Shown: one piece after another, positions 1 through 54,544 of the stretch | Layout: each line of letters begins with the position of its first letter | How positions within the stretch are numbered: the stretch's first letter is position 1 | Source: Candidatus Bathyarchaeia archaeon | Lineage (GTDB): Archaea > Thermoproteota > Bathyarchaeia > Bathyarchaeales > Bathycorpusculaceae | NCBI GenBank assembly: GCA_030019335.1 | Contig: JASEET010000007.1 | Coordinates: 1 to 54,544, forward strand | Direction of reading: 5' to 3' | DNA length: 54,544 bases | Translations under genes and position numbers: made by a program | The notes under the pieces: model-generated | What the model was told of the DNA's origin: nothing | The model's database searches: none | The model's input: only the letters and a program-made list of their open reading frames with translations

Positions 1-548
1 AGGGTCCTTCAGCAGTTTTAGACGTGCTTGTTAACATTCCAATAATTGTTCCCTCTGTTGCTTTGGGAGCTTCCCTTGGCATTTTCTGGAAGGAAAATTT
101 TGTATTCATACCTGAAATTTGGACGCTCATCTTAGTACACCTTTGCATAACTTATCCCTACTTTGTAAGGGCAATGTCAGCCGCTATAGAAAGAATAAGC
201 ATAGAATTGGAAGAAGCTGCAAGGACGCTTGGGGCAAAACCGTTAGGTGTGTTTAGAACAATAATTTTTCCGCTGACAAAATATTCTATGATTTCCGGTG
301 CAATCATTATGTTTACAAGAAGTGTAAGCGAAACCGGAGCCACATTAGCAGTTTTAGGTGTGGAAAGCCCCCTTGTAACAGCACCGGTTTTACTGGCGAA
401 AAAGTGGGTGATACCATATATAACGGATCCCAATACCGCCCCAGCGACAAGAGCAGAAATTGGTTTGGGTTGTGGTTTCCTTATACTTCTGTCTTTCATA
501 ATATTGCTGGTTCTAAGGTTAGTTACTAGAGGGAAAGAGGGACACTAG
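1..548 (+). CDS. ABC transporter permease, 5'-truncated by window edge
   Basis: Membrane subunit of an ABC importer. The reading frame is open from base 3, so the gene begins outside the window and a GTG at 24 is probably internal. The visible 180 or so residues hold several hydrophobic segments and the cytoplasmic EAA loop (EEAARTLGAKPLGVFRTIIF), which docks on the ATPase. The style is that of the sulfate/molybdate/tungstate/ferric-iron permease group (BPD_transp_1). An ATPase with a matching C-terminal TOBE region follows after 71 bases, so the two are surely partners. The binding protein, which would tell the substrate, is not in view. An oxyanion or iron substrate is inference only. Confidence 0.88.
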   Translation, partial: GPSAVLDVLVNIPIIVPSVALGASLGIFWKENFVFIPEIWTLILVHLCITYPYFVRAMSAAIERISIELEEAARTLGAKPLGVFRTIIFPLTKYSMISGAIIMFTRSVSETGATLAVLGVESPLVTAPVLLAKKWVIPYITDPNTAPATRAEIGLGCGFLILLSFIILLVLRLVTRGKEGH

Positions 549-619
549 CATGTTTAATATACCGCTAAAACCTTATGCAATCTTTCATGTTCACATAAAC
601 TTAAAGGGGGCTAAAACAA

Positions 620-1723
620 GTGCCTGATGTCCGCTTGGTTAACGTGACGAAAAGGTTTGGAAAAATTGTTGCTGTAAATAACGCAAGCCTTCACATTTAT
701 GATAAGGAATATTTTTCTTTGCTTGGTCCAAGCGGATGTGGAAAAACAACTTTGCTGAGGCTTATTGCGGGGTTAATTCAGCCGGATGAAGGTGAAATCT
801 ACATTGGAGATAGGCTTGTTAGCGATGTTCCGCCGGAAGATAGGAACATTGGGTTTGTATTCCAGACTTTTGCATTGTTTCCACACATGAATGCCTGGGA
901 CAACGTGATTTATGGCCCGAGAGTAAAAGGTTTCAACACGGACAAGGCGAAGACGATAGGACATGAAGTGCTTGAAATGGTTAGGTTGCATGAACGTTTA
1001 GATGCTTTTCCAAGCGAGTTAAGCGGGGGGATGATGCAGAGAATTGCAGTGGCAAGAGCTTTAGCCGCTGGTGCCAAACTGCTACTTCTGGACGAACCAC
1101 TAGGACAGCTGGATGCAAAGGTAAGAAATGAGCTGAGGTATGAGATAAGAAGGATGGTAAGGGGTTTAGACTTAACGGCTATACATATAACACACGACCA
1201 GTCTGAGGCAATGGCAATTTCAGACAGAATCGCAGTTATGAAGAAAGGCAAGGTTTTGCAGGTTGGAACTCCGAAGGAACTTTACATGAAACCAAAAAGC
1301 GTATTCGTAGCCCACTTCATTGGAGAATCGAACTTCCTAGAAGGTTATATTTCAAGCATACGTGAAGAAAAAGCAACAATAGAGCTTCGTGGCGGGATAA
1401 AAGTTCAAGCGATAGATAAAGACGTGGAGAAGGGTGAAAGAGTGGTCTTAGCAATAAGGCCAGAAACTTTTATTATTGAAAGAGGGATGAAGAAAAGTAA
1501 AAACTCTGTTTTAGGCATTGTAGAAAGAGTCACTTTTGAGGGAACAAATATACGATATGAAGTTAGACTTGAAAATCAAGATTTAGTAGTGATTGTTAAG
1601 CCTTCTCTAATTGGAGAATGGTTTAATACAGGTGAAAAGGTTACTGTAAGCTTCCCACCTGAAAAAGCCCATGTATTCGCATATCCAGGAGCAGGATTAA
1701 AGGAGGAAATATCTGTTGAGTGA
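620..1723 (+). CDS. ABC transporter ATP-binding protein with TOBE domain
   Basis: Nucleotide-binding subunit, 367 aa, energising the permease just upstream. Visible motifs: Walker A GPSGCGKTT near residue 38, Q-loop FVFQ, signature LSGGM (family usually LSGGQ), Walker B LLLLDEPLGQLDA and the switch His in HITHDQ. After about residue 235 comes a TOBE-type regulatory region, as in the sulfate/molybdate/iron/polyamine importer ATPases. Start is GTG at 620 after the purine-rich run AAAGGGGG. The 3' end overlaps the next gene by 8 bases, and a strong AAAGGAGG lies just before that gene's TTG, so the two are translated together. Substrate not determinable from sequence. Confidence 0.92.
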   Translation: MPDVRLVNVTKRFGKIVAVNNASLHIYDKEYFSLLGPSGCGKTTLLRLIAGLIQPDEGEIYIGDRLVSDVPPEDRNIGFVFQTFALFPHMNAWDNVIYGPRVKGFNTDKAKTIGHEVLEMVRLHERLDAFPSELSGGMMQRIAVARALAAGAKLLLLDEPLGQLDAKVRNELRYEIRRMVRGLDLTAIHITHDQSEAMAISDRIAVMKKGKVLQVGTPKELYMKPKSVFVAHFIGESNFLEGYISSIREEKATIELRGGIKVQAIDKDVEKGERVVLAIRPETFIIERGMKKSKNSVLGIVERVTFEGTNIRYEVRLENQDLVVIVKPSLIGEWFNTGEKVTVSFPPEKAHVFAYPGAGLKEEISVE

Positions 1724-2375
1724 ACTAATAAAATGGTTTGAGAAGAGAAGGGAAACAAGGGCTTTAGCAACTATACAGCGACACCTAGCTTTAACAACAG
1801 GAATAGTTGAAGACTTGGAAAAAGCAATAAGTGTAGCCACAAAAAATGACGTGAAGGAAATGAAGAGATGTGTTAAAAGAGTAGCGAGTAGCGAAAGAGA
1901 AGCAGACGTGTTACGAAGAAAAGTTATGGACGAAATATCAAAGGGTGAACTTTCACCAGTAGACAGAGCAGACTTAATGGACCTTGTAAAAAGAGTGGAT
2001 ATGGTTGCAGATTGGAGCAGAGAATCCACACGTGTACTGGGCGCCATACCAATGGAGCATGTTCCCAACTCGATTAAAAATGAATCCCTAGAAATGGTTA
2101 GAAGCGTGAAACAGTGCGCAATTTCCCTTCAAAAATGCGTGAACAAAATGATGAGAAAACCTGAAGAAGCCCTTCAAGCCGCGGATGCCGTAGAAAGAGA
2201 AGAAGAAAAAGTTGATGACATACACGAAAAAGCCAGAATACTACTGGGAAAAGAAGACTTGCCGAGGGCTGGAGTAGCAGTTTTAGTAAGCCAGCTTTTC
2301 GAAGCCATAGAAATGATTGCAGACTCGTGTGAAGATGCATGCGATCAGATAAGAGTAATAATGGTTCGAAAATAA
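1716..2375 (+). CDS. DUF47 / PhoU-like family protein
   Basis: 219-aa all-helical, highly charged protein of the DUF47 (Pit accessory protein, TIGR00153) group. Helical repeats with ExxxD-type acidic positions run through it (for example SEREADVLRRKVMDEIS and EEKVDDIHEKARILL, and near the end EAIEMIADSCEDACDQI). Relatives form PhoU-like bundles that bind metal and usually sit beside PitA phosphate permeases. Here the partner is an ABC importer ATPase, overlapped by 8 bases; TTG start at 1716 with a near-perfect Shine-Dalgarno at 1699-1706. This suggests a regulatory role for that importer, or that the importer handles phosphate or a similar anion (inference). eL22 follows 11 bases later. Confidence 0.85.
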   Translation: MSELIKWFEKRRETRALATIQRHLALTTGIVEDLEKAISVATKNDVKEMKRCVKRVASSEREADVLRRKVMDEISKGELSPVDRADLMDLVKRVDMVADWSRESTRVLGAIPMEHVPNSIKNESLEMVRSVKQCAISLQKCVNKMMRKPEEALQAADAVEREEEKVDDIHEKARILLGKEDLPRAGVAVLVSQLFEAIEMIADSCEDACDQIRVIMVRK

Positions 2376-2386
2376 GGTGAACAAGC

Positions 2387-2665
2387 ATGGCAGAAACAAG
2401 AATCGACATATCAGAACTGAAAAGTGATGGCGGCGACGTAATCAAAGAATTAGCGGAATTTCTAGAAGAAAAGACAAAAGCTGAAGTTGAAACAGCAACA
2501 AACGAAATAATAGTAAAAGGCGAAGGAAAAACCATTTCCAAAAAATACTTGCGAGTGCTCCTACGAAAGTTTCTACATAAAGTCGAATTAAAGGATTATT
2601 TCAGAGTGATAGGTGGCAAAGAAAACACTTTGATAGTTAAAGAGAAGAAAATCGCTGAGGAGTAA
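2387..2665 (+). CDS. rpl22e: Ribosomal protein eL22-like (L22e)
   Basis: 92-aa basic protein resembling eukaryotic large-subunit protein eL22. The core GKTISKKYLRVLLRKFLHK followed by VELKDYFRVIG matches the eL22 signature in which a lysine-rich S-K-x-Y-L helix is followed by L-x-x-Y/W-x-R-V. The N-terminal segment with alternating charged and hydrophobic residues fits the first strands. Length is close to the eL22 core. eL22 is patchily distributed in archaea and absent from most well-studied lineages. ATG at 2387, 11 bases after the DUF47 gene. It ends 3 bases from the convergent 2669-3061 gene. Alternative: another small RNA-binding protein with a similar helix. Confidence 0.75.
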   Translation: MAETRIDISELKSDGGDVIKELAEFLEEKTKAEVETATNEIIVKGEGKTISKKYLRVLLRKFLHKVELKDYFRVIGGKENTLIVKEKKIAEE

Positions 2666-2668
2666 TCT

Positions 2669-3061
2669 CTATTTCTTTTTGAGCGCCTCACGTTTCTTTT
2701 TGGCAAAATCTTTTTGAACCTTAAGTATGTAATGTCTTGCAATGTAAGCATTCTTGTAAGCGTCTAGCAGCTTTTCATCAGCCATACAATTTTCAGCTTC
2801 ATCAAGCAAGTCTTGCGCCGCAATAAGCGCTGGACCAACTTCAACCTTTTTAACTTTGGGATTAAGCTTCCATTTTGATTTGTCGCTTTCATCCTGAAGT
2901 GTTATTGAGAATAGGAATAATGCGTATTCTAGTTCTGCTGCAACATGCCAAACGTTATCCGCAAGCGAGTTTTCATCTTTTTTATTCAACGCCAACATTG
3001 AGTTTTCCAAGTAAGCCATCGCGGATTTCAGAGCCTTCAATATTTTTTCGTTAGCTGCCAT
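2669..3061 (-). CDS. Hypothetical helical protein (130 aa)
   Basis: No family recognised. The protein is predicted all-helical, rich in Lys, Ala and Glu, and ends in a lysine tail (KKKREALKKK). The spacing of Ala/Leu helices and ARHYILKVQK near the end resembles HEPN-like or four-helix proteins, but no catalytic RxxxxH is present. I chose the ATG at 3061 over the longer frame (TTG at 3118) because a TATA-like GGTATAATGT lies about 25 bases upstream of it, the distance expected for a leaderless archaeal transcript. Convergent with eL22. Confidence 0.65.
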   Translation of the reverse strand: MAANEKILKALKSAMAYLENSMLALNKKDENSLADNVWHVAAELEYALFLFSITLQDESDKSKWKLNPKVKKVEVGPALIAAQDLLDEAENCMADEKLLDAYKNAYIARHYILKVQKDFAKKKREALKKK

Positions 3062-3080
3062 TGTCTCAACTCGTTTCAGC

Positions 3081-3090
3081 ACATTATACC
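3081..3090 (-). promoter_or_regulatory. TATA-like element, leaderless promoter for 2669-3061
   Basis: Minus-strand GGTATAATGT centred about 25 bases upstream of the ATG at 3061. An archaeal TATA box lies about 25 bases before the start site, so the transcript would begin at or next to the start codon. Confidence 0.4.
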
Positions 3091-3114
3091 TACCGTCCTT
3101 TTTTATTTGTTTCG

Positions 3115-4026
3115 TCAAACCTGAATGCTTTCAACTTTTTCTTTGGCAGTGAAAAAGATTCCTATCAGAATTAAAGCGGCACCGAAAACAAACAGTAGCG
3201 CGGGTATCTCTTGGAACAGGATTATGCCTAAAACCGTTGCGCCAATAGGTTCAAGCAATGCCATCGTCGCGGTTTCGAAGGATTTCAGGTTTGATAAGGA
3301 AGAAAAATAAAGCGTATGAGCTGCTGCTGTTGGCAATATGCCCAATCCTACCAGCGGAAGGATAATTTCTGCTTCAGTTGGCAATGTTAAAATTTTGTTT
3401 GTGGTTGGTATGCTTAAAACTCCTACAATGATAGCTGTCGATATACATCGGGAACATTGTAGGAATTATAGCCATCTGGTTCCTTATTTTCCTGCCATAA
3501 TTAAGATAGAAGGCTTCAACTAAAGCAGCCAAAACAGCTTCCAAATCGCCTTTTAGGCTTAGAGAAAAACCTTCCAAATAAGCATTTGCATTCGCAATTC
3601 TGGTTTCAGCGTAAGCAATCACGCATACACCTATGAATGAAATCGTTAAGCCTATGATTGCGAGGCGAGATGGTTTGAGTTGAAGAGGAAGCTTGAGACG
3701 AACGTTGAGAAAATTGGAGTTGTGTTGACAAGGACCGTTGCGTTTAGGATTGTTGTGTCCTTCACTGCGGATATGAAGAATATGAAGTGGAGGGCGAGGA
3801 AAAAGCTGAGTATAAGGAGTTTTTTTCTCACGAGGTTAAAGTTGAATGATTTTCTAAAAACAATTAAGATTATAGCTAGGCTTAAGCAAGCGATTATTAG
3901 ACGCCAGAAGGCTATGTAGAATATATCTATGTTTTGTAGAAATCTTATGAAGATGGCTGCTGTTCCGAAGAGAACTCCGGCGGTTATACCTTCTGTTAGA
4001 GCCAGTTTCCTTGTTCTCACACGCAT
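3115..4026 (-). pseudogene. DMT/EamA-family transporter, broken by two frameshifts
   Basis: Three consecutive minus-strand segments together make one EamA (drug/metabolite transporter) protein of about 300 aa, the usual length. Segment 4026-3652 has the typical start (GVLFGTAAIFIRFLQNIDIF, then AFWRLIIACLSLAIIL). It runs into a stop, but one base earlier in frame the protein continues as LKPSRLAIIGLTISFIGVCVIAYAET. That segment runs to about 3440, where the frame returns to the first one and reads TAIIVGVLSIPTTNKILTLP through PLVGLGILPTAAAHTLYFSS to EKVESIQV. The two one-base indels compensate each other. The region between them is still conserved, so the damage is recent or is a sequencing error. 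No intact product is expected as read. Confidence 0.82.
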
Positions 4027-4127
4027 CTAAACGCCCTTGCCACTTTTACAGCTGAATGTTGTCCTATAAGTTAAGTTTATACCTATTTTTGGTTATAACA
4101 GTGTTTCAAGAATTTGAAGGTGAACAT

Positions 4128-4946
4128 ATGGTAAATACTGAAGAAATTATGGAGTTATCTTTGAAACTTGCAGGATTAAAAGAAGTTCCGGAAGACAGTG
4201 CTATCTACATGAGCGGTGGCAACATCAGAAAGGTCTTGTTTGGCATAGATGCTGGTGTTCCCGAACTTTTGCTTGCGAAACAGTTAGGTTATGATGCTGT
4301 GATTGCTCATCATCCGCAAGGTGGAACGGCTGTCATAAACTTCCATCAGGTTTTCAAAAGGCACATTCAACAAATGGTTGTTGCTGGAGTTCCATGGGAA
4401 GAAGCGGAAAAAGCTGTTAGGAAAAAGCTTGAACAATTAGAAGTAGAAGCGCATACACGAAACTATGCCCATGCAGTTGATGTTGCAAAGCTTTTGAAAA
4501 TGCCTTACATGAACATACACACGCCTTTAGACGAGGTTGGGAGAAAGATAATGAGTGAACAAATTAACAGAAGAATCGGAAAAAATTCCACAGTGCAAGA
4601 TGTGGTTTCTGCTCTAAAAGAAATGCCCGAATTCAAAAACGCGGTTACAGAAATTAAAATTCGACTGGGAAAAGCTGAAAACCCGGCTGGAAAAGTTGTG
4701 GTTTCACATGGCGCGGGAACGAATGGCGGTTATGAAATTGCAAAAACATACTTCAAACATGGCATCAAAACAGTTGTATACATTCACATAAGTTCTAGAG
4801 ATTTGGAAAAACTGAAAAGTGAAGGCAGGGGAACCTTGATAGTTACTGGGCATATTGCAAGCGATTCTGTGGGCATAAATCCCTTAATTCACGAACTTGA
4901 AAAAAGAAATGTTTCTGTAACAACAATCGGAGTTGTTCCAAGTTAA
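4128..4946 (+). CDS. NIF3 family (DUF34) dinuclear-metal protein
   Basis: 272-aa member of the NIF3/DUF34 family, conserved toroidal proteins with a two-metal centre, formerly misnamed GTP cyclohydrolase I type 2. Metal-ligand motifs are visible: IAHHPQGG near residue 65 and TGHIASDSVG near residue 240, with the usual D in FGIDAGVP. The ATG at 4128 is preferred because GAAGGTGA lies just upstream; an in-frame ATG at 4056 would add an unlikely hydrophobic extension. A TATA-like AGTTTATACC lies near 4073. It is followed after 15 bases by a fumarylacetoacetate-hydrolase-family gene, possibly in one transcript. Precise biochemical role in archaea is unknown. Confidence 0.88.
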   Translation: MVNTEEIMELSLKLAGLKEVPEDSAIYMSGGNIRKVLFGIDAGVPELLLAKQLGYDAVIAHHPQGGTAVINFHQVFKRHIQQMVVAGVPWEEAEKAVRKKLEQLEVEAHTRNYAHAVDVAKLLKMPYMNIHTPLDEVGRKIMSEQINRRIGKNSTVQDVVSALKEMPEFKNAVTEIKIRLGKAENPAGKVVVSHGAGTNGGYEIAKTYFKHGIKTVVYIHISSRDLEKLKSEGRGTLIVTGHIASDSVGINPLIHELEKRNVSVTTIGVVPS

Positions 4947-4961
4947 AAGAGGGATTTAACA

Positions 4962-5769
4962 TTGAAACTGGTTCGCTATCGCGATGAAGATAGAGAAAAT
5001 TACGGCGTTTTGACAACTAAGGAAGTAATATGCTTGCCCAGATTAGCGAAACGTTTGAACAAAGAGTTTATTGGAAGAATTTATAGCTTTGGGAGCAAAA
5101 GGTGTTGAAACTGCGGAAAAACTACTTGAAAAAGCTAACAAAATAACTTTATTGGCGCCGATAGCGGCTCCCCCTAAAATTATTTGTTTAGGCTTAAACT
5201 ATCAAGACCACGCCACGGAACAAAATGCGGCTATACCCGATGAACCAATAATCTTCATAAAACCACATACAACCATAATTGGTCCAAACGAAAACATTGT
5301 TAAGCCGAATTTTGTTAAACAGCTTGACTATGAAGCCGAATTAGCCGTTGTGATGGGGAGAAAAGCCAAAAACGTTCCAGTTTCAGAGGCTAAATCATAC
5401 ATTTTCGGATACACGATTCTGAATGATGTTTCAGCGCGAGACATTCAATTCAAAGATAAGCAATGGACAAGAGGAAAAAGCTTTGACACGTCTAACTTAT
5501 CCATTCGCACGTGGGTTAACAAAGAACTTCGTCAAAATTCAACAACAAAAAACATGGTTTTCAACGTTTATGAAGTAATACATCATTTAAGCCGAGTAAT
5601 GACTTTAGAACCATGTGATATCATTGCAACTGGTACTCCTGCTGGCGTTGGTTTTGCTTTAAAGCCTCAACCGAAGTTTCTGCAAGCAGGTGATATTGTA
5701 AGGATAGAAATTGAAAAAATTGGTATCCTAGAAAACATGGTTGTTAAAGAAAAAACAACTGTTAATTAA
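4962..5769 (+). pseudogene. Fumarylacetoacetate hydrolase-family gene, frameshifted and internally deleted
   Basis: The FAH fold core is clear from 5071: ICLGLNYQDHATE, QLDYEAELAVVMG, YTILNDVSARD and LEPCDIIATGTPAGVGFA. Relatives hydrolyse, isomerise or decarboxylate acylpyruvate-type compounds with a divalent metal. Two defects are visible. First, the usual N-terminus (LKLVRYRDEDRENYGVLTTK, TTG at 4962) lies one frame away and joins the core near 5065-5070 only if one base is removed. Second, after KSFDT the sequence jumps straight to SNLSIRTWVN. Family members carry about 18 residues here (of the form APLGPWIVTADEI), which line the active site. The rest of the frame is open for 232 aa from a TTG at 5071, so a shortened protein could be made, but an active enzyme is doubtful. 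Confidence 0.75.
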
Positions 5770-5781
5770 CCTAACTTTTAG

Positions 5782-7869
5782 TTATTTCTCAACTGAAACT
5801 TTGCTTACGCCTGCTTCTTTCTCAAGTCTTATCACATGCTCGGCTTTTTCTGCAAAGGCTTCGCTATGCGTAACTGCTATTATTTGTTCTATGGCTTTGA
5901 AGCGCGATATTGCTTCGGCTAAGCGGTCTATTGAGCCGTCTTCTCTTCCAAGGCTTTCGGTTGGTTCATCAAGCAATAGCATGCTTAACCCGTGGCCTGT
6001 TCTAGACTGTATAATTAATTGACCTAACCCGAGACGATATGCAAAGGCAAGCAATGTTCTTTCTCCGCCTGATAGGTTTGAAGCTTCTCGTTCAACCCCG
6101 CTTTCGCTTTTCACGTATGGCGTATAAGTCTCGTCGATTAAGACGTTTATTAGAGGTCCTTCTCCACCCATTAGGCTGTCAAGAACTTGCTGGACAAAGT
6201 TTCTTAGGACTTTTACAAATTCGCTTCGCAACTTAGGCTGAATACTCCTGTAAGCGTCGCGTATGCCACCGATAATCCCAACAACCTTCACTATTTTCTC
6301 CATACGTTCAATTTTCTTTTGAGCCTGGTCAATTCTCTCTTTTATTTCGTCCAAACGCCTAATCAGGTCTTTTTTGCGGCTTTCCTTAGTTCGCAACTCA
6401 GACTCTAACAAATAATATTGTCTGAAAGCTTGTTCTCTCTGAACTCTTGCAGCTTCCAACTCGGTTATGTCAAATTTACTGATTTCTGCTCGCACGGTTT
6501 CAAGCTGCATGCGTAATTCGTTCTCTAGTTTTTGCTTTTCCTCAAACTCTTTTGAAAGCTCAGCTAATGCTTGAGATTCTTCATTTATCCGAGTTTTTAA
6601 CTCCCCAATTCTCGGAGTAAACATTTGCAAGTTTGAAAAGGCAAGGTTTGCCTTGTTCTTTATTTGCTGCAGTTCTTCGATGTCGCGTTGAAGCTGACTT
6701 ATCGTTTTTTGCCGTTCATTGTTTTCTCCTTGAATCCTTTGCATTAGGCTGTTTTTGTATTCCCCCGTTAGTGGCTGGAGGCAGAGTGGACAGCGGTTTT
6801 CAGTGGACAGAGAGGAAATTCTTTTCTGGTCTGTTTGCATGCCTCTGAAGGCTGCTTCTTGTTCACCCTTTAAGCTGGCGATTTGGTCATCAAATGTTGC
6901 TATGTATTGTCTTAAGGCTTCAAGCGGCTGGTCTGGTGAAATCCCACTTTCCTTAAGCTCAGCCTTTTGAGATTCTATCTGCGTTTCCATAGTGTTCAAG
7001 CGTTGCTTCAAATTTTCAACAGCTATTTTTTTACCTTCAATTTTCTCAGCCAAAGATGCTGATGCGTCCTCCACATTTGTCAAGTTTGCTTGGGTCTGCG
7101 CCTCTTTCTGTTTAAGCTCCTCGGTGAGTGCCTTTACCTCTTCCAGCTTTTTAAGCTTCAAATCAGCCTTTTCTAAGGCTTTTTTGGCTCCATCCAGTTT
7201 TTTCGCCATGTCTTGCAGTTCAATTTCGATGAGTGAGAATTCTTCGACTGTTCGGTTATATTCAGTGTTTAGTTTTTCCATTCCGACAACGTCTGGGTCT
7301 TTTTCATAGGCTCTTTTTTCTCCTTCGTATTCGCGTTGATATCCGGCGAGGTTGCTCCATGCTTTTTCGTAGTCTGACAAACCAAACAATTCGTCTAGGC
7401 GTTTTTGTCTTTCTCTTGGTCTGGCGTTTAAAAGTTCCTTTAAGCGTTCTTGTCTAACCCACACTATTTCACGGAAAAGCTCTTTATCCAAGCCTGTTAT
7501 CGCTTTGAGTTGCTCGGCTACGGCGTCGCTTTTTATATTTGCTATTAGGTTTTCGTCTTCGAAAAGTTTCAGTTCATCAAAGTTTTGGCTTATGCCCTTT
7601 CCATGTCTTTTCAGTTCACGTGATATTTTGTAGCTTTTCCCGTTTTGGGTAAATTGAACGGTAACTTTTCCGCTGTCAGCACTTTCACGTAACAAATAGT
7701 CATAACTTCTGCCGAGAGGGTCTCCAAACAACACAAAGTCGATGGCGTATAGAATGCTGGATTTTCCACAGCCTAAACCGCCGACAAGACAGTTGAAGCC
7801 TCTTGCAAAGGGCACTGTTGATTTCACATGGGAACGAATGTTTTCTAGTTGAATGATTTCAATTCTCAT
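5782..7869 (-). CDS. rad50: DNA double-strand break repair ATPase Rad50
   Basis: SMC-like ATPase of the Mre11-Rad50 complex, which tethers and processes broken DNA ends. 695 aa: N-terminal ATPase lobe with Walker A GGLGCGKSS near residue 32 and Q-loop WVRQERL; a coiled coil either side of a zinc hook (NRCPLC near residue 362); C-terminal lobe with signature NLSGGERTLLAFAYRLGLG, Walker B MLLLDEPTESLG and the D-loop/switch His in AVTHSE. It is shorter than the 850-900 aa of many archaeal Rad50 proteins, because the coiled coils are short. The ATG overlaps the mre11 stop by 4 bases, a conserved co-translated order. The usual herA and nurA neighbours are not here. Confidence 0.95.
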   Translation of the reverse strand: MRIEIIQLENIRSHVKSTVPFARGFNCLVGGLGCGKSSILYAIDFVLFGDPLGRSYDYLLRESADSGKVTVQFTQNGKSYKISRELKRHGKGISQNFDELKLFEDENLIANIKSDAVAEQLKAITGLDKELFREIVWVRQERLKELLNARPRERQKRLDELFGLSDYEKAWSNLAGYQREYEGEKRAYEKDPDVVGMEKLNTEYNRTVEEFSLIEIELQDMAKKLDGAKKALEKADLKLKKLEEVKALTEELKQKEAQTQANLTNVEDASASLAEKIEGKKIAVENLKQRLNTMETQIESQKAELKESGISPDQPLEALRQYIATFDDQIASLKGEQEAAFRGMQTDQKRISSLSTENRCPLCLQPLTGEYKNSLMQRIQGENNERQKTISQLQRDIEELQQIKNKANLAFSNLQMFTPRIGELKTRINEESQALAELSKEFEEKQKLENELRMQLETVRAEISKFDITELEAARVQREQAFRQYYLLESELRTKESRKKDLIRRLDEIKERIDQAQKKIERMEKIVKVVGIIGGIRDAYRSIQPKLRSEFVKVLRNFVQQVLDSLMGGEGPLINVLIDETYTPYVKSESGVEREASNLSGGERTLLAFAYRLGLGQLIIQSRTGHGLSMLLLDEPTESLGREDGSIDRLAEAISRFKAIEQIIAVTHSEAFAEKAEHVIRLEKEAGVSKVSVEK

Positions 7870-9071
7870 TGCAGGAGTTCCTCTAAAGTTTGTTTCACTT
7901 TTTCCTCTTGCTTTTTGGTTAGTGGTTCAATTAGGCTGACTGCTACGCGAGCTATTTTTTCGGCTTCGTCACGGCTGTAGCGTTCAGAGAAAATCTGCAA
8001 GAAGTATTCGAAAGCCTTCGTCTTCAAATCCTTAAATTCACTTTCGAATATGGAACGAACAACTTCCTCTGAAACCTCACTTTCACGCAGCAAAACAATA
8101 GGATGCACAAGCAAAGCTCTTTCAGCAGCACTCCTAATCTGGGCGACATCAACTTCTGCACGACTCGCCTCAGCAGGCAAAACCCCCCTCAACACGGGGG
8201 TTATTATCACCCCGTCTTCATCAGCCCCTTTTACAAGTTGAACCGCTAGCTCCGTAATTTTCGAGGCAGTCACACCTGTAAAGTCTTGCTCTAAAACAAC
8301 AAATTTGCGTAGGGACTCCAGCCTTATGAACTGCAGCGAAGCTGTCCCTTTTTCACTCACTTCAACGTAATAGAAGCCCTTTTCAATTTTGGCTTCATCA
8401 TAGTTGACGGTCTCTGAGCTTCCACTATAAACCAGCAGCCCAGTCTTAAACTTCTCCTTATAAGGTTTATGCACATGCCCAGCAGCATAATAGTTAAAAC
8501 CTTCAGGTATAAGCTCAGGCGGAGCTTCAGCCTCCATATATGGGGGCTTAACGCTTGGAAGGTCTAACGCCATGTGAAAGATGAATATGTTGAATAAGTC
8601 TGGGTCTGGTGTTGGCTTGTTTTTTTCCATAAAAGCTGGAAGTGACTCTTCGGTTTTACGCCTCGTTCTAAAGTTTGGCACGCCGTAAACATAGCAGCAG
8701 TCTGGCTTCCGCCAGCAAGCCCCCTCATGTCTTGGCAAATGATAAAACAGCCCAGCACTATCCAAAGGATTCAAAATGGTTCCAGTAACAACGTTAGGCG
8801 CTGAATCATGCGAGCCGTCAACAGTTAAAACTGGAATCCCAGCCTCACGCAAACGACTAAAGTTTTTGATGGCATTTTCCAATGTGACGTTTGATGGGCG
8901 TGCATGGTGGAATAAATCGCCAGCAATAATCAGGAAATCTGGCTTTAACTCGATGGTTTTATCGACTAATTCTTGAAAAGCCTTGTCAAAGTCTTCGCGT
9001 CTAGCTTCTAAGCCATATTGTGAATAGCCCAAATGTAAATCTGCAGCGTGAACAAAACTGAAAGCCTTCAA
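7866..9071 (-). CDS. mre11: DNA double-strand break repair nuclease Mre11
   Basis: Metallophosphoesterase nuclease of the Mre11-Rad50 complex, 401 aa. Phosphodiesterase motifs in order: HAADLHLG near residue 8, IIAGDLFHHARP near 49, DGSHDSAP near 84 and YYAAGHVHKPY near 195; then a capping domain and a C-terminal Rad50-binding helical part (VSLIEPLTKKQEEKVKQTL). Motif III reads GSHD where most relatives have GNHD; the metal-ligand His and Asp are kept. Starts with ATG at 9071, upstream gene of the mre11-rad50 pair. A minus-strand AT-rich TATA-like stretch (TACTTAAAAAG) lies near 9122-9132. Confidence 0.95.
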   Translation of the reverse strand: MKAFSFVHAADLHLGYSQYGLEARREDFDKAFQELVDKTIELKPDFLIIAGDLFHHARPSNVTLENAIKNFSRLREAGIPVLTVDGSHDSAPNVVTGTILNPLDSAGLFYHLPRHEGACWRKPDCCYVYGVPNFRTRRKTEESLPAFMEKNKPTPDPDLFNIFIFHMALDLPSVKPPYMEAEAPPELIPEGFNYYAAGHVHKPYKEKFKTGLLVYSGSSETVNYDEAKIEKGFYYVEVSEKGTASLQFIRLESLRKFVVLEQDFTGVTASKITELAVQLVKGADEDGVIITPVLRGVLPAEASRAEVDVAQIRSAAERALLVHPIVLLRESEVSEEVVRSIFESEFKDLKTKAFEYFLQIFSERYSRDEAEKIARVAVSLIEPLTKKQEEKVKQTLEELLQ

Positions 9072-9616
9072 ATGCCTCTTTCTCCATTGAGTTGTTAACG
9101 CTTAGATTTAGTTAAAGTCATCTTTTTAAGTATTTAACAACTAAAGTTCAGAAGGTGCCCCAGCCTCTTTTTTCTATTTCTCTCCATTTCATGTACGTCC
9201 AATTGAAAGAGTAAGTTTAAGCGGTGGAATGGTTAATGCGTTTATCACTGTCATGTTGACTATTTGCCTTTTCCGATTTAAAAACCCAGTATAATTTCGC
9301 CGTGCTTGTCCTACAATCTCGCTTTCAAAACTCTAAGAAGGACTCCAAATGCACATGAAGCACGGGTTCTATCAAGGCAAATCCAAATCAAACCACTCAA
9401 CAATCTTAGAAACAACACCTGCAACATCAACGGCTAAACCCCAGCCTTCACCAAAAACTTCTCAGCTGACACTTCTCTCTCCCCCAACCAAAAACCAAAC
9501 CAACAACCTATTAGGCTCCAAATAGAGGGGCCTACAACAATTGCACACGCACACACCCAAAGAGAAACATATAAACAGCAAACCAGCAACATTCTAATAA
9601 CCTAAGGCGCGCTAAC
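9072..9616. other. Intergenic region between mre11 and the AN1-protease gene
   Basis: About 545 bases with no credible coding frame on either strand. It separates divergent genes and holds the mre11 promoter at its left end and the promoter of 9617-10453 at its right end. The middle (9360-9550) is unusually C/A-rich and G-poor on the plus strand, without recognisable repeats or RNA motifs. Confidence 0.5.
9567..9576 (+). promoter_or_regulatory. TATA box for the AN1-site-2 protease gene
   Basis: ACATATAAAC preceded by purines (AAAGAGAA, BRE-like), about 45 bases before the ATG at 9617. This gives a predicted leader of about 17-20 bases. Confidence 0.45.
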
Positions 9617-10453
9617 ATGAAATGTCAAAAATGTGAAAAAGAAGTGTTCCTGCCTTTTAGATGCCCATATTGTGGAGGCTACTTCTGTTCAGAACACCGC
9701 TTACCCGAAAATCATGAATGCCCACAAATAGAGCTAGCACGAGCACCAAAAAGAGAAGCAAAACCAATAATTCTTCAAAAACAAAAACCATACGAATACA
9801 CAATAACTTACTCACCAAGACCCCCATCCAAAATATTCTGGTTCAGCCAAAGAGAACTCAAACACCTAACACTTGGAGCACTGCTCGTTATGGGCGTGGG
9901 CCTATCCTATATCCCACAGATTCCAGGTCTATCGGTGCTAATGAGACCAGAAATTCTACTTAGCCTCGCAATAATCTTCACACTCGCATTCCTCCTCCAC
10001 GAAATAGCTCACAAACTATCAGCACAACGCTATGGACTATGGGCTGAGTTCCGACTAACCCTCTTCGGAGCGCTCATAACCCTCCTTTCAATGCTCCCGT
10101 TCCCATTTTTCAAAATAATATCCCCAGGAGCCGTAATGATTGCAGGGACAATAACAAGGAAAGAGGTTGGAAAGACCGCCCTTGCCGGACCGCTAACGAA
10201 CATCACACTTTCAACAATATTCACTACAGTGGCTATAGGCGCGTCGGCTACGATTGAGATAATCGCGCTAATCGCGGTTTTCGGTGCATGGATCAACGCC
10301 ATTATAGCTCTGTTTAATCTCATCCCCTTTGGAATGCTTGACGGATTCAAAATCTTTCTATGGAACAAGACAATATGGGCTTTAGCTTTCACGGCGAGCC
10401 TAGTCCTTACAATAGTTTCTTACAATTCCATTCTAAAATTTATGATGCTTTGA
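9617..10453 (+). CDS. AN1 zinc finger-site-2 protease (M50) fusion membrane protein
   Basis: 278 aa with two parts. Residues 1-38 form an AN1-type zinc finger: C3-C6, C14-C17, C22, H25, H31 and C33 in MKCQKCEKEVFLPFRCPYCG followed by GYFCSEHRLPENHECPQ. After a linker, from about residue 80, comes a polytopic M50 site-2 protease domain with the zinc motif HEIAHK (HExxH) in a membrane segment and the second motif NLIPFGMLDG (N-P-D-G type, supplying the third metal ligand). M50 enzymes cut membrane-embedded regulators. The AN1 finger suggests ubiquitin-like or substrate recognition on the cytoplasmic side (inference). The start is fixed by the finger at the very N-terminus. Codon use is C/A-rich like the upstream spacer. 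Confidence 0.9.
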   Translation: MKCQKCEKEVFLPFRCPYCGGYFCSEHRLPENHECPQIELARAPKREAKPIILQKQKPYEYTITYSPRPPSKIFWFSQRELKHLTLGALLVMGVGLSYIPQIPGLSVLMRPEILLSLAIIFTLAFLLHEIAHKLSAQRYGLWAEFRLTLFGALITLLSMLPFPFFKIISPGAVMIAGTITRKEVGKTALAGPLTNITLSTIFTTVAIGASATIEIIALIAVFGAWINAIIALFNLIPFGMLDGFKIFLWNKTIWALAFTASLVLTIVSYNSILKFMML

Positions 10454-10475
10454 AGGATTGTTTAAAACAAATTGT

Positions 10476-10784
10476 TTAGAGAAGTTCTATGGTTACGTGC
10501 ACTTCTTCTGGAACACGAATACGCATAATACGCCGCATAACACGCTCTTCAGCATCAATGTCAATAAGACGCTTATGAATGCGCATTTCCCATCTATCCC
10601 ATGTTGCGGTTCCTTCACCGCAGGGCGACTTCAAAACGGGAACCCGCAGTCTTTTAGTGGGCAATGGAACTGGACCAGTCATTTTAACTCCTGTTTTCTG
10701 GGCTATAGCCTTCAGTTCTTCGCATACTTCTTCTAACTTTTTGTAGTCTGTGCTTGTCAAGCGGATTCGTGCTTTTCTAACCAT
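10476..10784 (-). CDS. rps10: 30S ribosomal protein uS10
   Basis: 102-aa small-subunit protein. The start [20 protein letters not shown] and the block [20 protein letters not shown] are diagnostic of archaeal/eukaryotic uS10, as is the end [23 protein letters not shown] at 10784 gives the standard length; an in-frame extension to 10814 is not needed. In many archaea rps10 follows the EF-1alpha gene; here it stands alone, convergent with the protease gene 22 bases away and divergent from the HAD gene. Confidence 0.96.
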
Positions 10785-10912
10785 CACCAATACTCCTGAT
10801 ACATCTGCCCTCAATTGAGTTTTGAGTGTTTACCTTTAGACATTTAAGCACAAATAAAAACTTATCGAAACAAAAGCTATAACAAGTGCTGCACCGCATT
10901 AAAGGGATAAAG

Positions 10913-11572
10913 TTGGAAAACACAAAGCTGAAAGTAAAAGGAATACTCCTAGACTTGGACGGTACGATAGTTGATTCGAGAGAAGCGTATTTAGAGGCGG
11001 TAAAGGCTGCTTTTACGGCAATAGGACAAAAAACAGTCAATGTTAAAATAGCGACAGAAATTCCGAGGAAACTTGAGCAAAACCTTTCAATAACCAACAC
11101 AATAAAGGGAGTAGACGCGCAGAAATTTTTGGATGCATACCTCAACGCATACTACAAAGCAACATCGATAAGAGCGAAACCAATACCAAGCGTCTCAGAA
11201 ACATTGAAAAAACTTTCACAAAAGGCTAAGCTTGCACTAATCACAATGCGTTGTGTTCCAAAAGAAAACGTCCTAAACGAGTTGGAGAAATTCGGCTTAG
11301 CCAAATACTTTCAATCAGTGATAACAGCGTTAGATACGCACCTTCCGAAACCCTCTCCAGAAGCACTGATAAAATGTGCAAAACAACTAGGTATAAAAAT
11401 AGGTTGGTGTGCCGTTGTAGGGGATTCAGTTGCGGATGTGAGGGCTGGAAAAACTGCTGGGGCAAAAACGGTTGCGGTTTTATCTGGAATATTCACGAGA
11501 GAAGAATTAGAGAGGGAGAAGCCGGATTTAGTTCTAAAAAGCATCAATGAACTCCCAGATTTTATCGAATAA
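10913..11572 (+). CDS. HAD-family phosphatase (phosphoglycolate phosphatase-like)
   Basis: About 219 aa HAD hydrolase. Motif I ILLDLDGTIVDS gives the nucleophile Asp and acid/base Asp near the N-terminus; motif II is ALITMR; the motif III lysine is in HLPKPSPEALI; motif IV is VVGDSVADVRAG. An inserted helical cap follows motif I, as in the phosphoglycolate phosphatase/beta-phosphoglucomutase subclass. Substrate cannot be assigned. A TTG at 10913 has AAAGGG 7 bases upstream and gives a normal N-terminus; a GTG at 10886 in frame is the alternative. Divergent from rps10. Confidence 0.85.
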   Translation: MENTKLKVKGILLDLDGTIVDSREAYLEAVKAAFTAIGQKTVNVKIATEIPRKLEQNLSITNTIKGVDAQKFLDAYLNAYYKATSIRAKPIPSVSETLKKLSQKAKLALITMRCVPKENVLNELEKFGLAKYFQSVITALDTHLPKPSPEALIKCAKQLGIKIGWCAVVGDSVADVRAGKTAGAKTVAVLSGIFTREELEREKPDLVLKSINELPDFIE

Positions 11573-11719
11573 TTTGAAAATTAGGCTTTTAGAATATTTC
11601 TGGACGTGTAATATGGCTGAAAATTATCTAAAAATGTTATAGAAGCAACCATGAATAAAGCTTAATTAAAACCTCAGCTTCTAGCTTTAAATGGAGAAGG
11701 TTTCGAGCTGGAATAACTG

Positions 11720-12331
11720 ATGAATTTCATAGAATTGCTGTTGGCAGAAAAGCTGAAAAACAAAAACCCGATGCTGGATGTTTTCGGTTCAGACCGCAAG
11801 GTACTCCAAATAGCATGCCAAGACTTAACAAACTACCTTAAAGTTCACTGGAACCTTGTGGGAAAAGAAGACAATGAATGTGAACTAGTGGAAAAATTGG
11901 AAAAGTTCTTTAACGAAAATCCAAGCGAACTAGAAGAATTTTTGGACGTTTGGACTGGAATATGGTTTGGAAAATGGAAGGAAAGGGTAAAACTTCTCAT
12001 AGGTAACGAAAATTCCAAACGGTGGAACAAGGTTACAAAAACTCTTAACAGTGTAGAGCCTTTATGGAGAAGACTTGCAAACCGTCAAGAAATGCGAGAA
12101 GTAGTGATATCCACGCTTATCAGGAACGGTGAGATTTGCGGCACATCAATTTTAGCGGAAAACCTTCTGAAAATAGAGCTAAGTGGAAACAAAAAGAAAT
12201 ACATCAACGAAGAAGAGCGGGTAATGAATGTTGTCAACAACGCCCTAAGGAAAGCCAGAGAACTAGCCCGAAGCAAAGGCCCACTAATCTTCGTCAAAAT
12301 AGACAAGGGCTATTATCAATTGTCACAATAA
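11720..12331 (+). CDS. Hypothetical protein (203 aa)
   Basis: Not recognised. A soluble, charged, mostly helical protein starting MNFIELLLAEKLKNKNPM with an aromatic-rich middle (DVWTGIWFGKWKERVKLLIG) and a basic C-terminal part (NNALRKARELARSKGPLIFVKI). The EEERVMNVVNNALRKAREL stretch looks like an amphipathic helix, and the RREMREVVISTLIRNGE-like part could be an HTH, but no domain can be claimed. ATG at 11720 after GAGCTGGAATAACTG; no strong Shine-Dalgarno. Convergent with the eL37-LSm pair. Confidence 0.6.
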   Translation: MNFIELLLAEKLKNKNPMLDVFGSDRKVLQIACQDLTNYLKVHWNLVGKEDNECELVEKLEKFFNENPSELEEFLDVWTGIWFGKWKERVKLLIGNENSKRWNKVTKTLNSVEPLWRRLANRQEMREVVISTLIRNGEICGTSILAENLLKIELSGNKKKYINEEERVMNVVNNALRKARELARSKGPLIFVKIDKGYYQLSQ

Positions 12332-12355
12332 ACCAACAAATACCAACAAATATTT

Positions 12356-12544
12356 TTAGCGTACTCTTTCTCTGTGAAGATTTTTGGTTCGCCACGAAGA
12401 TTTTTTAATAGTTGTCGTTTCTCCATATCCGCATGCTGCACATCGCTTCTTCGTTACATGGTATGCTCTTCTTCCACACCGCCTACAATGTATGTGAAGC
12501 GTTTTCCTGGCACGTTTACCAAAGGATGGCGTTCCCTTTCCCAA
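12356..12544 (-). CDS. rpl37e: 50S ribosomal protein eL37
   Basis: 62-aa zinc-ribbon ribosomal protein. MGKGTPSFGKRARKTLHIHC then RRCGRRAYHVTKKRCAACGY carries the C4 zinc site (CxxC ... CxxC) typical of eL37, followed by a basic tail (TKNLHRERVR). Length is standard. It lies 6 bases after the LSm gene, and LSm-eL37 is a conserved archaeal operon. Confidence 0.96.
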   Translation of the reverse strand: MGKGTPSFGKRARKTLHIHCRRCGRRAYHVTKKRCAACGYGETTTIKKSSWRTKNLHRERVR

Positions 12545-12550
12545 AAGTTG

Positions 12551-12778
12551 TCACCTTGGCGGTGGTGAAATGAGAACCACATTGTCTCCGCGAACGATTA
12601 TTAATCCTAGTTTTTTCACATTTTCAATGTTTGTTGTGTCTTCTGTTTCATCTAAAACTAGGTTTAGATGCTGGTCGAATCCCCTTAGTCTTCCACGCAA
12701 ACTTTTTCCACCTTTTAATCTTACAAGCACGATTTTTCCAAGGTTTTGCTCAAGGATTTCAGTTGTCATCTCGCTCAT
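12551..12778 (-). CDS. LSm/Sm-like RNA-binding protein
   Basis: About 75-aa archaeal Sm-like protein that forms heptameric rings on U-rich RNA. Sm1 motif GKIVLVRLKGGKSLRGRLRG with FDQHLNLVLDETED, and Sm2 motif LGLIIVRGDNVVLISP, are both complete. The start is put at the ATG at 12778 (MSEMTTE), close to the Sm1 motif as in the family; a longer frame to 12835 would add a basic extension unlike the family. Upstream partner of eL37 in a two-gene operon divergent from the PUA gene. Confidence 0.93.
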   Translation of the reverse strand: MSEMTTEILEQNLGKIVLVRLKGGKSLRGRLRGFDQHLNLVLDETEDTTNIENVKKLGLIIVRGDNVVLISPPPR

Positions 12779-12861
12779 TCTAAGCCCTCGAACTATACTT
12801 TTATGTCTTTTAATCTTAAAGCTTAACTTCTGCATTTAAACCTATCTAAGAGAGAAGCAAA

Positions 12862-13371
12862 ATGTCCAGAAAATACAGAAGACATTTCCTGAAAGCGAAA
12901 GAGGCAAAATCTCTGTTAAGCAAAGCTTCAGAAAAACTCAAAGTCGATTTGGAGCAGATTTTCGATGTTAAAGTTAACATGGAATTGGTTGAAACAGATT
13001 TTGCTGAAATCTTGCTTATAAATAGTAAACCGCTGCTTGTTAAAGCTGGAGAAAGCGTTTTCCCAACATTAATCTTCAACAAACTTTTTGCTTTAATGCC
13101 CAAAGTTGTGGTCGACATGGGTGCCGTTCCTCACATGTGTAATGGTGCTGATGTTATGGCGCCCGGAATTGTTCGTTTTGAAGGAAAATTTAGAAAAGGC
13201 GATTTCATTATTGTTGTGGATGAGAGACACGGCAAACCAATTGCAATGGGTGAAGTTGTTTATGATGTGGATGCTGCAAAGAAAGCTACACAAGGTGTCG
13301 TTGTCAAAAATATTCATTTTGTAGGCGACAAAATATGGAATTTCGTGAAGAAACTTGAGACTACGATTTAG
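12862..13371 (+). CDS. PUA-domain RNA-binding protein (MCT-1/Tma20-like)
   Basis: 169 aa. An N-terminal DUF1947/pre-PUA domain (residues 1-80) is followed by a PUA domain with the typical VVVDMGAVPHMCNGADVMAP beginning and the GDFIIVVDERHGKPIAMGEV loop. This two-domain layout is the archaeal relative of eukaryotic MCT-1/Tma20 and the eIF2D C-terminal half, which act in ribosome recycling and reinitiation. Function in archaea is inferred from the family. ATG at 12862, divergent from the LSm-eL37 operon by about 80 bases, with SepF following. Confidence 0.88.
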   Translation: MSRKYRRHFLKAKEAKSLLSKASEKLKVDLEQIFDVKVNMELVETDFAEILLINSKPLLVKAGESVFPTLIFNKLFALMPKVVVDMGAVPHMCNGADVMAPGIVRFEGKFRKGDFIIVVDERHGKPIAMGEVVYDVDAAKKATQGVVVKNIHFVGDKIWNFVKKLETTI

Positions 13372-13482
13372 TAGAGACCAAATCTAAATTTTGAATTCAT
13401 AAAACACTTTAATAGTTAATCTGTATTGAGGATTCAGAGGCGTAATAAAAGAAACGCTTAAACTCTTAAAAGGGTAAATAAG

Positions 13483-13872
13483 GTGTTAGAGAGGAAAAGT
13501 TTGCCAGGTTTAAGTGGTATATTCCGTAAATCCAAGAAGCTTGAAAAGAAGGGAAGAATGAAAATTGAGGCTACGGGTATTTCTGGTAAAACCTATTTGA
13601 AGGCTATGCCCCTCCGTGATTTATCGGATGTGGATATGGTTAAAAGCGAGGTAAACTCTGGAAACATTTTAATTCTTAGGATAACTCCTCTCGCAAACAA
13701 AAGCATTGAAGATGTAAAACGTGCAGTAAACGAGTTATGCGAGTTCGTTGAGTCTGTGGGCGGGGATATTGCCCGTCTAGGTGAAGAACGAGTTGTCATT
13801 TGTCCTCCAACCGTGAGAATTTGGAGGGAAAAAACACCGATATCAAATAAGCCTATGCCTACAGCAGCCTAA
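13483..13872 (+). CDS. sepF: Cell division protein SepF
   Basis: Archaeal SepF, the membrane anchor of FtsZ. The C-terminal SepF (DUF552) core is clear: TYLKAMPLRDLSDVDMVKSE, SGNILILRITPLANKSIEDV, RAVNELCEFVESVGGDIARL and GEERVVICPPTVRIW. The N-terminal part LPGLSGIFRKSKKLEKK could form the short amphipathic membrane-targeting helix. GTG at 13483 is the longest start. TTG at 13501 gives MPGLSGIFRK with GAGAGG just upstream and would put the helix at the extreme N-terminus, as in family members, so it may be the real start. The 3' end overlaps the convergent fttA end by 14 bases. FtsZ is not in the window. Confidence 0.92.
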   Translation: MLERKSLPGLSGIFRKSKKLEKKGRMKIEATGISGKTYLKAMPLRDLSDVDMVKSEVNSGNILILRITPLANKSIEDVKRAVNELCEFVESVGGDIARLGEERVVICPPTVRIWREKTPISNKPMPTAA

Positions 13873-15778
13873 ATGTTTCCATAATCGCTGGAACAACCGC
13901 TTGGATTCCACATTTTCTCTGAATAAAATTCGCTATGCTCAAGCTTTTCGCTCTTTCACCGTGACACACTACAACTCTTTCAGGCTTTGGCTTAAGACGA
14001 GTTATATAATTTATTATTTGCCGCCTGTCTGAGTGGCCGGAAAAACCTTCAATCGATTCTACACGGGATTTGACTTTCACAACTACCATTTTACCCTCGC
14101 TATTTATCATCGTAACATCGGCTAAGCCCTTCTGCACTCTTCTTCCTAAAGTGCCGTCAATCTGATAGCTTACAAAGATTATTGTGTTCCTCTCATCTCC
14201 TGCTAAACTTTTGAAGTATTCTATCACGGGTCCACCTTCAAGCATCCCAGAAGTAGCCATAATAATGCATGGCTCACCGTCTATTATGTCTTGTCTGACA
14301 CTTGGGTGCTCCACAATTGTGAAGTAATCTGATTGGAAGGGGTTTATTCCATCATGAAGTATGCTGTTGCGGACTTCTCTGCCTAAATATTCTGGATAAG
14401 CCGTGTGGATTGCGGTTGCCTCTGAAATCATGCCTTCAATGAACACTGGTGCCTCCTTCATTAACCCACGTCGCATGTAACCATCAATAACCAGCATTAT
14501 TTCTTGAGCTCTCCCAACAGCCGGCACTGGAATCAAGACCTTGCCTTTCTGCCCTAAAGTTTCATTTATGACGGCTGTCAAAAGTTCTTCAGCCTCAACC
14601 CTTGAAGGCATAATGTCATTTGGACTGCCATAAGTGCTTTCAGTTATCACCGTCTCGACTCTTGGAAACTCTGTTACCGCTGCCTCCAGCAGCATAGTCC
14701 TCGCATATTTGTAGTCGCCCGTATAAACAACGTTGTGCAAGCCTTCGCCTATGTGTAGGTGTAATATTGAAGAACCTAAAATGTGACCCGCATTATGTAA
14801 GGTTAAGCGCATGTCTGGAGCAATATCCGTCACAACACCGTATCGCAATGGAATCGTGTGTAAAACACATTCACGAACATCTTTCTGGTCATAAAGTGGA
14901 ATAATGCCCTGCTTGCTTGCCACATCTAAGTAATCAAGCTGAAGCAGTGTCATCAAATTTGAGGTTGGAGCCGAGCAGTAAACAGGACCATCATACCCAT
15001 ATTTGTAGAGGAAAGGCACCAAACCACAATGGTCCAGATGCGCATGACTTATAACAACAGCGTCTAAAGAATCAATTTCAAACGCTGGAATGTCGAGTCT
15101 CGGAAAAGCCTCAAAAGGTTTCGAAGACCCAGGATTAATACCGCAATCCAATAATACGCTGCTCTCTCTTGTCTGAACAAGAAAGGCCGACCTACCGACT
15201 TCTTGAACCCCCCCAAGCATCGTAATTCGAACGTCTCCAACATCATAAGTTTTAGGTCTGAAAATTCTTTCACCAACTGTGCGGAGTATCCGCTCTCTTT
15301 CCTTACTTTCTGAATGAAGATAATGGCGCATATGGGCTACGATTTTAGAACGTAGCGGAGGGCTTCTTAAAACACGGGGGCGCCATTTAGTTTGTCTTAT
15401 AATTTCCTGTAGAACCGCTCCATTTCTTCCAATAACCAGTCCCGGTTTCTTGGCTTCAATTATTATTTCGCCAAGGCTTGGGTCGAAATTTATGTCCGTC
15501 ACCTCTGCCTCAATTGCAACTATTTCACGAACCATTCTTTCAGCATCCTTCTCAGGCAACCTTACGGAAGGATCGGGACGCACAACTATCCTCTTTCGTA
15601 TTACATTGACTATATCGGCGATCACACTGCTTTGTTCAACTAAAATTTCTGGTTTTTTAGCATATACTGCAAGCATGGAGCCTTCATATTCTATTCTTGT
15701 CACTTGAGCTCGTTTTGGAACATGCTCTAAAATATATTGGCTTATCTCTATTTTTTCTCTTTCAGAGCTCGGCGCCAC
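13859..15778 (-). CDS. fttA: Transcription termination factor FttA (aCPSF1), KH/MBL/beta-CASP nuclease
   Basis: 639-aa archaeal CPSF73 homologue that cleaves nascent RNA and ends transcription genome-wide. Order: N-terminal KH domains (to about residue 180, with KKPGLVIGRNGAVLQEIIRQ); MBL domain with HAHLDHCG, the His in NAGHILGSS and the Asp in YTGDYKYAR; beta-CASP domain with TESTYG, VPAVGRAQEIM and MATSGMLEGGP; C-terminal MBL strand with GFSGHSDR and VVCHGE. All zinc ligands appear present and length is normal. The gene starts 4 bases after the psmB stop, a conserved archaeal neighbourhood. Confidence 0.97.
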   Translation of the reverse strand: MAPSSEREKIEISQYILEHVPKRAQVTRIEYEGSMLAVYAKKPEILVEQSSVIADIVNVIRKRIVVRPDPSVRLPEKDAERMVREIVAIEAEVTDINFDPSLGEIIIEAKKPGLVIGRNGAVLQEIIRQTKWRPRVLRSPPLRSKIVAHMRHYLHSESKERERILRTVGERIFRPKTYDVGDVRITMLGGVQEVGRSAFLVQTRESSVLLDCGINPGSSKPFEAFPRLDIPAFEIDSLDAVVISHAHLDHCGLVPFLYKYGYDGPVYCSAPTSNLMTLLQLDYLDVASKQGIIPLYDQKDVRECVLHTIPLRYGVVTDIAPDMRLTLHNAGHILGSSILHLHIGEGLHNVVYTGDYKYARTMLLEAAVTEFPRVETVITESTYGSPNDIMPSRVEAEELLTAVINETLGQKGKVLIPVPAVGRAQEIMLVIDGYMRRGLMKEAPVFIEGMISEATAIHTAYPEYLGREVRNSILHDGINPFQSDYFTIVEHPSVRQDIIDGEPCIIMATSGMLEGGPVIEYFKSLAGDERNTIIFVSYQIDGTLGRRVQKGLADVTMINSEGKMVVVKVKSRVESIEGFSGHSDRRQIINYITRLKPKPERVVVCHGERAKSLSIANFIQRKCGIQAVVPAIMETFRLL

Positions 15779-15782
15779 TGTT

Positions 15783-16457
15783 TTAACTTCCTCGGTTTGC
15801 TAGAAGTTGCTTTTTCTCCTCCTCAATTAGTTCTCGATAGCCCTTTTCATCAATTATTGCCACGTTAAAACTGTCTCCACTTGCCGCATCCCGCTTCATG
15901 GCAGAGTCAACAGCCTTAACAATTATGGGCAGAATCTCCTTGACAGGCATGTCTTCCTTGTATCTGTCTTCTAAGACACCATAAGCTATCGGTGAACCTG
16001 AACCTGTGGCAACGCATTTTTCCTCTGTTAAACTGCCAAACGGGTCTAATGAAAATACATGTGGTCCAGTGTCGTCCATACCGCCTATTAGAACTTGTGT
16101 GACCAACGGTGCGTATCTAGATGAAAACAAAAGATTTGAGATTAGTCTTGCCGCGGAGCTTACGGGCAGAGGCCTGTCCATGTTCAGTTTGTAAAGCTGT
16201 GCGTTTGCTGTCAGTATGTCCACGGTTCTTTGTGCATCGGCAACAGTTCCAGAAATGGTCATAGCTAAATGGTCATCTATTTTGTATATCTTTTTCCCAT
16301 GTTTGTGGGCTACATAAAAGCCCATGGTTACACGAGTGTCAGAGGCCAGTATCACGCCGTCTCTACATACGACGGCTATAGTGGTTGTTCCTTTTAACAC
16401 TAATCGGTTGACTGCATCATCATTTAGCATTTCATTTTTCTCCCAAAACCTAAACAC
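15783..16457 (-). CDS. psmB: Proteasome subunit beta
   Basis: Catalytic subunit of the archaeal 20S proteasome, 224 aa. A propeptide of 23 residues ends in LKG and is cut before Thr24 (TTTIAVVCRDGVILASD). Counting from the mature Thr1, the catalytic Asp17 (ASDTR) and Lys33 (HGKKI) fall at the canonical positions. GSGSPIAYGVLE and AASGDSFNVAII are the other active-site segments. Start at 16457 or possibly the internal ATG at residue 10. It heads a two-gene operon with fttA. A minus-strand AT-rich TATA-like stretch lies near 16513. The alpha subunit and PAN are not in the window. Confidence 0.96.
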   Translation of the reverse strand: MFRFWEKNEMLNDDAVNRLVLKGTTTIAVVCRDGVILASDTRVTMGFYVAHKHGKKIYKIDDHLAMTISGTVADAQRTVDILTANAQLYKLNMDRPLPVSSAARLISNLLFSSRYAPLVTQVLIGGMDDTGPHVFSLDPFGSLTEEKCVATGSGSPIAYGVLEDRYKEDMPVKEILPIIVKAVDSAMKRDAASGDSFNVAIIDEKGYRELIEEEKKQLLANRGS

Positions 16458-16632
16458 ATCGCGGAATTACTTCGCTAGGAAGCAGTAGCATGTAATCATA
16501 ACCATGAGATTTATTAATATTACGGTTTGAAACAACAATATAAACAAGAGTTTTTAATAAGGAACCATTGGATTCAAAAAGTTTTAAACGTACACACCCA
16601 TGAAATTAAGGATGACTACACAAACTTGAACA

Positions 16633-17697
16633 GTGATTGATTTGCCTTTAAAACATCATCGAATGCAACTTCCAAGAGAAGTAATAGTCGGCAACGGAAC
16701 GATAGAACGCATCACAGAGGTCTCCCGTAGACTTGGATTCACAAAATCGGCGCTCATAATTGCAGGTTCAAAAACCTATGATGTAGCAGGAAAAACTGTT
16801 AAGGAGCTTCTCGAAGAAGACGGAATAGAAGTCAACAAGTCTATTGTTGAATCAGCTACAATTAAAGATGTTGAAGCTGTAGAAGAAAAGATAAAAGCCT
16901 TAAAGCCCCAGGTTGTTTTTGGAGTGGGCGGCGGAACAAAAATAGATGTAGCAAAATTAAGCTCAGCGCATCAAGAAATCCCATTTATAAGTGTTCCAAC
17001 AACAGCTTCCCATGACGGGATTGCAAGCCCCCTATCTTCTGTTAAATGCTTTGAAAAACCATATTCTGTTATGGCCCAAGCGCCCATAGCCATTATAGCA
17101 GACACAAACATAATAATGCAGGCACCTTGGCGCTTCGTCGTAAGTGGTTGCGGAGACGTGATCGCAAAATTCACAGCGGTGAAAGACTGGAAATTGTCAC
17201 ATGAAGAGAAAAATGAGTATTATGGGGAATATGCTGCAAGCCTAGCATTAATGAGCGCCAAACTTGTAATGCAAAACGCTGAGCTAATTAAGCCTGGAAA
17301 GGAAGAGGGTTTACGGGTGCTCCTAGAAGCTCTGATAAGTTGCGGGGTATCCATGAGCATTGCTGGAAGCAGCCGTCCCTGCAGCGGTTCTGAACACCTA
17401 TTCAGTCACGCACTTGACATTATTAAGCCTAATTATGCTATGCACGGTGAACAATGTGGTGTGGGAACAATAATGATGACTTACTTGCACAGGGCAAACT
17501 GGAAGCGTATAAGAAAAGCATTGAAGATGTTGGGTGCGCCTACAAACGCTCATGAGCTTGGCATAGAAAAGGAAGACGTGGTAAAAGCTTTAGAAATGGC
17601 TTCAACCATAAGACCAGAAAGATACACGATACTTAACAATCTGAATTTAAGCCATGAAGCTTGCGAAAGACTTGCAAAAGTAACAGAAGTCATATGA
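16633..17697 (+). CDS. egsA: sn-Glycerol-1-phosphate dehydrogenase
   Basis: 354-aa NAD(P)H-dependent enzyme reducing dihydroxyacetone phosphate to sn-glycerol-1-phosphate, the backbone of archaeal ether lipids. Evidence: REVIVGNGTIERITEV start, dinucleotide site VVFGVGGGTKIDVAK, VPTTASHDGIASPLSS, and zinc ligands in SGCGDVIAKF (Asp), SEHLFSHALD (His) and MHGEQCGVGT (His). Length is standard. The GTG at 16633 lacks a clear Shine-Dalgarno, but an upstream in-frame ATG is blocked by a stop. AATATAAAC near 16540 is a candidate TATA box. Divergent from psmB; ends 3 bases from the convergent FKBP gene. Confidence 0.96.
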   Translation: MIDLPLKHHRMQLPREVIVGNGTIERITEVSRRLGFTKSALIIAGSKTYDVAGKTVKELLEEDGIEVNKSIVESATIKDVEAVEEKIKALKPQVVFGVGGGTKIDVAKLSSAHQEIPFISVPTTASHDGIASPLSSVKCFEKPYSVMAQAPIAIIADTNIIMQAPWRFVVSGCGDVIAKFTAVKDWKLSHEEKNEYYGEYAASLALMSAKLVMQNAELIKPGKEEGLRVLLEALISCGVSMSIAGSSRPCSGSEHLFSHALDIIKPNYAMHGEQCGVGTIMMTYLHRANWKRIRKALKMLGAPTNAHELGIEKEDVVKALEMASTIRPERYTILNNLNLSHEACERLAKVTEVI

Positions 17698-17699
17698 AG

Positions 17700-18407
17700 C
17701 TAAGTTTTCGTTTCCTTTTTAGGTTCTGTTTTAAAGGTTTCAACGAATTTGACGGTAGTTATTTTCGGGAAAAATCTTTGCATATCTAAGGCTATGCCTC
17801 TTTTAGCCACCTGGATACCCTCTAAGTAGAAGGCTTCTTCAGGCATTTCTATGGTAACCGCTTTCTCTCTAACTGTGAATTTAAATTTGGATTCTTCTAC
17901 GACTGGTATTCTGCGATGGATAAGAGCCGATATTTTCTCCTTTATCGTTTTGAGTTTCTTCTGAATTGTTACCTCGTAAACTAGGGTTTTTCCCGCTAAC
18001 GGAGGATTAAAATCCAACAAAACACGTCCAGCACCTATGGTTCGCACGGTAGCCATTTTCCCATTATATTCAATACGCATTCCAAGATTGGGGGTTATTC
18101 CTTTAGCTGCTAAATGTCTTAGTGGAACACGTCTAACCTTTTCAGGGTCTCGTTCGCCAAATGCTTTTTCGGGTGGTATCTCAACAGATGTTTTTTTGTC
18201 GATTTCCATTGTTGTTAGGCTTTCATCCAACGCTTTAAGAACCCATCCCTCTCCGATAACTACAAGTTTTGGTTCGTAGATTTCACCTTCCTTGTATAAG
18301 CGTTCTTTTTTGGCTGTTTCTTCAATTGTCGTGTCGAAAACTTCGCCTGTTTCTTTCACTCTGGCGACGTAATCTATTAATATGAAATCTCCTTTCCGCA
18401 AAGTCAT
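17700..18407 (-). CDS. FKBP-type peptidyl-prolyl isomerase, long archaeal type
   Basis: 235-aa SlyD-like FKBP. Residues 1-85 and about 130-150 form the FKBP fold (KGDFILIDYVARVKETGEVF, GEGWVLKALDESL). An inserted chaperone (IF) domain lies between VEIPPEKAFGERDPEKVRRV and GAGRVLLDFNPPLAGKTLVY. A further 85-residue C-terminal domain (to LDMQRFFPKITTVKFVETF) marks the long archaeal class. It catalyses proline isomerisation and aids folding in the cytoplasm. ATG at 18407; a palindrome overlapping the probable TATA box lies about 45 bases upstream. Confidence 0.93.
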   Translation of the reverse strand: MTLRKGDFILIDYVARVKETGEVFDTTIEETAKKERLYKEGEIYEPKLVVIGEGWVLKALDESLTTMEIDKKTSVEIPPEKAFGERDPEKVRRVPLRHLAAKGITPNLGMRIEYNGKMATVRTIGAGRVLLDFNPPLAGKTLVYEVTIQKKLKTIKEKISALIHRRIPVVEESKFKFTVREKAVTIEMPEEAFYLEGIQVAKRGIALDMQRFFPKITTVKFVETFKTEPKKETKT

Positions 18408-18446
18408 GATGCATCATCTTTGAGAGCATTGCCAAAGTAAGTTTTG

Positions 18447-18462
18447 AGCTTTAATAAAAGCT
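18447..18462 (-). promoter_or_regulatory. Inverted repeat overlapping TATA-like element upstream of FKBP gene
   Basis: AGCTTT-AATA-AAAGCT is a perfect 6-base inverted repeat with a 4-base centre. Its minus-strand reading TTTTATTAAA is TATA-like, about 45 bases before the ATG at 18407. It could be an operator over the core promoter; chance in AT-rich DNA is possible. Confidence 0.35.
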
Positions 18463-18652
18463 TTCGCTCACTAAACTTTTCTTTAACTCCATTGATATAC
18501 CGGTGCTTTAGTTAGTCTGAATAAGCTTAGAGTATAATCAATTATGTGTGTCTGGAAACATTTCAAAACACATGGAGCCGTAAATGGCACAGTTGTCGTT
18601 AATTGATTTTGTTTTCCGCTACTGCAATGAATAAATCGGCTGACTTGCCTGA

Positions 18653-19021
18653 TTATTCACACTTGCAGCCGCTGGGCATTTTTTCCACTCTTTCAACGCT
18701 GAATACTTTAACTAGCTCAGATTTTATGTAGTTTGGCTCAAAACCCAGATGAACATCCCCCATTTTTTCTTTGAATTCTTTAAAGTTATGCTTACACAGA
18801 TCAACCAGTATTAGTTTTCCTCCATGTTTCATTGCTTCTTTCATGCTACTGAAGACTTCTGAAGGATTCTTGCAATGGTGTAGCATTAATATGGAGATTA
18901 TGGCATCGAAATGTGTAGGCAATGTTATTCCGAGTGATTCATACACTTTTCGAGACATGTTGAGGCTTTCATTGATTCGTTCAGCGATGCCCAACAACGG
19001 CGTAATTGATACTTTTTTCAC
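18653..19021 (-). pseudogene. Class I SAM methyltransferase remnant, SAM-binding N-terminus missing
   Basis: 122 aa matching only the second half of a class I methyltransferase: FDAIISILMLHHCKNPSEVF is motif IV and following helix, and SMKEAMKHGGKLILVDLCKH is the motif VI strand region. The glycine-rich motif I (DVGCGTG-like) and the acidic motif II are absent. The first 35 residues (SITPLLGIAERINESLNMSR) only faintly recall the region after motif I. It ends in Cys (PSGCKCE). The GTG start overlaps the stop of the 57-aa frame upstream by 4 bases, so it may still be translated. Enzyme activity is unlikely without motif I. Confidence 0.6.
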
Positions 19022-19191
19022 TTCAAATAGCTTTTTACTATTTCGTCCCGTTTTTCTGCCTCCTTCTCGGTGAAATATTCTATATTCTTTATGAGCGTTT
19101 CGATGTCAGGCAAGCCTAATTCTGTGAGGAATTTTCTGCAATCTACTTCCTCTAGATATCGCTCAAACACGGACAACATACATCCCAGCAT
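19018..19191 (-). CDS. Small hypothetical protein (57 aa) coupled to methyltransferase remnant
   Basis: ATG at 19191 begins MLGCMLSVFERYLEEVDCRK, continuing with an acidic helical stretch (LPDIETLIKNIEYFTEKEAE) and ending SYLK at a TGA whose bases overlap the GTG of the next gene (GTGA). No family recognised. It may be a real small protein or the leftover N-terminal helix of the disrupted methyltransferase. Confidence 0.4.
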   Translation of the reverse strand: MLGCMLSVFERYLEEVDCRKFLTELGLPDIETLIKNIEYFTEKEAEKRDEIVKSYLK

Positions 19192-19316
19192 TAATCAAAC
19201 ATCAAATTTATATTAATTTTGATCAGATATCTAATGTTAAGTCAAGAATAAGAGAAACTTAAGTTAATAATTTATTTAGTTCAACTTGTCTGTAATACAA
19301 GAAACAGGTGAAGCTT

Positions 19317-20099
19317 ATGAGCTTGATGTATTTCGAGGATGTATTCGTTGAATACCCGTATTTAACAACCATATTATGGGTAATTGTTATAGCGGCTGTC
19401 GCAGCGGTCTTAGAACGTCTAATCACAAGATGGTTGAGAAGGTTCATAAAACGGACGGAAATGCCGCCGGATGTTGGAAACGGACTGATATTAACGGCAC
19501 GACTCCTAGTATTAATCGGAGCGGTTGTGGCACTTCTAAACGTGGGCGGAATTCCCTCAGATATTTTGGTGGCTTTTTCTGCCATGGGAGGCGCCGCAAT
19601 TGGTTTTGCCTCCACACGCACTATTGGAAACTTTATAGCTGGACTATATCTTCTGATTACACGTCCATTCCGAGTGGGCGACTACGTCCGCATAGACGGT
19701 ATGGAAGGAATAGTGAAGGAAATAACCATAAACTATGCAAAGATTTTAACGCCAGCCAACACTGTGATTTCAATAAGCACTCAAAGGATTTTAGATAAAG
19801 AAATTACAAACTATCGATTTAGTGAAGAGGAATCAAACCTCTTCTGCTACGGATTCGAGTTGAACTTTGACCACTCATTGCCAACGGAAAAACTTGAAGA
19901 AATGCTGGATAGCGTTATCGAGCGTTATACAGAAAAACTACCGAAAAAACCAGAATATCAATTAACAAAGTTAACTAGACTTGAAAGGAATTACATGTTT
20001 TACATTTATGTTGAAGACCCAAGAGACATCTTCATACTTCAACCGCAATTGCTCAAAGAAATAACGCAGTCATGGGATAAAGCCAAAACCCAAAGTTAG
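19317..20099 (+). CDS. MscS-family small-conductance mechanosensitive channel
   Basis: About 260 aa, compact MscS. Two to three N-terminal membrane segments (TTILWVIVIAAVAAVLERLI and LILTARLLVLIGAVVALLNV, then the pore helix region VAFSAMGGAAIGFASTRTIG) are followed by the beta domain ITRPFRVGDYVRIDGMEGIV and the cytoplasmic alpha/beta vestibule. It is a safety valve for osmotic downshock in the cell membrane. The ATG at 19317 is preferred over GTG 19308 because AGGTGA lies just upstream of it. Stands alone. Confidence 0.9.
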   Translation: MSLMYFEDVFVEYPYLTTILWVIVIAAVAAVLERLITRWLRRFIKRTEMPPDVGNGLILTARLLVLIGAVVALLNVGGIPSDILVAFSAMGGAAIGFASTRTIGNFIAGLYLLITRPFRVGDYVRIDGMEGIVKEITINYAKILTPANTVISISTQRILDKEITNYRFSEEESNLFCYGFELNFDHSLPTEKLEEMLDSVIERYTEKLPKKPEYQLTKLTRLERNYMFYIYVEDPRDIFILQPQLLKEITQSWDKAKTQS

Positions 20100-20183
20100 T
20101 AAATGCGCACCCGCTTTCTCATTTGAACTTATATACGTAAACAGTTTAAAGCTTAACAAGAAACAAGAAGAGGTTTGATGTAA

Positions 20184-20483
20184 ATGTTAAAAGAAGCTCA
20201 AGATGCCGTTAAGAAAATTTCCTATGAAGCACATAAAAAGGAAGTTTTCACATCCAGTTTCTTCGTAACTCTTCTAACAGAACAAGTGGGGCAGGTTGCA
20301 GAAAAATACATTGATGAAGGAAGATTCGGTAAAGACATTGAGGTAGACATAGGAGACATAATCATAGTAAGTTTGGCCTACCTAAACTGGCTTGAAAAGG
20401 ATGCAACAGAAGCTTTCAAAAAATCCTTGGAAAAACATGAGAAAGCAATAAAACGCTTTACAGAACAAAAAGAAAGGCAGTAG
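20184..20483 (+). CDS. MazG-like helical protein (putative nucleotide pyrophosphohydrolase)
   Basis: 99 aa, all helical. The pattern of an acidic helix (LLTEQVGQVAEKYIDEG) followed by a second helix with DIGDIIIVSLAYLNWLEKDA and a basic final helix (KSLEKHEKAIKRF) follows the MazG/dUTPase-like ExxE ... ExxD arrangement, where acidic residues bind Mg2+ and cleave NTPs to NMP and PPi. The first motif is degenerate (TEQVGQV instead of EExxE), so activity is uncertain. ATG at 20184 after GAAGAGG. Monocistronic between mscS and a small minus-strand frame. Confidence 0.6.
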   Translation: MLKEAQDAVKKISYEAHKKEVFTSSFFVTLLTEQVGQVAEKYIDEGRFGKDIEVDIGDIIIVSLAYLNWLEKDATEAFKKSLEKHEKAIKRFTEQKERQ

Positions 20484-20605
20484 TTACATAGACTCCGTGA
20501 ATCCCCCATTTATGGTTTAGGTAAGCAGAATATACTTGTTGGCGGCGGAATCTCCGACAGATTCAATTCAAAAAGCTTGCTTCAGGTCTGCGGCATCCGC
20601 TTCGC

Positions 20606-20767
20606 TCACTCCACTTTAGCGGGAACTGGAGCATCACGAAGCTCCCTCAATGAGAGAAGCTCGTATGCTTTGTCAAAGTATTTTACAACGAACTCTCGAA
20701 CACTCGAGACGTTCACCTTTTTAAAGGATAACCATCTGAAAAGTTTTAAGTCTTCAATGTAATACAT
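20606..20767 (-). CDS. Small hypothetical frame (53 aa or slightly longer)
   Basis: ATG at 20767 opens MYYIEDLKLFRWLSFKKVNV and ends RELRDAPVPAKVE at a TGA at 20606. In frame upstream, TTG codons near 20785 would add LLRFVQ. The amino-acid composition (aromatic/charged helix, VREFVVKYFDKAYELLSLRE) looks like a real protein, not random sequence, but no family is recognised. It could be the C-terminal relic of a larger gene. It starts about 40 bases from the divergent 405-aa membrane protein. Confidence 0.35.
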   Translation of the reverse strand: MYYIEDLKLFRWLSFKKVNVSSVREFVVKYFDKAYELLSLRELRDAPVPAKVE

Positions 20768-20807
20768 TTGAACAAATCGCAACAATGATTTTAGTTATGA
20801 AAAAGAG

Positions 20808-22025
20808 ATGAGGTACATGGATAAAGATGGCATCCGTGTGGGAATTCACAATTTTTTTGTAGGTCTAGCACTAGTCCCAATAGTCATATGCAAATTCATC
20901 ATAGTGTGGTTGTCTGTAAACTCAACTGTTAGCAAGGCCAACAAAGTATTCAGCGAAAAACTGTTAAGAATGGGGTTACCTGAAGAGACAACTGAAACGC
21001 TTGCAAAAGAATACGCATCTATTAAAGATTACATATTTGAGGGATTTCTCAAAAGAAAAGATAAGATTCAATCTTCAAACGCTGGAAAAACCAGTAGTTC
21101 CCGAAAAGTTCTTATAAAAATATTGCCAGGCGGCCAAGTTTTTCTGCGAATAAAAAATGGCGATACCAAGGATGTTAAAAGTGCAATGTTACTGGATGCT
21201 ACTAAAACGATTATTTTGCTGGTTGGAGTTGCTCGTGCCTTAAAAAGAGACGTTTACTGGGTTGCCGTCTGTTTTGCATCTTATATTTTGTATTCTTTAT
21301 TTTTTGGACTAGCTTCCGAACTAGTTGCTAAACATCAAGATTCTTCAAATGGTCTTTTAGGAAGCATAATTAACACTATAGGAGAAGCCCTTTCAGACAC
21401 TAAGGTTATCACCATCGTCAGCTTAGCCTTGTCTTCCCATGCCATACTTGCCGCTCCCTTCGTGCCACTGTATCATATAATTCCAGGTTTAGACTTTGTT
21501 GAACACTATATAAGCGGTTTTGGAATAGGGTTATTTGCAACCAAGACGTATAGAACATTCATAAGCTATGTGTCATACAACAAAGCTTTAACGATACTCG
21601 GTTCAGCAGAATTAAGTCACCAAATTTCACTTTTTGAGATGAGTGCTGAGCTTCCCTTCGTATGTTACTCAAGCATCTTTGTAGGATTAGTTTGGGAAGG
21701 ATTAGAAGAGATTGTTGAAAAATTCACTCCGCGAGTGATCAACATCTTCTTTTGGAACGGAGTGGCAGACATACTCATGAATCTTTTAGGAGCCTTAACA
21801 GCTTACACGCTGGTACGTCGTTCCCTCATCATCAAAAAACAGAAAAACCGTTCAAAATCAAACGAGAAAAACGAAAAAGTTGGCTTGTTGGCTGTTAAGA
21901 GAACTTCAGATAGGATACTAACACACATGAAAGATGTGATAGACGGCGTATACTCTGAAAGCTCGGACAAAGATATTTCCAAGACTGTTGGAACTTACCA
22001 ATTAAAACCCGCTGAAAGAATGTAG
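20808..22025 (+). CDS. Polytopic membrane protein of unknown function (405 aa)
   Basis: Not firmly recognised. One N-terminal membrane helix (NFFVGLALVPIVICKFIIVW), a cytoplasmic-looking basic region (residues 40-125), then at least five hydrophobic segments and a charged C-terminal tail of about 65 residues. The C-terminal half has H in LYHIIPGLDFVEHYISGFGI and then WEGLEEIVEKF followed by GVADILMNLLGALTAY. This order (D-x-x-x-H-x-x-x-G, WExxE, D-x-x-x-N-x-x-G-A) recalls the YjdF/DUF2238 group of membrane proteins. That link is tentative. ATG at 20808; the next ATG at 20817 has GAGGT upstream. It lies in an accessory stretch with an ATPase relic. Confidence 0.75.
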   Translation: MRYMDKDGIRVGIHNFFVGLALVPIVICKFIIVWLSVNSTVSKANKVFSEKLLRMGLPEETTETLAKEYASIKDYIFEGFLKRKDKIQSSNAGKTSSSRKVLIKILPGGQVFLRIKNGDTKDVKSAMLLDATKTIILLVGVARALKRDVYWVAVCFASYILYSLFFGLASELVAKHQDSSNGLLGSIINTIGEALSDTKVITIVSLALSSHAILAAPFVPLYHIIPGLDFVEHYISGFGIGLFATKTYRTFISYVSYNKALTILGSAELSHQISLFEMSAELPFVCYSSIFVGLVWEGLEEIVEKFTPRVINIFFWNGVADILMNLLGALTAYTLVRRSLIIKKQKNRSKSNEKNEKVGLLAVKRTSDRILTHMKDVIDGVYSESSDKDISKTVGTYQLKPAERM

Positions 22026-22104
22026 TTGACACTTAGAAATAGTTACAAAGGTTATTTTGTGTTCTAAACCTATTAAGCTTCTTGAACTGTCTACGAAGTC
22101 TATA

Positions 22105-22550
22105 ATGTTAAATATGGATAACGAACTATCGAAATATTTGAAAATTTGGATAGTGAATTGCCCAGATATGGTAATAATTAGCGAGATAATTAACCAGAAT
22201 CCTTGGTGGAAGTACGGAAAGAATTTTGAGCATCACGATAGGACTCATCTAAAGCAAAGCAAAACCTGATTTTGAAGAGGAAGGATTTTGAGACAAGCAT
22301 GGAACCAAGTATAGCTTCTCGAAACTTGCAAGAGATGTCAAGACAATTCATCTAACAGCTATTGACTACTTGAAGTTGTTAGAAGAGTCGTTTATTCTAA
22401 CAGTGCTTCATGCATACGATTTCAACAAAAAAAGACATAAAATTCAAGGGAGCAAAGAAGGTATATTTTCAGTACCCATTCATATTTTATGCATTGAAAA
22501 GTTCTCTAAGCGGAAGAGGTGTAAACGATGTAACAGCTGAAATACCTTAA
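22105..22550 (+). pseudogene. Relic of an archaeal AAA ATPase with DUF4143-type C-terminus
   Basis: The N-terminal piece (MDNELSKYLKIWIVNCPDMV, then INQNPWWKYG) resembles the start of the AAA ATPases (NPWW motif just before the ATPase domain) common in archaeal accessory DNA. After about 22265 the sequence jumps to the C-terminal domain in another frame: DKHGTKYSFSKLARDVKTIH, then AIDYLKLLEESFILTVLHAY and DFNKKRHKIQGSK. A further shift near 22460 continues as KKVYFQYPFIFYALKSSLSG to a TAA at 22548. The whole ATP-binding domain is missing between the two ends, so this is a deleted, frameshifted remnant. It lies about 135 bases from tRNA-Gln. Confidence 0.7.
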
Positions 22551-22684
22551 TCGCTCCAGTTGAGACGTTTTTGTCGCTATTAAACAAGTCAAACTACAAC
22601 CTATAAGCATGCTTATAAAATCTACACGCCATTTCTGAAGCTTTCGATCACTTTTGAAAAATTCGCAAAACAAGCTTAATTTGA

Positions 22685-22760
22685 TGGTAGCCCGGGAGAG
22701 ATTCGAACTCTCGTCAGAGGCTCCAGAGGCCTCCATGCTTGACCGCTACACCACCGGGCT
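22685..22760 (-). tRNA. tRNA-Gln (anticodon CTG), CCA encoded
   Basis: Minus strand: acceptor AGCCCGG pairs with CCGGGCT; D-arm region GTGTAGCGGTCAAGCAT; anticodon stem GAGGC/GCCTC around loop CTCTGGA, giving anticodon CTG (Gln, codon CAG); T arm GAGAG-TTCGAAT-CTCTC; discriminator A at 22688 and genome-encoded CCA at 22687-22685. No intron. The archaeal CCA-adding enzyme is also present at 39194-40618. Confidence 0.95.
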
Positions 22761-22915
22761 TCACAATAAAATAACTAAAAGTTCTCTGTAATAATATTAA
22801 CGTTCGTTTGGATTTTAAAGAGAAAAACAAATATCATCCTGTTTTTCACAGCTTCTTCAATAAGGTAGCATCTTTGAGTGCTCGGGGTTACTCTTTCACA
22901 GCGCCATAACGTCTG

Positions 22916-22937
22916 CCCTGTTGGATTTTGAACAGGG
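22916..22937. repeat. Hairpin CCCTGTT/AACAGGG downstream of peptide importer operon
   Basis: A perfect 7-base-pair inverted repeat around an 8-base loop (GGATTTTG), about 60 bases beyond the last codon of the minus-strand importer operon. It would form a stem in the operon's 3' tail. Archaeal termination uses U-tracts and FttA, not hairpins, so an mRNA 3'-end stabiliser is a guess. Confidence 0.3.
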
Positions 22938-22996
22938 TAATCGTGGTTTCAGATTTCTCTTTAATAGCAATAACTAGCTGTGATCTCTTATCCATT

Positions 22997-23983
22997 TCAG
23001 CTTTTTATGAAATGACAAGCAACAAAGTGTTCTTTTTCAACTTCTGTTATCCGCGGTTCCTTTTTGGAGCATTCATCCCTTTTGTAGGGGCATCGTGAAT
23101 GAAACCTGCACCCTTGTGGTATATTGATTGCCGATGGAACCTCACCTGTAAGCTCTATCCTTTTCCTCTTCCGCTCAGGATTTGGGATTGGAATTGCAGA
23201 CAGCAAAGCTTGTGTATATGGATGCATGGGGTTCAAGAAAAGCGATTCTTTATTGCTCATCTCTACTATTTTCCCTAGGTACATGATAGCTATTCTGTCC
23301 GATATATATTTGGCAACCGCAAGGTCATGTGTGATGAATAGATAGGTTAACCCGAGATCTTTTCTAAGGTTTAGCATAAGGTCAATGAGTGCTGTTCTAA
23401 GGGACACGTCGATCATGGAGACTGGTTCATCCGCAACTATGAATTCTGGGTTAAAGATTATTGATCTTGCTAGGGCGACGCGTTGTCTTTGGCCTCCGCT
23501 GAGTTGATGAGGGTGCAAGTTGGTGAATTGTTCAGGAGGTGTTAATCCCACCTTCTCAAGCACTTCTAAAACAATTTCCTTCTTTTCTTTGCCTTTGGCT
23601 AAGTCGTGGATTTCAAGTGGATGACCAACAGCGTCAACTATTTTCATTCGCGGGTTAAGTGATGCATAAGGGTCTTGGAAGATGATTTGCATCTTTCTCC
23701 TGAGCAGTCTAAGTTTTTCACCTTTAAGTTTTGTGATGTCTGCTCCGTTGAAATAGATTTCACCTACTGTGGGTTCGAGGAGCCTTATGATAAGCCTGCC
23801 AGTTGTCGTTTTTCCACATCCGCTTTCCCCAGCTAAAGTAAATATCTCCCCCCTCTTTACTGAGAAAGTTATGTCATCGACAGCCTTGACATAACTCATT
23901 TTTCTAGCAAATAATTGTTCAAGAAAGCTTTTCTGAACTGGAAAATACTTTTTTAAATGTTCAACTTTCACGATTTCACTCAA
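22997..23983 (-). CDS. Oligo/dipeptide ABC importer ATPase (OppF/DppF-type)
   Basis: 328-aa nucleotide-binding subunit. Walker A GESGCGKTT, Q-loop IFQDPYASLNPRMK, signature LSGGQRQRVALARS, Walker B EFIVADEPVSMID and switch His ITHDLAVAKY are intact. The C-terminal oligopeptide-transporter domain has the [4Fe-4S]-type cysteine cluster region PQGCRFHSRCPYKRDECSKK. The start is taken as a TTG at 23983 that overlaps the preceding gene's TGA (TTGA), giving [15 protein letters not shown]; a longer frame to 24016 overlaps more. Last gene of the five-gene importer operon. Confidence 0.93.
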   Translation of the reverse strand: MSEIVKVEHLKKYFPVQKSFLEQLFARKMSYVKAVDDITFSVKRGEIFTLAGESGCGKTTTGRLIIRLLEPTVGEIYFNGADITKLKGEKLRLLRRKMQIIFQDPYASLNPRMKIVDAVGHPLEIHDLAKGKEKKEIVLEVLEKVGLTPPEQFTNLHPHQLSGGQRQRVALARSIIFNPEFIVADEPVSMIDVSLRTALIDLMLNLRKDLGLTYLFITHDLAVAKYISDRIAIMYLGKIVEMSNKESLFLNPMHPYTQALLSAIPIPNPERKRKRIELTGEVPSAINIPQGCRFHSRCPYKRDECSKKEPRITEVEKEHFVACHFIKS

Positions 23984-24954
23984 CTTTTGGCCCTTCCTCG
24001 TGAGTATTTGAAACATCTGACAAAGTGGTTGTGTCCGATATCAATTAAAGGAGGCTCTTTCGTTCGGCATATTTTCATGACATAGGAGCAACGAGGCCAA
24101 AAACGACAGCCTCTGGGAAGATTAAGCATGTTTGGTGGCGAACCCGGAATTGCTGCCAGTTTCTGATCAGCCAACTCAATGTTTGGAATGCTTTGCAAAA
24201 GTCCTTGTGTATATGGGTGCCTTGGATTTCTGTGCAGTTCTGTGCTGCTTGCGTGTTCAAACATATGCCCAGCATACAAAATGATAACCCTATCACATCT
24301 CTCCAAAATTATGCTTAAGTCATGCGATATTAGGATAAGCGCCATTCCATACGCATTACGCAGGCTTTCTAGAAGGTCTAGTATTTTCGCTTGGACTATT
24401 ACATCCAAGGCTGTTGTGGGCTCATCAGCAATTACTAGGTCAGGATTCAGAGCTGTCGCCAAGCCTATCATAATGCGTTGTCTCATTCCGCCGCTGAATT
24501 GGTGGGGATAATCGTTTATCCGTTCAGGCCGAATCCCCAGATCCTTAAGTACAGTCTTAGCACGTTCAAGTGCCTTTGCTTCTTTTACGTTAGGTTCATG
24601 TGTTCGTATCAATTCGGCAAAATGTGCACTAATTTTTTTAATAGGGTTTAGAGAAGTCATCGGGTCTTGAAAAATATATGCAACTTTTCTTCCTCTAATG
24701 AAACGTAACTCATGTTCCGGTAGTCTTACAATGTCTTTTCCATCAATTTTTACATGACCTTTCACTATGACACCGGGATAAGGGACGAGGCGTATTACAG
24801 AAAGCCCAAGAGTTGATTTTCCCGATCCGGATTCACCAACTAACCCTAATGTTTCACCTTTCTCTAAAGAGAAGGATACATCTTCAACGGCACGGATTGT
24901 TCCTCTACTTGTGCGGTAATCGACGGTTAATGAGCCAATCTTTAATAAGGGCAA
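23980..24954 (-). CDS. Oligo/dipeptide ABC importer ATPase (OppD/DppD-type)
   Basis: 324-aa first ATPase of the importer. Walker [13 protein letters not shown]-loop [14 protein letters not shown], signature [14 protein letters not shown] (M in place of Q, common in OppD), Walker [14 protein letters not shown] and switch SHDLSII. The C-terminal Cys-rich part [21 protein letters not shown] belongs to the same oligopeptide family extension as the partner ATPase. Starts 13 bases after the permease gene; its stop overlaps the next start by 4 bases. Confidence 0.93.
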
Positions 24955-24966
24955 TTTTCGTTCACC

Positions 24967-25851
24967 TCAGCGCTGAAGTTTTGGATTGAGTAATTCGCTT
25001 AGTCCCTCTTCAATAAGCGTGAATCCTAGGGCAAGGAGAATTATCATGATTCCGGGAAAGGTTATTACCCACCATGTACCACTTGAGAGGAGTGCCCTTC
25101 CATCCGTTAGGTCCCACCCCCAATCAGGGACATCTTTTGTAACTCCTAAACCGATGAAGGTTAAGCCAGCAGCCGTGAGGACAGCATCTGCAAAATTTAT
25201 TGTGGCTACTACTACTATTGATGGAATGACGTTTGGAAAAATGTAACGGAAAACTATTGTGTGCCATTTTGCACCAGACGCTCGGGCTGCCTCTACGTAG
25301 GTTAACTCTTTTATGCTTAAAACTTGGCTTCGAACTATCCTGAAGTATGATGGAATGTAAACAACAGCTATTGATAGAGCCATGTTGACGACGCCGGGGC
25401 CTAACATGGCAGCTATGGCGATTGCAATAACCAAGCCTGGGAATGCGTAAATGGCGTCTATCACTAGGGAACATGCTCTGTCAAAGATGCCGCCCACATA
25501 GGATGAGAATAGACCTAGAGGCACACCTATAAGGAAGCAGACGAGAACCGAAAGGGTTGAAATTTGAAGCATAATTGATCCACCGCATAAAATTCTGCTC
25601 AGCATGTCTTGACCGAGATGGTTTGTGCCCATGGGGAACTGTGAACTGGGAGGCGCTCTTATTGGACCAACACCTGTTTTGATTGGGTCATGCGGCCTTA
25701 TCCAAGGGGCAATCACCGTCATAATAACCAAAGCTGACAAAATTATTATTCCGAGAATGGCCATCCATCCTGAAGGACCCTTTTTAGTCAGGGAAGTTAA
25801 TCTAGGTATTAAGCGTGCAAGGATGCTTTGTTTGATTTTCACTTTGCTCAT
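24967..25851 (-). CDS. Oligo/dipeptide ABC importer permease (OppC/DppC-type)
   Basis: 294 aa with about six membrane segments, beginning with an N-terminal helix (WMAILGIIILSALVIMTVIA) and the OppC N-terminal motif HDPIKTG...GTNHLGQDMLSRILCGG. The EAA loop is EAARASGAKWHTIVFRYIFP. The second half of the permease heterodimer with the gene immediately upstream. Starts 13 bases after that gene's stop. Confidence 0.94.
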   Translation of the reverse strand: MSKVKIKQSILARLIPRLTSLTKKGPSGWMAILGIIILSALVIMTVIAPWIRPHDPIKTGVGPIRAPPSSQFPMGTNHLGQDMLSRILCGGSIMLQISTLSVLVCFLIGVPLGLFSSYVGGIFDRACSLVIDAIYAFPGLVIAIAIAAMLGPGVVNMALSIAVVYIPSYFRIVRSQVLSIKELTYVEAARASGAKWHTIVFRYIFPNVIPSIVVVATINFADAVLTAAGLTFIGLGVTKDVPDWGWDLTDGRALLSSGTWWVITFPGIMIILLALGFTLIEEGLSELLNPKLQR

Positions 25852-25863
25852 TTTGGCTTCCTC

Positions 25864-26910
25864 CTACAGTCTTATCCTTGGGTCAAAGTATGCGTACAGA
25901 ATATCTACGACAAGACTTACCAGTGTAACGAATAAGCCGAACATGACCACGGCGCCTTGAATTGCTGTGTAGTCTCTAAAGTTGATTCTGTCAACTATGT
26001 ATCTTCCAAGTCCCGGCCATGAAAACGTTGTTTCTGTGAGGATTGCCCCTCCTAGAAGTATGGCAAACTGTAATCCCATCATTGTGAGGATGGGTAGGAA
26101 GGCGTTTCTTAACGCATAACCGTAAGTTACTGTACTTTCTTTTAGACCCCTTGCTTTTGCAGCGGTAACAAAGTCAAGTCGAAGAGTTTCAAGCATGTTT
26201 GTTCTTGCCATTCTGATAAACATGCCTGAGAGGATAATTCCAAGTGTTAAGGAAGGTAGAAGAAGAGCTTTTAATGATTCAAAAAATTTGAAGAGGTTCC
26301 CCTCGAGAAGGCTGTCAATAGTATATAAGCCTGTTATGCTAGCAGGGGGGTCCACGGCGGGATTAAGGCGTAAGCCTGTTGGGAGCCAGCGAAGGTAAAC
26401 TCCGAAGATTAATTGGAAGATCATGCCGAGCAGGAAAATTGGGATAGCATATGTGACTGTTCCGAAACCTCTTATCAGGTGGTCTAGAATGGAGTTGTAT
26501 GACTTGGATGATACTACGCCAAGCAGTATTCCTATAACAGATGCTATTATCATGGAGTAAATAGCGAGTTCAAGCGTGGCTGGAAATGCGGAAAATATTT
26601 GTCCCCCAACCTCTTCGTATGTTTGCATCGATTTCCCCAAGTTAGGGTATCCATGCTCCAAGAAGTATCCAAAATCCACAAGACCCCAAAGGTAATCTAT
26701 ATACTGCGTCCACAATGGTTTATCCAACCCTAAGAGACGCCTCATCGTCTCCATCTGCTCAGGGGTTGCCTTTTTTTCAAAATGAAGTGCAACGGGGTCG
26801 CCTGGCAGGACACGCATGACTAAGAAGACCATGGAAAGCAGCAATAAGAGTGTGGGTATTGTGAGTAGTATTCTTGTGATGATGTACGAGCGGAGACCCA
26901 TAACTTTCAC
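25864..26910 (-). CDS. Oligo/dipeptide ABC importer permease (OppB/DppB-type)
   Basis: 348 aa, polytopic. N-terminal helix ITRILLTIPTLLLLLSMVFL, then the OppB hallmark MRVLPGDPVALHFEKKATPE and LGLDKPLWTQYIDYLWGLVD in the external loop. The EAA loop is TAAKARGLKESTVTYGYALR. Start at 26910, or the ATG three codons later (MGLRSYII). It follows the binding-protein gene by 42 bases. Confidence 0.94.
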   Translation of the reverse strand: MKVMGLRSYIITRILLTIPTLLLLLSMVFLVMRVLPGDPVALHFEKKATPEQMETMRRLLGLDKPLWTQYIDYLWGLVDFGYFLEHGYPNLGKSMQTYEEVGGQIFSAFPATLELAIYSMIIASVIGILLGVVSSKSYNSILDHLIRGFGTVTYAIPIFLLGMIFQLIFGVYLRWLPTGLRLNPAVDPPASITGLYTIDSLLEGNLFKFFESLKALLLPSLTLGIILSGMFIRMARTNMLETLRLDFVTAAKARGLKESTVTYGYALRNAFLPILTMMGLQFAILLGGAILTETTFSWPGLGRYIVDRINFRDYTAIQGAVVMFGLFVTLVSLVVDILYAYFDPRIRL

Positions 26911-26952
26911 TTTACGATTTGTACAAAATAGAAAAAGAGGAAATAAAACTTA

Positions 26953-28731
26953 CTACTTCCCGATATATATCAGCCAGTATCGCATGTCCTGTGTAATGTC
27001 TAGGTATATGCCGTAGACATCTGGTCTGGTTACAGCCCAAGCGCTACTTACGTAGAGTGGGACAACTGAGCACTGCTCCACAGCGATGTCGTCGATCTGA
27101 GCGTAAAGTTCTTCTCTGAGAGTCGTGTTTGTTGTGGCACGTGCTTGGTCATATAATGCAACCTGAGTTGCATTGTAGTAGTTGGTGTGAATCCATGAAG
27201 CCCAGTAAAGGAACGCATAGTCGTCTGGGTCAACGTAGTCCGGATACCAACCGTATATGTAAGCATCCATTATCTCGTCGTCTCTGTTTTTCTTGTAGCT
27301 TGCCCAGTCTGCAGACTTCAACGTCACATCTATAACGCCGCTTGCCTCAAGCGCTTCCTTGTAGACAAGACATTGCTCAGCGCTCATGGGATAATGCCCT
27401 GAAGATTCATACCATAAATCAAATTTCAGCTTGTTAGTTTCATTGTAGCCTGCGTCGGCAAGCAAGCTTCTAGTGAGCGTATAGTTTGCGTCTCCAAGCT
27501 TTTTGAATGCTTCAGTATGTCCTAACATGCCTGGAGGTATTATGCTATACAGGGGGTCCGATAAACCGAGGAAGACTGTTTCGCAAACAGTTGACCTGTC
27601 TAATGCAGCCGCAACCGCTACTCTCACTCTTCTATCGTTAAATGGTGCACGCTTTGTCTGGAAGCAGAGATATTGAATGAAGGCGCCGGTGCCCCACCAA
27701 ACCTTAACATTCGGTTTGCCCTCCAAATCAAGTACGTCCGTTGGACTGATATGTCTGAACGCTATATCTACGTCACCAGCTTCGACAGCCAGCCGAAGCG
27801 TTGAGGGGTCGCTGTAAAACCTGAATATTACGTGTTCTGTTTTCGGATATTCGCCAGTGGCATTCCAGTAGAAGGGATTTGCGTCTAGTTTGATCTCGAT
27901 GTCTCTTCCAGCTACACGCTTCCATTCTGATAAGAAATATGGACCGACAAATGCGACTGGAGTGCTTGCTCGTGGGTCTCCTGCTGTATATTCAACCTCT
28001 TCTATGGGAGCATAATTCGGATTAACAATTGCAGAGGCTCTGCATGCCAGAATTCCTAGGAACGGGCTGAAGGGGAAGTTCAGCTGGAACCTGACCTTGT
28101 ATGTGTCGAGGACTTCTGTGCGGTTTATGATGACGTCATAGCCTAGGCCTGCTGGTGCACCTTCGGGAATGCTAGGTATAAGTGCAATGGCCCTGTCAAA
28201 ACTATACTTGACGTGTGTGGCGTTAAACTCTGTGCCATCCCAAAATGTCACGCCTTGCCTTAAGTTGAAATCCCAAACGTCTAAATCTTCGCTGTAGTTC
28301 CAGCTTACCGCTAGCTCTGGAACAAAGTCAGCTCCCGTTTCGGATCCAGGTTTAACGCTGACGAGGGTGCCAGCTATTTGCTGTAGTATGCACCATCCGA
28401 AATAGTCATATGCTTGAGCCGGGTCGAGAGTTTTTTCAACAGAGTCTGTTGTTCCGACAACCAATGTCTTCTTCGCCAATGTCACCTTTGCCAAGGCAGC
28501 CTCCATTGCTGCTAACCTTGCTTCCAAGCTAACTATTGCTTCAAGGGTTATAGTTGTAAAGTCTCCTATTGTTGATGTCAGATTAAGCACATTTCCCGTT
28601 AGTGTGGATACGTCACTTGTCAATGTGGATAAATTGCCCACAACAGTTGTCGTATAAACCATTGTGCCGCTCGAAACTATTATGCCTATTAGAACCAGAA
28701 CAATTATTGCAAGGTCTATTCTTTCTGCCAT
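26953..28731 (-). CDS. Peptide ABC importer substrate-binding protein (SBP family 5), membrane-anchored
   Basis: 592-aa extracytoplasmic binding protein. Residues 6-32 (LAIIVLVLIGIIVSSGTMVY) are an uncleaved signal anchor. Residues about 33-90 are a Thr/Leu/Ala-rich heptad region (TLTSDVSTLTGNVLNLTSTI, SLEARLAAMEAALAKV) likely forming a coiled-coil stalk. From about residue 92 (TLVVGTTDSVEKTLDPAQAY) the SBP_bac_5 domain runs to the end (ELAVSWNYSEDLDVWDFNLR, VAVAAALDRSTVCETVF). It binds peptides or similar solutes outside the cell for the downstream permeases and ATPases. First gene of the operon; AAGGTG precedes the ATG. Confidence 0.93.
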   Translation of the reverse strand: MAERIDLAIIVLVLIGIIVSSGTMVYTTTVVGNLSTLTSDVSTLTGNVLNLTSTIGDFTTITLEAIVSLEARLAAMEAALAKVTLAKKTLVVGTTDSVEKTLDPAQAYDYFGWCILQQIAGTLVSVKPGSETGADFVPELAVSWNYSEDLDVWDFNLRQGVTFWDGTEFNATHVKYSFDRAIALIPSIPEGAPAGLGYDVIINRTEVLDTYKVRFQLNFPFSPFLGILACRASAIVNPNYAPIEEVEYTAGDPRASTPVAFVGPYFLSEWKRVAGRDIEIKLDANPFYWNATGEYPKTEHVIFRFYSDPSTLRLAVEAGDVDIAFRHISPTDVLDLEGKPNVKVWWGTGAFIQYLCFQTKRAPFNDRRVRVAVAAALDRSTVCETVFLGLSDPLYSIIPPGMLGHTEAFKKLGDANYTLTRSLLADAGYNETNKLKFDLWYESSGHYPMSAEQCLVYKEALEASGVIDVTLKSADWASYKKNRDDEIMDAYIYGWYPDYVDPDDYAFLYWASWIHTNYYNATQVALYDQARATTNTTLREELYAQIDDIAVEQCSVVPLYVSSAWAVTRPDVYGIYLDITQDMRYWLIYIGK

Positions 28732-28778
28732 TTGTTCTTCACCTTTTTATAAACACGCACTACATTTACTAGTTTAAG

Positions 28779-28788
28779 TTATATAAAA
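28779..28788 (-). promoter_or_regulatory. TATA box of the peptide importer operon
   Basis: Minus-strand TTTTATATAA about 52 bases before the ATG at 28731. Transcription should begin near 28757, leaving a leader that carries the AAGGTG ribosome site. Confidence 0.5.
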
Positions 28789-28901
28789 CTTACCTTACTC
28801 ACTATAAGAATAAAACCCGTGTTTCACTAAAAAGGCAGTTTTGAGTAGTTTTTATGAGACCTTAGAACAAGAATTCTAAAAGTTACCGTCAAAAGCCAAT
28901 G

Positions 28902-29369
28902 TTACTTGGTCACCAAAACTGGACAAGGCGCATTTCTGATTACTCCATCGCTTACGCTTCCCAAAAGTATCTCCCTAATTTTGCTTACACCCCTAGCACC
29001 CATAACAATCAAATCAAACTCGCCTTCTCTAGCAGTTTTAAGAATCTCTCGAACGATATGTCCCTCCTTAAGCAAAGTTTCAACCTGAATTCCTTCAGCC
29101 TCAACCCTCTTTTCACCATCTGCCAAAATGTTAGCGCCAGCCTTACGGGAAGCATCAACCACTTTAGAAAAATCTGCGGGAGCCATAACTGGAACCCGAG
29201 AGGGAGTTAAGGTTGTTGGTTCGGGCATAACAACGGGTCTCACCCCGACCGAATATACATGGATTAAAGTGATTTTTCCATCAAACTTTTTAGCTATTTG
29301 GACAGCAATCTCTAAGGCTCTTAGTGAATGTTCAGAACCGTCTAAAGGTACCAAAATTTTTCTAAACAA
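28902..29369 (-). CDS. Universal stress protein (UspA family), ATP-binding type
   Basis: 155 aa, single Usp domain. It begins MFRKILVPLDGSEHSLRALE, has the central FDLIVMGARGVSKIREILLG segment and ends GSVSDGVIRNAPCPVLVTK. The G-x2-G-x9-G(S/T) nucleotide loop is complete, so it probably binds ATP and dimerises. Start is a TTG at 29369 with AGGTGA upstream. Monocistronic. The exact role of archaeal Usp proteins is not established. Confidence 0.93.
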   Translation of the reverse strand: MFRKILVPLDGSEHSLRALEIAVQIAKKFDGKITLIHVYSVGVRPVVMPEPTTLTPSRVPVMAPADFSKVVDASRKAGANILADGEKRVEAEGIQVETLLKEGHIVREILKTAREGEFDLIVMGARGVSKIREILLGSVSDGVIRNAPCPVLVTK

Positions 29370-29536
29370 ACAATGTCACCTTCAATCCAAAACTAAATGA
29401 TATTACTTATTATTTTAAACTTCGTGTTGTTTCCAAATTTTCAAGAACCCTCTGTTCTGTCTTAACTGAACAATTAGAAAACAGTTTTATAGAAAAAATG
29501 AAAGGCGAGGCCATCCTACCGCCATGACTGCTTCAT

Positions 29537-32473
29537 TCATAGTGACTGCTTCTTCCTTCTTAAGCCGAGAACGACAACGACTATAACGATTACGACGATG
29601 ACAGTTATTGATATTAGGAACCATGGTTGTTCCCATAGTGCTGGAAGAGGCTGTCCCATAAGGGACCATATGCTGAGATGACTAATCGTTGCCCAGACAT
29701 AATGTTCTGTGGTATTTATCTGTGTGTCTATGGCTTCCCAGTTGTTGGTTGTTTCATTCCAATAGAATATTTTCAAACTGTTTTCGTCGAGTTCTAATTC
29801 GGATAGCTGTTCTGGCGTGTAGTAGATGCGTATAGTACCATTAACTGTTACATCCTCTGGATCAGCTGTGATTTGTATGTAATTGCCCAATACCTTATAT
29901 GTTCCTGGCGGAGGACTGACGTCTGCTGGCGCCGTTATGTTTTTGATGCATAGGGTTGCGAGCTTTGAAATGTTAGTTAAGGTTAAAACGCAGCTAGCAG
30001 TTTCTTTAGCATCGATCATAAACGGGTTGTCCTGTGTAATTGATGCTGGATTATAGACTGTCTCAACGTAGCCTTCCCACACCTTGAATATTAAACGCTT
30101 AAGTTTGCTAATGCTTTGGTTGTTCCAAATCATAGTGTTTCCCTCTGCAAACTCGTCTGGGTCCGGCACTCTCTCTGGGTCAGTTGGGTCTATAAACAAC
30201 GTCACCGTGTGGGTTCCGTTATTTCCGCCCTTCACTGCGATTTTTAGACGCTGCCCCGCGATAGGGGACTCATTTCCATAGTCCACTGATGTGAGATTGA
30301 AGAGTCTCTCAAGCCTAAAGCATGTGGCATTAACAGGGTCTATGGGAGGTGAGAGCATTATTCTGGTTAGCTCGCCTATAGCAGAGGTGCTACGTACTTC
30401 GAAGTTTATTTGAAGCTGTACTAGGTCTATTAGCGTTTGATTGAGGAATAGTTCTCTCCACGTTATTTGTGCAGGAGAGGTCAGGTTCATGTAACTCACT
30501 ATGTAACTCTTTACAAGGTTAACTTGAGCGTTCAAGTCTCCTTCAAGCGTGTATTCCATTCTGAGGTTTCCTGTGCTGTTTCTGTAGGTGAAAGATTGAT
30601 TGTAGGAGGTTACGTTGCACAACCTTGTTTTTTGCAGCGACTCAAATAGCTCTCTTAGTTCTGGAGGCATCTCCTCAGGCAAGGGATAAGTCGGATAATA
30701 GTATTCTTCTAGGTCGATCTCTCCGGAAGATGTTGCTCTTAGTTGCAACCTCCCTGTGGTACATGAGTAGGTTAGTTGTGTTTGAGCTTCGCTTATGTAT
30801 GGAAGTGTTGCATTTAGTGATATGACTGCGTAGATGATGGGATATAGAGGGCTGACCATGTAGGATGGGAAGGCTGGCTGTTCCATTGGTTGTAGGATGG
30901 CTGTGGCATTCTTTGCGATTTCAGCAAGTCCTCCTACTAGGTAGAGAACATCCTCCACAAATGTCATCCTTATTTCGACTTCACCAGTGTCATGCATGTA
31001 TACTATTTGAAAGTTTACGCTTTCAACGGAGTTAACCGTCGTGTTCAAAGCCGTATATATAATGTCGTGCACTTGCTCACGCGTTTCTAGTGGCATGTAA
31101 TAATAAGGTGGGAAAAACTGCATCATAATCACATACGTGATCATTTCGATAAAGTTTCCGTGGATACCTACATCAAAGTCCACCCAAGCACCTATGTTGT
31201 CGTATGGAGTAAGCGTTGTGTTTAGATTAGTGCACTCCAGTATTTCATTTGTCATTTCATAAAGTGAACCTGGCCCCATCCCCGGAATAGTACTGTCGTA
31301 TTGCATGAGTATGGCTTCTAGTGTTATTTGGTCTATACTGAAGCCAATGGCTGGATAGTCCCCGTAAATTACCAGCCCCTCGCCTGTAAGGGAGAGATAA
31401 GTCTTGTTTCCCTCGAAGCCTAGGCCGAAATCAAAGATTGGAAAGCCTGAAACCACGTGGAATGTGATGTTGCCTGTTAATGATTCGTTCATGTATTGTC
31501 CTGTTATTGTTACGTCGGTTACATTGAGTGGAAACATAGACCTTATGCTATCGGGCACAACGGTGGTGCAATTCATTCCCATACTTCCAATACCTTCGGA
31601 ATACGTCCCTAGCAGGGAGAGATCTGTTGTGTTGAATGGATACTCTGACGCAAGCCAAGGCGGCAGGGTCATGTTAACACTCAAATCTGAGCTGAATTGA
31701 GTGTCAGAATACTGTTCCTGATAAGAAACTTCGGTTGTGTTAAATGGCAGTTCTACTGGAAGCCTCGATACGACATCTTGCGGAACAACGAATGTAGAGT
31801 TTGCTGCTACTACTGTTAACTCACCGTTTTTTGTTATTTCAGCTGTGCCATAAACTTCAGGACTAGGGTTAAACGGAACCATATGCGCGTAATTTAATGC
31901 TCCTGATAAGGCGACACTGCCATTTGGATACACAGTGAACATCGCTTCCACATCGCTGAAATGAGCGTCAAATTCTGTATAGTTATACTGACGAGACAGC
32001 GGCAAGGCGCCTCCTGAATCCACAAATTCAATAATTGGCATAAACAGCTCGTAGCGCACTGACTGTAGCGAGATCCATGAGACCTTAGTTGGATTTAGAC
32101 CATATTGATGGATCATCGGTCCATAAAGGTATATGTCGACCATGTGGGTTCCAGGTGTCAGATATTCTCTTTTTGTATCAGATACGCTTATGCACGCGTC
32201 CATCCATCCTTCAGCTCTTAATCCATTTATGGTTACTATATAGTCGCCAGCAACAGAGACGTTAACTTCAACGCTGATCTTCAAATAGTCGAATTTTCCA
32301 CTGCCATCAGTGTCAATTCCCGCATCGCTAATGGTTCCGGTAAGACATGTATGAGTAGGTAATCTTGCTTCTTCAACTAGAGCCTGCGTAGGGAACAATA
32401 ATGGAGCGGAAAATGATGCAACCAAAAGAAATACCAGCATAAACACGAAGCTTTTCCTATATTTTTTGAACAT
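29537..32473 (-). CDS. Large secreted, C-terminally anchored surface protein (978 aa)
   Basis: No catalytic domain recognised. N-terminal signal peptide (SFVFMLVFLLVASFSAPLLF, then PTQA), a long extracellular beta-rich body with many N-glycosylation sequons (NxS/T), and one C-terminal membrane helix (WFLISITVIVVIVIVVVVLG) with a short positive tail RRKKQSL. The first 100 residues (GTISDAGIDTDGSGKFDYLK) look like a calcium-binding beta domain. Near residue 900 there is a ZU5/DUF-like strand region (YIQITADPEDVTVNGTIRIY followed by YWNETTNNW). It shares a short divergent promoter region with the FtsX/LolD-type ABC pair, hinting at a functional link. Confidence 0.85.
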   Translation of the reverse strand: MFKKYRKSFVFMLVFLLVASFSAPLLFPTQALVEEARLPTHTCLTGTISDAGIDTDGSGKFDYLKISVEVNVSVAGDYIVTINGLRAEGWMDACISVSDTKREYLTPGTHMVDIYLYGPMIHQYGLNPTKVSWISLQSVRYELFMPIIEFVDSGGALPLSRQYNYTEFDAHFSDVEAMFTVYPNGSVALSGALNYAHMVPFNPSPEVYGTAEITKNGELTVVAANSTFVVPQDVVSRLPVELPFNTTEVSYQEQYSDTQFSSDLSVNMTLPPWLASEYPFNTTDLSLLGTYSEGIGSMGMNCTTVVPDSIRSMFPLNVTDVTITGQYMNESLTGNITFHVVSGFPIFDFGLGFEGNKTYLSLTGEGLVIYGDYPAIGFSIDQITLEAILMQYDSTIPGMGPGSLYEMTNEILECTNLNTTLTPYDNIGAWVDFDVGIHGNFIEMITYVIMMQFFPPYYYMPLETREQVHDIIYTALNTTVNSVESVNFQIVYMHDTGEVEIRMTFVEDVLYLVGGLAEIAKNATAILQPMEQPAFPSYMVSPLYPIIYAVISLNATLPYISEAQTQLTYSCTTGRLQLRATSSGEIDLEEYYYPTYPLPEEMPPELRELFESLQKTRLCNVTSYNQSFTYRNSTGNLRMEYTLEGDLNAQVNLVKSYIVSYMNLTSPAQITWRELFLNQTLIDLVQLQINFEVRSTSAIGELTRIMLSPPIDPVNATCFRLERLFNLTSVDYGNESPIAGQRLKIAVKGGNNGTHTVTLFIDPTDPERVPDPDEFAEGNTMIWNNQSISKLKRLIFKVWEGYVETVYNPASITQDNPFMIDAKETASCVLTLTNISKLATLCIKNITAPADVSPPPGTYKVLGNYIQITADPEDVTVNGTIRIYYTPEQLSELELDENSLKIFYWNETTNNWEAIDTQINTTEHYVWATISHLSIWSLMGQPLPALWEQPWFLISITVIVVIVIVVVVLGLRRKKQSL

Positions 32474-32506
32474 TTTCTCAACCGAAAACCCTTATGTATT
32501 GGACGG

Positions 32507-32519
32507 TTATATATATTTT
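32507..32519. promoter_or_regulatory. Shared TATA region between divergent surface-protein and ABC genes
   Basis: TTATATATATTTT lies in the 87-base gap. Read on the minus strand it is about 40 bases before the ATG at 32473; on the plus strand about 50 bases before the TTG at 32561. One symmetrical element could serve both genes. Confidence 0.4.
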
Positions 32520-32560
32520 GAGTTCATATCCTTAGTCTAACAGAAGACGGAAGTAGACGT

Positions 32561-33748
32561 TTGCATCTCAGTGTAATGTGTCTGCGAAATCTCTTTCGCC
32601 GAAAAGCAAGAACTACTCTCTGTATAGCTGGCATAGCTCTGGCTGTAACATCCATGGTGGCAATAACCGCAACGATCACATCATACACTACGGCCATCAG
32701 AGAAATGAACACATTTTTCACGGGCGACATCCTGGTGGTCTCTAAGAGCCAGATAGTCATTCAAGCACTGCCCATCTCCGGAGGAAATCTGATAGAAACG
32801 ATAGAAGAGGACGTGAAAGGCATATCCGGAGTAGAGGCAACAGTGCCGCTGCTATTCCTCTTCTCCATGGAGCTCAGAAGCACCATAGAGATGATACCAA
32901 TAAACATAACTGTTGGAATCCCTCCTGGAAACTGGACGGTATTAACCGGCTCAACCCCCCTAAGAACCGGGGGAAGTTGGCCCTCTAAGAATGCATCCGA
33001 CGAGATCCTAGTTGGATCTTGTCTGGCAGACTTGACTGGTATAGCGGTTAACTCGACGATAAAGACAGGAAACCATATCTTGACTGTCAGAGGGATTCTG
33101 GATACACGTTCTGCCATACTGGGTCGTATGGTTATAATGCCTCTGAGGACAGCCCAAGAGATTTACCACTATCCGATGACCGTTAGCATGATTGTTGCTA
33201 AACCAGAGGAAGGAGTAAATGTCGAAGAGGTGGCGGATCGCATTGAAAGCGAACTCAACAATCCTACAGAACGCATCAAGGCTTTGACCAGCAAAGAAAG
33301 AAACAGTATAATTGACCCTCTCCTCGATGAGGTTAACATGTGGAACCTTGGAATATCAAGTGCTCTTTTTGTTACGAGCGTAATGATTGTAACCTTGGTC
33401 GCCATGGTCAACGTGTCTGAAAGAAGAAGAGACTTCGCGACCCTAGACGCGTTGGGCGCTTCGTTCACTTCTAAAGTTCTTATCGTCTTAACCGAAATAT
33501 GCTTCATCGGACTGCTTGGAAGCCTTATCGGAATTTTCTTGGGTGCAATTGCAGCCGTCACGATAGTAAGTATTTACACGAATATTCCCATCCAAACGCT
33601 TTTTCCCGACATCTTTACCATAGTCTCTCCACTCTTACTCACTAAAACTGTGGCTTGCATGGTAACAGCAAGTTGTGTTGCAGGTTTAATACCGGCCATC
33701 GCAGCAGCTAGAACAAGCGTCGCAGACATTTTGAGGGCTGAATATTGA
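32561..33748 (+). CDS. ABC transporter permease, FtsX/MacB-LolC type
   Basis: 395 aa. One N-terminal membrane helix (TLCIAGIALAVTSMVAITAT), a large extracellular MacB-periplasmic-core-like domain (residues about 45-260), then three helices in the FtsX domain (ALFVTSVMIVTLVAMVNVSE, GLLGSLIGIFLGAIAAVTIV and the last ending RTSVADILRAEY). This is the type VII ABC topology, used for mechanical work on envelope proteins or lipoproteins rather than classic transport. TTG start at 32561 with a weak ribosome site; ends overlapping the ATPase start by 4 bases. Confidence 0.88.
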   Translation: MHLSVMCLRNLFRRKARTTLCIAGIALAVTSMVAITATITSYTTAIREMNTFFTGDILVVSKSQIVIQALPISGGNLIETIEEDVKGISGVEATVPLLFLFSMELRSTIEMIPINITVGIPPGNWTVLTGSTPLRTGGSWPSKNASDEILVGSCLADLTGIAVNSTIKTGNHILTVRGILDTRSAILGRMVIMPLRTAQEIYHYPMTVSMIVAKPEEGVNVEEVADRIESELNNPTERIKALTSKERNSIIDPLLDEVNMWNLGISSALFVTSVMIVTLVAMVNVSERRRDFATLDALGASFTSKVLIVLTEICFIGLLGSLIGIFLGAIAAVTIVSIYTNIPIQTLFPDIFTIVSPLLLTKTVACMVTASCVAGLIPAIAAARTSVADILRAEY

Positions 33749-34419
33749 TAGTCAAAACCATAGAATTAACACGCACATATCGCCGTGGACCCTCCCACAT
33801 AGTGGCAGTTAACAAGGTGAACATAGAGGTAGAGAAAGCAACCTTTATTTCCATTATAGGACCATCTGGATCTGGGAAAACCACTCTTCTCAACCTTATT
33901 GGACTCAACGACCATCCGACTTCTGGAAAAATTTTGTTCATGGGCAAAGATGTCTCTCGCCTAGCTGATAGGGAACGAAGGAAAATCAGGCTTCAAAGCA
34001 TTGGTTTCATCTTCCAGACATTCAACTTGCTACCCACACTCACAGCCTTGGAAAATGTTGAGTTGCCAATGGCTTTAGCAAATGTCCCGCACAAAGTACA
34101 AAGGAAAAAAGCCCTCAAACTCCTAGGAAAAGTTGGGCTTACAAATAGGCTTCAACACCTGCCACGAGAGCTTAGCATGGGAGAGACGCAACGAGTGGCT
34201 GTAGCGAGAGCCCTTGCAAACGACCCGTCATTAATCCTTGCAGACGAGCCTACCGGGGAGCTTGATTCAAAAACCGCTACAGAGATAGTGAATCTGCTTT
34301 TTACACTAAGCAAAGAACACAAAACAACGGTGATTGTGGCAACGCATGATGAAAAAATAGTTGAAGTAGCAGATACAGTTTATACAATTCAAGATGGTAG
34401 GTTGAGACTTGAAGGCTAA
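33745..34419 (+). CDS. ABC transporter ATP-binding protein, MacB/LolD type
   Basis: 224-aa ATPase partner of the preceding FtsX-type permease. Walker A GPSGSGKTTLLN, Q-loop FIFQTFNLLPTLTALENVEL, signature LSMGETQRVAVARA (degenerate: LSMGE in place of LSGGQ), Walker B LILADEPTGELDSKTA and switch THDEKI. The first codon (TTG or ATT region at 33745) overlaps the permease stop, showing translational coupling. Substrate unknown; the divergent 978-aa surface protein is a candidate client. Confidence 0.93.
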   Translation: MIVKTIELTRTYRRGPSHIVAVNKVNIEVEKATFISIIGPSGSGKTTLLNLIGLNDHPTSGKILFMGKDVSRLADRERRKIRLQSIGFIFQTFNLLPTLTALENVELPMALANVPHKVQRKKALKLLGKVGLTNRLQHLPRELSMGETQRVAVARALANDPSLILADEPTGELDSKTATEIVNLLFTLSKEHKTTVIVATHDEKIVEVADTVYTIQDGRLRLEG

Positions 34420-34423
34420 GTAT

Positions 34424-34651
34424 TCACAGCAGCGAGAAGTCTGTGGATTTTATTTTTCCTTGCTGGTCTATGACGACTTCAAATTTTTCAGCCCATGGAT
34501 GCCCTTCCAAGTCTATGGGACATGTACCCCCAATTATCCAAGCCCCGTCTTTCTGCTTGACTGAGCAAACATCTATTTTCTCTGTGTCCTTCCTCTTTCT
34601 AAGGAAATCAACAGCTATTTGTTTTGCAACCTCTTCCGAAATAGCTTTCAT
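34424..34651 (-). CDS. Small hypothetical protein, PepSY-like (75-85 aa)
   Basis: Starts MKAISEEVAKQIAVDFLRKR at an ATG at 34651 (longer frame to 34681 possible). A helix is followed by beta strands (KDGAWIIGGTCPIDLEGHPW, AEKFEVVIDQQGKIKSTDFS). This helix-then-sheet order with a G-x-I-K end resembles half of a PepSY or cystatin-like domain; no signal peptide. Ends 4 bases from the convergent ABC ATPase stop. Function unknown. Confidence 0.6.
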   Translation of the reverse strand: MKAISEEVAKQIAVDFLRKRKDTEKIDVCSVKQKDGAWIIGGTCPIDLEGHPWAEKFEVVIDQQGKIKSTDFSLL

Positions 34652-34829
34652 GCATGCTTCCTCCACAATCGCCTTTAACATTCAGCTAAGAATGGCATAA
34701 GGATTATGAATGAAAAATCGTTAGTGAAGCTAAACACAGGCTTATTTACATACATACCCCGTGCGATAGATTCAAATCAGCAAACAACCAGCTTTACCTT
34801 GAAGGCAACGGTTTCGGAAAAGGAAGGAT

Positions 34830-34977
34830 ATGAGCAAGAAAAAGAGGATGATAATTCACGTGGACATGGATCATTTCTTCACGGCTGTTGAGGAAAGAGA
34901 ACACCCCGAATTCAAGGACAAACCTGATTGTTGGAGCAGATCCAAAGGAAGGAAAGGGAAGAGGGGTTGTCAGCACA
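34830..34977 (+). pseudogene. Displaced 5' fragment of a Y-family DNA polymerase gene
   Basis: Starts with a good ribosome site (AAAGGAAGG) and an ATG, reading MSKKKRMIIHVDMDHFFTAV EEREHPEFKDKP. After a 2-base deletion (CCTG where CCnnnG is expected) it continues in another frame as IVGADPKEGKGRGVVST. This is the first 50 codons of a pol IV gene, about 35 of 43 residues matching the head of the complete copy at 35970, but with many silent differences. Homology stops at 34977, within the conserved GVVS(T/S)ASYEAR motif, and AT-rich DNA with an endonuclease gene follows. Catalytic HVDMD is present, but no polymerase can be made. Confidence 0.85.
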
Positions 34978-34978
34978 T

Positions 34979-34990
34979 ACATATAATTTT
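34979..34990 (+). promoter_or_regulatory. TATA box of the homing-endonuclease gene
   Basis: ACATATAATTTT directly at the left edge of the inserted DNA, about 35 bases before the ATG at 35020. It would give the endonuclease its own short-leader transcript. Confidence 0.4.
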
Positions 34991-35019
34991 AAATAACCAG
35001 GAAATTTATAATAAGACTT

Positions 35020-35973
35020 ATGAAATGGACGAATAATGAAGTAGAAATACTAAAAGAACATTACTCCACAACTGCCAAGCATGATTTGATTGAAATATTT
35101 AGAAAAATAGGTAGAAACAGAACATGGTTATCTATTTTCAAAAAAGCCAATAAATTAGGTTTAAAGAAAATTACACATAAAGAAGCGATTGATAAAATTC
35201 TTAGAGAAAAATATAGTAATACTGCTCTTGAAGTTTTAATAAAAGAGGTTCAAAAGTACCTACCACATATAACAAAAAAAGCTCTCATTATGAGAGCCAA
35301 TCGTTTGGGGCTTAACAGAAGAAAATACGCTGCAAAAATGCAACAAAAGAAAATAAAAATTCCTCAACCATCAAAGGAATTAGCTTGGTTTCTTGGCGTA
35401 TTAGCAGGTGATGGATACGTTAGTTCTCTTAGAGATAAGTCCAAGAGTTACAAGGCATCGCTAACGGTTGTATCCGAAGAGTTTGTGAATCAATTTTCGA
35501 AAATTGGAAAAGTACTATTTGGAATACAACCATGCCTAAGAAAGTATAATAAATACAAACTAAAGGGAATTTGGAGAAAATATTATGAATGCACTTTTAT
35601 CAGCAAGGCAATGGTTAATTTTCTGGGAGACTGAAAAGAAAATGCTTGGTTCAAAACTCTTACCAATAGATTTAATTGGATTTGGGATGATAAAAGTAAC
35701 ATTTCCGCCTTCTTAGGCGGATTTTTCGATTCGGATGGATCAATAATTTACAACAAAGAAAACTACGTGAGAAGGGTTAGTTTTGCAATTTCAAACAAAA
35801 ATGCTCAGACCACCATTAAAAAGATGTTAGAAGAGTTAGGAATAAAATGCCACATCTACGGGAAAGGTATTCAGATTGATGGTAAAGAAAATGTAAAAAA
35901 ATTTGCTATGTACATTGAAAGCTGCATCTCACGAAAAAGGAGATTATTAAACTTAGTAAGGCTGGAATCATGA
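35020..35973 (+). pseudogene. LAGLIDADG homing endonuclease gene with one in-frame TGA
   Basis: A single reading frame of 317 codons, interrupted only by TGA at 35632-35634. Before the stop: two N-terminal Myb/HTH-like DNA-binding repeats (MKWTNNEVEILKEHYS with RTWLSIFKKANKLGL, then HITKKALIMRANRLGL) and the first LAGLIDADG helix LAWFLGVLAGDGYVS, catalytic Asp included. After the stop, same frame: KENAWFKTLTNRFNW and the second LAGLIDADG helix ISAFLGGFFDSDGSI. Such enzymes cut a long recognition site and spread their own gene. The DNA is more AT-rich than its flanks. The final TGA shares bases with the ATG of the pol IV gene. The internal TGA is most simply a nonsense mutation (TGG or CGA origin); readthrough would restore a two-motif enzyme. 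Confidence 0.85.
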
Positions 35974-37037
35974 AAAACAAAATCATCATACATGTAGATA
36001 TGGATGCCTTCTTTGCCGCGGTGGAGGAAAGGGAACATCCTGAGTTTAAGGGAATGCCGATAGTTGTTGGGGCTGATCCTAAAGAAGGAAGAGGCAGGGG
36101 AGTAGTTAGCAGCGCTTCTTATGAGGCGAGAAAGTTTGGTGTTAGGTCTGGCATGCCGATTTCAAGGGCTTGGAAGCTTTGTCCAGAAGCCATCTACTTG
36201 CCAGTTAACTATGAGCTTTATGAGAAAGTTTCCAACGAAATAATGGGTATTCTGCGGAAATATGCAGACAAATTTGAGCAGTGGGGGATAGATGAGGCTT
36301 TTCTGGACGTAACCTTAAAAGTGAAAGGCTGTGAGGAAGCTAAGGCATTAGCACGTAGGATAAAAAACGAAATTTACGAGAAGAAAAAGCTTACATGTTC
36401 AACAGGCATAGGTCCAAACAAACTTGTCGCAAAAATAGCCAGCGACTTCCAAAAGCCAAACGGCTTAACAGTGGTTAAAGAGGAAGATGCCGAAAAATTT
36501 CTTGCTCCGCTGCCTGTGCGCAAGCTTTTGTGGGTTGGGCGGAAGACTGAGCAGAAACTGAAAAACATGGGAATAAAAACTATAGGGGACCTAGCCAATT
36601 ACGACCCTACGGTGCTGGCGGAAACTTTCGGTGTTATGGGCACCCAGCTTTACTTAATGGCTCATGGAATAGACAGAAGTGAAGTTAAAGAAAGAAGCGA
36701 GGTCAAATCCATAAGCCGTGATGTAACATTTGAGGAAGATACGGCTGATTTTGATTTTGTTTTAAACACTTTGGGTAGGCTTTCTGAGGAAGTGCATAAG
36801 GATATTTGGGAGCAGAACCTCTGTTTCAAAACGGTTACCGTTAAGGTGCGGTATGAAAATTTTGAGACTCACATGCACAGTAAAACCCTACCTTTCATAA
36901 CAGACCGTTTACAAGATTTGAAAAAAACAGCAAGAGAACTGATTCAGGATTATCTTAAGCCAGACAGAAAAATACGGCTTGTAGGGGTGAGGGTGTCGAA
37001 TCTTGTTTCAGCGGAAAAGCAGAAAAAGCTGACTTAG
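35970..37037 (+). CDS. dinB: DNA polymerase IV (Y-family, translesion synthesis)
   Basis: 355 aa, complete Y-family polymerase. Palm/catalytic motifs: HVDMDAFFAAVE (Asp10; Phe15 in steric-gate position) and GIDEAFLDVT (Asp108, Glu109). Fingers: ASYEARKFGVRSGMP. Thumb HhH region: LLWVGRKTEQKLKNMGIKTI. Little finger: SRDVTFEEDT to RLVGVRVSNL. It bypasses damaged template bases. The ATG overlaps the endonuclease stop (ATGA), so translation may depend on the upstream frame. The C-terminus stops at QKKLT; a full PCNA-binding box (QxxLxxFF) would need three more residues, so the box looks cut short. The first 48 codons may be foreign (see findings). Convergent 4-base overlap with 37034-37576. Confidence 0.95.
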   Translation: MKNKIIIHVDMDAFFAAVEEREHPEFKGMPIVVGADPKEGRGRGVVSSASYEARKFGVRSGMPISRAWKLCPEAIYLPVNYELYEKVSNEIMGILRKYADKFEQWGIDEAFLDVTLKVKGCEEAKALARRIKNEIYEKKKLTCSTGIGPNKLVAKIASDFQKPNGLTVVKEEDAEKFLAPLPVRKLLWVGRKTEQKLKNMGIKTIGDLANYDPTVLAETFGVMGTQLYLMAHGIDRSEVKERSEVKSISRDVTFEEDTADFDFVLNTLGRLSEEVHKDIWEQNLCFKTVTVKVRYENFETHMHSKTLPFITDRLQDLKKTARELIQDYLKPDRKIRLVGVRVSNLVSAEKQKKLT

Positions 37038-37576
37038 GGTAGAACGAACTCCCATTTGCACCATAGGTTTGGGGGATGTTTGTCTGGTGGGCAAACCATA
37101 CAGTTTACTTCCACGTTTGGATTTAAGGTCTTTGCGAAGTTTTCCAAATAGCCAAATCGAACTTTTTTGCATGGAAACTCGCCTAGCCCCTTATTTAGAC
37201 GTGCTTCTTGTGTTCTGCATCGGTTAATGCTTAAAACAGCCCTTTTATCGCTTAATTCAACAGTTTTGAAAGGCTGGTCCAAAGCCCAACTTGACTTACG
37301 CAAAAGGCCAATAATTGCTGACACGTTTGGGTTTTCGCTTACCTGAAACATTTTTTGCAAACTTTTCGCTTCAATTGCAGCCATGGCTTCCCAAACGCCA
37401 GCATCAATCACGGTTGCTGCTTCAGTGCCAAACTTTTTCTCTATGCCCAAAAAGTATAGGCCGTCAACCCTCCACAAGTTTCGAATTTGAAGAAAGAAAT
37501 AGTCAAGAAGCTTTTCCATGGGCATTTTAGCCAGCATTTCACGGTCTTCGCTGCTTCCAAGTGGATATTCACTCAT
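37034..37576 (-). CDS. DUF6125-like protein (L-2-amino-thiazoline-4-carboxylic acid hydrolase-like)
   Basis: 180 aa soluble protein. The start EKLLDYFFLQIRNLWRVDGL, then YFLGIEKKFGTEAATVID, is the pattern of a small archaeal/anaerobe family (DUF6125) related to the ATC hydrolase fold. The C-terminal half has conserved cysteines: INRCRTQEARL, FPCKKVRFGYLENFAKTL and NCMVCPPDKHPPNLWCKWEF, suggesting metal or redox binding. Enzymatic activity is unproven. ATG at 37576; its stop overlaps that of pol IV by 4 bases. Family recall is from memory of the sequence pattern. Confidence 0.7.
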   Translation of the reverse strand: MSEYPLGSSEDREMLAKMPMEKLLDYFFLQIRNLWRVDGLYFLGIEKKFGTEAATVIDAGVWEAMAAIEAKSLQKMFQVSENPNVSAIIGLLRKSSWALDQPFKTVELSDKRAVLSINRCRTQEARLNKGLGEFPCKKVRFGYLENFAKTLNPNVEVNCMVCPPDKHPPNLWCKWEFVLP

Positions 37577-38045
37577 ACGCCTACACCAACATGCAGATTA
37601 ACAAGTTATATGAACTAATCTTTTAAGCGTTAACTTGTGGAGATGTCTCCCGCAACTCCCTTTTTTTGTTTTGTGGTTCGCACTAAAACTTTTATGAAGC
37701 CTCTAAAATGCGGCTTGTATTATGGAACTCGAAAAGACATGATACTCGTATTCAGTCTGTCCATCGTATTGATTTGCTAACTTTAGCCAGCAAAAATATT
37801 CAACTTCAGTGCGGGGGATTAGGTTTGAACCCCCCAACAAGTGGCGATTTCTGCCGCAAACCCCCATTTTTCGTCGTAGGCCTTAAGAAAAAGATTTTTT
37901 AGGTGAAAAGACTGTTTGCTGTTTGGTGTCTGTTTCTATTTAGGTGTCTTTATCAGTTCATAAATTGTCGTGTGTGATGGTGTCTGTGTTCTCCACGGTG
38001 TGGGAGATAAGGCAAGCGTTGAAATCCTCGTAGTGTTGCTCAGGT
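37577..38045. other. Gene-free stretch left of HTH relic
   Basis: About 470 bases without a credible gene. Near 37813-37835 a G5/C5 hairpin surrounds GGTTTGAACC, and GTGGC/GCCGC can pair at about 37841-37857. These recall a tRNA T-arm region only loosely, and no cloverleaf can be built. The remainder is GT-rich with no repeats seen. Confidence 0.35.
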
Positions 38046-38309
38046 TTGAGTAAAAAAGTGGGATACATTGGACCTAAAACTGTTGAAGAGGCGTGCTGAG
38101 ATGTTGGATGCGGTTAGTACGGTCTTCATCCTTCTGCTGTTATTGGTCAGTTAGCTGGCAAGTATGGTGTTAGTGAGCGGTGTTTGTGGAGTGATTGGGA
38201 AAGGCGTGGCAAGTGTGTTCCTTTGCTTTTGGATTTGGAAAAGTTTGGGGGTTTTAGCGAGATGGTTGAGCAGAGGTTGAATGCTGTTCAGAAGACCAAA
38301 AAGATTTAA
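38046..38309 (+). pseudogene. Relic of a small HTH protein
   Basis: Pieces of one small protein in different frames. An early part starts at TTG 38046 (MSKKVGYIGPKTVEEA) and continues one frame over as KRRAEMLDAV. After a further shift near 38128 the best-preserved part reads HPSAVIGQLAGKYGVSERCL, WSDWERRGKCVPLLLDLEKF and GGFSEMVEQRLNAVQKTKKI, ending at TAA 38307. The VIGQLAGKYGVSERCLWSDW segment looks like an HTH of the resolvase/terminase-small-subunit type. At least two frameshifts make it non-functional. Confidence 0.5.
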
Positions 38310-38407
38310 TGCTTAAGCCAAGCCCAGTATAAGGTTTAAACGCAGAAAATAAGGTTTAATCTTTTAAACGTAACCGACAATAGAAGACAAAAAAGTGGCG
38401 AGAACCA

Positions 38408-39208
38408 TTGCTACAGGGGCAACTAATAAAAACAATAATTCTAGGCATAATTCAAGGCTTAACAGAATGGCTACCAATATCAAGCACAGGACACCTAAAA
38501 CTTGCTGAACAATTTCTAAACTTAAAGGCTCCAATACTTTTCGATGTCATCTTACACGTTGGCACACTAGCCGTGATTTTCGTTTTCTTCAGAAAAGACA
38601 TCAAAAACATCCTATCAGCTTTCATACGTTTTGATTTCAAAACAGAAAACGGAAAACTAATCCCACTAATAATTGCGGGAACAATACCCACTGCATTAAT
38701 AGGCTTAGTCTTCGGCGACATTATAGAAAACACTTTTCAAGACATGTTGCCAATCGCTATGGCGTTCATAATCTGCGGGATAATGCTTTACCTTTCAAAA
38801 TTTGGAAAAGAAGAAAAAGACAACATAGACTATTTGGCGGCAGTTCTAATCGGCACAGCACAAGGCATAGCCATAATTCCAGGCATATCCAGAAGCGGAA
38901 CTACAATCGCAACCGCGCTTTTGCTAGGAATAAAACGTGAAAAAGCCTTCAAATTCTCATTTATACTTTCAATTCCAGCCATAATCGGCGCTTTAGGCTT
39001 AACCATCAACAAACAATTTGACAAGTTGGCAACCGCAGGTTTGGACTGGATTGAAATTCTAGCAGGAATGGTCGCAGCCATGCTTGTTGGTTATTTGGCG
39101 TTAAAGCTCCTCTGGAAAATCCTAACAAAGAAAAAGCTTCACATCTTCGCATTTTACTGCTGGCTGCTCAGCGCAGCTTTAATAGTGCTTAGCCTACGCA
39201 TTTTCTAA
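38408..39208 (+). CDS. uppP: Undecaprenyl-diphosphatase-type polyprenyl pyrophosphatase (UppP/BacA)
   Basis: 266-aa integral membrane phosphatase with about eight helices. Signature 1 GLTEWLPISSTGHLKLAE near residue 17 and signature 2 IPGISRSGTTIATALLLGI near residue 158 hold the catalytic Glu, Ser/His and Arg. It removes a phosphate from C55-60 polyprenyl diphosphate, recycling the lipid carrier of glycan assembly, in archaea presumably for S-layer or protein glycosylation. TTG start at 38408 following GTGGCGAG. Its end overlaps the convergent cca gene by 15 bases. Confidence 0.95.
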   Translation: MLQGQLIKTIILGIIQGLTEWLPISSTGHLKLAEQFLNLKAPILFDVILHVGTLAVIFVFFRKDIKNILSAFIRFDFKTENGKLIPLIIAGTIPTALIGLVFGDIIENTFQDMLPIAMAFIICGIMLYLSKFGKEEKDNIDYLAAVLIGTAQGIAIIPGISRSGTTIATALLLGIKREKAFKFSFILSIPAIIGALGLTINKQFDKLATAGLDWIEILAGMVAAMLVGYLALKLLWKILTKKKLHIFAFYCWLLSAALIVLSLRIF

Positions 39209-40618
39209 CCATTTAGGCTTGCCAGAAAGAAAATCCGTCAAAAACTCTGCAAACTCGCCGTTCTTCTCGTAAACTTTAACGATTTCTTCATTAACAAAGA
39301 TTTTGAATCCTTTGCGGAGCACGTGCGAGATTTGTTCGGCTATGCCAGCGTTTCTTCCGCCATCCTTCAGCTTTTCGCTGAGCAACGCAACCGCGTCGGT
39401 GTATTTCCTCTGAAGTTCAACAACCCATCTTCCATCTTCCACGTATGGTCCAGAAACAGTGCCCAAACTGCCTAGATGCTTCCTCAAGAATTTTTCGCAT
39501 TCTTGCTCCTTCTCAAGAGGTGGCCCAAAATGCTTCTTGACTGGCGATATATTGCGTTGTTCAAGTTCAAATATGAACATGTTTAAGGTTTTTTCGTCGC
39601 TCCATGAAATGTCTCTTAGAATGTTGAAATCGTTTAGCTGAACAAGTTTGTGTAAGGAGCGTTGGGACTTGTAGAGTTGACCCCATAAAATGTCTGGAAC
39701 AGCGTCAACGTTTCCGAAGGTTAGGAAGATTATTGCCGAGCCGCGTTTCTGTAATTTTTGTTTTAGCTCTTTCACTGTTAAAGCTATTGTTTCTGGCGGA
39801 TAAAAGAAATTTATGTATGGATTTTTTAGGAAGGTTCGTGCGGCAGCTATGAATGTGTAAAGTTTTTGTGGTTGTACTGCTGAGGCTACGTTTCTTCCCT
39901 TGTCCACGGGGTCGACGATTACTAAGGGTTCTTTGAATAGAAGTTGCAGTTCGTTTTCTCTTCCCTTGTAATAGTTTTCAATGTCAATGGCTATCCTTTG
40001 TTTATGTTGTGCGAAGGATTCCAGCGTGTTTATGAATGATTTAAAATGTAGAATTAGGAGTTCGCATAGGTAGCCGCTGAAACCACCAATTTTTATTTCT
40101 GCTCCATAAGTATCGGTTCCTTTCATGAATTTCTTTAATAGGCGTACTTCACCCCGCATCTGCGCATTCAAGCGTTTTTTCACGTAATCTGTGTGGAATG
40201 GGGTGCGGTCCGTGGCGCTTAACCATTCTCCATGTTTGACTTTGTAGCATGGCACGATGTTTACTCTAACAGCGTCAACTATTGCTTCGAGATATGGATG
40301 TTCAGCAAACCTTTCGATTTGTTTTGAGCCTTCTGTGGCTTTTCTGGCAATTTTTAAGCATATACCCCCAAGGGATTTGCGGGGTATGGTTGTTGACACA
40401 CGCATGAAAACGTCTATGTCTGGTTCTCCGCTGAGCCATGTGTCCTTTGCAACCGAACCTTCCACGCGCACTTCAGCTTTGACGCCTAACTCTTTGGAGG
40501 CGGAAACAACCTTCTTTTCCAGTTTTTTAGCTAAAGCCTCTATTTTAGCTCGTTCTCTAGTTTTAGGTGTAATTCTTTTCAGAACGGTTGTGCAGACTTT
40601 TTCGATTTTTTCTTGCAT
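39194..40618 (-). CDS. cca: CCA tRNA nucleotidyltransferase, archaeal class I
   Basis: 474-aa enzyme adding or repairing the 3' CCA of tRNA. The nucleotidyltransferase motif VEGSVAKDTWLSGEPDIDVF near residue 48 carries the GS and the catalytic D-x-D. RLLKKFMKGTDTYGAEIKIG and GGFSGYLCELLILHFKSFIN are the class I central-domain signatures; a C-terminal tail domain follows (FGPPLEKEQECEKFLRKHLG). Length is normal. It follows thpR by 17 bases in the same operon. Confidence 0.96.
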   Translation of the reverse strand: MQEKIEKVCTTVLKRITPKTRERAKIEALAKKLEKKVVSASKELGVKAEVRVEGSVAKDTWLSGEPDIDVFMRVSTTIPRKSLGGICLKIARKATEGSKQIERFAEHPYLEAIVDAVRVNIVPCYKVKHGEWLSATDRTPFHTDYVKKRLNAQMRGEVRLLKKFMKGTDTYGAEIKIGGFSGYLCELLILHFKSFINTLESFAQHKQRIAIDIENYYKGRENELQLLFKEPLVIVDPVDKGRNVASAVQPQKLYTFIAAARTFLKNPYINFFYPPETIALTVKELKQKLQKRGSAIIFLTFGNVDAVPDILWGQLYKSQRSLHKLVQLNDFNILRDISWSDEKTLNMFIFELEQRNISPVKKHFGPPLEKEQECEKFLRKHLGSLGTVSGPYVEDGRWVVELQRKYTDAVALLSEKLKDGGRNAGIAEQISHVLRKGFKIFVNEEIVKVYEKNGEFAEFLTDFLSGKPKWLENA

Positions 40619-40635
40619 AAACTAGCCCTTTTCGT

Positions 40636-41205
40636 TTATTTTTGTGGACAAAACTGTTTAAGGGTTGAGTAGATTGGTCCTTTTGGTGTTAGGTCGCTTC
40701 TTTTAAGTCTTAAACAGTCAGCTTTAACAATTCCAAATTCGTAGTTTGAGTTTTCTGTGATGCATCTGACAAGTTCAGCCTTATTTCTTCCGGATTTCAC
40801 ACGTGCAATGGTTAAGTGTGGGCTGAAGCTTTTCGTGTCTGGTGCAAACCCTAAACTGCGTAAACGCGGTTCTAGTTGATTGAAGATGTTTCGTAAGTGG
40901 TCGGCGCCCTCGGTTATTCCAACCCACAAAACTCTTGGATAGCGTAGGTGTGGAAAAGCACCGATTCCGCAAATCTTAACATTAAAGGGGGTGAACTGAA
41001 CCTTTTTCATTTCTTCGAAGATTTTTTCAACTATGTTTGGTGTGATGTTTCCAAGGAATCGCATGGTTATGTGAACATTTTTGGGTTTGACAAGCTTCAA
41101 ATCTGCTCCTGTTTTAACCAGAAGACTTTGTATGTTCGTTATCTTTTCCAGAATTGAGTCATTGTCTATGTCAAATGCTATGAAGCTTCTTATTGTTTCT
41201 GGCAT
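40636..41205 (-). CDS. thpR: RNA 2',3'-cyclic phosphodiesterase (2'-5' RNA ligase family)
   Basis: 189-aa 2H phosphoesterase. Start MPETIRSFIAFDIDNDSILE. The two catalytic H-x-T motifs are HITMRFLGN near residue 47 and HLTIARVKSG near residue 130. Family members open 2',3'-cyclic phosphates to 2'-phosphates and can ligate tRNA halves in vitro. Lies directly upstream of cca, an arrangement seen in many archaea and consistent with tRNA end processing or repair. Divergent from UPF0200 by about 100 bases. Confidence 0.93.
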   Translation of the reverse strand: MPETIRSFIAFDIDNDSILEKITNIQSLLVKTGADLKLVKPKNVHITMRFLGNITPNIVEKIFEEMKKVQFTPFNVKICGIGAFPHLRYPRVLWVGITEGADHLRNIFNQLEPRLRSLGFAPDTKSFSPHLTIARVKSGRNKAELVRCITENSNYEFGIVKADCLRLKRSDLTPKGPIYSTLKQFCPQK

Positions 41206-41305
41206 TTGTTATTCCTTCGCATATCTTTCATTTCTTTCCCTCATAAATGCTTTTAATGCAAAAGAATATCTGCTATTAGAACTTACATTGGCAAATGGAT
41301 GCGAA

Positions 41306-41872
41306 ATGACTGCTGATAAGTTTGTTGTGGGTTTGGCTGGGATGCCTGGTGCGGGAAAATCTGTAGTTGTTCAAGTTGCAAAAGAAAGCGGCTATGGCGT
41401 TGTTGTCATGGGTGATGTGGTGAGGAAAGAAGCGGAAAGAAGATGTGTGGAGTTTAGTCCAGAAAATCTTGGGAAAATAATGCTTGAGTTAAGGCGAAGC
41501 GAAGGGAAAGCTGTCATAGCCAAGATGTGTGTTCCAAAAATAGAGAAAGCATCAGCGTCTAAGGTTATTGTGGATGGTGTAAGAAGTCTAAGTGAAGTTG
41601 AAGAGTTTAAGAAGCGTTTTCCCAAATTCAGTCTTGTAGCAGTCCATTCATCTCCAGAAACAAGGTTTAAACGACTCTATCATCGCCGAAGAAGCGATGA
41701 CCCAGAGAATTGGGAAGTCTTTCATGAAAGGGATATGAGAGAGTTAAGCGTAGGATTAGGGGAAGCTATAGCGTTGGCTGAATATATTATAGTGAATGAG
41801 GAAGAGTTGGAGGTTGTAAAAGAAAAGATTAGGAAAATTTTGAGAAAGGTTGAGGAGAAATGGATGAAGTAA
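41306..41872 (+). CDS. UPF0200 family P-loop NTPase (dephospho-CoA kinase-like)
   Basis: 188-aa nucleotide kinase-like protein. P-loop GLAGMPGAGKSVVVQVAKES at the N-terminus, GDVVRKEAERR and KVIVDGVRSLSEVEEFKKRF, with RLYHRRRSDDPENWEVFHER as the lid region. The UPF0200 family is archaeal and resembles adenylate and dephospho-CoA kinases; its substrate is unknown. The ATG at 41306 puts the P-loop at the N-terminus as in the family; the longer frame back to 41081 is on the opposite side of thpR and is unlikely. Its end overlaps UPF0201 by 13 bases. Confidence 0.9.
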   Translation: MTADKFVVGLAGMPGAGKSVVVQVAKESGYGVVVMGDVVRKEAERRCVEFSPENLGKIMLELRRSEGKAVIAKMCVPKIEKASASKVIVDGVRSLSEVEEFKKRFPKFSLVAVHSSPETRFKRLYHRRRSDDPENWEVFHERDMRELSVGLGEAIALAEYIIVNEEELEVVKEKIRKILRKVEEKWMK

Positions 41873-42261
41873 ACGTTCATGTGGAGGTTGAGGTTAACCC
41901 AACAGAGTCTGAAGATAAGGTGAAGAGGGCTGTCGAAAACATTTTCGGCAACATACCCATGCAAATAAAACCTTTGCGTAAGGGAAGTCTTCTAGTTGCT
42001 GAAGCCAAGGGATTAGAGGCGCTTACCAAACTTTACAATTTATTGCGTAGAGAACGCATCCGTGACGCTGCCAGAGGAGCCCTTTTTGAAGGACTAAGTG
42101 GAAAAACCATTAGTTTCTGTTTGAACAAGCAGGTTGCCTATGCAGGTCACATTTCTTTTTCTAAAGTTGTAGCGGAATCGCCTTTAGGACCAATAAAGGT
42201 TAAAATAGAATGTGAAAACCCTAGGGAGCTTATTGAGTGGCTTGCCCCAAAAAAAGTGTAG
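41860..42261 (+). CDS. UPF0201 family protein
   Basis: 133 aa. Matches the archaeal UPF0201 (DUF54) pattern: NVHVEVEVNPTESEDKVKRA then VENIFGN at the start, RRERIRDAARGALFEGLSGK in the middle and ESPLGPIKVKIECENPRELI then EWLAP at the end. Known structures in this family show a ferredoxin-like ribosomal L5-like fold with suggested RNA binding. ATG inside the end of the UPF0200 gene (13-base overlap), a conserved archaeal pairing, and M20 follows 1 base after its stop. Confidence 0.92.
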   Translation: MDEVNVHVEVEVNPTESEDKVKRAVENIFGNIPMQIKPLRKGSLLVAEAKGLEALTKLYNLLRRERIRDAARGALFEGLSGKTISFCLNKQVAYAGHISFSKVVAESPLGPIKVKIECENPRELIEWLAPKKV

Positions 42262-42262
42262 G

Positions 42263-43627
42263 ATGATGAAAATGAGTTTAGATAAAGTTTACGCATACAT
42301 CGACGCCAACACCGATGATTTTGTTGAAGACCTCGTCAAGCTTGTTAAACAACCCAGCGTTTCAGCAAAAGGTGAAGGAATACAAGAATGTGCGGAGCTC
42401 GTAGAAAAAATGATGCAGGAAATAGGACTTTCAACAAAAATTTTTCACGAGGAAAAGGGAAATCCTGTTGTTTACGGAGAAATTAAGTCAAAAAAGTCTG
42501 ATAGAACTCTTCTTTTTTATGACCATTACGATGTGCAGCCGCCGGAACCCCTTGAAAAATGGATGTATGAACCGTTTAGTGGCAAAATAAGTGACGGAAA
42601 AATTTATGGAAGAGGGGCATCAGACAACAAAGGCAACCTTGTCTCAAGGTTAAAGGCTGTTCAAGCATTGTTAGAGGTTACAGGCGATGTGCCTGTTAAC
42701 ATAAAATTTTTTGTTGAAGGGGAAGAAGAGATTGGAAGTCCCCATCTTGAGCCAATAATAAAGAAGTATAAGGACCTTTTTTCTGCGGATGCAGCTATTT
42801 GGGAGTTCGGTGGAACAGATAGGCGTGGCAGACCAAATCTGTATCTGGGATTGAAAGGAGTTTTATCTGTTGAACTGAGAGCTGGTGGTGCATCTAAAGA
42901 TGTTCACTCTGCAAATGCGCCAATAATTCCGAATCCGGCTTGGCGTCTTGTTTGGGCGTTAAACCTTTTAAAGGATAAGGAAGAGAACATTTTGATTGAA
43001 GATTTTTACGAAAATGTTCTGTCTCCCTCTTCTGAAGAAATTGAATGTTTAAGGAATATTCCCTTTGAAGAAGAAGAGACCAAGAAAGAGCTGGAGTTAA
43101 AGAAATTTTTGCAGAATAAGTCTGGAATAGAAGCCCTAAAAGCGTTGCTGTGTCAGCCCACATGTACCATTAACGGTTTTGTGTCGGGATATACGGGCAA
43201 AGGTTCTAAAACGGTTTTGCCACATGAAGCCGTGGCAAAACTTGACTTTCGATTAGTTCCAAACCAAAATTCTAACGAAATTTTCCGAAAACTCGTTAAG
43301 TATTTGAAAAACCGTGGATTTGGAGATTTAGAAATAATTAAACATGGTTGTACTGAGCCGACGAAAACACCGATTAATGACCCTTTTGTGAAGTTGGTTG
43401 CAAAAACCGCTGAGAAAGTTTACGGTAAAAGGGCTGTGGTTTATCCTATTAGCGCTGGCTCGGGTCCTATGCACTTGTTCCGAAATTTTCTGGGCTATCC
43501 AGTTGTTTCGGTTGGGTGTAGCCATCCAGAGGCTAATACACATGCGCCAAATGAAAACTTGAAGATTAAAAGCTTCATAAAGGGAACAAAGTTCATTGCA
43601 GCTTTGATTGGTGATTTTGCCTTATAA
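42263..43627 (+). CDS. M20 family metallopeptidase (dipeptidase/CNDP-like)
   Basis: About 454-aa cytosolic zinc peptidase. Metal ligands and catalytic residues: LLFYDHYDVQPPEPLEKWMY (His and Asp), GRGASDNKGN (Asp), FFVEGEEEIGSPHLEP (Glu pair) and VGCSHPEANTHAPNENLKI at the end (final His). A dimerisation lid lies in between (KGVLSVELRAGG...NGFVSGYTGKGSKTVLPHEA). It likely hydrolyses di- or tripeptides brought in by importers such as that at 23-28.7 kb. Start among the clustered ATGs at 42263-42272; the longer frame to 42212 runs into UPF0201. Confidence 0.94.
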   Translation: MMKMSLDKVYAYIDANTDDFVEDLVKLVKQPSVSAKGEGIQECAELVEKMMQEIGLSTKIFHEEKGNPVVYGEIKSKKSDRTLLFYDHYDVQPPEPLEKWMYEPFSGKISDGKIYGRGASDNKGNLVSRLKAVQALLEVTGDVPVNIKFFVEGEEEIGSPHLEPIIKKYKDLFSADAAIWEFGGTDRRGRPNLYLGLKGVLSVELRAGGASKDVHSANAPIIPNPAWRLVWALNLLKDKEENILIEDFYENVLSPSSEEIECLRNIPFEEEETKKELELKKFLQNKSGIEALKALLCQPTCTINGFVSGYTGKGSKTVLPHEAVAKLDFRLVPNQNSNEIFRKLVKYLKNRGFGDLEIIKHGCTEPTKTPINDPFVKLVAKTAEKVYGKRAVVYPISAGSGPMHLFRNFLGYPVVSVGCSHPEANTHAPNENLKIKSFIKGTKFIAALIGDFAL

Positions 43628-43630
43628 GGG

Positions 43631-44668
43631 GTGTTAAGTTTGTCCGTGAAGACTACTATAACTGTTAGAGGTGCAGTTCTGCTGGGTAAGTATGTGGCTT
43701 GTGATGCTTTTGATGCGTCTATGCCTTTGAGGGTTGTTACCCATGCCCATGCTGATCACATGACAGGGTTGCGTCGAAGTCTAAGAACATGCGAAAAAGT
43801 TTTGATGACCAAAGCCACGAAGGATTTGATTGATGTTTTGAAGGATCCGCTTTTTCTCATGGGCGGTTTTGTGGAGACGCTTGATTATGGCAAAACCATA
43901 CGATTTGAAGAAGAGCGGGTAACGTTTTTCAGGGCTGATCACATTTTGGGCGCGGCCCAGGTGCTTGTTGAGGATGCTGAAGGCGCAAGAATTGTTTATA
44001 CTGGAGATTTTAGGATTGATGGGACTCCTGTTTTGGATGCTGACGTGCTTGTTATGGAGGCTACTTATGGAAGTCCCTCTTGTAAGCGTTCTTTTGGGAG
44101 GGATATGAGAAGTTTGCTTGTTTCTTTGGTGGAGAAAGGGTTGAAGCATGGTACTGTTTATGTTTTTGGTTATCATGGTAAACTTCAAGAGGTTATGCAG
44201 ATTTTGCATGGGGCTGGTGTGAAGGCTCCTTTTATTGTGCCTGAGAGGGTTTTTCATGTCTCTAAGGTTTGTGAGGGGCATGGTATGCGTTTGGGACGTT
44301 TGATGTTGTCTGAGGAAAGAGAAGCACGGGAATTGCTGGAAGGGAATTCTCCTTGTATAGCCTTTTATCATATGATGTCGAGAAGGAGGGTTGGCTCAGG
44401 CGGTTTCCGCGTTTATGTGAGTGGTTGGGAGTTTGATTCTCCCTGCCGTGAAATTGCCGACAAGGAGTATGTGGTGGCTTTAAGCGACCATTCAGACTTT
44501 GATGGGTTGATGGAGTATGTTAGGCGTTCAAAGCCTAATCTTGTGATTATGGATAATTTCCGTGTTGGTCATGCCGGGACGTTAGCTAGGGAAATTCGTA
44601 AGCGTTTTGGAATTTCTGCTGTTGCTCTTCCAAAAAATAGTTTTGTTAGTGAATTTGGTAGTTTTTAG
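43631..44668 (+). CDS. MBL-fold nuclease-like protein (beta-CASP/exonuclease type)
   Basis: 345-aa metallo-beta-lactamase-fold protein. THAHADHMTGL gives the first zinc motif (HxHxDH), RADHILGAAQVLVED the third, YTGDFRIDG the Asp motif, MEATYGSPSCKRSFG and FGYHGKLQEVMQILHGAG the beta-CASP-like entry, and ALSDHSDFDGLMEYVRRSKP the late His. This set matches archaeal RNA/DNA exonucleases related to SNM1 and CPSF73. It lacks the KH domains of FttA, so it is a separate paralogue. Starts at GTG 43631 (or TTG 43640), 3 bases after M20. Substrate unknown. Confidence 0.85.
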   Translation: MLSLSVKTTITVRGAVLLGKYVACDAFDASMPLRVVTHAHADHMTGLRRSLRTCEKVLMTKATKDLIDVLKDPLFLMGGFVETLDYGKTIRFEEERVTFFRADHILGAAQVLVEDAEGARIVYTGDFRIDGTPVLDADVLVMEATYGSPSCKRSFGRDMRSLLVSLVEKGLKHGTVYVFGYHGKLQEVMQILHGAGVKAPFIVPERVFHVSKVCEGHGMRLGRLMLSEEREARELLEGNSPCIAFYHMMSRRRVGSGGFRVYVSGWEFDSPCREIADKEYVVALSDHSDFDGLMEYVRRSKPNLVIMDNFRVGHAGTLAREIRKRFGISAVALPKNSFVSEFGSF

Positions 44669-44696
44669 ATGTTTTTTGTTGTTATTGGAGGAGTTT

Positions 44697-44813
44697 GTGG
44701 CTAAGTTTTTTACGGTTCTTAAGCGTTTGAGGGACCCGTTCGATGTTAAGGATTGGGATTATGTTCGTTTGGTTTTGTTGGATGTTGTGAAAAGGGCGTT
44801 TTGCTTTACTTAG
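44697..44813 (+). CDS. Possible small protein (38 aa)
   Basis: GTG at 44697 preceded by a strong GGAGGAG (44687-44693), 28 bases after the MBL gene. Reads VAKFFTVLKRLRDPFDVKDW then DYVRLVLLDVVKRAFCFT, ending at TAG 44811. Amphipathic and charged, no family recognised. The ribosome site and codon pattern make it more than a random frame, though it could be a gene remnant. The frame is also open upstream into the MBL gene. Confidence 0.4.
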   Translation: MAKFFTVLKRLRDPFDVKDWDYVRLVLLDVVKRAFCFT

Positions 44814-44862
44814 TAAAGTTTTTATTCGAGGAGTTTCATCATTGTTTATTGGAGGTTAGAAG

Positions 44863-45495
44863 GTGGAGTTAGTTTCTTTAAGCTCGGAGGGAAGAATTGT
44901 ATTAACTTTGGAGCATGGAAAACATACTTATAGCGAGTTGAGGTTTGAAACTGGGTTAAGCGATAGGTGGTTGACAATTAAGCTTGAAGAGTTGAAACGT
45001 GGAGGGTTTGTTGAGAAGAATGGCAAGTGGTATGGTTTAAGTGGGAAATTGGTGATTTCCGCTTATGAATTAAGTTTGTATATGTGTTTCCAGGCTAAAC
45101 GGATGGCGGCTGAGCTTGCAAAGCTGCATTTTGTTAGGATGATTACTCTTTTTGGCAGTGTGGCTCAGAAAAATGCTCATGAGTATAGTGATTTAGACAT
45201 GATAATTGTTGTGAGTGAGCCAGTTGATAAGGTGAAAAAGGAGATTAGATTGGAAATTTCTAGGCTGGAATCGAAGTATCATATAACGGTTGAGCCGTTA
45301 ATCTTGGCGAAGGAAGATTTTCTGGATAATGTTCACTCGTATGAGGGTGGCATCGTTTATGGAGTTGCTGAGGGCTATGAGGTTTTGGTTGATAAAACAG
45401 GTGAAATCGCTAAAATTTTGCATAATAGAGTTGAGGAAATTAAGCGTAGCCATGATTACTTGGAGGAAGCAAGGATATGGTTGAAAGTAAAATAG
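44863..45495 (+). CDS. MNT-type nucleotidyltransferase with N-terminal wHTH (antitoxin-like)
   Basis: 210 aa. Residues 1-70 form a winged HTH (IVLTLEHGKHTYSELRFETG, then LKRGGFVEKNGKWYGLSG). Residues about 90-180 form a minimal nucleotidyltransferase with the motif FGSVAQKNAHEYSDLDMIIV (GS, then D-x-D). The C-terminal helix leads into the overlapping HEPN gene (19-base overlap). In MNT-HEPN modules the MNT protein is the antitoxin; in studied cases it adds AMP to a Tyr of the HEPN RNase. The wHTH suggests it also represses the operon. GTG start with GGAGGT upstream. Confidence 0.88.
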   Translation: MELVSLSSEGRIVLTLEHGKHTYSELRFETGLSDRWLTIKLEELKRGGFVEKNGKWYGLSGKLVISAYELSLYMCFQAKRMAAELAKLHFVRMITLFGSVAQKNAHEYSDLDMIIVVSEPVDKVKKEIRLEISRLESKYHITVEPLILAKEDFLDNVHSYEGGIVYGVAEGYEVLVDKTGEIAKILHNRVEEIKRSHDYLEEARIWLKVK

Positions 45496-45911
45496 AAGTG
45501 TTGTTGGGAGTTTCTGAAGTGAACCTTGCTAGGGCAGAAAAACGTTTCGACGATGGAGAGTATGATTCAGCCGTTTTTCATGCATCAATGGCTGCTGAAA
45601 GCGCTGCGAACGCTATGATTCTTAAGCTTGGAGGCCACGAAGCCAAAAATCACAGAGCAATCAGCGGCTTGGCTGCAGTCCTCAGAAGAGTGAAGCCAGA
45701 ATTGATAAGGGAAGAAAAGTATGTGCAGTTGATAGACAAGGGAAGAGAGATACAGAGAGAAGTTGTATACGCACGTTATCCTCTCAAGGTTGCTGGTAAG
45801 TGGGTGACCCCTATGGAATATTATACTCGAGAGAAAACTAGAGAGGTAATTGACAACGCCAAGTTTGTGGTCGATGGAATAAAAGTGTACCTTAAAAGAA
45901 CAACAACTTGA
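45477..45911 (+). CDS. HEPN domain protein (toxin-like partner of MNT)
   Basis: 144 aa helical HEPN protein. The start EVNLARAEKRFDDGEYDSAV and the segment FHASMAAESAANAMILKLGG are the first HEPN helices; AKNHRAISGLAAVLRR and VVYARYPLKVAGKWVTPMEY correspond to the H and R-x-R-Y-P regions. The RNase motif RxxxxH is not clear, but EVVYARYP with nearby Tyr residues resembles HEPN proteins that are controlled by tyrosine AMPylation. Starts with an ATG after AAGG inside the MNT gene, so the two are co-translated. Whether it is toxic cannot be seen from sequence. Confidence 0.87.
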   Translation: MVESKIEVLLGVSEVNLARAEKRFDDGEYDSAVFHASMAAESAANAMILKLGGHEAKNHRAISGLAAVLRRVKPELIREEKYVQLIDKGREIQREVVYARYPLKVAGKWVTPMEYYTREKTREVIDNAKFVVDGIKVYLKRTTT

Positions 45912-46165
45912 TATTAAGCGCACATGTTCTGGTGAATCTATAGGTTGTGTATTTTGACGTGTTTCCATATGGCGTTTAGGCTTTCGGTTAGGGCTATGTC
46001 AACAGTTAAAAATAGTGTAAGATGTTGCACATCTTTAGACTTCTGGATTTATTCTGTAATCTTTCTAAAAGGTGCTTAATGGAACACTCTATGCCATTGA
46101 TACTCGAGTGACTGTTGAATTTCTATGATTGGAATCCCAAACTCTTAAACGCATTAATTTTATAT

Positions 46166-49100
46166 TTAAATTAGCGCGGAGCAAGAGCTATCTTCTGAAG
46201 TTTCTTTCTTAATAAAAAGTGTGGCAAGGGAACAAAGGCATGTGGAAAGGAGCAGGAGCAAGTCCGTTGGGAATTCGGGTATGACGTTTTCTCCTATTAT
46301 CTCCACAGTGTGAGTGCTATGTGTGTAGCTGAAGTTGATGATGGAGTGTGTTCCGTTGGAAGACGTTAGAAATTGGATGATGTTTCCGTCAACTTTTACG
46401 GTGTATGGGGGTTGAAGCAGAATTTCTGGAATTGTTATGTTGCAGAAGCCTGTGGTGTCTGCTGTAGCCGATACTGCGAAGCTTACTTTTTTGAGGGTTA
46501 TGTTGAAGGTGAAGTTTGTGATTGTTGAATTGCTGACGGTAACTACGTGGAATGGTTGTCCTTCGACGTTTATCATGTTATTTGCTGTTGTGATAGCGTT
46601 TTCTCTTAGTGTAAAGTCAAGTTCGGTGGTTTGTCCTGCAGTGACAATTACTCCGGTTTTTGTCTGGTTAATTTTTCCTTGGGCGTAAACGGATACTTTG
46701 TAGCAGCCTTCTGGAAGGTTTGTGATGATGTATGAGCCGTTAACGGATGTGGTTGTAGATGCTGCGATGGAAAATCGAGGTATTGCAACTTCGATGATGG
46801 CGCCGGCTACGGGTTCTTCCCATCTGTAACTATTCCCGAAATCGTGCCGCCGGTTGTGACAGCGGGATTGGAGGCTTTGACTATTTCTATTCTCGCTTTT
46901 GAAGCGTCTTTGTCTTCTGAGCACGTTACGACTTCTGGTTGTTCATCTTCGTCAATGTCCGCTATAGTGACAGAATAGGTGTATACTCAACTTTCTCCTA
47001 AGTTTACGTTTTCAACAATTAGTCCGGTTGTCAAACTCCAACTTAATGCCGCTTCATAATTTAGCCAAGCATACGTTTCTACGTTAAAATAGTAGCCTAC
47101 TGCAAGAATTTCTGCTTTTCCGTCTCCTTCTATGTCTTCCACGTCAATGGAGTATATGTAGCTATCGCCACTTATAATCCATGTGTAACTTCCCATCCAG
47201 AAAATCTCGTTTGGGTTTATGTTGCTTCCAATGGAGATGAACATGTATATGCTGTCGTAGCCCCAGCAGTAGCCGCTAATAACAATTTCATTTAAGCCGT
47301 CTCCATCCACATCCTCAACATCAACAGAATTGATCCAGAAGTTGGAAGCGGAATCGTACGCTTGAAGGAAGAACATGTTTTGTGTGCAGTTTAGAACGGC
47401 GATGTATGCAACTCACATACCATTGTAATAGTCATAGTATCCGCCGCCAACAACGATTTCAGCCAAACCATCTGCGTCTGTGTCTTCGACTGCAACGGAC
47501 GTTAAGCGTGCATCGGAGCCGATATACCACTGATAGATGGCTTCTCTTTGAAGTTGTGTAATGGCTGAGTTGTTGCCAACCATCACGTAAGCATATGTGT
47601 AAAATCCATCCCATAGCCAACCACTAACAACTATTTCAGGAAAGTTGTCACCATCTACATCTGCTACATCTAGCGATTCAACAAAAATCATGTATCCCTC
47701 ATCATAGGCTTGAACGACAATTTCGCCGCTTTCAACAGTGAATATTCCAATGTAGGAATACCATAGACCGTCTGAAAAATTGTAGTGGTAGCCGCTACTA
47801 TTATTTCATCAAGCATGTCTTGGTCAACATCTGCACAAGTGACGGAGTTTAAAGCTTCATAGTAGCCAGGACTGAAAAATATGTTGCAAAGTTCGTTAAG
47901 GCCACTTTCGGTTACGTCAAATACGATGATGGCGAAGTATACATCACCTATTTCATCGGTATAGTTACCCTACTGCAACGATTTCATATTCTGCATCACC
48001 ATCAACGTCCCCAACAGTCACATCCATAAAAGTCACGTTTTCTTGAGTGATGTAGATAGGGCATACGGGAGTTATAGTTGCTTCAATGTTGGTGGTGAAG
48101 TCTAGGAATTCATCCCACATGGTGTTGTCTGCAAAATCTAGGGTAATGTAAGATTGTTTGTCGTATTTGCGTGGATAATAAATCGAAACTCCGTGTGCTC
48201 TGGGATGTGCGTTGCCATGGCCTTCTGAAACTACAAAATTGGCAATCACATCTATTACTGTTTGTGTGGCTGCTTTGATTGTCGTGTTAGAAACTGTGTT
48301 TTTCAGTAGTTGGGCAAAATCTTGAAAATCGACGAAGTCACCGTGGAAAGTTTCAGCTTGTTCTCTAGCTTCTGCGAGTGCATTTTTAGAGTTTTCGAAA
48401 TCGTCTATAATCGCTCCTGCAAGTTGAGAAACTGCGGCGGCTACTTCATCAATTTTTGTCAAATTTAATGCGGCGTTTGTAACTCCTGCGTCATCTTCTG
48501 GGTTTAACTGTCCATCAGTATAGGAATTAATGTATTTGTTGACTATTGTTGTGGCAAGGGTAGTCGGATTCATTGTTGGATTTGCTGCAAGTTCTGCCAG
48601 TATCATGTCGTAGGGGTATCCATCGCCGGGTTCATTTTCTTCAGATCCTACCATGAAATCCACATAATCGCGTATTTGGTAGGCTACTTCAATTGTGCCC
48701 ATTAAGCAGGCGTCGAAAGCTAAAACATCAATTTTTTTGCTGGTAGTTGCATAAACATTTGCTAACGCTTGTTTTACCTCGATTGTGGTTAGGCAATCTT
48801 CATCATTTGTATCGTCCCAGCAGACACCTGGATAACCGCCTCCATGATCCCACAATATTAAAGCATAATGATTAGCTGGGTAATTTTCGATAGTCCATGT
48901 AACAAATGATGAGAGGGGTTTCGGGGTTGCCCATGTTTAGTTCTCCCATGTTTTCTAACATATTGGAATTAATTGTTTCAACATTGTTATCTTTGGTTAC
49001 GTAATACCTTCTTGTCTCCGCCCAGTTACCATTAGAAGAATCATAACCCAGAATCCTATCAATCTGGACTATTATAGCTAGAGTCTCAGAGGAACCTACA

Positions 49101-49291
49101 ATTTCCATTTCATTTAAATCGTTGATGCCTGCTGCTTCCAAGTTATTATCTGCGTCGAGATAAACCATGAAAGTCCAGCTTCTTTCAGGAAAAGCATAAG
49201 TAAGATTGAACAAAATTGTGGAAGGGTAAAGAAGAAAACCAAGCAGTAACATAACAGAAATGGTCTTAGATTTTGTTATGCGAAAATTCAA
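46166..49291 (-). pseudogene. Clostripain-family (C11) secreted cysteine protease gene, multiply broken
   Basis: One gene of about 1040 codons read through four frameshifts and two in-frame TGAs. Order: signal peptide (ITKSKTISVMLLLGFLLYPS); C11 protease RSWTFMVYLDADNNLEAAGI, catalytic His in LILWDHGGGYPG, catalytic Cys in LAFDACLMGTIEVA; five VCBS/FG-GAP-like repeats with D-x-D-x-D-x-x-x-E-I (VEDVDGDGLNEIVISG and similar); a carboxypeptidase-regulatory-like domain (VAGAIIEVAIP, GSYIITNLPEGCYKVSV); and a C-terminal PEFP-type anchor (VIPEFPTDLLLLLSTCLCSL). Frameshifts near 48935, 47965, 47800 and 46850 mostly lie in short C or G runs. TGAs are at 47413 and 46987. TTG at 49291 (GGGTGG upstream) fits a TATA palindrome at 49338. 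Confidence 0.8.
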
Positions 49292-49337
49292 TTTCCACCC
49301 TCTTTTGGGTTGAGAGATGTAGTGCTCTGGATTGAAA

Positions 49338-49352
49338 GCATATTTAATATGC
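49338..49352 (-). promoter_or_regulatory. Palindromic TATA element of the C11 protease gene
   Basis: GCATATTTAATATGC, a perfect 15-base palindrome, centred 54 bases upstream of the TTG at 49291. The rest of the 49292-49654 gap holds no convincing gene, though a frame is open to 49519. Confidence 0.4.
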
Positions 49353-49654
49353 CTCAAAGCATATCGTTGCATGCGTACTAATAAAGTTTCTGAAATCATA
49401 CTATACCAGATTCCAAGCAGTTTCACAACATACCCATATAAAAGGTCACCGATAGGTTGATCGCTTCGGGTTTTTGGCTGTTTATAGATGTATAGCAAAA
49501 CGGAAGGAAATGGGTCCAATGATCACGTGCTCCCCGCTAAAGAAGCCTAAATCCTCTTTTCTCTCAAGCGCAAAGGAATGAAAAATGAGAATAATCCAAC
49601 GCACAAACAATTCGCTGTTTTGAAATTTTGAAACTAAAAAAGGGAGGATGGGTT

Positions 49655-52600
49655 TTAGGGTTTTTTCCTAGTGATCGCGTAGACGATGATGGCGCCAATG
49701 ATGAAGCCTACTGGTATTCCAACGCCCAGGTACAAGTTTCTTGTCGCCTCGATCTCACGTTTCACATTTGTTGTTGTAACCGTTATCGCCGTTTCATTTG
49801 TGTTTCCAGCTGTGTCATATGCCACCAGTTTTATTGTGTGTGAGCCATCTCCAACCTTAGTACTATCCCACGGGTGTGTTTCCCCGGTCACGTTAAGCAC
49901 GATGTTGTCGTCAATAATCAACTGTGCTAACTTCAGGTTTGTGTCTGCAACTGCGAAGTTTATTTTTACTGTGCCGAACAGCCCTGCGCCATCCTGTGGG
50001 CTCGTTATGCTCACGGTCGGTTTAGTGTTGTCAACGATCACAGTGACTGTGTCGGTAACGCTATTCTCAGCCTTGTCCTTGACGAGAAGCTTGATTGTGT
50101 AGGTGGCGTCGTTTGTTGTGTCCCAGGTATAAGTGTGTATGCCAGTTACATTCCAAGAAGCGACCAGACTTTCGTTGACATAGAGCTCTATAACGTCGAG
50201 ATTAACGTCATATCCGTAGATGATAACCCCGTAGCTGCCCTTTATATGGGTATTTTCGGTGGGCTTTCTAATTTCAGCGGTTGGTAGGGTGTTGTCACCC
50301 GTGACCGTCGTTTCAGCGGTCTCCATGTTGCCAGCTTCATCATATACCACTAGTTTGATGGTGTATGAACCATCTGTATAAGCATGGGTGTTCCAATCGT
50401 AAGTTTGTATCCCGCTTTCTGTCCATGTTTGTTTCAGAATACCGTTGATGTAAAGTTCCATTCTGTTGAAGTTAGCATCCGCGCCAGTGACGTTCACACT
50501 GATAATGTCCTTTACGTAGGCGCCACTTATAGGCGCATTAATGTCTGCTAAGGGCGGCGTATTGTCGACGATTATCGTTAGGGATGTTTGGGCATCATTT
50601 CCTGCTAAGTCAGATGCCAACAGCTTAACCGTGTGCTGCCCATCTGGAAGTTCTGTTGTATTTAATATAAGCGATGTTGTTCCGGTTACGTCAACAAGCG
50701 TGTCATTATCTATGATAAGCGATGCATTCATGAGTTTCGCATCCCATGCAATAAACGTTACGTTGAGTATTCCAGAAACAACAGAGCTATCCTTCGGCGA
50801 GAGGATGATAACCGAAGGTGCTGTGTTATCTACCTCGAAATATCCAACTTTCACTACACTTCCACCATCCCTGTCTGTCACTATCACGGAAAAGAGGTAC
50901 ACACCTTCTTCAGAAGTATCATTAAATGTTGCAGTGAACGCGCCGTCCACGAGCGTTAATTGCACACCGACCTCCTCTCCAGCCGGGGTCACAACGGATG
51001 CGGTCAGTTGAAGTTGTTCAACTGGTGTTTCAATATCGCTCACTGTCACGTTGATCAAAACGGTCTCGTTGCCAACAATATTTCGCGGGGATAATGTTGC
51101 ACTAGCAATGGGGATATTATTCTCTACATAGAATGGTCTAACCATTGCCCTTACAGCGTAATAGTAAGGATCTATAGCTTCTATGCCTATTCCAAACATT
51201 CCTAATGAATAGTCTGCTGGAAATGTATATTCAAATTCGAAGAGGCCCGTAGTAGCGTTATATGGAGCAGGTATTGGGCCTTCTATGATCATCCACGCCA
51301 TCCATTCGGTATCAAAGTGTAGTAAGTAGATGTTTACAGAAATGTCCGAGGGTGGGGTTATTTCACCAAGATCATCTAAATCAGTGACATTGATTGTTAC
51401 CCCAAGGGTTTCTGTTACTCGCAGCACTGATGTATCGTTGAGGAACACGCTGTTGATCTTTGGCACAGGATTCCACCAGACGTTAACAGTCACTGGCAAC
51501 TTATTCACAGTAACGCCTTCGGACAATATCTCAATAAAACCAGTATACGTCTCCCAAGGATCACCGCTGGCGTAGACTTCAAACGCGAAATATTTCCAGC
51601 CTTCAACATCTCCCAAATAAGGAGAGTCAACAAAGCTAACCACCTGCGACAAATCACCAGTTAATCGTATTTCTACATCTGGCATCAGGTCTGGTGTAAT
51701 GATTGTCAGGTTTACCCAGGCCATCGAATCATAGGAGAATGGGCCGAAATCAGTGTATGTGTTAACTTCTAGCTCACAAGGTAAGACAGCTGAGAAAATG
51801 ATTCCAGCGAAAACCCTCTTTTTTGCAATGTTATTTTGGGGTGCAGGGTCGCTGGGATCAAATATTTCAGCCGTGACGAAATGCATTCCCATAGGCATTG
51901 ACATATTGATAGGCGCTTCAATTGAGGCTCCGGAGGGTACATCGATCACGAGGGAATCCACGACAGGGTCGTCAAGATAAAACGTCAGCATGGCGCCCAC
52001 GGAGTCATTAAGCCAGTAGTTGCTCACGGTCGCCGTGTACGTCATGGGGGTGTCTGGAGTCGCTATAGTCGGACCAGAGATGGATACAGACAGTTCGGGA
52101 TATGGAATGATATCGAAGGGTGTTAGCGGTGTAGCTCGTCCTTCATTGATTACACTGAAAACCGCTGACACGTTGATGTGTAAGCCAAATATGATTGGGA
52201 CAGTGGTCGGTGTGCTGACAGATCCTAGGGACCATCTGAAGGCGTTGTTGTCGTCTCCTATCCATTCAGTCTCGTTGTTAAGCTTGTCGTAATATGCTGC
52301 TTCCCACGCATCTGGATATGGTCCAACATGATGGGCGCTTGAGGGAAGCCCACCTCCGAAGCCGAAGTGCTGGGCAGGAGCAAGCTCGTAAGTGTCGTTT
52401 ACCACGATGATATCCTGTGAACCATAGTAGTAAGACCAGTCGTACTCAAAATCCATATACATTCCCACGTCTTCTATGTAGAAGATTCGGAGATTCTCTA
52501 AGGTGACGCCCATTGGCCAAACCTTGAAACTTGTTCGGGCCCATGTCTCATTTCCGAAAAGCTCGACCATCACAAAGATGGCCGCAGCTTTGTCAGGGGT

Positions 52601-54229
52601 TCTAAAAGCTCCAAAGGCTTGTTGATATGTTTCGTTCCAAACCCTCATCATCAGAGGTTGTATGATCTCTAAGTCTAGCCAGCTCGCTAGGTTTGATGTG
52701 TTGTATGCAATCCTCCAAGCCATGGTTGCCCACTGGTCTCGCCCGTCAAAGTATAAGCCGAAAACGTTGCCAAAATCGTCGACCATGAATTCTATCCGAG
52801 CATTGCTGAACCATGCATATCGTGGTGTGACCTCTTCTCGGTTGGCTCTTGGCGAATTCGCTTGATAAGTGGCTTCAAGCTGAAGGAATCCTTGTTCGAT
52901 AGACTTATTTATCAGATTATATGCGCCTGAAACATCGATTCTGCCAGCGCCTTGAGTGTAAGAGTCGTATCCTATGTCCACCGCACTCGCCATCAAGGCG
53001 CTTGCAATGAGTTTGGGTGCTGCGCCATCAAATGCTTGTAGTAGAAGGGCTGCTCCACCAGCAACGTGTGGCGTTGCCATGCTAGTGCCTGACATTGGTA
53101 TATAACCCGTGGAATTCCATGCGTCTGCGCTCATGATTCCAACTCCTGGAGCAACAACATCCGGGTCGCCTCTAAAGTCATAGGTGTTGGGTCCTTTGCT
53201 GCTAAAGGTAGCAATAGTGTCTCCCTTGGTTGTTGCGCCGACTGTGATGACTTTTGTGGCCAAGCCAGGTGAGTCGATTGCCCCGTAGTATGGAATATTT
53301 CCGGCTGCTACAGTAACAACGATTCCTGCATTAACCGCGGCATCCGAGGCCATAGAAACGGGATCATACGGGTATCCCCAGCCGCCTATGCTCATGGTTA
53401 TGATATCTGCATCGTTTTCAACCGACCACTCGATTCCGGCTACCACCCAAGAAGCATAACCCATTCCGGTCGAATCTAAAACTTTCACTGCGTATAGCTG
53501 TGCGCTAGGGGCAACTCCCATGTAAACATGTGATGGCCCTCCCGTTCCAGCTGCAATTCCAGCAACATGTGTGCCGTGGCCATGATCATCAAATCCCGTT
53601 GGTACGCCATGCACAAACGAAGCGTTAGCTATGACTTTCGGGTCGTCCGTGGCTGGGTTATCATCAAGATCATCTAAGCTTTCATGATCCCAATTGATGC
53701 CCGTGTCAACCACGGCGATCACTATTCCGGAGCCGTTTATACCAAGCTCCCAGAGGCTAGGAGCATTTATTAGGTCTACGCTGTCAGAGAGCTTCGGAAA
53801 AACCTTATGTTTGGAGAAGATTTGGTTTGGGATGCTAAGTGCCCTGACTTTGTGATCAAACCAAATTGCCTTCACTCCATCTAGCTTTTTGATACTTTCA
53901 ATGGCACTCAAAGAAGCGTCTACACACACTCCTGGGATTATCTTGCATGCCTGTATTATCTCTAGGTCATCTATGGTAGAGAGGAGCTGCGTCCTCAGAT
54001 CCATGTTCACGGTTGGGTCAAACATGACGATAAGTCTCTCTGAGACCTCGGTGGGGCTTGTGGATGAGATCTGTTGTAGGTATGGATCTAAAAATACTTC
54101 CTTGCTCTTGTTTGAGGCTGAAACGCTCGTTTCATTTGTGAGGGGGATGGCTGTTGCTGAGGCTACTGTTGTTATGATTACGCTTGACAGAACAATAGCG
54201 AATAATACCAGGATTCTTTTACTTTTCAT
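49655..54229 (-). CDS. Subtilisin-like (S8) surface protease with Ig-like repeats and C-terminal anchor
   Basis: 1524 aa. Signal peptide (ILVLFAIVLSSVIITTVASA), inhibitor-type propeptide (about 60-130), then the S8 domain with the full triad: Asp175 (IAVVDTG), His218 (DDHGHGTHVAG), oxyanion Asn311 (VTVAAGN) and Ser383 (GTSMATPHVAGG). A long region of beta-sandwich domains follows, ending in four Big/Ig-like repeats of about 90 aa that share VDNT-x-P...I...P...G...G-x-H-T-I-K-L-x-x-x-D-x-A-G-N. A C-terminal membrane helix (GVGIPVGFIIGAIIVYAITR) with KKP tail anchors it. It probably degrades external protein at the cell surface. Frame intact over its whole length, unlike the neighbouring C11 gene. 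Confidence 0.95.
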   Translation of the reverse strand: MKSKRILVLFAIVLSSVIITTVASATAIPLTNETSVSASNKSKEVFLDPYLQQISSTSPTEVSERLIVMFDPTVNMDLRTQLLSTIDDLEIIQACKIIPGVCVDASLSAIESIKKLDGVKAIWFDHKVRALSIPNQIFSKHKVFPKLSDSVDLINAPSLWELGINGSGIVIAVVDTGINWDHESLDDLDDNPATDDPKVIANASFVHGVPTGFDDHGHGTHVAGIAAGTGGPSHVYMGVAPSAQLYAVKVLDSTGMGYASWVVAGIEWSVENDADIITMSIGGWGYPYDPVSMASDAAVNAGIVVTVAAGNIPYYGAIDSPGLATKVITVGATTKGDTIATFSSKGPNTYDFRGDPDVVAPGVGIMSADAWNSTGYIPMSGTSMATPHVAGGAALLLQAFDGAAPKLIASALMASAVDIGYDSYTQGAGRIDVSGAYNLINKSIEQGFLQLEATYQANSPRANREEVTPRYAWFSNARIEFMVDDFGNVFGLYFDGRDQWATMAWRIAYNTSNLASWLDLEIIQPLMMRVWNETYQQAFGAFRTPDKAAAIFVMVELFGNETWARTSFKVWPMGVTLENLRIFYIEDVGMYMDFEYDWSYYYGSQDIIVVNDTYELAPAQHFGFGGGLPSSAHHVGPYPDAWEAAYYDKLNNETEWIGDDNNAFRWSLGSVSTPTTVPIIFGLHINVSAVFSVINEGRATPLTPFDIIPYPELSVSISGPTIATPDTPMTYTATVSNYWLNDSVGAMLTFYLDDPVVDSLVIDVPSGASIEAPINMSMPMGMHFVTAEIFDPSDPAPQNNIAKKRVFAGIIFSAVLPCELEVNTYTDFGPFSYDSMAWVNLTIITPDLMPDVEIRLTGDLSQVVSFVDSPYLGDVEGWKYFAFEVYASGDPWETYTGFIEILSEGVTVNKLPVTVNVWWNPVPKINSVFLNDTSVLRVTETLGVTINVTDLDDLGEITPPSDISVNIYLLHFDTEWMAWMIIEGPIPAPYNATTGLFEFEYTFPADYSLGMFGIGIEAIDPYYYAVRAMVRPFYVENNIPIASATLSPRNIVGNETVLINVTVSDIETPVEQLQLTASVVTPAGEEVGVQLTLVDGAFTATFNDTSEEGVYLFSVIVTDRDGGSVVKVGYFEVDNTAPSVIILSPKDSSVVSGILNVTFIAWDAKLMNASLIIDNDTLVDVTGTTSLILNTTELPDGQHTVKLLASDLAGNDAQTSLTIIVDNTPPLADINAPISGAYVKDIISVNVTGADANFNRMELYINGILKQTWTESGIQTYDWNTHAYTDGSYTIKLVVYDEAGNMETAETTVTGDNTLPTAEIRKPTENTHIKGSYGVIIYGYDVNLDVIELYVNESLVASWNVTGIHTYTWDTTNDATYTIKLLVKDKAENSVTDTVTVIVDNTKPTVSITSPQDGAGLFGTVKINFAVADTNLKLAQLIIDDNIVLNVTGETHPWDSTKVGDGSHTIKLVAYDTAGNTNETAITVTTTNVKREIEATRNLYLGVGIPVGFIIGAIIVYAITRKKP

Positions 54230-54254
54230 GATTTTAAGTTATTTGTTTGGATAT

Positions 54255-54264
54255 GTATATAAGC
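54255..54264 (-). promoter_or_regulatory. TATA box of the S8 protease gene, near-leaderless
   Basis: GCTTATATAC on the minus strand, centred about 31 bases upstream of the ATG at 54229. Initiation 25 bases downstream would leave a leader of only a few bases. Confidence 0.5.
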
Positions 54265-54440
54265 TTGGGTCAAGAGTTGAATTGTCGGCTAACGTTTGTG
54301 TGTTCTCTTTATTTTGCTTAAGCAATGGAAGCGAGGATCAAAGTACTTGTAACTTAAAGCAGTTCTTAAATGTCTGATATGCCCATTACGCGGGCCCGTC
54401 GTCGTTCATGTTTGCTATATTATAGGAGTGAAGTGGGGCT
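54265..54440. other. Spacer right of S8 protease gene
   Basis: No gene seen. A TATA-like CTATATTATA near 54414-54423 could serve the frame opening at 54441. Confidence 0.3.
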
Positions 54441-54544
54441 ATGCAGATGATAGGTATTGAGATTAGCGTGAGTATGGCGAGTTTTCTGCTGGTTGGGAGT
54501 TTTTATACGCCGTCTACTGGGTCTGGAGCCGATGTAGAGAGAGG
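54441..54544 (+). CDS. Possible start of a gene cut by the window end
   Basis: ATG at 54441 opens MQMIGIEISVSMASFLLVGS and stays open to the window edge (34 codons). A hydrophobic stretch suggests a signal or membrane segment. TATA-like sequence lies about 22 bases upstream. Too short to judge. Confidence 0.25.
   Translation, partial: MQMIGIEISVSMASFLLVGSFYTPSTGSGADVER

Follow-up and report, generated by a model that had tools for sequence, protein, structure and literature searches.

An archaeal eL22 gene of Bathyarchaeota at the end of a transporter-DUF47 gene cluster

A short open reading frame (ORF) behind the ABC importer genes of a bathyarchaeon raises the question whether a ribosomal protein of the eukaryotic type is encoded in such a place and, if so, what it does there. 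The window, i.e. the whole stretch of DNA that was analysed, comprises 54,544 nucleotides of contig JASEET010000007.1 (assembly GCA_030019335.1, Candidatus Bathyarchaeia archaeon), from a genome of 1.64 Mb in 73 contigs. A sequence-only reading had described the ORF as an eL22-like gene of a kind rare in archaea, located 11 bases after a DUF47 gene in a transporter operon that resembles no ribosomal operon. The features concerned are the following.

3 to 548, plus strand: fragment of an ABC importer permease gene (BPD_transp_1, PF00528), with its 5' end beyond the window
620 to 1723, plus strand: ABC importer ATPase with TOBE domain, 367 aa (PF00005, PF08402)
1716 to 2375, plus strand: DUF47/PhoU_div gene, 219 aa (PF01865, 94.9 bits)
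2376 to 2380, plus strand: GGTGA, a putative ribosome-binding-site-like motif six bases 5' of the eL22 ATG
2387 to 2665, plus strand: eL22 gene with ATG start, 92 aa, based on PF01776, PDB matches, predicted fold and pn/ps
2540 to 2581, plus strand: basic helix KKYLRVLLRKFLHK, codons 52 to 65, counterpart of the human L22 RNA-binding residues 80 to 93
2669 to 3118, minus strand: gene of 149 aa, convergent with eL22, without a family match over cut-off in Pfam or NCBIfam

The stop codon of the DUF47 gene (2373–2375) is separated from the eL22 start codon by 11 bases, and the location behind DUF47 and importer genes, unlike a ribosomal operon, proved to be as described. The DUF47 gene and eL22 are probably co-transcribed, in a transporter-DUF47 transcription unit that would end with eL22. 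Further along the window, on the minus strand (3115–4026), a gene of an EamA-type transporter cluster is split into three separate ORFs. In relatives this gene is a single ORF of about 300 aa (locus L098, for example), and the split copy is either a pseudogene or an assembly error.

The protein was matched by the Pfam family Ribosomal_L22e (PF01776) over residues 6 to 81 with 39.1 bits, above the gathering cut-off of 23.6 (E 1.1e-9), and by no NCBIfam family at E≤0.1. In the same family search PF01776 scored over its cut-off in none of 14 control genomes; at a loose E≤10, sub-threshold matches were present in five of the 14. When the single protein was compared with the PDB by phmmer, the top match was eukaryotic eL22 (1.5e-4), and the eL22 alignments ran ungapped across the RNA-binding helix. 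This search is weak on its own, because it also returned calmodulins, which are presumably unrelated, at E values of 0.003 and above. More informative was a profile built from 29 relatives of the window protein (A1): it retrieved 68 PDB sequences at E≤10, the best at 5.5e-9, and 57 of the best 60 of these 68 are named L22 or eL22. The other three of the 60 have uninformative names (8jiv_CU, 6uz7_AU and 5it7_UU). No calmodulin is found among the 60 matches listed, and the profile result removes the doubt left by the single-sequence search.

Strands are predicted at residues 2–7, 33–36, 40–45, 72–76 and 81–86 of the protein and helices at residues 11–14, 16–30 and 52–65. An AlphaFold model was made on the A1 alignment, with a pLDDT of 84.9 and a pTM of 0.74. 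Each of the 50 Foldseek matches listed for this model is a chain from a eukaryotic ribosome or a pre-60S particle, with a TMq of up to 0.86. By VIA-align, 85 to 91 of the 92 residues were superposed on eukaryotic ribosomal chains in the 50 matches listed (Z 12.5–14.1, rmsd 1.3–2.1, identity 22–33%), and many of the matched chains carry the name eL22 in the PDB sequence searches. Profile search and structure prediction, the two checks that had been proposed for the eL22-like identification, thus both bear it out. The window gene is an archaeal eL22 of Bathyarchaeota, and it is presumably a strict orthologue of eukaryotic eL22.

The resemblance to the eukaryotic protein (RPL22, PF01776) consists of the profile match, a predicted fold shared along almost the entire chain and the basic helix. 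Human L22 reportedly requires its basic residues 80–93 to bind RNA with high affinity, and its m88 mutant is excluded from ribosomal subunits (PMC2668802). According to the PDB alignments, the human clusters 80–84 and 88–93 correspond to window residues 52–56 and 60–65 (KKYLR and RKFLHK), in which K52, K53, R56, R60, K61, H64 and K65 are basic. Throughout the 29 A1 proteins, positions 52, 56, 60, 61 and 73 are occupied by K or R and position 64 by H; position 65 carries K or R in 28 of them, and just 17 have a basic residue at position 53. A wider archaeal alignment (A2, 21 rows), in which identity to the window protein goes down to 24%, retains K or R at positions 56 and 73 in 21/21 and at position 60 in 20/21 rows, and at positions 52, 61 and 65 in only 16 to 17 of 21. 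In these alignments, most of the basic residues with which the helix of human L22 binds RNA are conserved.

Eukaryotic eL22 has been located at the tip of 28S helix 59, beside Sec61, and has an acidic tail (PMC11186639). An acidic C-terminus, with at least three D/E in the last six residues, is also common in the archaeal relatives (21/29 A1 rows, 7/21 A2 rows); the window protein itself ends in KKIAEE, with two acidic residues of the last six. Unlike its eukaryotic counterpart, the window protein has no N-terminal extension before the domain and counts 92 aa, against mostly about 95 to 140 aa for the eL22 sequences in the PDB. The archaeal transporter neighbourhood is a further difference, as is the pI, which lies at 5.2–6.6 in 20 of the 29 A1 proteins. 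Such a low pI in many members is unusual for a ribosomal protein and speaks mildly against a ribosomal role. The ORF is under purifying selection, with pn/ps values of 0.16 to 0.30 in comparison with eight relatives.

The distribution in related archaea shows that 'rare' was a misleading description. PF01776 scored over its cut-off in 41 of 60 relatives and in 99 of 250 members of the class. Of 86 genomes sampled from the window's own family, 77 were matched by the A2 profile (the window genome among them), each with E below 1e-23, so that the gene is near-universal in this family. Only one of the nine family genomes lacking a match is at least 90% complete (G011, 96%), the others being 58–85% complete. 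At class level 139 of 250 genomes matched at E≤0.001, a figure that takes in B-type (see below), divergent or paralogous forms. Of 398 genomes in the phylum sample, 73 matched at E≤0.01; seven of these rest only on E values of 0.001–0.01 and were treated as noise. No A2 match occurred in the 11 listed genomes of family f9, which belongs to the same order, and eL22 is considered dispensable in f9 because it is absent from all 11; another f9 genome, G233, gave a weak PF01776 match within a 685-aa frame. A scan of named genome records returned three loci with close relatives of the gene, all from Candidatus Bathyarchaeota. Archaeal eL22 is clade-restricted, not simply rare.

The gene neighbourhood was scanned in 81 loci from 80 genomes, these being the loci fetched and not a random sample. 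A DUF47 gene was counted when a profile scan placed it on the strand of eL22 and no more than 400 bases upstream. By this count DUF47 lies directly upstream of eL22 in 34 of the 81 loci, namely in 24 of 50 from the window's own family and in 10 of 31 others, and the arrangement also occurs in two genomes outside the class (family f34). Because of this scattered occurrence, f34 included, the arrangement looks old and repeatedly lost while eL22 was kept. A homologue of the 149-aa convergent gene was found, and this neighbour is present in 26 of the 81 loci.

Other settings were also encountered. In nine out of nine loci read from families f32 (seven), f47 (one) and f56 (one), eL22 lies beside or near GatD/GatE on the opposite strand, the Gat family assignment having been tested on two proteins of these loci; a four-base overlap of the eL22-like gene with GatD was seen in six of the seven f32 loci. 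Loci with GatD/GatE near an eL22-like gene are L065–L071, L073 and L129. In genomes G348 and G047 the gene immediately preceding eL22 belongs to the adenylosuccinate synthetase cluster (PurA-like), with the family tested on the G348 protein. The transporter setting proposed by the sequence-only reading is thus real at this locus and common, but it is dispensable, and an obligate linkage of eL22 to the ABC importer and DUF47 genes was not found among the family and other loci. Since DUF47 directly precedes eL22 in only 24 of the 50 family loci, the DUF47/ABC setting is probably context and not function, and the loci with other neighbours make it an unreliable clue to function.

The explanation that we prefer, with a probability of roughly 0.77 for the whole, is an archaeal eL22 orthologue that binds domain III of 23S rRNA and that was placed historically in the transporter-DUF47 unit. 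The long basic helix would be the part that binds domain III, close to the exit tunnel, and the position of the gene in the unit would be historical, not functional. A large-subunit protein bound to domain III is favoured because most RNA-binding positions are kept, acidic tails occur, pn/ps is low and eukaryotic eL22 sits at helix 59; archaeal eL22 is most likely a protein of the large subunit. What we infer is its assembly into the ribosome, its site on the rRNA and co-transcription. The membrane-transport neighbours in many loci are a point against the ribosomal reading. In a rival reading the gene would encode an eL22-derived protein that binds RNA off the ribosome, for instance hairpins in the transporter-DUF47 mRNA, and so tunes expression. 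Precedents have been reported, as eukaryotic Rpl22 binds a hairpin in the mRNA of its paralogue (PMC3750023) and yeast Rpl22 an intron element (PMC4838235). The DUF47 neighbourhood in 34 of 81 loci, including two genomes outside the class, and the near-neutral or acidic pI of 20 of the 29 A1 proteins fit this role as well. Against it, eL22 is kept without a DUF47 gene just upstream in 26 of 50 family loci, nine f32/f47/f56 loci have it near GatD/GatE and two have it behind the PurA-like gene; we regard such a role as improbable, though the least so among the alternatives.

It is very unlikely that the window protein is a small beta-alpha-beta-beta-alpha-beta protein converged on the eL22 fold. 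This fold type is reported as common in ribosomal proteins (PMC11354259), identity to the chains matched by VIA-align is only 22–33%, and the single-sequence search returned calmodulins at E 0.003 and above. However, the Pfam profile finds the window protein and the archaeal A1 profile finds eL22 with no calmodulin among the 60 matches listed, while the alignments pass ungapped through the RNA-binding helix, and convergence is thereby largely refuted. The eL22 family is best known from eukaryotes, and contamination by eukaryotic DNA or recent acquisition from a eukaryotic donor might also be imagined. However, many genomes share the archaeal flanks seen here, archaeal A2 members are as little as 24% identical to the window protein, and the gene is carried by three named Bathyarchaeota assemblies. 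The conserved archaeal synteny refutes such an origin, whose probability is close to negligible.

For the archaeal eL22 as a ribosomal protein, a change in the rRNA was sought. Searching 40 genomes for 23S rRNA gave matches in 26, and 17 loci spanned the whole model; 15 of these were aligned, L157 and L158 being omitted as near copies of L156. The aligned set comprised eight eL22 carriers and seven genomes lacking a canonical A-type match, with divergent A2 matches in two of the seven (G071 and G528). The segment that surrounds and follows the GTAATGGC hairpin, which we take to be H57–H59, measured 112–115 bases in carriers and 104–114 in the others, where the value of 104 may reflect where the search pattern stopped. 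As its length does not differ between carriers and non-carriers in the 15 aligned loci, no rRNA change tracks eL22. In the window's own genome 23S gave no match. Protein eL38 was matched in 29 of 30 genomes, over cut-off in 27, with or without eL22, and is uninformative as a co-marker since it is present regardless of eL22.

Two IMG/VR contigs (L180 and L181) have an eL22 gene near the contig end, with tail-type genes upstream. Over 1060 bp this region is colinear, at 71%, with a host locus (L063, genome G174), including eL22 and the gene on each side, and a virus-borne eL22 was rejected in favour of host DNA beside a provirus. This suggests that a Bathyarchaeal provirus became integrated next to the eL22 locus; a search for a tRNA that could have served as insertion site found none.

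Zaremba-Niedzwiedzka and co-workers reportedly recorded eL22 in Asgard archaea in 2017. A putative L22e was described in Lokiarchaeum (PMC4571567), and eL22 was counted among twelve ribosomal proteins called eukaryote-specific, some Asgard archaea excepted (PMC8997704). These Asgard proteins are likewise archaeal eL22 homologues, set beside the Bathyarchaeota gene through published reports only. With the structure of the Sulfolobus ribosome, aL45, aL46 and aL47 were reported as three novel proteins of the archaeal large subunit (PMC10516650); eL22 is mentioned neither in the main text of that paper nor in that of another on archaeal ribosome structure (PMC9976906). No report naming eL22 or L22e in Bathyarchaeota was found in a literature search that left many subscription papers uncovered and is weak evidence of novelty. 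While eL22 was known in Asgard archaea, its occurrence in Bathyarchaeota may be new.

Because most sampled close relatives carry eL22, it is suggested that the protein arose in archaea beyond the Asgard group. It may have been inherited from the common ancestor of the Asgard and Bathyarchaeal stocks, or have moved between them. With eL22 near-universal in a Bathyarchaeal family and divergent relatives in other families of Thermoproteota, its presence in Asgard archaea is by itself no mark of kinship with eukaryotes, and the distribution underlying arguments on eukaryotic ribosomal proteins is altered. An archaeal ribosome would also allow the role of eL22 beside the exit tunnel to be asked without the eukaryotic extras.

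The A2 search also returned a second set of Bathyarchaeia proteins (B) of 95–117 aa, with an eL22-like domain and a basic tail, which in some genomes co-occurs with a canonical eL22 copy (loci L108–L118 and L121–L126). The AlphaFold model of B (pLDDT 81.0) shares its eL22-like predicted fold with the window protein: the 50 VIA-align matches listed are chains of eukaryotic ribosomal particles (Z 11.3–12.7), and the best Foldseek match has 4.6e-5. Unlike the window eL22, B falls below the PF01776 cut-off (of two proteins tested, one reached 14.4 bits and the other gave no match), is strongly basic (pI 8.8–11.0 in 15 rows) and has no acidic tail, ending in HG(W/F) or WG(L/I). A profile of these 15 rows (A3) matched 15 of 60 relatives at E≤0.001, only five of them strongly (E below 1e-40); the other ten genomes had weak matches only, located at A-type genes, so that the B profile and A-type genes cross-match. 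B is patchy in occurrence, and no fixed neighbours of its genes were seen in the loci read. A tentative and rather doubtful reading is that eL22 predates the Asgard-eukaryote branch and had already been duplicated, and had diversified, within the archaeal lineage akin to the host of eukaryotes, with A, which is often acidic-tailed, as the ancestor-type of eukaryotic eL22 and B as an unrecognised archaeal ribosomal protein; if so, Bathyarchaeal ribosomes would carry one or two eL22-fold proteins.

The genomes read from family f24, and some others, have divergent eL22-like proteins only, and these proteins could not be firmly placed with A or B. Several of them, mostly from f24, have the motif PY(F/Y/L)(F/Y)P in the tail, following a stretch rich in proline. 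Divergent eL22-like loci are L119, L130, L131, L134, L137–L139 and L141.

The window's own genome has a second A-type copy on contig C44 (33735–33956; 3881–4240 of locus L107). It was matched by A2 over positions 14–87 of 91 (3.0e-13) and by PF01776 with 17.3 bits, below cut-off. Its start region is unmatched and the conserved DYFRV segment is missing, and it is either a degenerate or a diverged duplicate of the window eL22 gene. A weak third match in this genome lies on contig C22 (198802–198957, E 0.0026).
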